From Planctomycetota bacterium (GTDB lineage: Bacteria > Planctomycetota > Planctomycetia > Pirellulales > UBA1268): 33,937 nt of DNA. The notes under the pieces are model-generated. The model saw only the letters and a list, made by a program, of their open reading frames with translations. It was not told where the DNA came from and did not search any database. A program made the position numbers and the translations under genes. The stretch is taken from contig VGZO01000044.1 in NCBI GenBank assembly GCA_016872555.1, positions 1 to 33,937 on the forward strand, read 5' to 3'. Below, in pieces: positions 1 to 33,937 of this stretch; within the stretch, counting starts at the first letter, position 1, and every line of letters begins with the position of its first letter.

Positions 1-50
1 GACACGGCCGCCGACCACCAGCGCCCGATCGACCAGCCGAGCCGGCGCAT
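1..50 (-). CDS. Start of an exported protein, truncated by the window edge
   Basis: An ATG on the minus strand at 50 opens a frame that runs off the left edge after 16 codons (MRRLGWSIGRWWSAAV). A Shine-Dalgarno-like GGAG (plus-strand 58-61) lies 7 bases upstream. The peptide has two arginines followed by hydrophobic residues, as in the start of a signal peptide. It begins 63 bp after the stop of the DUF1501 gene on the same strand, so it would be the third gene of that unit. In planctomycetes DUF1501 genes are often followed by other exported proteins. The product cannot be named from 16 residues. The call rests on the start codon, the ribosome site and strand continuity only. Confidence 0.4.
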   Translation of the reverse strand, partial: MRRLGWSIGRWWSAAV

Positions 51-113
51 GGAGTTTCTCCGAAGCGTGAGCAGGGTCGCGGCGGCAGCGCCGCAGATGC
101 CACCGGTGCGCCG

Positions 114-1460
114 TCAGACCAATTCCGCCAGCGGCGCGTGGTGGTCGGTGAGGTACTGCGGTCGGCCGGTGAGGTCGGTGACCGTGGTCGCCTGCGGGTC
201 GATGCCGAGGCAGTGGTAGAGCGTGGCGTGGATCTCCTCGAAGCGCACCGGCCGGTCGCGGACCTCCGCGGCCTGCCGGTCGGTCGAGCCGATCACCTGC
301 CCGGTCCGCAGGCCGCCACCGGCCAACAGGGCGCAGGTCACCTGCGGCCAATGGTCGCGGCCGGCGTCCTTGTTGATCTTCGGCGTCCGCCCGAACTCCC
401 CCCACACGATCACGGCGACGTCGTCGGCCAGGCCGCGGGAGTGGAGATCCTCGACCAAGGCCGAGACCCCCTGGTCGAGCTGCGGGGCGTTTTCCCGGCA
501 GGCGCCGAAGTTGTTGCCGTGGTAGTCCCAGAAGCTGTAGCTCAGCGTCACGCAGCGCACCCCCGCCTCGACCAGCCGCCGCGCGGCGAGGAATTGCTGC
601 ATCAGCCGCGGGGCGCCGTCCCCCTGGTGCTTCTCGGTGCCGTAGCCGTAGCGGTCGCGGACTTCCTGCGGCTCGCGCGACACGTCGAGCGCCTCGGCCA
701 GCCGGCTCGACGTGAGGACGCCGAACGCCTGGCGCTGGAACGTGTCCATCCCGGCCATCATCCCCGAGCGGTCGGCCGAGCGGTTGAACGCGTCGAGCGC
801 CGCGACCAGCCCGGCGCGGTCGCCGAGGCGCTCGAGCGACAGTCCGTTGAGGACCAGGTCGCCGCGGGCATCGCCGTTGGGTTGGAACGGCGTGCACGAG
901 GGGCCGAGGAACCCCGGCTTGCCGGAGTTGTAGGGGGTGTGCTGCATCCGCGGCGACAGGCCGACGTAGGGGGGCGCCGCCGGGTGGGCCGCGCCGCGGA
1001 GCCGGGCCACGACCGAGCCGAATTCGGGCCAGCCGCCGGCCGGCTGGCGCTGGTGGCTGCGGCCGGTGAGGCACTGGAATGAATAGTGGTCGCCGGTGGC
1101 GCCGACGATCGAGCGGATCACGGCCAGCTTGTCGGCCATCCCCGCGAGGCGCGGGAGCAGCTCGGAAAACTCGATCCCGGGAACGTTGGTCGGGATCGGG
1201 CGGAACTCGCCGCGGATCTCGGCCGGGGCGTCGGGCTTGAGGTCGACGAGGTCCTGGTGGGGCGGTCCACCGGGGAGGTAGATCATGATCACCGCCTTGT
1301 GCGAGCGCGTGCCGGCGACGGCCTCGGCCCGGGCGAGATCGACCAGCGACACCCCCGCCGTGCCGCCGAGACCGGCCAGCGAGCCGATGCGGAGGAATTG
1401 CCGCCGCGCCAGGGTGTCGCAGAAGCCGCCGCGCGACCGGGCACCGACGATCGAGAGCAT
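114..1460 (-). CDS. DUF1501 family exported protein (copy 1)
   Basis: The 448-aa product is a full-length DUF1501 protein. The N-terminus has a twin-arginine-type signal (ARRQFLRIGSLAGLGG, about residues 18-33), so Tat export is likely. Family hallmarks are LPGGPPHQDLVDLKPDAP near residue 65, TNVPGIEF near 92, and a C-terminal block WGEFGRTPKINKDAGRDHWP. DUF1501 proteins are thought to share the alkaline phosphatase/sulfatase fold, and the histidines and aspartates of these blocks would fit metal ligands, but no substrate is established. The start is supported by GGAGAA 7 bases upstream. It lies 39 bp after the second DUF1501 gene (1500-2849) and is probably cotranscribed with it. The two are paralogues with different mid-regions. 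Confidence 0.9.
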   Translation of the reverse strand: MLSIVGARSRGGFCDTLARRQFLRIGSLAGLGGTAGVSLVDLARAEAVAGTRSHKAVIMIYLPGGPPHQDLVDLKPDAPAEIRGEFRPIPTNVPGIEFSELLPRLAGMADKLAVIRSIVGATGDHYSFQCLTGRSHQRQPAGGWPEFGSVVARLRGAAHPAAPPYVGLSPRMQHTPYNSGKPGFLGPSCTPFQPNGDARGDLVLNGLSLERLGDRAGLVAALDAFNRSADRSGMMAGMDTFQRQAFGVLTSSRLAEALDVSREPQEVRDRYGYGTEKHQGDGAPRLMQQFLAARRLVEAGVRCVTLSYSFWDYHGNNFGACRENAPQLDQGVSALVEDLHSRGLADDVAVIVWGEFGRTPKINKDAGRDHWPQVTCALLAGGGLRTGQVIGSTDRQAAEVRDRPVRFEEIHATLYHCLGIDPQATTVTDLTGRPQYLTDHHAPLAELV

Positions 1461-1499
1461 CCGGGTTCTCCGGGAACCAGAGGGAATCGGGCGGCGCCG

Positions 1500-2849
1500 T
1501 CAGGCCAGCTCCGGCAGCGGCACGGCGCGTTCGAGGAGATACTGCGGCCGGCCGGTGTGATCGGCGAGGGGAACGGCGGCGGCGTCGATGCCGAGGTGGC
1601 GGTAGAGCGTCGCCAGGACCTCGGAGAAGTGGACCGGCCGGTCGGCGATGGCGCTGCCGGTGCGGTCGGTGGCGCCGATCACCTGCCCGGTGCGGAAGCC
1701 GCCGCCGGCGAGCAGCGCGCCGCCGACCTGCGGCCAGTGGTCGCGACCGGCGTCTTTGTTGATCAGCGGCGTGCGGCCGAATTCGCCCCATGCGCACACG
1801 GCCACGTCGCGGTCGAGGCCGCGGGCGTGGAGGTCTTCGACGAGCGCCGACAGCCCCTGGTCGAACTGCGGGAGGTGGGTGTTCTTCATGCCGTTGAAGG
1901 TGTCGGAGTGGAAGTCCCAGCGGCCGAAGTTGAGCGTCACGACGCGGCAGCCGGCCTCGACGAGCCGGCGGGCGACGAGGAAGTGCTCGAGGTTCCGCGG
2001 CGCGCCGTCACCGAAGCGCTGCGCGTCCCCCGTGCCGTAGCGCTCGCGGACGTGCGCCGGCTCGCGCGACACGTCGAGGGCCTCGGCCAGCCGGCTGCTG
2101 GTGAGGATGTCGAACGCCGACCGCGACAGGGCGTCCATGCCGTCGAGCGTGCGGCCGGCGTCGAGGTCGCGGCGGAGGCGGTCGACCGTGCCGAGGAGGC
2201 CGCGGCGGTCGGCGAGGCGCTCGGCCGACATCCCGCGGAGAACCATGTCGGTGCTCGCCGGACCGTTGGGGCGGAACGCGGCGTGCGACACGCCGAGGAA
2301 GCCCGGCAGCCCCGGCGAGCCGTAGGGAGGATGCCCGGCGTCGGGGGACAGGCCGACGAACGGCGGCACGGCGCGGTCGACCGGCCCGAGCAGCCGTGAC
2401 GCCACCGATCCGATGCTCGGCCAGCCGCCCGAGGGCTGGTTGCGGAGGGGGCGGCCTGTGTAGCAGATGAACGAGTCGTGGTTGCCGTCGGGGGAGCCGT
2501 ACACGCTCCGCAGCGGCACGCACTTGTCCATGATCGCCGCGAGCCGGGGCATGTGCTCGCAGATCTCGATCCCCGGCACGTTGGTCGGGATCGGCCGGAA
2601 CTCGCCGCGGATCTCCGCCGGCGCTTCCATCTTCAGGTCGTACATGTCCTGGTGCGCCGGCGCCCCGCACATGTAGATCATGATCACCGCGGTGTGCGAC
2701 CGCCGGCCGCTGGCCGCCTCGGCGGCCAGGACGTCGCGAAGCGACAGTCCGCCGACCGACAGCGTGCCGATGCGGAGCAGGTCGCGCCGGCGGATGCCGT
2801 CGCACAGCCGCTGGCCGCGGCGGGCCGAATCGTCGACGAGCGACAGCAT
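1500..2849 (-). CDS. DUF1501 family exported protein (copy 2)
   Basis: The product is 449 aa. The N-terminus carries a Tat-like motif (IRRRDLLRIGTLSVGG, about residues 19-34). Family blocks present are APAHQDMYDLK, EIRGEFRPIPTNVPG, VGLSPDAGHPPYGS and CAWGEFGRTPLINKDAGRDH. The cysteine in CAWGEFGRTP replaces the valine seen in the other two copies of this window. A strong ribosome site (GGGAGGGG) precedes the ATG by about 6 bases. It is the first gene of a minus-strand unit with the 114-1460 gene and is divergent from the third DUF1501 gene at 3153. The function of the family is unknown; a periplasmic or surface role is inferred from the signal. Confidence 0.9.
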   Translation of the reverse strand: MLSLVDDSARRGQRLCDGIRRRDLLRIGTLSVGGLSLRDVLAAEAASGRRSHTAVIMIYMCGAPAHQDMYDLKMEAPAEIRGEFRPIPTNVPGIEICEHMPRLAAIMDKCVPLRSVYGSPDGNHDSFICYTGRPLRNQPSGGWPSIGSVASRLLGPVDRAVPPFVGLSPDAGHPPYGSPGLPGFLGVSHAAFRPNGPASTDMVLRGMSAERLADRRGLLGTVDRLRRDLDAGRTLDGMDALSRSAFDILTSSRLAEALDVSREPAHVRERYGTGDAQRFGDGAPRNLEHFLVARRLVEAGCRVVTLNFGRWDFHSDTFNGMKNTHLPQFDQGLSALVEDLHARGLDRDVAVCAWGEFGRTPLINKDAGRDHWPQVGGALLAGGGFRTGQVIGATDRTGSAIADRPVHFSEVLATLYRHLGIDAAAVPLADHTGRPQYLLERAVPLPELA

Positions 2850-3152
2850 CGAAGACCCCTCCCGAGACGGGGTTTGGGGGACAGAACGTCTTTACTTTAC
2901 ACCGGCCACAGAGCGGGCACGACCGCGGTCCCCCGCTGGTTCAGTCGGCCGGTGGGGGCGGCCGACAGCAACGTGGAGTGGATTCCACGCCCGAGCAGGG
3001 AGCGACGCCGACCTCGCCCGTCGGCTCCAAGTCGTTTGCTCCACGAGGGATCGGACCGAAAGCGACCGGCGACTGGCCGCTGCATGCGGCACCGGGCGAG
3101 TGCGGGGAGTACATTTTCAGAACGGTTCGGCGCCGCTTCCGGAGGCCTCGCC
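2850..3152. promoter_or_regulatory. Divergent intergenic region with three inverted repeats
   Basis: These 303 bp separate two divergent DUF1501 genes and contain no convincing gene. The left part holds the only AT-rich patch (TTTACTTTACA, 2891-2901), a plausible promoter core for the leftward gene. Three inverted repeats follow within 68 bp: a perfect 10-bp palindrome GACCGCGGTC (2921-2930), an 8-bp stem GTCGGCCG/CGGCCGAC with a 7-base loop (2944-2966), and GTGGA/TCCAC with a 6-base loop (2973-2988). They could be operators shared by both genes or transcript hairpins. High GC makes chance palindromes common, so function is only suggested. Confidence 0.4.
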
Positions 3153-4505
3153 ATGCTCATGATCCGCGGCGGTGGTGGTCGGTTCTGCGACGGCGTCCGC
3201 CGGCGCGACTTCCTCGCCATCGGTGGGCTGTCGTTCGGCACCGGCGGGCTGTCGCTCGCCGGCGTCCTCCGCGCCCAGGCGGCGCAGAACCCGGGCCCGT
3301 CGGGAAACAGCCACAAGGCGGTGATCAACGTGTTCCTCGGCGGCGGTCCGCCGCACCAGGACATGTTCGACCTCAAGCCCGATGCCCCGAGCGAGATCCG
3401 CGGCGAGCTCGCCCCGATCGCCACCAACGTCCCCGGGATCCAGATCTGCGAGGTCTTTCCGCGCCTCGCGGCCCGCGCCGACAAGCTGGCGATCATCCGC
3501 TCGGTCGTCGGCTGCGAGGGGGCCCACGCCGCCTACCAGACCAACACCGGATGGCCGGAGGCGAACCTCCGCACGCTCGGTGGCCGGCCCTCACTCGGCT
3601 CGGCCGTCGCCCGGCTCGTCGGGCCGGTCGATCCCTCGGTGCCGCCGTTTGTCGGCCTGGCGGAGAAGACCTCCCACCGGCCGTGGTCCGACTCGGGCAC
3701 GCCCGGGTTCCTCGGCCCCGCCTACGGCCCGTTCAAGCCCGACGGCCCCGACCGCGACAACATGACGCTCAAGGACCTGTCGCTCGAGCGCCTCGGCGAC
3801 CGCCGCCGGCTGCTCGCCTCGGTCGACCGCCTCCGCCGTGAGGCCGACGCCTCCGGCACGATCGCCGGGATGGACGCCTTCTCGCAGCGCGCCTTCGACG
3901 TCCTCTCCGGCAGCAAGCTCCTCGACGCCCTCGACGTCTCGAAGGAGGATCCGGCGGTCCGCGCCGCCTACGGCGACGGCAAGCCCTACCACTTCCAGTA
4001 CGACGGCGCCCCGACCTGCAACGACCATCTGCTCATCGCCCGGCGCCTCGTCGAGGCGGGGGTCCGGGTGGTCAGCCTGTCGTATGGCCGGTGGGACAGC
4101 CACGGGCAGAACTTCGCGCTGGTGCGCGATCACGGCGCCAAGCTCGACCAGTGCCTCTCGGCGCTGCTCGACGACCTCGCCGCGCGGGGGATGCTCGACG
4201 ACGTCGCCGTCGTCGTGTGGGGGGAGTTCGGGCGGACGCCGAAGATCAACAAGGATGCCGGTCGCGACCACTGGCCGCAGGTGAGTTGTGCGCTCCTCGC
4301 CGGCGGCGGCCTCCGCACCGGCCAGGTGATCGGTGCCACCAACCGCTTCGGCGAACATGCCACCGAACGGCCGGTGCACGTCCAGGAGATCGTCGCCACG
4401 CTCTACCACGCCCTCGGGTTCCGGACCCACGAGGTCACGATCACCGACCAGACGGGGCGGCCGCAGTACCTCGTCGAGCGCGACCCGATCGCCGAGCTGG
4501 TCTGA
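3153..4505 (+). CDS. DUF1501 family exported protein (copy 3)
   Basis: The 450-aa product starts at the ATG at 3153, preceded by GGAGG 7 bases upstream. The frame is open further upstream, but that extension has no family similarity and would run into the divergent gene. A Tat-like signal (VRRRDFLAIGGLSFG) lies at about residues 15-29. The conserved blocks GGGPPHQDMFDLKPDAP, TNVPGIQICE and VVWGEFGRTPKINKDAGRDH are intact. It resembles copy 1 most closely in the C-terminal block. It ends 12 bp before the convergent stop of the WD40/cytochrome gene. DUF1501 genes usually travel with a DUF1549/DUF1553 gene, and one lies at 10648-13167, so this copy may be its partner despite the opposite strand. 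Confidence 0.9.
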   Translation: MLMIRGGGGRFCDGVRRRDFLAIGGLSFGTGGLSLAGVLRAQAAQNPGPSGNSHKAVINVFLGGGPPHQDMFDLKPDAPSEIRGELAPIATNVPGIQICEVFPRLAARADKLAIIRSVVGCEGAHAAYQTNTGWPEANLRTLGGRPSLGSAVARLVGPVDPSVPPFVGLAEKTSHRPWSDSGTPGFLGPAYGPFKPDGPDRDNMTLKDLSLERLGDRRRLLASVDRLRREADASGTIAGMDAFSQRAFDVLSGSKLLDALDVSKEDPAVRAAYGDGKPYHFQYDGAPTCNDHLLIARRLVEAGVRVVSLSYGRWDSHGQNFALVRDHGAKLDQCLSALLDDLAARGMLDDVAVVVWGEFGRTPKINKDAGRDHWPQVSCALLAGGGLRTGQVIGATNRFGEHATERPVHVQEIVATLYHALGFRTHEVTITDQTGRPQYLVERDPIAELV

Positions 4506-4517
4506 CGTCCGGCCGCG

Positions 4518-7500
4518 TCACGGCGCGGCGGGAGACGGCTCGAGCGTGTGGACGATCTTGCCGTCGCCCGCCGACCAGATCCGCAGCTTGCCGTCCTGGC
4601 AGCCGGCGGCGAGCCAGCCCGGGGCCGCGGCGAGGACCTGGACGAAGTCGCCGACGCCGTCGAAGTTCCGCACCGTTCCGCCGTTGCCGGCGTTGTAGAT
4701 CCGCACCGTCGGATCCCCGGAGGCGGCGGCCACCTCCTCGCCCGGCGGCAGGAAGCGGACCGCCGTCGCCTCCTTCTTGAGCCCCGCGATCGTCCGCTGC
4801 TGCTCGCCGGAGACGACGTCCCAGACCTTGAGCGAGTTGTCGGCGCCGGCGCTGGCCAGCCGCCGGCCGTGGGCCTGCCAGGCGACGCCGAGGACGTGGC
4901 CGGTGTGCCCCTCGAAGCTCTTCATGTGCTTGCCGTCGGCGACGGCGTGGACCTTCACGAACCGGTCGGTCCCGCCGGAGGCGAGCAGGTCGCCGGCGCG
5001 CGAGAACTCGAGGGCCACCACCGTGTCGGAGTGGGGACTGGTGAGCTCGCGGGCCAGGGCGCCGTCGCCGACGGTCCAGAGCTTGATCTCGCCGGACCGG
5101 CTCGGCCTCCCACCGCCGCTGGCCAGGAGCGCCCCATCGGGGGAGAAGGCCAGTGCCGTGACGACGTCGACCGGCGGCGTGCCCGCAGTCTCTTCGCTCA
5201 CCGGCGGCAGCGTCTCGCCGCCGATCGTGCGCTCGTGGACCCAGCGCGGCACGCAGGCCCAGGCGGCCGCGGGAGCCGCCCCGCCGCCGATGACGACGCG
5301 CGCCGGATCGAAAAACGCGATCGTGCCCCGCCCCCCTTCGCCGCCACACTCCCAGGCATCGCGCGGCTGGCCGTCGGCTCCGGAGAGGAGGACGGCCACG
5401 CCGTCGGCCCCGAGGGCGACCAGCCACGCCCCGTCGGGCGACCAGGCGACGCCGGCGAGCGGCTTCTCGGCGGCGGTCCGCGCCGCGTCGAGCGTGCCGC
5501 GCGCCTGCTCCGCGACGGTGGTGCGGGCTTCCGTCTCGGCCAGTTCCGTTTTCCGCACCGGCAGTGTCTCGTCGGCGCGCTTCGCCTGCTGGCCGGCAAA
5601 GTCGACGGCGCGCTTGGCGCTGGCCAGCGCCGTCTCGGCCTGCTTGACCGCCTCGGTCGCCGCGGTCGCCGCCTTGGCCGCCTCGGCGGCCTTCTTGGTC
5701 ATCTCGTCGACCTTCGCCTTGGAACGCTCGATCTGCTGGGCGGCCTGGGCCACGGCCTGGTCGGCGGCGGCCTTCGCGGCGGTGGCGCCGGCGGCCACCG
5801 ACTGGAACGTCTTGAGCGTCTCGGCGGCGGCGGCGTCACCGGCACTGCTGGCGGCGACGGCGGCGAACGCGTTGGCACTGGCGGTGGCCGTCTCGACCGC
5901 CGCGGCCGCCGCGGCCTGCGCCTTGACGGAGGCGGCCTGCGCCTCGGTGGCCTGGGCGACGGCGGTGGTGGCGACGACGACCGCCTTGTCGGCCTCGTCC
6001 TTGGCGGCAAGCGTTCCCTTGGCCGCCTCCTGCTTCTCCCCCATCGTCTTCTCGGCCGCGGCGAGCTTCTCGCCCGACTGCTTCGTCTCGGCGGCGGCCG
6101 CCTCGATCCCCTTCTCGGCCTCGGTGACCCGCGCCTTGCCGTACTCCACGTCCTGCTTGCGGACGGCCAGATCGACGTCGGCGGCGCGGAGGCGCTCGAC
6201 GAGGCGGTGGTCCCCCTTCCATTCGCCGGCGGGCTGGCCGTTCGTCAGATCCCAGAGCTTCACGCCGGGGACGGTGCCCACGGTCGCCGCCCGGGCGCCG
6301 TCGGGGCGAACCGCGAAGCCGCTGACCGGCCCGCCGTGGGCCATCTGGCGGACGACGCTCGCGCCGTCGATGTTCCACAAGCGCAGCGTGCCGTCGGCCC
6401 CGGCGGAGAGCAGATGGCCCGGAGGTGTGGCCAACGGCGAAAGCACGGTGACTGGCTGGCCGCCGGCGGGAAGCTCCTTGAGCGGCGCCGGGGCCGCGGC
6501 GGGATCGGCGTCGGGGGGGGGCAGGGGAAGCTGCCAGATGCGGATCACGCCGTCGGCGTCGGCCGCCGCGATCCGGTCGTCGGCCACGCGCGCCAGCGCC
6601 ATCACCTCGCCCGGGCGCTTGAGCCGGCCGACGAGCGTGCCGTCGGCGGCGGCGCTGACGGCGATCGAGGTGTCGCGCGACGAGGAGATGACGAGCGAGC
6701 CATCGGCCGAGAACGCCACGCCGGTGACCGGGGAGGCATGGGGCTGGATCGTCCGCCGCGCCGCGGCGCTGGCGCCATCGGCGAGGGCGATCTGCCCGTC
6801 AGCACGGCCGATGGCGATCAGGCCCCCGACCGGCGCGATCGCGACGGCGGTGGCCTGCTGCGAATCGGCGAACGTCACGTGGCCGGGGCGCTCGCGGCGC
6901 CACAGCTTCACGGTGCGGAAGCTGCCGGAGGCGATCCGGTCGTCGGTCGGGGAGATCGCCAGCGCCCCGATGGTGTCGAGGTGGGCGACGCCGGCGGGGC
7001 CACCGTTGCTGACGAGCGTCGGATCCTCGAGGGCCCCGAGGAGCCGGCCGGTGGCGGTGTCGAACAGGCTGACGCGCCCGCCGCGCGCCGCCGCCGTGAC
7101 GCGTCCGTCGGCCGACAGTGCCGCGGCGAGAACGCCCCCCTGGCCGAGAGGCATCGGCTTCCAGGCGATCGGTCCGCGCGCCGCCGCCGGCCCCGCCTTG
7201 GCCCCCTCGTCGATCCACCGTGCGAGCAGGCCGAGCTGCTCCGGGGAGAGGTGCTTGGCGCCGACCTTGTTGTCGGCCGGCGGCATCGGGTCGTCCTGGC
7301 GGTGGGCGGCGCGGAGGAAGACGAGGCTCTCGAGCCCCTTGCCGGGGACCACGGCCGGGCCGGAATCGCCGCCGGCGGCCAGTGCCTGGGAGCTGTCGAG
7401 CCGCAGCCCCCCCTCCTTGATCTTCTCGTTGTGGCAGGCGGTGCAGTTGGCGGCGAGGAACGGCTTGATGTCGGCCTCGAACCCGACCGGCTCGGTGCGC

Positions 7501-7676
7501 GTCGGGGGGGCGACGGGGAGGCCGTCGGCGGCGACGGCGAGCGCCGCCAGGCTCGAAGCCATGCCGATCACGAGCCCCACACCGGCCAGCGGCGGCGCCG
7601 ATCGGGGACCGCGGAGGGAGCCCACCTGGGCGCTCGGGCAGGCCTCGCGCGCAGCGGGCGTCGGACGGGCGTTCAT
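4518..7676 (-). CDS. Planctomycete cytochrome c-like / WD40 repeat protein with internal coiled coil
   Basis: The product is 1052 aa. A hydrophobic segment at about residues 28-52 suits a signal or anchor. A planctomycete-type cytochrome domain follows (about 65-150) with CTACH at 78-82, a CxxCH heme-binding motif, and an MPP motif near 131-133 that could supply an axial methionine. WD40-like repeats occupy about 165-490 and again about 735-1052 (for example LRLWNIDG, VKVHAVADGK and LKVWDVVSG). Between them sits about 240 residues of Ala/Lys/Glu-rich sequence (about 490-730) expected to form a long coiled coil, which splits the propeller region in two. The start is supported by AGGAG 9 bases upstream. 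It is the last gene of the unit after the PPC-domain gene, 30 bp apart. A periplasmic scaffold or electron-transfer role is inferred only. Confidence 0.88.
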   Translation of the reverse strand: MNARPTPAAREACPSAQVGSLRGPRSAPPLAGVGLVIGMASSLAALAVAADGLPVAPPTRTEPVGFEADIKPFLAANCTACHNEKIKEGGLRLDSSQALAAGGDSGPAVVPGKGLESLVFLRAAHRQDDPMPPADNKVGAKHLSPEQLGLLARWIDEGAKAGPAAARGPIAWKPMPLGQGGVLAAALSADGRVTAAARGGRVSLFDTATGRLLGALEDPTLVSNGGPAGVAHLDTIGALAISPTDDRIASGSFRTVKLWRRERPGHVTFADSQQATAVAIAPVGGLIAIGRADGQIALADGASAAARRTIQPHASPVTGVAFSADGSLVISSSRDTSIAVSAAADGTLVGRLKRPGEVMALARVADDRIAAADADGVIRIWQLPLPPPDADPAAAPAPLKELPAGGQPVTVLSPLATPPGHLLSAGADGTLRLWNIDGASVVRQMAHGGPVSGFAVRPDGARAATVGTVPGVKLWDLTNGQPAGEWKGDHRLVERLRAADVDLAVRKQDVEYGKARVTEAEKGIEAAAAETKQSGEKLAAAEKTMGEKQEAAKGTLAAKDEADKAVVVATTAVAQATEAQAASVKAQAAAAAAVETATASANAFAAVAASSAGDAAAAETLKTFQSVAAGATAAKAAADQAVAQAAQQIERSKAKVDEMTKKAAEAAKAATAATEAVKQAETALASAKRAVDFAGQQAKRADETLPVRKTELAETEARTTVAEQARGTLDAARTAAEKPLAGVAWSPDGAWLVALGADGVAVLLSGADGQPRDAWECGGEGGRGTIAFFDPARVVIGGGAAPAAAWACVPRWVHERTIGGETLPPVSEETAGTPPVDVVTALAFSPDGALLASGGGRPSRSGEIKLWTVGDGALARELTSPHSDTVVALEFSRAGDLLASGGTDRFVKVHAVADGKHMKSFEGHTGHVLGVAWQAHGRRLASAGADNSLKVWDVVSGEQQRTIAGLKKEATAVRFLPPGEEVAAASGDPTVRIYNAGNGGTVRNFDGVGDFVQVLAAAPGWLAAGCQDGKLRIWSAGDGKIVHTLEPSPAAP

Positions 7677-7706
7677 CGGGTCAACTCCTGCGAAACAGGG
7701 TGGGCG

Positions 7707-10574
7707 TCACGGCTGTGCCGGCGCCTCGATCACGAGCGCCAGCGGCCGGCGGGCCGTGATCTCGCGGTCATTGAATTTCAGCTTCGTCGTCAGCACCAGC
7801 TCGTGTCGGCCCGGCGCCGCGTCGGCCGCGGCGGTGAGCTTGACGATTCCCTGCGACTGGTCGGCGGGAATGGTGACCGGCGCGAGCGCGAGCCCGGCGA
7901 CCGGCTTGGCGGTCGAGGGTTCGACGACGACCTCGCCGGCGAAGCCGTAGCGCCTCGCGATCGGCACGGCGAGGTCGGCGGCCGCCCCCGGCGCGACCTT
8001 GATCTCGTCGGCGAGGCCGTCGAGCGCGACCGGCATCTCGTGGACGACCAGCGCGATCGAGGGCACGACCAGCGGCACGTCGACGTCCTTCGGGGCCGCG
8101 GCGGTGGCGGCGTCGGCGGCGAGCTTCTCGCGCCGTGCCTTCTCGTCGGCGGCGGTCTTGGCGGCGGCCTCGGCGTCGGCCATCGCCTTGGCGGCGGCTT
8201 CGCGGGCGGCGACGACATCGGCCGGTGGCTCGGTGCCCGCCCCCTTGATCTCGGCGAGCTTGGCCTCGGCGGCGGCCAGCGCCTGCTTGGCCCCCTCGGT
8301 GGCCGTGGCCCGCTGCTGGGCGATGCCGGCGACGCGCTCGGCATCGGCCTTGAGCCGGGCGGCGGCTTCGGGGTTGCGCGCGAACGCCGTCTTTGCCACG
8401 CCGCGGAGGACGATCCGGTATTCCCCCGGCGGCAGCTTGGGATCGACGTCGATCTCGGCCGTGGCGGCGGTCGCCGCCTCCTCGATCTTCACCTCGACGA
8501 CCTTCAGCTCCCCCGGCAGCCCGGGCGCGGTCAGCGACACCGCCCCCTTCGCCCCGGGGCGGCGGACGAGCGCCAGCGGCACCGAGAGCTTGCCGCCGCG
8601 GGCGGTCTCGCGGACGGCGCGGTCCTGCTCGGTGACCGTCAGCGGCGCCGCGTCGGGGATCACGGCGAGCGGAATTTCGCGCACCATCCGCACCAGCTGC
8701 GGCTGGTTCTGGTTGTCGACGTTCCAGCGGAGCATCGCCGGCCGTGCGGTGCGGGCGACGTCAGCCTCGCCGATCCGGCTCTTGCCGGTGATCCGGAAGG
8801 TCCCGGCGAACGGCGCCGTACCGTCGGCGGCGGTGAGCACGAGCGTCCCGCGGTTGGCCTTCCCGGGGATCGACAGCGGCGGGGCGCTGACGCCGGCGGG
8901 GAGCCCCTCGGCCTCGATCACGACGTCGCCGCCGAAGCCGTCGCGGCGGACGACGAGGATGTCGACCGGCAGCGCGCCGCCGATCGGCAGGCTCGCCGCG
9001 GCGAGCTGCTGGCGATTGCCGTCGGCGCGGTTGGGATGCGAGAGCAGGGCGACGACCTCGAAGTCGGGCGTGGGGCGGCGGGCCTCGAGGACGTAGACAT
9101 GATGGGGTGCCGCGTGCGAGTCGGCAGCGAGATCGCGGACGAGCACCCGGTAGGTGCCGTCGGCCGGTGCACGGAACTCGAGCAGCGGGTCGGCGCTCGG
9201 CCGATCGACCAATGGCCCGGCGAACTCGGCCGGACCGTCGTCGGCGGAGGCGACCTCCTTCCCCACCGGCCGGCCGGCGGCGTCGGTCGAGAGGCTCTCG
9301 ACGAGCAGCGCCGGATCGGTGGGGAGGCCGTAGCGGGCCGAAGTGACCTCGAGCCAGAAGACGTCGCCGGCCTTGGCGGTGAACGAATACCAGTCGCGGT
9401 CGCGCCGCGGCTGGAACCGGCCGGCGACGGCTCCGGGGATCTCGAGCGCCTGCGGCGCGGCGGGGTCGTCGTTGGGCTCGTGCTCGCGGATCACCGGCGC
9501 CGTGACCGCCAGCGCCGCCGGCGGCTGCGCCGCGGCGTCGAGGACGCCACCGGACAGGTCGGCGAGCGGGGCCGCGGCATCGCGCGGCGCGAACAGGCGC
9601 CAGGCGAACCGCGCGGTCGCGCCCGCGGCCGGTGCGCCCATCCGGGCGTCGACGACGACCTGCTCGAGCCCCTCGTTGCCCCCTTCGATGAGCGCCGGGC
9701 TGCCCCCCGGGAGCCCCTTGCCGAAGACCTCGACGCGCGTCGTCTCGCCGGCGCGCCCCGCGGGGGGGAAGACGAAGTCGACCCACGGGCCGGTCGAGCA
9801 GACGAGGCGGTAGAAGGTCTCGTCGCCGCCGGAGGCGAACAGGTCGTGGACGCGGACGACATGGCGGCCGGCGGCCGGCACGGCGACGTCGATGAACGGA
9901 TCGTCCTGGCGCGTGCCGCGGGCGACGGCGATCTCGCGCCCCGACGGATCGACCAGCGAAAGCACCGGCACCATCCGCGAGTCGAGTCGCCGGCACCAGA
10001 CCTCGAGGTGGATCCGCTGCCCGGCCGCCAGCTCCAGCGCGTAATGGTCGGCCTTGGCGGCCGTCGTCCGGGCGGCGACGGCGCCGTCGGCCGGCACCGC
10101 GAGCGCCGCCGCGGCACTGTCGCAGTCCTTTTCCTTGACGACCTGCGGCGTCGCCGAGACGGCGAAGGCGCGGACGTTGCTGACGCCGAACCTGGCCACC
10201 GCAGCGGCGTCGTAGATCCCCGGCGGCACGTCGGCGGCGATCGCGACCACGAGCTTGCCGGGCACCGGCCGCGGTTCGGGATCGAACTCGGTCGGCTCGG
10301 CCAGGACCGGACGGGCGATGATCCCGGGATGGGAGAACAGCAGCCCCCGCACGTCGTCGAGGTCGGGGCCGGCGATCGTCACCGTCACCTCGGTGCCGCG
10401 CTGGCCCCCGGCCGGATGGATCGCGGTCAGCAGGGGCTGGGGCAGTTCGGCGACGGCCGGGACCGCGGCGATCGCGGCCAGCGCCAGGACGGCGGCCAGC
10501 CGCCGCGGCGACGGCGGGCCGGCCCTTCGATCGCAGCCGGCGCCCGACGGCCCGCGCAGCGTGAGGCGTTGCAT
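7707..10574 (-). CDS. PPC-domain exported protein with Ala-rich coiled coil
   Basis: The 955-aa product is read from the ATG at 10574; a GTG at 10592 is the alternative start. A basic stretch and hydrophobic segment (RRLAAVLALAAIAAVPAVAE, near residues 24-43) form a signal peptide. The mature start LTAIHPAGGQRGTEVTVTIAG resembles the IPT/Ig-like opening common in this planctomycete family. A pre-peptidase C-terminal-like domain begins near residue 360 (HEPNDDPAAPQ, then DRDWYSFTAKAGD). An Ala/Lys/Glu-rich segment at about 731-821 should form a coiled coil, and beta-rich domains flank it. It lies 73 bp after the DUF1549/DUF1553 gene and 30 bp before the WD40/cytochrome gene. No enzymatic motif is visible, so it is probably a surface or periplasmic binding or structural protein. 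Confidence 0.83.
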   Translation of the reverse strand: MQRLTLRGPSGAGCDRRAGPPSPRRLAAVLALAAIAAVPAVAELPQPLLTAIHPAGGQRGTEVTVTIAGPDLDDVRGLLFSHPGIIARPVLAEPTEFDPEPRPVPGKLVVAIAADVPPGIYDAAAVARFGVSNVRAFAVSATPQVVKEKDCDSAAAALAVPADGAVAARTTAAKADHYALELAAGQRIHLEVWCRRLDSRMVPVLSLVDPSGREIAVARGTRQDDPFIDVAVPAAGRHVVRVHDLFASGGDETFYRLVCSTGPWVDFVFPPAGRAGETTRVEVFGKGLPGGSPALIEGGNEGLEQVVVDARMGAPAAGATARFAWRLFAPRDAAAPLADLSGGVLDAAAQPPAALAVTAPVIREHEPNDDPAAPQALEIPGAVAGRFQPRRDRDWYSFTAKAGDVFWLEVTSARYGLPTDPALLVESLSTDAAGRPVGKEVASADDGPAEFAGPLVDRPSADPLLEFRAPADGTYRVLVRDLAADSHAAPHHVYVLEARRPTPDFEVVALLSHPNRADGNRQQLAAASLPIGGALPVDILVVRRDGFGGDVVIEAEGLPAGVSAPPLSIPGKANRGTLVLTAADGTAPFAGTFRITGKSRIGEADVARTARPAMLRWNVDNQNQPQLVRMVREIPLAVIPDAAPLTVTEQDRAVRETARGGKLSVPLALVRRPGAKGAVSLTAPGLPGELKVVEVKIEEAATAATAEIDVDPKLPPGEYRIVLRGVAKTAFARNPEAAARLKADAERVAGIAQQRATATEGAKQALAAAEAKLAEIKGAGTEPPADVVAAREAAAKAMADAEAAAKTAADEKARREKLAADAATAAAPKDVDVPLVVPSIALVVHEMPVALDGLADEIKVAPGAAADLAVPIARRYGFAGEVVVEPSTAKPVAGLALAPVTIPADQSQGIVKLTAAADAAPGRHELVLTTKLKFNDREITARRPLALVIEAPAQP

Positions 10575-10647
10575 GACGCGATTCCCGGCCACCGCCCCGG
10601 CCCTGCCGCCGGCCCGGTTTCCGGGACCGGCCGCCCCGCCCGCCGGA

Positions 10648-13167
10648 CTAGTGGTTGAAGAGGAACTCCTTGGTGTTGAGCAGCGACCAGATCACGTCCT
10701 CGAAGGCCGCCGGACGGTTGTCGGCGTGGGCCGCGAGGTACTGCTCGACCAGGGCCCGTTCCTCCGCCGTCGGCGCCCGCGAGAACGCCACCCGGTAGAG
10801 CTCGGCGATCTTCGCCGCGTCATCGCGGCCGGCGTCGGTGGCGAGCTTGCCCGCCCGGCCGTCGGCACCGCCGACCTTGCCGAGGATGTCGGCGGAGTTG
10901 ATGAGGTGGATGCTCTGGGCGAGATTCGCCTCGCTGACCCGCTCGCACTCGCAGGCGCTGTCGCCGTTGGGCCGGCCGAAGACGGTGAGGAAGTAATTGT
11001 TGAAGTTGGGGTCGGGGAGCTGCACCGCGCGCGTGCCGGCGAGCGTGCCGCCGAACGCCGTCGACTTGCCGGAGAGGCTGTCGATGGCGTCGAGCGCCGT
11101 CTCCGCGGAGAGTCGCCGCGGGTAGAACCGCGAGAAGGCCTGCCGGTCCTCGGCGTTGAACTCGTTGGGCTCGGCCGAGAGCTGGTAGGTGGCCGAGTTG
11201 CAGATCGTCCGCACGAGGTGCTTGAGGTCGTAGCCGTGGGCGACGAAATCGGCCGCCAGGGCGTCGAGCAGCGCGGGGTTGGTCGGCGGGTTGGTGAGCC
11301 GCATGTCGTCCTCCGGCTCGACCAGCCCGCGCGAGAAGAAGTGCTTCCAGTAGCGGTTGACGGCCGACCGGGCGAAGAACGGGTTGTCGGCGGCGGTCAT
11401 CCACTCCGCCAGCGCCGCCCGCGGATCGGTGTCGGCGGGGATCTCGGCCGGCTCGGCGCCCAGCGCCACCGCCTTGTGGGTGCCCTTCGGGCCGGCGGCC
11501 TGCGGCATGCCGCGGGCGTGGAAGATCCGGTCCTCGCCCGGCTGGGCCCCCTTCTTACGGCCGACGCGCGAGAAGAAGGCGGCGAGCTGGTAGTAGTCCT
11601 CGGTGCTCCACTTCTCGAACGGGTGGTGGTGGCAGCGGGCGCACTGCAGCCGCAGCCCGAGGAACAGTTGCGACGCGTCCTCGACCTGCTGGTTGGCCTC
11701 GGCGACCTGGCGGAACCAGACCACCGCCGGGTTGGTGCCGACCTCGCCGGAGGCGGTGAGGATCTCGCGGACGAATTGGTCGAACGGCTTGTTGTCGAGC
11801 AGGCTCTGCCGGATCCAGGCGTGGAACGCGTAGCTGCCGCGGCGGTGGAGGGTGTCGTCGGTGCGCTTGTTGCGGAGGATCGCCGCCCACTTGTTGGCGA
11901 ACGTGTCGGCGTAGTCGGGGCTGTCGAGGAGCCGGTCGATCGCCTTGGCCCGCTTGGCGGGGTCGGCATCGGCGAGGAAGGCGTCTGTCTCGGCGACGGT
12001 GGGCAGCCGGCCGGCGACGTCGACGGTGACGCGGCGGAGGAAGGTGGCGTCGTCGCACGGCGCCGACGGCGGCAGGCCGAGGAGACGGAGGTAGTCGAGG
12101 ACGTGGCCGTCGACGAAGTTCTTCGCGAACGCCTCCGGCGCCGGCATCCGCTCGGCGGGCGACTCCATCGGGATCGTGCCGCGGAACACCGCCACCTGGC
12201 TCTGGTAGCGGATCATCAGGCCGACGCTGCCGCTGCGCGGAGCCCCCTCGCCCCGCGGCGTGGCGCTGACCAATCCGGCGCTGTCGACGCTGGCCAGGTC
12301 CGGGGCGTTGACCTCGTACTGCGCCATGCTCGTCACGTCCTCGCGCGAGCCGTCTGAATACAGCGCCATCACCCGGACCTGCTGGGTTTGGCCCGGGAGG
12401 AGGATCCGCGCGGTCGGGAAGACCTCGATCCCGGTCACCTTGCGGGCGGCGGGATCGGCGGGGCGGGCCCCCTCGGCGATCCAGCGGGCGATCGTCCGCT
12501 CGCTCGGCGAACCGGTCTCGATGAGGCGGCCGCCGCCGTGCGGGACCAGTGCCGTGGCCTTGGCGAGGAGCAGACTCTCCTCCGGGGCGACCAGCGACAC
12601 GCGCCGGCCGCGGGCTTCCTTGACGAGGTGCTCGTGGTCCTCGGCCGGCTCGAAACCGAGCAGCGACAGGCGGAAGCCGTTTTGGCCGCCGCTCTTGCCG
12701 TGGCAGCCGCCGCCGTTGCAGCCGTGTTTGGTGAACACCGGGACGACGTCGACGGCGAGGTCGAGCGGCGGGTCGGCGCCGAACCGTTCGACGACGAGGG
12801 GCACGCGGGCGTCGGCACAGCCTTCGAGGTGGACGACGATCTCGCCGCGGCCGTCGGCGGCGGGGACGACCATCCCGCGTGGCGACACGGTGGCCAGCCC
12901 CGCAGGCTCGACGGCGTAGGAGACGGCGCCGGTCACGTCGCGGACGGGGGCCCCGCCCGGCGCGGCCAGCGCCGTGACGACGAGCTGCCGCCGCCCCTCG
13001 GTGCCGACGATCGTGACGGCCGAGCCGTCGGAGCCACCGGTCGAGATATCGAGGACCGACACCCCCGCAGGTGGGGTCTGGCCTGGGCCGTCGGCGCGGC
13101 CGACGGCCGTTGCCGAAACCACCAGTCCGATCGCGAGCAGGGCGCAGCGACGCAGCGGCTCTGGCAT
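10648..13167 (-). CDS. DUF1549 and DUF1553 domain exported protein with cytochrome-like motif
   Basis: The start is set at the ATG at 13167 because GGAGGAG lies about 7 bases upstream and a signal peptide follows directly (LRRCALLAIGLVVSATAVG). The frame extends to 13215 but lacks these signs. The product is 839 aa. An Ig-like region (about 30-130) precedes HGCNGGGCHGK at 149-158, whose C-X4-CH spacing differs from the usual CxxCH. A second Ig-like (Big-2-like) segment follows. DUF1549 covers about 360-555 and ends in CARCHHHPFEKW near 510. DUF1553 covers about 590-820 (NRYWKHFFSRGLVEPEDDMR, SAETALDAIDSLSG). It heads the unit 13167-4518. Members are abundant in planctomycetes and of unproven function; heme binding is an inference from the motifs. 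Confidence 0.9.
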   Translation of the reverse strand: MPEPLRRCALLAIGLVVSATAVGRADGPGQTPPAGVSVLDISTGGSDGSAVTIVGTEGRRQLVVTALAAPGGAPVRDVTGAVSYAVEPAGLATVSPRGMVVPAADGRGEIVVHLEGCADARVPLVVERFGADPPLDLAVDVVPVFTKHGCNGGGCHGKSGGQNGFRLSLLGFEPAEDHEHLVKEARGRRVSLVAPEESLLLAKATALVPHGGGRLIETGSPSERTIARWIAEGARPADPAARKVTGIEVFPTARILLPGQTQQVRVMALYSDGSREDVTSMAQYEVNAPDLASVDSAGLVSATPRGEGAPRSGSVGLMIRYQSQVAVFRGTIPMESPAERMPAPEAFAKNFVDGHVLDYLRLLGLPPSAPCDDATFLRRVTVDVAGRLPTVAETDAFLADADPAKRAKAIDRLLDSPDYADTFANKWAAILRNKRTDDTLHRRGSYAFHAWIRQSLLDNKPFDQFVREILTASGEVGTNPAVVWFRQVAEANQQVEDASQLFLGLRLQCARCHHHPFEKWSTEDYYQLAAFFSRVGRKKGAQPGEDRIFHARGMPQAAGPKGTHKAVALGAEPAEIPADTDPRAALAEWMTAADNPFFARSAVNRYWKHFFSRGLVEPEDDMRLTNPPTNPALLDALAADFVAHGYDLKHLVRTICNSATYQLSAEPNEFNAEDRQAFSRFYPRRLSAETALDAIDSLSGKSTAFGGTLAGTRAVQLPDPNFNNYFLTVFGRPNGDSACECERVSEANLAQSIHLINSADILGKVGGADGRAGKLATDAGRDDAAKIAELYRVAFSRAPTAEERALVEQYLAAHADNRPAAFEDVIWSLLNTKEFLFNH

Positions 13168-13484
13168 GGGCCAACTCCTCCGCAGGCGGGATCCACGAAT
13201 CGAACGGACCGTCAAGTATCCCCCAGTCCGGACAGGATCGCAAAGACGGGCTGGAAACGGCCGTTGTAAAATGTACGCAACTTTATACCACCACCATGTT
13301 TATGGCATCACATCCGACTTTTTCGCGCCGCGCTTCCCGAAACCGCTGCCGCGCTGAACGAAACCTGACAAGTCAGTCCAGGTCGAGTGTCCGAAACGCC
13401 ACCGATCGCCTACCGTAGGCCGAATTGGAAACCCAGCGTCCCCGTCCCCCTCCCCGAGGGTGGATCGCCGACCTCAGGCACTCG
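13168..13484. promoter_or_regulatory. Divergent promoter region between the DUF1549 gene and cysD
   Basis: The 317 bp contain no credible gene. An AT-rich core (about 13264-13303) stands out from its surroundings. Read leftward it gives TGGTATAAA, an extended -10-like element (TATAAA at 13282-13287) suited to the DUF1549 gene, about 115 bases upstream of its start, but no good -35 is visible. On the cysD side an inverted repeat CTGAC-AA-GTCAG (13365-13376) lies about 110 bases before the start, followed by CAGGT that partly matches the preceding ACCTG. It could be an operator for sulfur control. The assignment is weak because planctomycete promoters are poorly defined. Confidence 0.35.
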
Positions 13485-14396
13485 ATGACGACCTACAACC
13501 TCACCCACCTCCGGCTCCTCGAGGCCGAGAGCATCCACATCATCCGTGAGGTTGCGGCCGAGTTCGCCAACCCGGTGATGCTGTACTCGATCGGCAAGGA
13601 CTCGGCGGTCATGCTCCGGCTCGCCGAGAAGGCCTTCCACCCGGCCAAGCCGCCGTTCCCGTTGATGCACATCGACACGACGTGGAAGTTCCGCGACATG
13701 TACCGGCTCCGCGACGAGTACGTCGCCAAACAGCTCGGCCTCGAGCTGATCGTCCACGTCAACGAGGAGGGGCGCCGCCAGGGGGTCAATCCGATCACCC
13801 ACGGCAGCAAGGTCCACACCGACGTGATGAAAACGCAGGCCCTCCGCCAGGCCCTCGACAAGCACCGCTTCGACGCCGCGTTCGGTGGGGCGCGGCGCGA
13901 CGAGGAGAAGAGCCGGGCCAAGGAGCGGGTGTTCTCGTTCCGCGACGAGCACCACCGCTGGGACCCGAAGAACCAGCGCCCCGAGCTGTGGAACCTCTAC
14001 AACACCAAGCTCCGCAAAGGGGAGAGCATCCGCGTCTTCCCCCTCTCCAATTGGACCGAGCTCGACGTCTGGCAGTACATCCACCTCGAGAAGATCCCGA
14101 TCGTCCCCCTGTACTTCGCCGCCGAGCGGCCGATCGTGTGGCGCGACGGGGTGATGATCATGGTCGACGACGACCGGCTGCCGCTGAAACCCGGCGAGCG
14201 GCCCGAGCAGCGCCGCGTGCGCTTCCGCACGCTCGGCTGCTACCCGCTCTCCGGCGCGGTCGACTCGAGCGCCACCACGCTCCCCGAGATCATCCAGGAG
14301 ATGCTCCTGACGACGTTCTCGGAGCGGCAGGGGCGGCTGATCGACACCGACGAGGCCGGCAGCATGGAAAAGAAGAAGCGCGAAGGGTACTTCTGA
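13485..14396 (+). CDS. cysD: Sulfate adenylyltransferase subunit 2 (CysD)
   Basis: The 303-aa protein matches the usual CysD length (about 300) when started at the ATG at 13485 ([20 protein letters not shown]). An in-frame TTG at 13425 would add 20 unconserved residues. The PP-loop motif [12 protein letters not shown] near residue 37 binds ATP. Further family blocks are [43 protein letters not shown] and [18 protein letters not shown], with a conserved C-terminus KKKREGYF. With CysN it makes adenylylsulfate from ATP and sulfate in the cytoplasm. The stop is 2 bp before the start of cysNC, so the two are translationally coupled. No clear ribosome site is visible at the chosen start. Confidence 0.97.
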
Positions 14397-14398
14397 CC

Positions 14399-16333
14399 AT
14401 GTCACACCAGTCTGCGCTGATCGCCACCGACATCGACGCCTACCTCGCGCAGCACGAGCGCAAGGAGCTGCTCCGGTTCATCACCTGCGGCAGCGTCGAC
14501 GACGGCAAGAGCACGCTCATCGGCCGGCTGTTCTACGAATCGAAGATGATCTACGAGGATCAGCTGGCCGCGATCCGCAAGGATTCCTCGCGCTACGGCA
14601 CGACCGGCGGCGAGGTCGATCTGGCGCTGTTCACCGACGGCCTCGAGGACGAGCGCCAGCAGGGGATCACGATCGACGTCGCCTACCGTTACTTCTCCAC
14701 CGACAAGCGCAAGTTCATCATCGCCGACACCCCCGGCCACGAGCAGTACACCCGCAACATGGCGACCGGGGCCTCGACCGCCGACCTGGCGATCATCCTC
14801 GTCGACGCCCGCCACGGGATCCTCACCCAGACCAAGCGCCACAGCTTCATCGTCTCGCTCCTCGGGATCCGCCACGTCGTCGTCGCCGTCAACAAGATGG
14901 ACATCGTCGGCTGGGACGAGGGGGTGTTCGAGCGGATTCGCGCCGACTACCAGGCGTTCGCCGCCCGGCTCGAGCTCCCCGACGTCCACTTCCTGCCGAT
15001 CTCGGCGCTCGAGGGGGACAACGTCGTCGCCAACAGCGCGAACATGCCGTGGTACACCGGCAGCCCGCTGATGACGCTCCTCGAGACGACGTACATCGGC
15101 TCCGACCGCAACCTCGAGGACTTCCGCTTCCCCGTCCAGCTCGTCCTCCGCCCGAACCTCGACTTCCGCGGCTTCTCCGGGGCGATCGCCTCGGGGATCA
15201 TCCGCACCGGCGACGAGGTGATGTCGCTGCCGTCGCGGCGGAAGAGCCGCGTCAAGTCGATCGTCACCTTCGACGGCACGCTCGACGAGGCGTTCGCGCC
15301 GCAGAGCGTGACGCTCACGCTCGAGGACGAGATCGACTCGAGCCGCGGCGACATGCTCGTCCGTCCCGGCAACCAGCCGAAGGTCGACAAGCGCTTCGAC
15401 GCGATGGTGGTGTGGATGGCCGACGAGCCGCTCGTGCCGGGGAAGCAGTACCTGTTCAAGCAGACGACGAAGGTCACGACCGGCTCCGTGGCCACCCTCC
15501 GCTACCGCGTCGACGTCAACACGCTCCACCGTGAGGCGGCGCCCGTTCTGGCGCTCAACGAGATCGGGCGCTGTGCCGTCGCGCTCACCGAGCCGATCGC
15601 CTTCGACGCCTACCGCCGCAACCGGGCCACCGGCGGGTTCATCATGATCGACCGGCTCACCAACGCCACGGTCGGCGCCGGCATGATCCTCGACCGCGAG
15701 CCGGAGGAGGGACGCGGCGCGGCCCACTGGGACGACGCCGCGGCCGACCACCTCCAGGGGATCGAAAGCACCGTCACGACCGCCGAACGCGAGGCGCGCT
15801 ACGGCCAGAAGCCCGTCACGCTCCTCCTCACCGGCCTCACCGGCTCGGGCAAGACCACGCTGGCCACGGCGCTCGAACGGCGGCTGTTCGAGGCGGGGCG
15901 CGCCGTGGGGGTGATCGACGGGCAGGCACTGCGCCTCGGGATCAGCCGCGATCTCGGCTTCTCGGCCGAGGAACGCAGCGAGAACCTCCGCCGCGGCGCC
16001 GAGATCGCCCGGCTGTTCAACGACGCCGGGCTGATCTGCATCGCCGCGTTCGTCGCCCCCGAGGAGTCGGTCCGGCAGAAGGCGGTGGAGCGGATCGGCC
16101 GCGAGCGCTGCCTGGTCATCCACCTCTCTGCCCCGCTCGACGTCTGCCGCCAGCGCGACACCGACGGCCACTACGCCCGCGCCGACGCCGGCGAGCTGGG
16201 CGGATTCCCGGGAGTATCGGCCCCGTGGGAGCCCCCTGCGGATCCCGACCTCGTCCTCCCCACGCACCACTGGCCGGTGGCCAAGTGCGCCGACGCCCTC
16301 GTCGCCCTGCTGGACGCCCGCGGCGCGATCTGA
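14399..16333 (+). CDS. cysNC: Bifunctional sulfate adenylyltransferase subunit 1 / APS kinase (CysNC)
   Basis: The 644-aa protein fuses a CysN GTPase to a CysC kinase. The GTPase part has the P-loop GSVDDGKS (residues 31-38), [12 protein letters not shown] near 109 and NKMD near 164, followed by EF-Tu-like domains. The kinase part starts near residue 470 with the P-loop GLTGSGKTT and ends with [19 protein letters not shown] and PDLVLPT. CysN drives APS synthesis by GTP hydrolysis with CysD, and CysC phosphorylates APS to PAPS. In the kinase part the usual DGDN-R motif reads DGQALRLG, so the Asn is replaced by Ala. The rest of the kinase core looks intact. Reduction genes for PAPS are not in the window. 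Confidence 0.96.
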
Positions 16334-16397
16334 CGCGGCGGGAGGAGGCTCGGAGGAATGGCACCGGCCCCGCCCCCGACGACTTCGAACGGCTGCG

Positions 16398-16441
16398 CCG
16401 CCAGCGTGAGACGGCCAACGAACGCGTTGTCTCGCTGGCGG
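16398..16441. terminator. Hairpin between convergent cysNC and Uma2 genes
   Basis: CCGCCAGCG-TG-AGAC (16398-16412) pairs with GTCTCGCTGGCGG (16429-16441), giving about 13 base pairs with a 2-base bulge and a 16-base loop. It sits in the 184-bp gap between two convergent stops (16333 and 16518), where a bidirectional terminator would be expected. There is no T-run on either side, so it is not a classic intrinsic terminator. It might instead stabilise 3' ends or be a relic of an element. No gene is visible in the rest of this gap. Confidence 0.35.
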
Positions 16442-16517
16442 TCGCGGTGCGCGTCACGGGGAGCCGCTGCAGCTGTACCGCGTCGACCTGGCGGCCAGCG
16501 CCGGCTGACGCCGCCGG

Positions 16518-17126
16518 TCAGTCGACGAACAGCTCCGCCGGCTCGAGCGTTGCATCGGGGCAGGCCACGGGGTGCAGGGGCCTGCCGGCCCTGTACGTGG
16601 TGCGGGTGTCGTAGCGCCCCGCGACGGGATCGCGAAACACGATCACCGCACGGGCGACCAGGTCGATCACCCAGTATTCCCCGATTCCGGCCGCGGCGTA
16701 GAGAGCGGCCTTGGTCGTCGTGTCGTAGTCGAGGCTCGTGTCGGCGACCTCGACGACGAGCATCACCTCGCCGGGGAGCGGCCGGCGGTCGGTGTAGCGC
16801 CGCAGCGTCACCCAAGCGAGATCGGGCTGCGGGGCGCTCTCCGATGCGGGGATCGCGATCGGGTTTTGCACCCACACGAGGATCCGGGAGGAATCGACCG
16901 CCGTCATGCTCCAGCGCGTGAGCCAGGCAACGGCGTCGGCATGCCGGTCCCCGATCGGCGACATCATCTGGAGCACTCCATCGACGAGCTCGAGCGGATG
17001 CTCCTGCCGTGGCTCGAACACCCCGGCGGCGATCATCCTGTCGTACATCGCCAGCGTTACGGCACCGCGCGGCGGCACGGCAGCAGCCGGGGCGGGCGTC
17101 GCGGCGGGAGTGTCGATGGTGCTCAT
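16518..17126 (-). CDS. Uma2 family nuclease-like protein (DUF820), copy 1
   Basis: The 202-aa product is read from the ATG at 17126 (MSTIDTPAATPAPAAAV); the frame is open to 17249 without a recognisable extension. Uma2 proteins have a PD-(D/E)xK nuclease fold. The expected acidic and basic residues are present: LELVDG near residue 47, QPDLAWV near 100, and VVEVADTSLDYDTTTKAALY near 125-144 with the lysine in place. AAGIGEYWVIDL completes the core. An Ala/Pro-rich N-terminal tail precedes the domain. It is divergent from a second Uma2 gene at 17331. Uma2 genes are numerous in planctomycetes and cyanobacteria, their biological role is not settled, and no partner gene is seen here. Confidence 0.85.
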   Translation of the reverse strand: MSTIDTPAATPAPAAAVPPRGAVTLAMYDRMIAAGVFEPRQEHPLELVDGVLQMMSPIGDRHADAVAWLTRWSMTAVDSSRILVWVQNPIAIPASESAPQPDLAWVTLRRYTDRRPLPGEVMLVVEVADTSLDYDTTTKAALYAAAGIGEYWVIDLVARAVIVFRDPVAGRYDTRTTYRAGRPLHPVACPDATLEPAELFVD

Positions 17127-17191
17127 GACGGGTGCAGTATAGATCTCCCGCCCAGCGCCGGCCGCAGTGCGACAGCACCCACGCTGCGCGA

Positions 17192-17219
17192 TTGATTTGA
17201 ACGGCGTACCTGGTATTCT
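17192..17219 (+). promoter_or_regulatory. Sigma-70-like promoter for the rightward Uma2 gene
   Basis: TTGATT (17192-17197) and TATTCT (17214-17219) are 16 bp apart, and TGG directly before the second hexamer gives an extended -10. The expected transcript start is about 105 bases upstream of the Uma2 start at 17331. The element lies in the 204-bp gap between two divergent Uma2 genes, in one of the few AT-rich patches of the area. It is a match by eye to the general consensus, not to a planctomycete-specific one. Confidence 0.38.
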
Positions 17220-17330
17220 GTTCACGTGCCCTGTGGCCCGTGCGGCCATCGAGCCCCGGTGATCGCGGACGTGGCCCCCCGCGTGTCCGTCGCGACTTCC
17301 CCGTCATGGCTTTCCAAGGAGAGTCCTCCG

Positions 17331-17951
17331 ATGCCGTGGATTGCAGCCGCCGAAACCCGCACCGTGCTCGAGAACGTCCGCTGGGAGACGTTTCTCGAGC
17401 TCGCCGAAGGCCGCTCCGGCAGCGTTCCGCGGATGACCTTCGACCAAGGAGTGCTCGAGCTCATGACGCCCCGCCGCCAGCATGAAGGCATCGGCCGCCT
17501 GATCGGCCGGATCGTGGAGACCTACTCCGAAGTCCGCGGCATCGAGATCCTCAGTTGCGCCTCGACCACGTTCAAGCGGCCGGACCTCGACCGGGCATTC
17601 GAGCCCGACGAGTCGTACTACATCGCCCATGCCGACCTGATCCGTCCCAAGGAAGAGGTCGATCTGCTGATCGACCCGCCATCCGATCTGGTGATCGAAG
17701 TCGAGATCACCTCCTCGGCGATCGCCAAGCTGAAGCTGTTCGCCGCGATGGGGGTGCCGGAGGTCTGGCGGCATGACGGCAGCCGGCTCGCGATGCTCGC
17801 GCTGGCAGGGGCCGCCTACCGGCCGCTCGACTCGAGCCTCGGCCTGCCCGGCCTCTCCGTCGCGATGATCGACGCGCTCCTCGCGCGCCGCTTCGAGCAA
17901 GGTGAGACGGCGCTGGTCAAGCAGTTTCGCGGGACGATTACGGATGGTTAG
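17331..17951 (+). CDS. Uma2 family nuclease-like protein (DUF820), copy 2
   Basis: The start at 17331 has the ribosome-site sequence AAGGAGAG ending about 8 bases upstream. The 206-aa product has the Uma2 core: FDQGVLELMTP near residue 38, RRQHEGIGRLIGRIVETY, FEPDESYYI near 88, and LVIEVEITSSAIAKLKLFAAMG near 122-143 with the acidic residues and lysine of a PD-(D/E)xK site. PEVWRHDG closes the domain. It belongs to a different subgroup from the divergent copy at 16518, because the HEGIGRLI helix and PDLDRAFEPDESYY block are absent there. So the two are neighbours rather than a recent duplication. Role unknown. Confidence 0.87.
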   Translation: MPWIAAAETRTVLENVRWETFLELAEGRSGSVPRMTFDQGVLELMTPRRQHEGIGRLIGRIVETYSEVRGIEILSCASTTFKRPDLDRAFEPDESYYIAHADLIRPKEEVDLLIDPPSDLVIEVEITSSAIAKLKLFAAMGVPEVWRHDGSRLAMLALAGAAYRPLDSSLGLPGLSVAMIDALLARRFEQGETALVKQFRGTITDG

Positions 17952-18053
17952 GCCGCTGCCACCGCGCGACAGGGTCGCCTCTTTCGACCGTCACGATTCA
18001 GCGCAGGTACAACCGACTTTTCTGTTCCCGAAGACCGCAGATCGCAGTGGATC

Positions 18054-18581
18054 ATGACCGGCCGACAATTCTACGACTGGCAAACCGCGGGCGGTGCCGA
18101 CGACGTGATGCGGATGGTCGATGCTCTCGAACGCGCCGAGATGCACTGGTGCGCCATCGGCGGGATTGCGGTCAACCACTGGGCGGCCGAGCCGATGGTC
18201 ACCCGTGACGTCGATTTCGTGGTCGCCTTGGACGAGATCGAACGGGCGGTGGCGGCCCTCGAATCCGTCGGCTTCACGGCTGAGCGGCACGCCTGGTCGG
18301 TCAATTTCCGCGGCCGCTCGCAGGTCAGCCTGCAGCTCAGCACCGAGGAGTTTTATCGGGACTTTCCGGCCCGGTCGATGGCGGCCGACATCCACGGCAT
18401 TCTGCTCCGCGTGGCCGCGCTCGATGACACGCTCGCCGGGAAGATCAAGGCCTGGCGCACGCCGGAACGGCGACCGAGCAAGTCGATCAAAAACCTCGCC
18501 GACATCGCCCGGCTCGTAGAGGCCCATCCGGCGCTCGAGGCAAAGCTTCCCCAAGACGTCGCCCGCGCGATCGCGAGATGA
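18054..18581 (+). CDS. Nucleotidyltransferase-fold protein, possibly catalytically incomplete
   Basis: The 175-aa protein has the signature CAIGGIAVNHWAAEP followed by TRDVDFVV (Asp52 and Asp54), as in AbiEii/DUF6036-like nucleotidyltransferases. A conserved C-terminal block, PSKSIKNLADIARLVEAHP (about residues 142-160), is the usual helix with Lys and Asp. The third acidic residue expected on the strand after the DxD is not evident: that strand reads QVSLQLS. It may therefore use another residue or be inactive. It stands alone with 102 bp before and a double hairpin after it. Members often serve as toxins or antitoxin-like enzymes, but no partner is visible here, so the role is undetermined. 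Confidence 0.75.
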   Translation: MTGRQFYDWQTAGGADDVMRMVDALERAEMHWCAIGGIAVNHWAAEPMVTRDVDFVVALDEIERAVAALESVGFTAERHAWSVNFRGRSQVSLQLSTEEFYRDFPARSMAADIHGILLRVAALDDTLAGKIKAWRTPERRPSKSIKNLADIARLVEAHPALEAKLPQDVARAIAR

Positions 18582-18694
18582 ATCTGCGGGCCGAGGTCAG
18601 CCGAGCGACGGGCGACAGGCGCATCGTGCACCGTGGCGCCGGGCGGTAAGGTTTCCGTCCAGCGATCTCCCGCCGTGATCAGGTGGCCGTTGAC

Positions 18695-18771
18695 TGTCCG
18701 TGGAAAAAGTCATCCACGACCTTTTTCCACTTCGGACACCCCGAGAAAAGCCGGGGCTTTTTCGGGGTGTC
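18695..18771. terminator. Two overlapping, mutually exclusive hairpins between convergent genes
   Basis: Hairpin 1: TGTCCG + TGGAAAAAG (18695-18709) pairs with CTTTTTCCA (18721-18729) and CGGACA (18733-18738), 15 base pairs with a 3-base bulge. Hairpin 2: GACACCCCGA (18735-18744) pairs with TCGGGGTGTC (18762-18771) around an inner AAAAGC/GCTTTT stem with a CGGG loop, 16 base pairs with one bulged G. They share 18735-18738, so only one can form completely at a time. The position between convergent stops (18581 and 18813) and the GGGGCTTTTT string suit a bidirectional terminator. A REP-like mobile palindrome is the main alternative. Confidence 0.55.
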
Positions 18772-18812
18772 TGCCGTCGCATCCAGCGGCGGATCACTTT
18801 GGCCACGGTCTG

Positions 18813-19022
18813 CTAAAGGCTGCTGCCGCCGCCGGGGAGGCGGCGGCGGAGGAAGTTCATCCGCGCTTCGACCGGTAGCGCGAGCCTGCGGAGGATGAGG
18901 TCGTCGAGCTGGCGGTCGGTTTCGGCGGCCAGCACACCCCGGGCGCGCCGGTCGCGCGCCGCGGCGGCCGACCGCGACGTGCGGGTTCCCCGATCAGCGA
19001 TCTTGTTTTTTCGCGCGGCCAC
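18813..19022 (-). CDS. Small companion protein overlapping the nucleotidyltransferase gene
   Basis: A GTG at 19022 preceded by GGGAGG at 5 bases opens a 69-aa frame that overlaps the last 29 bases of the nucleotidyltransferase gene in another frame. The protein is basic at its start (VAARKNKIADRGTRTSRS) and then helical (AAETDRQLDDLILRRLALP), ending in MNFLRRRLPGGGSSL. The helical middle and the ordered C-terminal motif argue for a real protein rather than a shadow. The overlap implies translational coupling. No domain name can be given. A similar arrangement, a small helical protein overlapping a nucleotidyltransferase, occurs at 28796-29050, though with the order reversed. A binding partner or regulator of the transferase is an inference. 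Confidence 0.6.
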   Translation of the reverse strand: MAARKNKIADRGTRTSRSAAAARDRRARGVLAAETDRQLDDLILRRLALPVEARMNFLRRRLPGGGSSL

Positions 19023-19536
19023 GGCGGCCTCCCGGGGGTTTTGTGGTCTCGGTCGCCGGGGCGACGGCGGGCGCTTGCCCGCGGAGCAGCGCTGCCGTCC
19101 GCTCGAGGATCGGCAGGACCGCCAGATCCCGATCCCGCCCGGCCGCCCGCTTGCTCGCGATGATGTCGTCGAGGGCTGCCACGAGCGTCTTGCGACCGTC
19201 GATCTCGATCGCGACGGCCCGGCTGCGGAGCGACTCGAACGACCGGACGCCATGGATCACCGGCATGAAGTCGGCCTGCAGCCCGCTGGAGTCGGCTGAA
19301 AGCCGGTAGAGCCGCGAGACCGGATAGAACGGCCGGAGGATCACGGCGTCGAGGCGCTTGGCGATCCGCTTGAGCTTCACCAGGTTCGCCACGGTGTCAC
19401 GAAACATGAAGTCGAAATCGAGCGTCGTCACCGGTGCTCCGAGCAGTGCCGCGGCGGCATTGCCGATGAGCACGGTCTCGAGCTTCTCTGCGGAAAGTCC
19501 GTCGAGGAGCGCACCGAGGAACGGGGTGGCGTTCAT
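18994..19536 (-). CDS. Nucleotidyltransferase-fold protein with complete active site
   Basis: The start at 19536 gives MNATPFLGALLDGLSAEKLE and 180 aa. The signature VLIGNAAAALLG (with GN in place of GG) is followed by TTLDFDFMF, placing the paired acids at Asp40 and Asp42. The third acid is Asp89 in GLQADFMPVIHG. The C-terminal helix LDDIIASKRAAGRDRDLAVLPILE is typical of AbiEii/MNT-like transferases. The end is a basic, low-complexity tail (PGGRRGRAKKQDR). It overlaps a 69-aa downstream gene by 29 bases. It probably transfers a nucleotide to a protein or RNA target, as related toxins and antitoxins do, but the substrate cannot be read from sequence. Confidence 0.82.
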   Translation of the reverse strand: MNATPFLGALLDGLSAEKLETVLIGNAAAALLGAPVTTLDFDFMFRDTVANLVKLKRIAKRLDAVILRPFYPVSRLYRLSADSSGLQADFMPVIHGVRSFESLRSRAVAIEIDGRKTLVAALDDIIASKRAAGRDRDLAVLPILERTAALLRGQAPAVAPATETTKPPGGRRGRAKKQDR

Positions 19537-19629
19537 CCTGCCGAGTGTATCCTCAGGTCGTCGTGCCTCGGGGCGCCGCCGCCCGGTCCTGCGATCCCTC
19601 GTCGGCATCGCCGCCCTGCTCATCGCACC

Positions 19630-20178
19630 ATGAACGCTTCTCCGGCGCGCATCGGCATCCTCACCGTCTCCGACCGGGCCAGCCGCGGCGAGTATGCCGA
19701 CGAAGGGGGCCCGGCGATCCGTGCCTACCTGGCCGAGGTGCTCGCCTCGCCGTGGGAGCCACTCGAGCGCGTCGTGCCCGACGACATCGATTCGATCGCG
19801 GCCACGATTCGGGCGCTGGCCGACGCCGGCTGCTGCCTGATCGTGACCACCGGCGGCACCGGCCCGGCGCCGCGCGACGTCACGCCGGAGGCGACCGAGC
19901 GGGTGTGCACCAAGCTCCTGCCGGGCTTCGGCGAGCTGATGCGGAAAGTGTCGCTCGACAAGGTGCCGACAGCGATCCTCTCGCGGCAGACCGCCGGCGT
20001 CTGTGGCGGGGCGCTGGTGGTGAATCTGCCGGGCCGGCCGCGGAGCATCCGCGAGTGCCTCGAAGCGGTCTTTCCCGCGATCCCCTACTGCATCGATCTG
20101 ATCCACACCGGCGCCCCCGCGCCCCCGCGCCTCGAGACCCGCCCGGAAAGGCTCGTCGCCTTCCGTCCGAAGGGTTGA
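19630..20178 (+). CDS. mogA: Molybdopterin adenylyltransferase (MogA/MoaB family)
   Basis: The 182-aa protein starts with RIGILTVSDRASRGEYADEGGP and contains the adenylyltransferase core TTGGTGPAPRDVTPEAT near residues 77-93, then GFGELMRKVSL, ILSRQTAGV and LVVNLPGRPRSIRECLEAV. This family activates molybdopterin by adenylation before molybdenum insertion. Length and motifs fit MogA, and MoaB is the close alternative. It is divergent from the nucleotidyltransferase gene (93 bp apart) and convergent with hemB, whose stop is 6 bp away. No other molybdenum cofactor gene is in the window. Confidence 0.92.
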   Translation: MNASPARIGILTVSDRASRGEYADEGGPAIRAYLAEVLASPWEPLERVVPDDIDSIAATIRALADAGCCLIVTTGGTGPAPRDVTPEATERVCTKLLPGFGELMRKVSLDKVPTAILSRQTAGVCGGALVVNLPGRPRSIRECLEAVFPAIPYCIDLIHTGAPAPPRLETRPERLVAFRPKG

Positions 20179-20184
20179 GGGAAG

Positions 20185-21213
20185 TCAGCCGCGGGCCGCC
20201 AGCGCCCGCGCGAGCACGGGCGCGAAGTAGGTGAGGACGGCATCGGCGCCAGCCCGCTTGATCACCAGCACGCTCTCGGCGGCGGCCTTGTCGCCATCGA
20301 GCCAGCCGTTGGCGGCGGCGGCGCGGATCATCGCGTATTCGCCACTCACCTGGTAGGCGAGCGTCGGCATCCCGAACGTCGTCTTCACCCGGTGGATGAT
20401 GTCGAGTGCCGTCCCGGCCGGTTTGACCATCACCATGTCGGCCCCCTCGGCGACGTCGAGGGCCACCTCGCGCAGGCTCTCGAGCGTGTTGGCCGTGTCC
20501 ATCTGGTAGGTCTTCTTGTCGCTGACGCCGAGCTTGGCCGCGGTGCCGAGCGAGGCGTTGCTGCCGACCGCGTCGCGGAACGGGCCGTAGAAGGCCGAGG
20601 CGTACTTGGCGGCGTAGGAGAGGATCCCGACGTCGTGGCGGCCGGCGGCGTCGAGGGCGGTGCGGATCGCGCCGACACGGCCGTCCATCATGTCGCTGGG
20701 GGCGACGACATGGCAGCCGGCCTCGGCGAGGACGAGTGACTGCCGGCACAGCACCGCCACCGTCTCGTCGTTGACGATCCGGCCGTCGACGAGCAGGCCG
20801 TCGTGGCCATGGGTCGTGTAAGGATCGAGGGCGACGTCGCAGATGATCCCGACGGCGTCGCCGGTCTCGCGGCGCACGGCGCGCACGGTGCGGCAGACGA
20901 GATTCTCCGGATCGACGGCGTGGGATCCGTCGACGGTCTTGCGCGCCGGATCGGTGGCGGGAAACAGGGCGATCGCCGGGATCCCGAGCCGGGCCGCCTC
21001 GGCCGCGGCGCGGACGATGCCGTCGATCGGCAGTCGCTCCACGCCGGGCATCGCCGCGATCGGCGCGGCGGCGTCGTGGTCGTGGACGAACATCGGCCAG
21101 AGGAGGTCGGCCGGCGTGAGCACTGTCTCGGCGACGATGGCGCGGAGCCAGGGATGCTGGCGGTTGCGCCGCATGCGCGTGGCGGGGAAGGAGCCGAGTC
21201 CTGGATGGTGCAT
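20185..21213 (-). CDS. hemB: Porphobilinogen synthase (delta-aminolevulinic acid dehydratase)
   Basis: The 342-aa enzyme condenses two 5-aminolevulinate molecules to porphobilinogen in heme synthesis. The two catalytic lysines are in SYAAKYASAFYGPFRDAVGS (Lys203) and MVMVKPAG (Lys264). The segment DVALDPYTTHGHDG (about 126-139) has Ala and Asp where zinc enzymes carry cysteines, and TYQMDTAN is also of the magnesium type, so this should be a zinc-independent form like that of Pseudomonas. It is the last gene of a minus-strand operon, 15 bp after the QueD-family gene. AAAGG lies about 9 bases before the start. The heme link suits the many cytochrome-like exported proteins around it. Confidence 0.97.
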   Translation of the reverse strand: MHHPGLGSFPATRMRRNRQHPWLRAIVAETVLTPADLLWPMFVHDHDAAAPIAAMPGVERLPIDGIVRAAAEAARLGIPAIALFPATDPARKTVDGSHAVDPENLVCRTVRAVRRETGDAVGIICDVALDPYTTHGHDGLLVDGRIVNDETVAVLCRQSLVLAEAGCHVVAPSDMMDGRVGAIRTALDAAGRHDVGILSYAAKYASAFYGPFRDAVGSNASLGTAAKLGVSDKKTYQMDTANTLESLREVALDVAEGADMVMVKPAGTALDIIHRVKTTFGMPTLAYQVSGEYAMIRAAAANGWLDGDKAAAESVLVIKRAGADAVLTYFAPVLARALAARG

Positions 21214-21228
21214 CGGAGGGGCCTTTCG

Positions 21229-21780
21229 TCAGCGGCGATCGACGACTTCGGCCGTGCCGGGGGGCACTGGGGGCGCCGGCGGCGAGCCGGTGCGGGAGGC
21301 GATCGCGCACGACTCCTCCGACTCCCACACGCGGACCTCGCGGGCAATGACGCCGAGGTCGGCGAGGACCGCGGGGCAGACCACCTCGAGGAGGTAGCGG
21401 GCCATGTTCTCGGCGGTGGGATTCCAGGGGAGGAGGAACAGCTTCGACGGTGTCGAGAGCCGGACGGCGGCGATCGCCTCGGCGTCGTCGACGAAGAGGA
21501 TGAAGGCGTGGTCCCAGTGGTCGTCAAGCCAGCCGAGGAGGCGCCGCTTGATGAGCGAGAAGTCGACGATCCGGCCGACCGGATCGACCGCCGCCGCGCC
21601 CGCCGCCGCCACGACCTCGACGTCGACGCGGTAGTTGTGGCCGTGGAGGTAGGCGCACTTGCTCTCGTGGCGCCACAGCCGATGGCCGGCGCAGAACCGC
21701 AACTGGCGGAGCAGTGCCAGGCTCGTCGCGGCGGTGGCGTGGTCCACGGCGTCGGCCCGCGCCTCAGGCGTGGGCGACAT
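21229..21780 (-). CDS. queD: 6-pyruvoyl-tetrahydropterin synthase / QueD family protein
   Basis: Started at the ATG at 21780, the protein has 183 aa. The zinc ligands are His33 (CAGHRL) and His46 and His48 (LHGHNY), with the candidate catalytic Cys42 in SKCAYLHGHNY. Further family blocks are IVDFSLIKRRLLGWLDDHWDH, PTAENMARYLL and VRVWESEESCA. The start codon lies inside the end of the EboB-like gene (17-base overlap), which indicates coupling. The family includes QueD (queuosine and 7-deazapurine precursor synthesis) and PTPS. QueD is favoured as the common bacterial role, but no queC, queE or queF is nearby to confirm it. The C-terminal tail is Pro/Ala rich. Confidence 0.85.
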   Translation of the reverse strand: MSPTPEARADAVDHATAATSLALLRQLRFCAGHRLWRHESKCAYLHGHNYRVDVEVVAAAGAAAVDPVGRIVDFSLIKRRLLGWLDDHWDHAFILFVDDAEAIAAVRLSTPSKLFLLPWNPTAENMARYLLEVVCPAVLADLGVIAREVRVWESEESCAIASRTGSPPAPPVPPGTAEVVDRR

Positions 21781-22600
21781 CGGCGACCTCCACCCGGATC
21801 GGCTGGATGTCGAACTTCGGATTCTGCCCGAGGAACCGGCAGGGGTTGTTGTGGAAGATCTCGATCGCATCCTGGAGCGAGTGGCCGCGGCGCCGCAGCT
21901 CGAGGATGCACTCCTGGAGCGTGAACGGATCGCTCGGGCCCCAGTCGGCCGACGAATTGACGAGGATCCGCTCGCGGCCGTACTTCTCCAGCATGTCGAC
22001 GGCACGCTTCGGCGAGCACTTCGTGATCGGATAGAGCGTGAACCCCACCCAGTAGCCGGCGTCGAGGCAGGGCTTGATCGTCTGCTCCTCGACGTGGTCG
22101 ATCCAGATCCGCTCCGGATCGACGTCCATCCCGGCGAGGACCTCGAGGACGGTCTTCGTGCCGTGGGCCTTGTCGGCGAGGTGCGGGGTGTGGATGAGGA
22201 CGAGCTGGCCGTGCTTCATCGCCATCTCGACGTGGGCCTGGAGCGACTCGATCTCGTTCTTCGTCGATTTGTGGAGGCCGGTCTCGCCGACGCCGAGGAC
22301 CGTCGGCTTGGCGAAGAACTCGGGGAAGTGCCGGAGCACGTCGCGGGTCAGGCCGGGGTTCTCGGCCTCCTTGGGATTGACCGCCACCCAGCAGAAGTGG
22401 CGGATCCCGTACTGTGCCGCGCGCGTCGGCTCGAACTCCGAGATCTGCCGGAAGTAGTCGATGAACGTCTCGGGGTAGAGCCGGTCGAAGCCGGCCCAGA
22501 AGGCGGGCTCGGCGACTGCGACGACGCCGCTCATCGCCATCCGCTCGTAGTCCTGCGCCGTGCGGGCGATGGCGTGGTAGTGGGGCTGGATGATCTGCAT
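21764..22600 (-). CDS. TatD-family metal-dependent hydrolase, EboB-like
   Basis: The 278-aa protein is a TIM-barrel hydrolase. Candidate metal ligands are His7 and His9 (QPHYHA), a Glu in GVGETGLH, His in LIHTPH, His in IDHVEE, and Asp in NSSADWGPSDP. The blocks VAVAEPAFWAGFDR, WVAVNPKEAENP and NSSADWG resemble the EboB subgroup of TatD proteins, found in the ebo clusters of algae and bacteria, more than housekeeping TatD nucleases. This placement is from memory of the family pattern and was not searched. No other ebo gene is in the window. It follows an 80-aa gene and overlaps queD by 17 bases. The start at 22600 has GAGG about 9 bases upstream. Confidence 0.82.
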   Translation of the reverse strand: MQIIQPHYHAIARTAQDYERMAMSGVVAVAEPAFWAGFDRLYPETFIDYFRQISEFEPTRAAQYGIRHFCWVAVNPKEAENPGLTRDVLRHFPEFFAKPTVLGVGETGLHKSTKNEIESLQAHVEMAMKHGQLVLIHTPHLADKAHGTKTVLEVLAGMDVDPERIWIDHVEEQTIKPCLDAGYWVGFTLYPITKCSPKRAVDMLEKYGRERILVNSSADWGPSDPFTLQECILELRRRGHSLQDAIEIFHNNPCRFLGQNPKFDIQPIRVEVADVAHA

Positions 22601-22642
22601 CGTGAGGGTCCTCGGGGAATCGGCCGGCGGCGGAGGGGGCGG

Positions 22643-22885
22643 TCAGACCGAGGCGAACAGCTCGAGGAGGGCCACGGTCCGCTCGCGCTGCGGGCGCTCC
22701 TCGGCGACCAGCGCCAGCGCCTTGCGGATCAGGTCGAGCCTGCGCTCCGACGCCGTCAGGGCGCCGTTGCCGGCGCCACTGCGGGCGACGGCGGCGTCGT
22801 AGCGGTCGAGGTAGGCGGCGATCTCGAGGAGCTGGTGGCGCGACTCGAGGAAGTAGTTTTCGGCGACTTGGGCAGGGGACAGCAT
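22643..22885 (-). CDS. Small helical protein of unknown function (80 aa)
   Basis: Started at the ATG at 22885, with GAGGTG 4 bases upstream, the product is 80 aa: MLSPAQVAENYFLESRHQLL followed by an acidic/basic helical stretch (EIAAYLDRYDAAVARS) and ending in VAEERPQRERTVALLELFAS. It is rich in Leu, Glu and Arg without a signal or cysteine cluster, so a cytosolic helical bundle is likely. It is the first gene of the operon leading to the EboB-like hydrolase (42 bp gap), queD and hemB, and is probably functionally tied to the hydrolase. I do not recognise a domain. Confidence 0.7.
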   Translation of the reverse strand: MLSPAQVAENYFLESRHQLLEIAAYLDRYDAAVARSGAGNGALTASERRLDLIRKALALVAEERPQRERTVALLELFASV

Positions 22886-23048
22886 GGGGCACCTCGGAAG
22901 CGGGGCCGGACGGGTGCGGACGCCGGAAAAATCATACCCCGGCGACCGGGTGCGGGCAGGGCGCGCCGCGGCAGCGGTCTTGCGGTCCTGCAAGCGTCGC
23001 CGTGGCAGGGTGTGACACTCGCAGCGGTGGTGATGCCGCGCCGGCCGG

Positions 23049-24362
23049 TCAGACTTCGGCGAGCGGCGCCGTGGCGTCGCCGAACGTGCCGGGGCGGACG
23101 TCGAGCTTGTCCATCATCGAGAGGAACAACCGGCACAATTGCCTCTCGGGCTTGCCCGTGTAGTCGAGCACCCGCCCGCTCTCGAGCCGGCCGCCGGCGC
23201 GGCCGAGGAGGACGACGGGGAGCTGGTCGTTGTCGTGTTTGGCCCCGGCCATCATGCTCGAGCAGAGCATGACCATCGAGTTGTCGAGGAGCGTGCGCTC
23301 CCCTTCCTCGATCGCGTCGAGGCGGCGGGCGACGTGGGCCATCTGCTCGAGGAAGAACTGGTTGACGCGCAGCCAGTCGTCGCCGTCGGAGTGGGAGAGG
23401 AGGTGGTGGATCATGTAGTCGATCCCCTGGGCGGGGTTGTCGACGCGCGGGAGGTTGGGGAAGCGGAGCGCCGAGTGGTCGTTGTTGAGCTTGAGGGTCA
23501 CGACGCGCGTGGTGTCGGTCTGGAAGGCGAGGACGAGGATGTCGCACATCAGCCGCATGTGCTCGGCGACGTCCTGGGGGATGCCGTCGGCCGGCCGCGG
23601 CCGGTCGGGGGCGGCGAGCGCCGGCCTCCACCCCTGCAGCTCGCCACGTGTCCCGGCGCCGGCGATCCGGCTCTCGACGTCGCGGACGCTGTCGAGGTAT
23701 TCGTCGAGCTTCCGGCGGTCGGCCGTGCCGATCCGCCGGCGCAGGTCGCCGGCGTCCTCGAGGACCGCGTCGAGCACGCTCTCGTCGCCGCGCTGCGATC
23801 CCTCCGTGAAGAGCCGGTCGAAGGCCAGCGCGGGAAACAGCTCGAGCGGTGTCGGTGTCGTCGGTGAGCTCCACGAGATGTGCGAGCTGTAGAGCATCGA
23901 GTAGTTCTTGTGGACCGAGGGGTTGGCCTTCTCGCAGCCGAGGACGAGGCTCGGGACTTTCGTCGCGCGGCCGTGGGCCGCGGCCACGAGCTGGTCGAAG
24001 CTCGTACCGGAGCGGATGTCGCCGCCGCTGGCCAGCGGCGCCCCGGAGAGGATGTTGCCGGTCTGCGAGGAGTGGATGTTTCCCTTCCGCGCTTGCTCGT
24101 GGTACAGCCCCTTGACGAACAGGAGCTTCTCGCGGAACGGCTCGAGCGGTTCGAGGACGCGCCCGAGCTTCATCCCGGCGCCGCTCCCCTCCGCCCACCA
24201 CTCGCGGGAGTGGTAGCCGTTGCCGGAAAACAGCACCGCGAGGCGCAGCGGGGGGGTGGCCGCCGCCTCGGCCCGGGCGGCGAGCGACTCCATCCAGGGC
24301 AGGGCCATCGACACCCCGAGGCCGCGGAGAGCGGTGCGGCGTGAAACGGCGGCTCGTGGCAT
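23049..24362 (-). CDS. DUF1552 family exported protein
   Basis: The start at 24362 has GGAGGAG 7 bases upstream; 437 aa. A Tat-like signal (SRRTALRGLGVSMALPWMES) opens the protein. Family blocks are LFSGNGYHSREWW, LLFVKGLYHEQARKGNIHSS, SFDQLVA, DEYLDSVRDVESRI and LKLNNDHSALRFPN, ending with LCRLFLSMMDKLDVRPGTFGDATAPL. DUF1552 proteins almost always follow a DUF1592/DUF1588-type cytochrome protein, as here (25 bp gap), and the two presumably act as a unit outside the cytoplasm. Like DUF1501, the family has no proven reaction; a phosphatase/sulfatase-like fold has been suggested for related families. Confidence 0.9.
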   Translation of the reverse strand: MPRAAVSRRTALRGLGVSMALPWMESLAARAEAAATPPLRLAVLFSGNGYHSREWWAEGSGAGMKLGRVLEPLEPFREKLLFVKGLYHEQARKGNIHSSQTGNILSGAPLASGGDIRSGTSFDQLVAAAHGRATKVPSLVLGCEKANPSVHKNYSMLYSSHISWSSPTTPTPLELFPALAFDRLFTEGSQRGDESVLDAVLEDAGDLRRRIGTADRRKLDEYLDSVRDVESRIAGAGTRGELQGWRPALAAPDRPRPADGIPQDVAEHMRLMCDILVLAFQTDTTRVVTLKLNNDHSALRFPNLPRVDNPAQGIDYMIHHLLSHSDGDDWLRVNQFFLEQMAHVARRLDAIEEGERTLLDNSMVMLCSSMMAGAKHDNDQLPVVLLGRAGGRLESGRVLDYTGKPERQLCRLFLSMMDKLDVRPGTFGDATAPLAEV

Positions 24363-24387
24363 GACGGGTCTCCTCCGGGATGGAACG

Positions 24388-27300
24388 TCAATCGGCTGCA
24401 TCGCGACCGCGGATCGAGCGGAACTGGGGGCTGGTGACGATCGCCTCGATCGCCGTGCCGACGCGGTGGTCGGCGGCGGCGAGACGCTCCTGGATCGTGT
24501 CGAGGAGCGGCTCGTCGGAGAGCTGCACGCCCCGGCCGAGGGCGTAGCCGAGCAGCTTCCGGCAGAACTGCCGTTCGACGTCGCGGCCGCGCTTCCCCCC
24601 GAGCCAGTCGCGGAGGCCGTCGACGCCTGCCACGGCGGTGCCGTCGGGGAGCGTCGTCCGGTCGTCGATCGGGTGGCCGGCGGCGTCGGCGGTACGGCGC
24701 CGGCCGATGGCGTCGAACCTCTCGAGGGCGAAGCCGTAGGGGTCGATCCGGCGGTGGCAGGTGGCGCACGATTCGTCGGCCGAATGGCGGGCGATCAGCT
24801 CGCGCTCGGAGAGGCCGGCCGGCAGCTCGTCGGCCAGCAGTGGGACGTTTTTCGGCGGCTTGGGGAGCTTCTCGCCGAGGATCACCTCGGAGAGCCAGTT
24901 GCCGCGGAGAATGGGGCTGGTGCGCGAGGCGCCGCTGGTCGTCGCCAGCGTGCTGGCCAGGCCGAGGATCCCGCCGCGGCCGAACGTCCGGACGCCGTCC
25001 ACGCGCCGCCAGTGGCTCCCCTCGACGCCGGGGATGCCGTAGTGGGCGGCCAGAGCGGCGTTGAGGAACGTGTGGTCGGCGTTCACGAGCGAATCGATCG
25101 GCCGGTCGTTGCGGAACAGGTCGTCGAGGAACAGCACCGTCTCCTCCTCCATCGCGGCGCGGAGGGGGTGAAACGTGGGAAATGCCTCGGCGCTCTTCTC
25201 GTCGTGCGTGGCGAACCCATGGACGTGGAGCCACTGCGTGCCGAACTCCTCGGCCAGCCGCCGCGCGCGCGGGTCGGCGCGCATCCGCCGCGTCTGGGCG
25301 ACGAGCACGGCGTCGTCGGCAAGCGCGCCGCTGGCGGCCACCGCCAAAAGCTCGTCGTCGGGGAGCGACGACCAGAGAAACAGGCTCAGCCGCGTCGCCA
25401 ACTCGTATGGTGTGACCGGCGAAGCGGCACTGCCGGCGCCGGGTGCTTCGAGCCTGTAGAGAAACTCCGGCGCCACCAGCACGCTGGCCAGCGTGAGCCG
25501 GATCGCCTCTTCGTGGGAGTGCGACTCGGCGCGGAGGCGCCGGTACAGCCCGCGGAGTCGTTCCTCCTCCGCTGCCGCGAGCGGCCGACGAAACGCCCGG
25601 GCGGCGCGGGCGACGACGGCGTCGACGTGGGCCGGCTCGGTCGCCACCAGCTGCCGCGCGAACGCCTCGGCGCGGGCGACGACGTGGGGGCGCATCGGCG
25701 TGAACGACTGCACGCCGGCGGGGTTGTCTTGCGTGGCGTATTCGATGAGCTGCTCGAGGGCGTCGCGCAGTTCGAGCGGCTCGCGGCTGACGTACTCGAG
25801 CCCTTCCCAGGCCCGGTCGAGCCGGGCGGTCTGCTCGGCGTCGAGGAGGAGCCGGCGGAGGTGGTCGTCTTCGCGGAAGAAGACGTTGAGCGTGACGACC
25901 TCGTCGACCGGGACGATCTTCACGTAGCAGGGGGCCGTGGGAAACAACTCCCGGAACGCGGCGAACCCCTCCTCGATCCGCCGCGCGGCGGGAGACCCCG
26001 GAGCGGCGATCACCGCCGCGCCGGCGCGCAGGCCCGGCTCCCCAGCGGGCGCGCCCCCCACGTGCAGCGCCGGCTGCACGCAGGCCGTCGGCGGAGCCTG
26101 CGGATGGAGCGCGGCGGCGGTGACCAGCTCGCTCCCCGCGGCGAGATCGGCGGGGATCTCAACCGTGAACCGGTCCGGGGCCGCCACACACAGGTCGGCC
26201 GGGCCGACCGCCAAACCATCGGGATGGTGGCCGAACGCACCGGCCCCGGCAGGCGCGGGGGCCGCGAGCCAGGCGCGGAAGCTCGGGGCGAGGACCGGCC
26301 CCGAGGGGGAAAGCAGGAGGCGGGCGAGCGCACCATCGGGGCCGTCGGGGAGTTGGCCGGCCTGCGCCGCGGCGAGGAGGCGCGAGAGCTCGGCAGCGGC
26401 AGCCGCACGCTCGGCGCCGGCCGGTGCGGTGAGCCAGCGGTCGAGGACCGAGCCGGGAGGGATCGCGAGGGCTCCGGTCGGCTGGTCGGGCTCGTGGGCG
26501 AAGTGCCACACGCCGGCGCGGCCGCGGCCGTCGGCGTGGGGATTGCCGGCGAGGATGTCGGGCGACACTTCACCGGCGAGGTGCCAGGTTTCGTCGCCGT
26601 GGGCGATCGTGAGGTCGACGGCGGTGAGGTCGCACACATGGCTGCCGTCGCGCGGCCCGACGACGAGGCAGATCGCGTCGCCGGGCTGCACGGCGACGCC
26701 GGCGAGCGGGCCGGCGGTCTTGGGCTTCGGCTCGTCGGCAAACCCACTGGCCAGCGTCTGGCGGACGCCGCCGCGCCGCACCTCGAGGCTCCAGGTGGTG
26801 CCGTTGCCGCAGCCGACATGGGCGCGTGTCACGACGGAAGAGACCGTCACCGCGCCGGCGACGGGGCTCCGCCAGGCGACGATCACGCGCTTCGTGGGGG
26901 CGGGGTGGACGGCCACGCCGTGGGCGCCGAGCGTGCCGGGGATCTGCACCGACTGATCGGAGGCGTTGGCAACGACACTCAGGGCGTCGGCGGCGACGAA
27001 CCCGCGCACCGCCTCCCAGCCGCCGATCCCACGCTCGGGGGTGGCGAGGAGGTCGAAGTCGACAGGCCCGGCGCCGATCCCCAGCGCCCCGAGCCACCCG
27101 GCCAGGAGCAGCGGATCGACGCCGCGCCGCGCCGCCAGCGCCTCGAGCGCCGGGGGCGCCCCGGTCGCCTCGCGCAGTTCGTCGGCCGCCGCCAGGCTCG
27201 CCGCGGCGCTGCTCGCTAGTTCCTGCCGCCAGCCGGCCAGCGCCGCCGACAAGCGCCCGACGTCGGCCAATGCCACGTCGCCGCGCCCCGGTGCCACCAG

Positions 27301-28533
27301 CCGCGGCCGCTCCCAGACGACGACATCGCCGGCGGCACCCCCGGCGCCGTCGCCACAGTCGCCGGCGTCGAACGAGACGGCGACGGTGGCGCCGGTGGGG
27401 GCGTCGGGGAGGCGGATCCGGAAGTCCTGCCGGGCGACCAGCGGCGACCGCGCCTCGAGCCAGGTCTCGGGGCCGTCGGGGCGGCCGAGGCGCCGGCCGA
27501 TCTGGCCGACCTTGTTGAAGCGCCACAGCGCCCCCTGCCATTGCCGGACGCGCTCGGCGAGGCCCGCGGCGTCGGCCGGCGCGGCCGTGGCGAACGCGCG
27601 GCGGAGGTCGTCGAGTGGCGATGGCGATTCGGCGGGGGCCGGCACCGACAGTGCCGCATGGAGGATCCCGAGGTACTTCGGGCTCAGGCCGCGCTGGGCC
27701 GCGACGGTGGCCACTGCCGACGGATCGGCCGCGAGGCGGCCGCGCTCCTCGACCAGCGCCCCGAGGTACGCGCCGACGGGGAGAAAACCCTCGCGCCCCA
27801 TGTCGAGCTCGATCCCTTGCTCGACAGTCGTCTGCCCGCCGCGGCCGGTGGCTTCGAGCGGCACGGTGAAGGTCCGGTAGATCGCCCGGATCCGCGCGAG
27901 CAATTCGTCGGTGACGTCGCGGTGGGTCGTGCCGGTGGAAAACCCGATCCCGTCGGGCAGGAGCACGGCGTGGTCGGTGACCACCTTGGCGGCGGCCAGG
28001 TACTTCTCGAACAGCGCCGGCGACATCGCCAGCGTCTGGCCGGTGTTGGTGAAGCCTTCGCCGGCGCCGCTGTCGGCGGGAAACTCACGGGCCGGCTCGA
28101 GGCTCTCCAGGCCCGTCAGATCGCGGATCGCGAACGTGTATTCGGCGTTGTTGAGCCGGCGGAGCACGACCCGCCCCGGGTCGCCGGCATGGGCGCGGGC
28201 CTCGGCGCGGAGAAACCCCCCGAGCCAGTCGGCAAGCGCCGTGCGCTCCTCGGCGGTCGGCTGCACCGCTTCGCGCGGCGGCATCTGCCCGGTGACCACC
28301 ATCTCGGTGGCCCGCTGCCAGGTGGCGACGTCGCGCCGCATCGCCTCGGGGGTGAGGTGGGCAAGATCGATATCCCCCTCGACCCGATCCCCGGCGTGGC
28401 ACTCCTGGCAGAACTGCTTCACCAGGGCCGACGGTTCGACCGCCCGGGCGGCGGCACCGCCGCCGAACACACCGATGGCTACGGCCAGAACCCCCGCGAA
28501 TGGCCGCGCGAGCGACGGGACAAAGGCCGGCAT
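24388..28533 (-). CDS. Large cytochrome-like DUF1587/1595/1592/1588/1585 protein
   Basis: The ATG at 28533 with GAGGGG 6 bases upstream is chosen over the frame start at 28599. The product is 1381 aa. A signal segment leads to a planctomycete cytochrome-type domain with FCQECHAGD near residue 43 and an MPP motif near 80. DUF1587 (RRLNNAEYTFAIRDLTGL) lies near 125. The C-terminal third holds DUF1595 (about 960-1020), DUF1592 (about 1040-1150), DUF1588 (about 1180-1270, with a second CxxCH in SCATCHRRIDPYGF near 1256) and DUF1585 (about 1298-1378). Between about 190 and 900 lies a very long beta-rich region unusual for the family, whose members commonly have 750-900 aa. It precedes its DUF1552 partner by 25 bp. 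Function unknown; heme attachment is likely from the CxxCH motifs. Confidence 0.9.
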   Translation of the reverse strand: MPAFVPSLARPFAGVLAVAIGVFGGGAAARAVEPSALVKQFCQECHAGDRVEGDIDLAHLTPEAMRRDVATWQRATEMVVTGQMPPREAVQPTAEERTALADWLGGFLRAEARAHAGDPGRVVLRRLNNAEYTFAIRDLTGLESLEPAREFPADSGAGEGFTNTGQTLAMSPALFEKYLAAAKVVTDHAVLLPDGIGFSTGTTHRDVTDELLARIRAIYRTFTVPLEATGRGGQTTVEQGIELDMGREGFLPVGAYLGALVEERGRLAADPSAVATVAAQRGLSPKYLGILHAALSVPAPAESPSPLDDLRRAFATAAPADAAGLAERVRQWQGALWRFNKVGQIGRRLGRPDGPETWLEARSPLVARQDFRIRLPDAPTGATVAVSFDAGDCGDGAGGAAGDVVVWERPRLVAPGRGDVALADVGRLSAALAGWRQELASSAAASLAAADELREATGAPPALEALAARRGVDPLLLAGWLGALGIGAGPVDFDLLATPERGIGGWEAVRGFVAADALSVVANASDQSVQIPGTLGAHGVAVHPAPTKRVIVAWRSPVAGAVTVSSVVTRAHVGCGNGTTWSLEVRRGGVRQTLASGFADEPKPKTAGPLAGVAVQPGDAICLVVGPRDGSHVCDLTAVDLTIAHGDETWHLAGEVSPDILAGNPHADGRGRAGVWHFAHEPDQPTGALAIPPGSVLDRWLTAPAGAERAAAAAELSRLLAAAQAGQLPDGPDGALARLLLSPSGPVLAPSFRAWLAAPAPAGAGAFGHHPDGLAVGPADLCVAAPDRFTVEIPADLAAGSELVTAAALHPQAPPTACVQPALHVGGAPAGEPGLRAGAAVIAAPGSPAARRIEEGFAAFRELFPTAPCYVKIVPVDEVVTLNVFFREDDHLRRLLLDAEQTARLDRAWEGLEYVSREPLELRDALEQLIEYATQDNPAGVQSFTPMRPHVVARAEAFARQLVATEPAHVDAVVARAARAFRRPLAAAEEERLRGLYRRLRAESHSHEEAIRLTLASVLVAPEFLYRLEAPGAGSAASPVTPYELATRLSLFLWSSLPDDELLAVAASGALADDAVLVAQTRRMRADPRARRLAEEFGTQWLHVHGFATHDEKSAEAFPTFHPLRAAMEEETVLFLDDLFRNDRPIDSLVNADHTFLNAALAAHYGIPGVEGSHWRRVDGVRTFGRGGILGLASTLATTSGASRTSPILRGNWLSEVILGEKLPKPPKNVPLLADELPAGLSERELIARHSADESCATCHRRIDPYGFALERFDAIGRRRTADAAGHPIDDRTTLPDGTAVAGVDGLRDWLGGKRGRDVERQFCRKLLGYALGRGVQLSDEPLLDTIQERLAAADHRVGTAIEAIVTSPQFRSIRGRDAAD

Positions 28534-28795
28534 GGCATCCCCTCTGGCCGCTCCACGTTGAGGGCCGTGCTGCTCCACGGCATCGCGGCGAGCCATCACT
28601 ATAACGCCGGACGAAACCGCCGGGGCCGATGGACTGGCGACGGATCGCCATCATCCCGGGCATCATGCCAGGGGATTGTGCCACACGAGACCGGGAAAAC
28701 GGGCGAAGTCACCGTACCTTCGGCCCGACGTCGATCGGAGCGGCGGTGCCGAGGGTAGAGTGAGGCGTGCACCGGCTCTTTCCGCCGAGGTCCGC
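28534..28795. promoter_or_regulatory. Divergent gap with a candidate -10 for the DUF1592-type gene
   Basis: The 262-bp region separates the leftward DUF1592-type gene from the rightward companion/nucleotidyltransferase pair. Read leftward, TATAGT at plus-strand 28598-28603 resembles a -10 element. It would start transcription about 55-60 bases before the chosen start at 28533, and it coincides with the alternative start at 28599, which argues against that start. A matching -35 is not clear. No promoter stands out for the rightward pair, and no other gene is seen. Confidence 0.3.
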
Positions 28796-29050
28796 ATGCC
28801 CACCCCCTCCCGGCCTGCCGATGGCAGCGTTGTTTTTCCCGACCATCGCGCCCTGATCGCCGCCGACGCGCGGCGGTTTCGGGCGCTGCCGGCTGCCGAG
28901 CGCTGGCGGGAGATCTTCGCCCTGCGGCACTGGGCCGCGCGGCTGGCGCGGTCATCCGCCCGCGGCGACACGATCGGGCGCCTCGAGGATCTCGAGGAGG
29001 CGCGGTGGCAGGCCATCCAGCGGAATCTGTTCACGCGCCATGGCGGATGA
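28796..29050 (+). CDS. Small companion protein upstream of a nucleotidyltransferase
   Basis: The ATG at 28796 follows CGAGG at about 7 bases and gives 84 aa. After a short tail the sequence is helical and charged: DHRALIAADARRFRALPAAE, then RWREIFALRHWAARLARSS and RLEDLEEARWQAIQRNLF. It ends inside the next gene: the last 11 bases (ATGGCGGATGA) contain that gene's start codon, so the two are translationally coupled. The design recalls two-gene toxin-antitoxin pairs with a small helical protein first. It has no detectable sequence likeness to the 69-aa companion at 18813. Function unknown. Confidence 0.72.
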   Translation: MPTPSRPADGSVVFPDHRALIAADARRFRALPAAERWREIFALRHWAARLARSSARGDTIGRLEDLEEARWQAIQRNLFTRHGG

Positions 29051-29618
29051 AACCGGCAGGCCCATCGACGCGATCGAGGCCGCGCTGACGGACGTGGTCG
29101 CGGTCCTGACGAAGGCCAACGTGCCCTACGCGCTGATCGGGGGCCTGGCGACAGGGTACCGGTCGCGCCCGCGGTATACGAAGGATGTCGATCTGATCGT
29201 CGACATTCCCCAGATCACGCTGCCCGCGGTGCTCGCTGCCCTCGGCGGCCTGGGCTTCGAGTTCAACGACCACGACGTCATCGAGGAGCTCGCGCGGCAT
29301 CACATGGCGGTGCTGTGGCGCGACGGGGTGCGTATCGACTGGCTGAAACCGCTCCTGCCCGCGTACCGGCATGTCCTCGAGCGAGCCTGCACGGAACCGG
29401 GGCCGGGGGGGACCCTTCGCGTGGCCACCGCGGAGGGCCTGATCCTCCTGAAACTGTTCGCCTTCCGTCTCCAGGACCAGACCGACATCGAGGCGCTCGT
29501 GGCTGCCAATCGGGGCGCGCTGGACATCGACTGGATCTCGACGGAGTGGCAGACGGTGTTCGAGCCAGATGACCCGCGGCTGCACTGGTTTCTCGGCCTG
29601 CTGTCGATCGACCGCTAG
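29040..29618 (+). CDS. Nucleotidyltransferase-fold protein (AbiEii-like) with complete active site
   Basis: The 192-aa protein has YALIGGLATGYRSRPRYTKDVDLIVDI, with the GG turn and paired acids Asp49 and Asp51, and the third acid Asp100 in GVRIDWL. The C-terminal block AEGLILLKLFAFRLQDQTDIEALV supplies the conserved Lys and QD..D elements of the AbiEii/DUF1814-like group. All visible catalytic positions are present, unlike the gene at 18054. It overlaps its upstream companion by 11 bases. Members of this fold act as toxins or as enzymes that modify a toxin or tRNA. Which applies here cannot be told from sequence alone. Confidence 0.87.
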   Translation: MADETGRPIDAIEAALTDVVAVLTKANVPYALIGGLATGYRSRPRYTKDVDLIVDIPQITLPAVLAALGGLGFEFNDHDVIEELARHHMAVLWRDGVRIDWLKPLLPAYRHVLERACTEPGPGGTLRVATAEGLILLKLFAFRLQDQTDIEALVAANRGALDIDWISTEWQTVFEPDDPRLHWFLGLLSIDR

Positions 29619-29732
29619 CTCTCCGTGGCCCCGACCGGCCGTGTCGCCGCCGGCCCGATGCGGTGTCTCGGCCCGTGCGATACCCTGGGCAGGCGATCCG
29701 TGCCCGGGTGGCACGACTCCAGGAGCGCTGCG

Positions 29733-31121
29733 ATGAACCGAGCCGCCGACCCAATCCCGCACGGCTGCGACTCCGCGCGCCTGTCGCGGCGCCGCGCGGG
29801 AGCCGTCGCCGGAGCGCTCGCGGCCGCGGCGTGGCAGCGCGGCAATGCCCCGCGCGCGGAAGCACCGGCAGGCGGCGGCCGGCCGGTGGTGTTCGTCGGT
29901 GGCGAGGTGCTGCCGATCTCGGCGCCGCCGATCGCGGTGGGGACCGTGATCGTCACCGCGGGGAGGATCACCGCCGTCGGCCCTGCGGCGACCACGGCCG
30001 TGCCCGCCGACGCCGAGCGGATCGACTGCACGGGCAAGGTGGTGATGCCGGGGCTCGTCGACACCCACAGCCATGTCGGCGGCGGCTGGGGAGGTGACTC
30101 GAGCGCGCCGATCCAGCCCGACGTCCGCGTCCTCGACAGCATCAACGTCCGCGACGCCGGGTTTCGCAAGTGCCGCGCCGGCGGGCTCACGACGCTCAAC
30201 ATCATGCCCGGCTCCGGGCATCTCCTCTCCGGCCAGACGATCTATGCCAAGCTCCGCCGGGCGACGACGATCGACGACTTTCTCATCCGCGATCAGGCGG
30301 GCCGGATCGTCGCCGGGATGAAGATGGCCAACGGCACCAACTCGCAGAGGGACCCGCCGTTTCCCGGCACGCGTTCCAAGTCGGCGGCGCTGGTGCGGCA
30401 GAAGTTCCTCGCCGCCGATGCCTACCGCCGCAAGCTCGCCGCGGCCGGTGGCGACGCGGCCAAGACCCCCGACCGCGACCTCGAACTGGAGGGGCTCGTC
30501 GAGGTGCTCGACGGCCGGCGCGTCGTCCACCACCACTGCCACCGCGCCGACGACATCCTCACGGTCCTGCGCCTCAAGGAGGAATTCGGCTTCAAGGTCG
30601 TCCTCCACCATGTCAGCGAGGCCTGGAAGGTGGCGGAGCAGTTGGCCCGCGCCAGTGTCGGCTGCTCGGTGATCGTCGTCGACGCTCCCGGCGGGAAGAT
30701 CGAGGCGGCGGAGATGTCGCTGGCCACAGGCGCGATCCTCGAGCGCGCGGGGGTACCGGTGGCGTTTCACACCGACGATCCCGTCACCGATTCGCGGCTC
30801 TTTTTCCGGGCCGCGGCGCTGGCGGTGCGGGCCGGGATGTCGCGCGACAAGGCGCTCGAGGCGCTGACCCTCGCCGGAGCGCGGATGCTCGAGCTCGACG
30901 CGCGGATCGGGTCGCTCGAGGTCGGCAAGGATGGCGACTTGATCGTGCTCTCGGGGGATCCGCTGGCCCTGCGCACCAAGGTGCTGGGCACCTGGGTCGA
31001 GGGAGTGCGGGTCTTCGACCGCGACGATCCCGATGACCGGCTGTTCGCCGTCGGCGGTTACGGCGCCGGCCACGACCAGCGCGCCCACGGCTGTTGCACC
31101 GACAACCGGCTCAACGAATAG
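29733..31121 (+). CDS. Exported imidazolonepropionase-like amidohydrolase
   Basis: The ATG at 29733 has AGGAG 7 bases upstream; 462 aa. The N-terminus LSRRRAGAVAGALAAAAW is a twin-arginine-like signal, so the enzyme is probably exported. The amidohydrolase barrel shows GKVVMPGLVDTHSHVGGGWGG (HxH near residues 111-113), then VVHHHCHRADD, VVLHHVSE and VAFHTDDPVTDSR with metal-binding His and Asp. The C-terminal beta-domain reads RIGSLEVGKDGDLIVLSGDPL. Relatives hydrolyse cyclic amides or peptides, and the substrate is unknown here. The class V aminotransferase gene begins 4 bp after its stop, so the two are probably one transcript. The pairing may hint at amino-acid or amide turnover. Confidence 0.9.
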   Translation: MNRAADPIPHGCDSARLSRRRAGAVAGALAAAAWQRGNAPRAEAPAGGGRPVVFVGGEVLPISAPPIAVGTVIVTAGRITAVGPAATTAVPADAERIDCTGKVVMPGLVDTHSHVGGGWGGDSSAPIQPDVRVLDSINVRDAGFRKCRAGGLTTLNIMPGSGHLLSGQTIYAKLRRATTIDDFLIRDQAGRIVAGMKMANGTNSQRDPPFPGTRSKSAALVRQKFLAADAYRRKLAAAGGDAAKTPDRDLELEGLVEVLDGRRVVHHHCHRADDILTVLRLKEEFGFKVVLHHVSEAWKVAEQLARASVGCSVIVVDAPGGKIEAAEMSLATGAILERAGVPVAFHTDDPVTDSRLFFRAAALAVRAGMSRDKALEALTLAGARMLELDARIGSLEVGKDGDLIVLSGDPLALRTKVLGTWVEGVRVFDRDDPDDRLFAVGGYGAGHDQRAHGCCTDNRLNE

Positions 31122-31125
31122 CCCG

Positions 31126-32256
31126 ATGCTCGACGACGCCTCGCGCCGGCGTGACTTTCCGTCACTGGCCGGCATCACCTACCTCAACACCGCCGCGGAG
31201 GGAATCCCGCCGCCGGCGGTCGCCGAGGCGCTGGCCCGCTACGCCGCCGACAAACTTCTCGGCATGGATGGCCGCGAGCCCCATGGCCGGGTCCACACGC
31301 TGGCCCGCCGCCGCGCCGCGGAGCTGCTCGGCCTGGCGACCGACGACGTCGCCCTCTGCTCGTCGAGCTCCGAGGCGTTCAACCTGGCGGCGCTGGCGCT
31401 CGCTCCCCGCGATGGCGACGAGGTGGTCGTCAACGACCTCGATTTCCCCGCCGGGGCGACCCCCTGGCTGCAACCGTCGTCCCGGGCCACGGTGCGCGTC
31501 TGGCGCCACCGCGACGGCCGCCTGCACACCGAGGACCTGGCGCGCGAGCTCTCGGCGCGGACGCGGCTGGTGACGGTGTCGCTGGTCAGTTTCTATAACG
31601 GCTTCCTCCTCGATCTCGCCGCGACCGCCGCCGTCGTCCGCCGCCACTCCCCGGCGCTCGTGGCCGTCGACGTGACGCAGGCGCTCGGGCGGATTCCGCT
31701 CGATCTGTCCGCGGCCGACCTCGTCGTGTCGAGCACGCACAAGTGGATCCTCGCCACCCATGGCGGAGGGATCGTCGGCGTGCCGCCGCACCGCAAGGGC
31801 GAGTGGACCGTGCCGGCCGGGGGCTGGTTCCATCTCGAAGACGCGTTCGGACCCGACCGTTTCGCGCGTGCCGTCAGCCGGCCGGGGGCGGCCGGATTCG
31901 CCGTCGGCATGCCCAACTACCCGATGGCCTACGCGCTCGAGGCGGCGCTTGCCTACGTCGGCGGGATCGGCGTCGCGGCGATCGACGCCCACGCGCGGCC
32001 GCTTGTGATGCACTGCCTGGAGGGGCTGCGGGGCTTGCCGGTCGAGCTGCTGTCGCCGAGCGATCCCGGGCACCTCGCCGGGATCCTCGCCTTCCGCCAC
32101 CCCCGCGCCGAGGCGATCCACGGCGTGCTGCACCGTGCCGGGATCCACGTCATGCACACGGCCGGCCGGATGCGCGTGGCGATCCATGGCTACAACACCG
32201 CCGCCGACGTCGAGCGGTTTCTCGCGGTACTCGCCTTGGCGCTGGCAGCGGTGTGA
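31126..32256 (+). CDS. Class V PLP-dependent aminotransferase family protein
   Basis: The ATG at 31126 lies 4 bp after the amidohydrolase stop; 376 aa. The PLP lysine is Lys206 in SSTHKWILATHGGG, and the cofactor aspartate is in AVDVTQALGRIPLD. Other fold features are ITYLNTAAEGIPPPAV at the N-terminus and ALCSSSSEAFNLAALAL, the phosphate-binding stretch. No cysteine occupies the region expected for a cysteine desulfurase nucleophile, so it is more like the isopenicillin N epimerase/kynureninase-type branch. There is no signal peptide, so it should be cytosolic, unlike its operon partner. The substrate is unknown. Confidence 0.88.
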   Translation: MLDDASRRRDFPSLAGITYLNTAAEGIPPPAVAEALARYAADKLLGMDGREPHGRVHTLARRRAAELLGLATDDVALCSSSSEAFNLAALALAPRDGDEVVVNDLDFPAGATPWLQPSSRATVRVWRHRDGRLHTEDLARELSARTRLVTVSLVSFYNGFLLDLAATAAVVRRHSPALVAVDVTQALGRIPLDLSAADLVVSSTHKWILATHGGGIVGVPPHRKGEWTVPAGGWFHLEDAFGPDRFARAVSRPGAAGFAVGMPNYPMAYALEAALAYVGGIGVAAIDAHARPLVMHCLEGLRGLPVELLSPSDPGHLAGILAFRHPRAEAIHGVLHRAGIHVMHTAGRMRVAIHGYNTAADVERFLAVLALALAAV

Positions 32257-32265
32257 GGTCGGTCG

Positions 32266-33597
32266 TCATTGCCCGCGCCGGGTGTCGGCCAGGAGGATCA
32301 CCACGCGCCGGCCGTCGGTGAAATAGGGGTCGCCGGTGAGGTTTCGCCCCGGGCTCGCACGCTCGTGGCGGTCGCCGCCGCCGACGTAGCCTGCCGCCTG
32401 GACGCGGCCGGCGGCGAGCAGGTCTTCGAGGACGTAGTCGCGTGCCTCGTCGATGTCGGGGTCGATCCGGTGGGTGGTGAGGTTCCACGCCCGGAGCGTG
32501 AAGCGCACGCCGATGTCGCGGCTCACCTGCCCGACCCACACCGGCTTGCCGCCGAACGACAGCCGCGTGAGCCACAGCCGGAGGTGGAGGCGCTCGTTGA
32601 TCGTGCGGCGCGTGCGCTGCAGGGCGATGTCCTGGTCGCGGCCGAAGAGGTGCAGGGCGCTGACCGGCGAATAGCGGTAGCTCGACCCGAGCAGGAATGC
32701 CCGGGCGGTCTTCCAGCAGGTCGCCAGCGTGATCGACTCGCTCTCGTCCCACCGCGCCACGAACGCCGCCAACAGCGCCGCGAAGCTGCCGATGACGACG
32801 AGATTGACCGGGTCGCCGTGGCGCGTGGCGGCGGCATTGGTCGTCGTCGGGGGGAGCGCCTCGAGGCGCGTGGCGAGGTCGGCCAGCGCGCAGTCGACGA
32901 CGTCGGCCGGCGGCACGAAGGAGGAGAAGTCGCGGCGCAGGTAGTCGGCGTCGATCCCCGGCACGGGGACGGTGAAGTGGAAGTCGGCCGCCGGCGGCGG
33001 TGGGGCGGCGTCGGCTTCGCGGGCAAACGCCTCGCCGGGTCGGCCGAGCGACACGAGGCGCACGTGGACCGCCTTGGTGCCGGCGTCGGCGGTGGCGAAC
33101 ACGAACCCCTCGGCGCTGCCCCCCGGCTCGACCGGCACGAGGCGGAACGCGAGCTGCCGGAACAGGTCGTCGATCCGCCGGTTGGCCCGCCACGCCGAGA
33201 GGAGCTTGAGCGGCGCGAGGAGGACCAGCGGCAGGAGGAACCACCCCAGCGCCCCGAACGCCGCCAGGCGGCGGAGGAACGAGTGGTGGCAGACGCCGGC
33301 CGCTTCGGTGGCCGTGAAATACGCCGGATCGAGGCTCACCACCTGGAGGCGCAGGCCCTCAGTGGAGCGGTTTTCGACGCGCACCAACACCGGCTGGATG
33401 CCGTGCCGGTCGAGGGGCACGCCGAAGATCCGCCGCGACTCGGCGGTGGTCGGCACCGCGACGGTGACCCGCGCCAGGGCGTTTTCCTGCTTCTGCGACC
33501 GGGCGAGAAACGCGCGATACCCCGGCTCGGGGTCGTAGACGACGATGAACAGCCCGCGGAGCCGGTCGGGGATGGTGGCAAGGACACGATCGATCAT
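32266..33597 (-). CDS. LssY C-terminal domain membrane protein
   Basis: The 443-aa product has a hydrophobic segment near residues 110-130 (FGALGWFLLPLVLLAPLKLL) and a second near 270-285 (NLVVIGSFAALLAAFV). The C-terminal half carries the LssY_C pattern: SYRYSPVSALHLFGRDQDIA, LRLWLTRLSFGGKPVWVGQV and DIDEARDYVLEDLL. In the Legionella-type LssY this domain follows a PAP2-like membrane part; here it follows an unrelated N-terminal region (MIDRVLATIPDRLRGLFIVV) with no phosphatase motif visible. It is convergent with the aminotransferase gene (9 bp apart). No ribosome site stands out. Function unknown; membrane location is inferred. Confidence 0.8.
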   Translation of the reverse strand: MIDRVLATIPDRLRGLFIVVYDPEPGYRAFLARSQKQENALARVTVAVPTTAESRRIFGVPLDRHGIQPVLVRVENRSTEGLRLQVVSLDPAYFTATEAAGVCHHSFLRRLAAFGALGWFLLPLVLLAPLKLLSAWRANRRIDDLFRQLAFRLVPVEPGGSAEGFVFATADAGTKAVHVRLVSLGRPGEAFAREADAAPPPPAADFHFTVPVPGIDADYLRRDFSSFVPPADVVDCALADLATRLEALPPTTTNAAATRHGDPVNLVVIGSFAALLAAFVARWDESESITLATCWKTARAFLLGSSYRYSPVSALHLFGRDQDIALQRTRRTINERLHLRLWLTRLSFGGKPVWVGQVSRDIGVRFTLRAWNLTTHRIDPDIDEARDYVLEDLLAAGRVQAAGYVGGGDRHERASPGRNLTGDPYFTDGRRVVILLADTRRGQ

Positions 33598-33690
33598 CGG
33601 CGTCGCTCGCGGTTGCGGCAGCGGAAGTTCCTGAGGCTCTTTTCGCGGAGCCGCTCCACACCGTGGCGTGACTTTTGCCGGATGCCGGGG

Positions 33691-33915
33691 TCAGGTGAAG
33701 CGTGCCAGATTGACGTGAGGGTAGGCCAGGATTCGCCGATCCAGGGTCACCAATTGACTCCCATGCGCCCTGGCCGTGGCGACGATGATCTGATCCGCCG
33801 GATCGTTGTGAGGTCCATCCGGGATCTTTGTGGGTGGATGACAGGAGACGACATGCCGGCATTCCCATGACAGGGCCAGCCAAGCCCCCTCCGCCGTCGC
33901 CCTCGCATCGGCCCG
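33691..33915 (-). pseudogene. Decayed 3' remnant of a VapC-like PIN toxin gene
   Basis: Read leftward from 33915, the frame ends at the stop TGA at 33691 with DGPHNDPADQIIVATARAHG then SQLVTLDRRILAYPHVNLAR. The DPADxIIVATAR and LVT-DRRILAYPHV strings are characteristic of the C-terminus of VapC PIN-domain ribonucleases, and the Asp residues there are among the metal-binding set. Upstream the frame meets a TGA at 33918-33916, and no ATG, GTG or TTG occurs between that stop and the PIN motif. The sequence before the motif (WECRHVVSCHPPTKIPDG) does not read as a normal PIN core. Parts of the expected region may be in another frame, so small indels are likely. The rest would lie beyond 33937. Confidence 0.6.
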
Positions 33916-33937
33916 TCACCCCTGGCTGCGGGTCGAT

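What the first reader, a model, noticed from the sequence alone, without database searches (positions are those of the whole stretch)
5440..6210. Long Ala-rich coiled coil splits the WD40 region of a cytochrome-like protein
About 240 residues of Ala/Lys/Glu heptad-like sequence sit between two WD40 segments, behind a CxxCH domain. This would place two propellers at the ends of a rod tethered near a heme, an architecture with no established role.
Basis: partly seen in the sequence, partly recalled or inferred. Interest (0 to 1): 0.5.

Follow-up and report, generated by a model that had tools for sequence, protein, structure and literature searches.

The report
Coiled-coil hairpin inside nested cytochrome propellers
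A planctomycete heme protein appears to carry a long arm, about 18 nanometres, that folds back on itself and grows out of one wheel-shaped domain nested inside another; close relatives share this layout, but what the arm does is unknown.

Summary
In detail: ORF 4518-7676 (-), 1052 aa, is a PSCyt1 (CxxCH) protein with WD40 repeats and a 246-residue Ala-rich, heptad-periodic segment. The rod geometry does not hold. AlphaFold2 gives two equal helices (490-610, 615-735) joined by a 4-residue turn, read here as an antiparallel hairpin. The propellers are nested, not consecutive: single seven-bladed propellers align to model residues 178..1046, and four natural single-propeller relatives lack the middle. 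The outer ring is blades 1-2 plus 10-14; the inner ring, inserted in outer blade 2, is itself interrupted by the hairpin. The hairpin (165-312 aa) is in 78 of 78 measurable proteins from the best-scoring 80 loci of a genome scan (Planctomycetota, Verrucomicrobiota), a set biased towards it; other searches gave hairpin-free relatives, which form one side of a deep branch. The gene sits in a recurrent cassette PSD1 - PPC - PSCyt1/WD40, whose PPC protein has its own shorter hairpin; one relative fuses the PPC and WD40 proteins. Best reading: a periplasmic c-type-cytochrome scaffold whose arm spaces or bundles a three-protein redox complex. The structure is well supported by computation; the function is inferred.

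The parts
4518..7676 (-). PSCyt1 / WD40 / hairpin protein, 1052 aa (P0001)
7527..7676 (-). N-terminal 50 residues, likely Sec signal peptide (hydrophobic run ending AVAADG); pLDDT under 50
   Evidence: sequence; the signal peptide is inference, no predictor was run
7272..7445 (-). PSCyt1 domain, residues 78-135: C78-x-x-C81-H82 and M131-P-P
   Evidence: Pfam PF07635 E 1.6e-14; C78, C81, H82, M131 invariant in the 69 sequences of A2; Met as axial ligand is inference
6891..7145 (-). outer propeller, first part: blade 1 and strands a-c of blade 2 (residues about 178-262)
   Evidence: single-propeller relatives; borders approximate
6210..6890 (-). inner propeller, first part: about 5 blades (residues about 263-489)
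   Evidence: borders approximate
5472..6209 (-). coiled-coil hairpin: helix 490-610, turn 611-614, helix 615-735
   Evidence: AlphaFold2; heptad period; conserved insertion point
5835..5846 (-). hairpin tip (residues 611-614)
5247..5471 (-). inner propeller, second part: about 2 blades (residues about 736-810)
   Evidence: borders approximate
4539..5246 (-). outer propeller, second part: last strand of blade 2 and blades 3-7 (residues about 811-1046)
   Evidence: borders approximate
7707..10592 (-). PPC-domain multi-beta-domain protein, 961 aa (P0002), partner gene, 30 bases upstream
   Evidence: PF04151; model pLDDT 86.5; neighbour in related loci
8100..8372 (-). second, shorter hairpin in the PPC protein: helices 741-784 and 791-831
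10648..13215 (-). PSD1 protein: Big_2, PSCyt2 (DUF1549), PSD1 (DUF1553); CX4CH near residue 166 and CxxCH at residue 525
2478..4505 (+). DUF1501 gene, convergent with the WD40 gene (the domain starts at ORF residue 280, so the true start is probably further in)

Best explanation
An exported c-type-cytochrome scaffold. A PSCyt1 heme domain is followed by an outer seven-bladed WD40 propeller; a second propeller is inserted into its blade 2; an antiparallel Ala-rich coiled-coil hairpin of about 18 nm is inserted between two blades of that inner propeller. Supported by computation: the domains, the symmetric two-helix element, the nesting, its conservation and the recurrent gene cassette. Inferred: the protein acts in the periplasm with its two cassette partners, the PPC protein (which has its own hairpin) and the PSD1 protein (which has two further heme-like motifs), as one redox complex. 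In it the propellers are docking surfaces and the hairpin is an arm that spaces the complex or bundles with another hairpin, in the partner or in a second copy.
For: Model with helices 490-610 and 615-735, pLDDT 87.2, pTM 0.74. Heptad period 3.5. Nesting: single 7-bladed chains such as 7bie_A (Z 41.5, rmsd 1.4, 282 aligned of 286) align to model range 178..1046; in the 50 rows shown the range starts at 176-192 and ends at 1026-1051. Four single-propeller relatives (L189, L190, L191, L167) go from strands a-c of outer blade 2 to its last strand and blades 3-7, lacking the middle; L191 keeps about 45 residues of linker there. Hairpin-free relatives skip the hairpin positions with only 15-57 bases between the flanking matches (G126, G095, G083, G137). 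Insert in 78 of 78 measured homologues of the genome scan. Cassette: of 50 loci with at least 7 kb upstream of the WD40 ORF, 39 have PPC and PSD1 upstream on the same strand. A natural PPC-WD40 fusion in L114. CX4CH in 46 and CxxCH in 48 of 48 PSD1 orthologues, window included, by plain motif search. PSCyt1 is fused to PSCyt2-PSD1 in two other proteins of the same genome.
Against: No experiment; no coordinates or PAE were available, so the antiparallel packing is read from the secondary structure, the short turn and the hairpin-free homologues. The tip has lower confidence (pLDDT 63-73). The two hairpins are not strictly coupled: the PPC hairpin is scored absent in 5 of 83 pairs with a WD40 hairpin (one of the five, L113, has a 64-residue insert by alignment), the single-propeller relative L167 has a PPC hairpin but none of its own, and the two lengths do not correlate (Spearman -0.09, 56 pairs). 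The co-presence amounts to one deep event on the tree. The 78 of 78 comes from the 80 best-scoring of 461 loci for a hairpin-bearing query, so it overstates prevalence. In 11 of the 50 loci the PPC-PSD1 order was not found. The fusion is a single MAG.
Confidence: 0.55

Rival explanations
1. Open rod: the helical segment is one extended rod of about 36 nm that holds two complete consecutive propellers apart.
For: Two long helices with only a short break; the WD40 repeats do fall on both sides in sequence.
Against: Single propellers align to residues 178..1046, so one ring uses blades from both sides of the segment; single-propeller relatives show that composition; hairpin-free relatives have 15-57 bases where the hairpin would be. 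If the inner ring has blades on both sides of the segment, an open 36-nm rod cannot lie between them.
Confidence: 0.05
2. The hairpin is only a tolerated low-complexity expansion, an Ala-rich insert that grows and shrinks by repeat slippage and has no partner and no function.
For: Length varies widely, 165-312 aa; residue conservation along the arms is low and flat; the hairpin-free clade shows that the fold does without it; paired length changes on the two arms could not be shown.
Against: On the tree of 104 WD40 proteins every one of the 83 hairpin-bearing rows lies on one side of a branch, and the only row without a hairpin on that side is the single-propeller L167. The heptad period holds in both arms of the 249-aa and 291-aa classes, though in the 165-aa class only in arm 2. 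Helix-breaking residues stay near the midpoint of the PPC hairpin in 42 of 54 (13.8 expected); for the WD40 hairpin 30 of 78 (11.9 expected).
Confidence: 0.2
3. Homo-oligomerisation arm: the hairpin pairs only with a second copy of itself (four-helix bundle) and has nothing to do with the PPC hairpin.
For: The PPC hairpin can be absent while the WD40 hairpin stays, 5 of 83 pairs; hairpin lengths are uncorrelated.
Against: Both hairpins separate the same two sides of the tree; cassette and fusion tie the two proteins together.
Confidence: 0.2

Closest known systems
Planctomycete-specific cytochrome proteins with PSCyt1 and WD40 domains (PF07635 + PF00400; PMC5615132, section 13 read)
   Same: PSCyt domains combined with WD40 and Big_2 domains, in genomes rich in PSCyt/PSD genes. 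[quoted passage not shown]
   Different: The section and passages read do not mention a coiled-coil hairpin, nested propellers or the PSD1-PPC-WD40 cassette; its supplement was not seen.
Tandem WD40 propellers of known structure (Aip1 1nr0, Utp21 4nsx; Foldseek rows)
   Same: Two WD40 propellers in one chain.
   Different: TM-scores about 0.2 of the query; neither their blade order nor any insertion was compared here.
Length-variable antiparallel coiled-coil arms of chemoreceptors and SMC proteins (recalled; one search gave search listings only)
   Same: Two-helix antiparallel arms whose length varies between homologues.
   Different: No sequence or fold relation was tested; here the arm leaves a beta-propeller of a probably exported cytochrome protein.

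Membership tests
PSCyt1 (PF07635) c-type cytochrome domain | Pfam gathering score | tested here: met
   54.7 bits against a cut-off of 22
PSCyt1 (PF07635) c-type cytochrome domain | CxxCH heme motif and a distal Met | tested here: met
   C78, C81, H82, M131 invariant in 69 aligned sequences; by plain search CxxCH in 134 and MPP in 135 of 140 ORFs, some of them partial and a few near-duplicates
PSCyt1 (PF07635) c-type cytochrome domain | Covalently bound heme | not testable with these tools
   needs heme stain and spectroscopy
WD40 beta-propeller (PF00400) | WD40 repeats and seven-bladed ring | tested here: met
   182 bits against 27; Z 41.5 to 7bie_A, rmsd 1.4 over 282 residues
Two consecutive propellers joined by a rod | Each ring made of consecutive blades on one side of the coil | tested here: not met
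   ring spans model residues 178..1046; single-propeller relatives
Antiparallel coiled-coil hairpin | Two helices of equal length with a short turn, and heptad periodicity | tested here: met
   121 + 121 residues, turn of 4; period 3.5 in both arms of the 249-aa and 291-aa classes, in arm 2 only of the 165-aa class
Antiparallel coiled-coil hairpin | The two helices pack against each other antiparallel | tested here: inconclusive
   no coordinates or PAE at hand; inferred from turn, equal arms and hairpin-free relatives
Antiparallel coiled-coil hairpin | Length changes come in matched pairs on the two arms | tested here: inconclusive
   share of even splits 0.247 of 566 pairs against 0.20 in the control; 5 of 28 distinct lengths are 11 modulo 14

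The most novel reading that the evidence does not exclude
A family of exported heme proteins that varies by nesting: a propeller in a propeller, a length-variable coiled-coil arm in the inner propeller, and in some members about 600 further WD-rich residues. With the hairpin-bearing PPC protein and the PSD1 protein with its two heme-like motifs it would form a rod-shaped, multi-heme periplasmic assembly in which the two hairpins bundle and set the distance between redox sites. None of the paper searches made here turned up such an assembly.
Probability: 0.2. Interest if true: 0.65.

Novelty: new variant of a known kind. Interest (0 to 1): 0.42.

Why it matters
The PSCyt/PSD proteins are numerous and uncharacterised in Planctomycetota and Verrucomicrobiota (R. 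baltica alone has 41 copies of each of two of these domains, passage of PMC2754498). A recurrent three-gene cassette with a natural fusion, natural hairpin-free and single-propeller forms and a defined heme domain turns a vague 'cytochrome-like' annotation into a complex that can be expressed and tested. The coexisting forms also make a good case for studying how nested propellers and inserted arms are gained and lost; the order of these events is not settled here.

Tried and rejected
Open-rod geometry: rejected. Hairpin at the junction of two consecutive propellers, my own first reading: rejected. Coupled presence of the two hairpins as independent co-evolution: 78 both, 19 neither, 5 WD40 only, 0 PPC only among 102 pairs, but on the tree the hairpin-free pairs are one side of a branch and the independent-pairs test has no power. 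Correlated hairpin lengths: none. Symmetric indels: inconclusive (WD40 0.247 of 566 pairs, PPC 0.263 of 217, controls 0.20 each). Tip at the midpoint, with a crude helix-breaker score: 42 of 54 for PPC (13.8 expected; 16 of 18 length classes), 30 of 78 for WD40 (11.9 expected; only 8 of 28 length classes); an earlier version with less masking and a band of 0.45-0.55 gave 35 of 54 and 26 of 78. Conservation falling off towards the tip: not seen in 55 non-redundant inserts. Reading the forms as an order of evolution: not supported, since the single-propeller L191 lies inside the hairpin-free side and L167 on the hairpin side of the tree, so the inner propeller may have been lost. Foldseek against the PDB with the PPC model gave ciliary central-apparatus, macroglobulin, complement and Ig-type chains with TM at most 0.15 of the query in the 50 rows shown; taken as unspecific.

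Rows dropped before counts; of 81 sources (80 loci and the window) 78 had a WD40 ORF of at least 850 aa and 57 a PPC ORF of at least 600 aa; of 146 WD40 rows, 6 at or under 500 bits, the fused L114 and the rows without a PPC ORF within -600 to 1500 bases on the same strand. L167, L156 and L165 fell outside that filter and were put back by hand, where L115 was left out. Of the 29 WD40 rows without a hairpin, 21 are on the tree (20 in the hairpin-free side, and L167) and 8 are not. Near-duplicates of one genome in two collections were not all removed (for example L107 and L192 are identical).

Paper searches found nothing that describes the hairpin, the nesting or the cassette; only open-licence PMC papers are held, so this is no proof of absence. 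Seen: section 13 and passages of PMC5615132; passages of PMC5587647, PMC11495043 and PMC2754498; all others as search listings only.

Full report
What is there. The ORF at 4518-7676 (-) codes for 1052 residues. Pfam finds PSCyt1 at 78-135 (54.7 bits, cut-off 22) and many WD40 models. It is one third Ala (83 of 249) and has a hydrophobic period of 3.5 residues in both arms of the 249-aa and 291-aa classes; in the window sequence alone, and in the 165-aa class, only the second arm is significant.

It is conserved. Of 79 genomes (the window's own and relatives) 40 have a match at E up to 1e-80. A scan of named genome contigs found 461 loci that encode some relative and returned the 80 best: by record title 62 Planctomycetota, 17 Verrucomicrobiota and one unassigned (some MAG titles name unlikely species). 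Of these 80 and the window, 78 WD40 ORFs were long enough to measure, and 78 of 78 carry the insert at the same point, 165 to 312 residues long, with peaks at 165, 207, 249 and 291. The query itself has the hairpin and only the best 80 were kept, so this set is biased towards hairpin-bearing proteins.

It is a hairpin. AlphaFold2 with 69 sequences gives pLDDT 87.2 and pTM 0.74, with helix 490-610, a turn 611-614 and helix 615-735. Two equal helices of 121 residues make an arm of about 18 nm (at 1.5 angstrom per residue, recalled). I had no coordinates, so 'antiparallel' rests on the short turn, the equal arms and the next two points.

The propellers are nested. When the model was compared with solved structures, the best chains were single seven-bladed propellers, for example 7bie_A with Z 41.5, rmsd 1.4 and 282 of 286 residues aligned, over the model range 178..1046; in the 50 rows shown the range starts at 176-192 and ends at 1026-1051. 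One ring therefore uses blades from before and after the coil. Four natural relatives with a single propeller (L189, L190, L191, L167) agree: they run from strands a-c of blade 2 to the last strand of that blade and the five C-terminal blades, and lack what lies between residues of about 262 and 811 of the window protein; L191 keeps about 45 residues of linker there. So the outer propeller is blades 1-2 and 10-14, the inner one is the seven blades between, and the hairpin sits between the fifth and sixth blade of the inner one. Borders are approximate and the blade count is my reading of the strands.

There are several forms. Single-propeller proteins; double propellers without hairpin (for example L148-L150; the matches on either side of the hairpin positions are 15-57 bases apart in G126, G095, G083 and G137; alignment); double propellers with hairpin; and proteins of about 1570-1790 aa with roughly 600 further residues. 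The extra part is clearest in L163, at window residues 386-398, a loop of the inner propeller; in the others the alignment blocks are scattered over about 263-422. On a quick tree of 104 WD40 proteins without their hairpins, the 20 proteins with no hairpin in either partner (19 of double-propeller size, and the single-propeller L191) are one side of a branch with SH-aLRT 100; the 83 hairpin-bearing ones and L167 are on the other. The root is not inferred, so gain and loss cannot be told apart, and the two places of the single-propeller forms suggest that some of them lost the inner propeller.

The cassette. Upstream lie a PPC-domain protein (7707-10592) and a PSD1 protein with Big_2, PSCyt2 and PSD1 domains (10648-13215). 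Of 50 loci with at least 7 kb upstream of the WD40 ORF, 39 have PPC and PSD1 upstream on the same strand (gene table). The PPC protein has its own hairpin, helices 741-784 and 791-831; 54 of 57 measured PPC proteins have 64-187 residues there, the other three being L080, L084 and L062, of which the PPC ORF of L062 is not the cassette partner. One MAG (L114) has a single 1809-aa ORF with the PPC part, a coil-like stretch seen by eye, PSCyt1 and the WD40 part with its hairpin. The PSD1 protein has a CX4CH and a CxxCH motif, found by plain search in 46 and 48 of 48 orthologues, window included; the two without CX4CH are ORFs cut at a contig end. Whether they bind heme is not known. Elsewhere in the same genome PSCyt1 is fused to PSCyt2-PSD1 (two proteins).

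Do the two hairpins go together? Scored by composition, with a clear gap between present and absent for the WD40 protein and a narrower one (6.7 to 11.0) for PPC, 102 adjacent pairs give 78 both, 19 neither, 5 WD40 only, none PPC only. L167 is a case of PPC only but fell outside the distance filter. In genomes G150 and G111 one cassette has both hairpins and a second cassette neither; G165 shows the same by the ORFs. On the tree, however, the pattern is one deep event plus separate absences of the PPC hairpin, so it is not evidence of repeated co-evolution. Lengths do not correlate.

How it may work. The N-terminal region looks like an export signal, and the CxxCH and MPP motifs are invariant in 69 sequences, so the protein is most likely a periplasmic c-type cytochrome fused to a scaffold. 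Propellers usually dock other proteins (general knowledge); the cassette and the fusion point to the PPC and PSD1 proteins as partners; the arm is then a spacer or a bundling element. The last steps are inference. The literature seen says that these proteins are abundant, that nothing is known of their functions, and that WD40 genes of planctomycetes are often next to DUF1501 genes (PMC5615132 section 13; PMC5587647 passages).

Verdict. Real and conserved, more structured than reported and differently built: not two propellers on a rod, but an arm growing out of a propeller within a propeller. A new variant of the known PSCyt1-WD40 proteins, function open.

Noticed in passing
L114:672-6098: One uninterrupted 1809-aa ORF fuses the PPC protein to the PSCyt1-WD40-hairpin protein.
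   Followed up: partly
L162, L163, L164, L198, L205, L206, L207: Family members of about 1570-1790 aa with roughly 600 extra residues, WD-rich where checked, clearest in L163 at the loop that corresponds to window residues 386-398: probably further nested propellers.
   Followed up: partly
L204:8198-11944: A 1249-aa member from the window's own family whose coil-like segment is about 475 residues long, almost twice that of the window protein.
   Followed up: no
window 10648-13215 (-): The PSD1 protein has an unusual CX4CH motif (CNGGGCH) besides a CxxCH inside PSCyt2; by plain search both occur in orthologues (46 and 48 of 48).
   Followed up: partly
window 4548-10658 (+): A 2036-aa open frame antisense to the WD40 and PPC genes; no homology was sought, most likely a by-product of high GC content.
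   Followed up: no
window 114-1460, 1500-2849 (-), 2478-4505 (+): Three DUF1501 genes next to the cassette; the plus-strand one carries a twin-arginine-like RRDFLAIGG stretch just ahead of its domain.
   Followed up: no
G111, G150, G165 (L157/L166, L155/L154, L156/L153): Genomes with two paralogous cassettes, one with hairpins in both proteins and one with hairpins in neither.
   Followed up: partly
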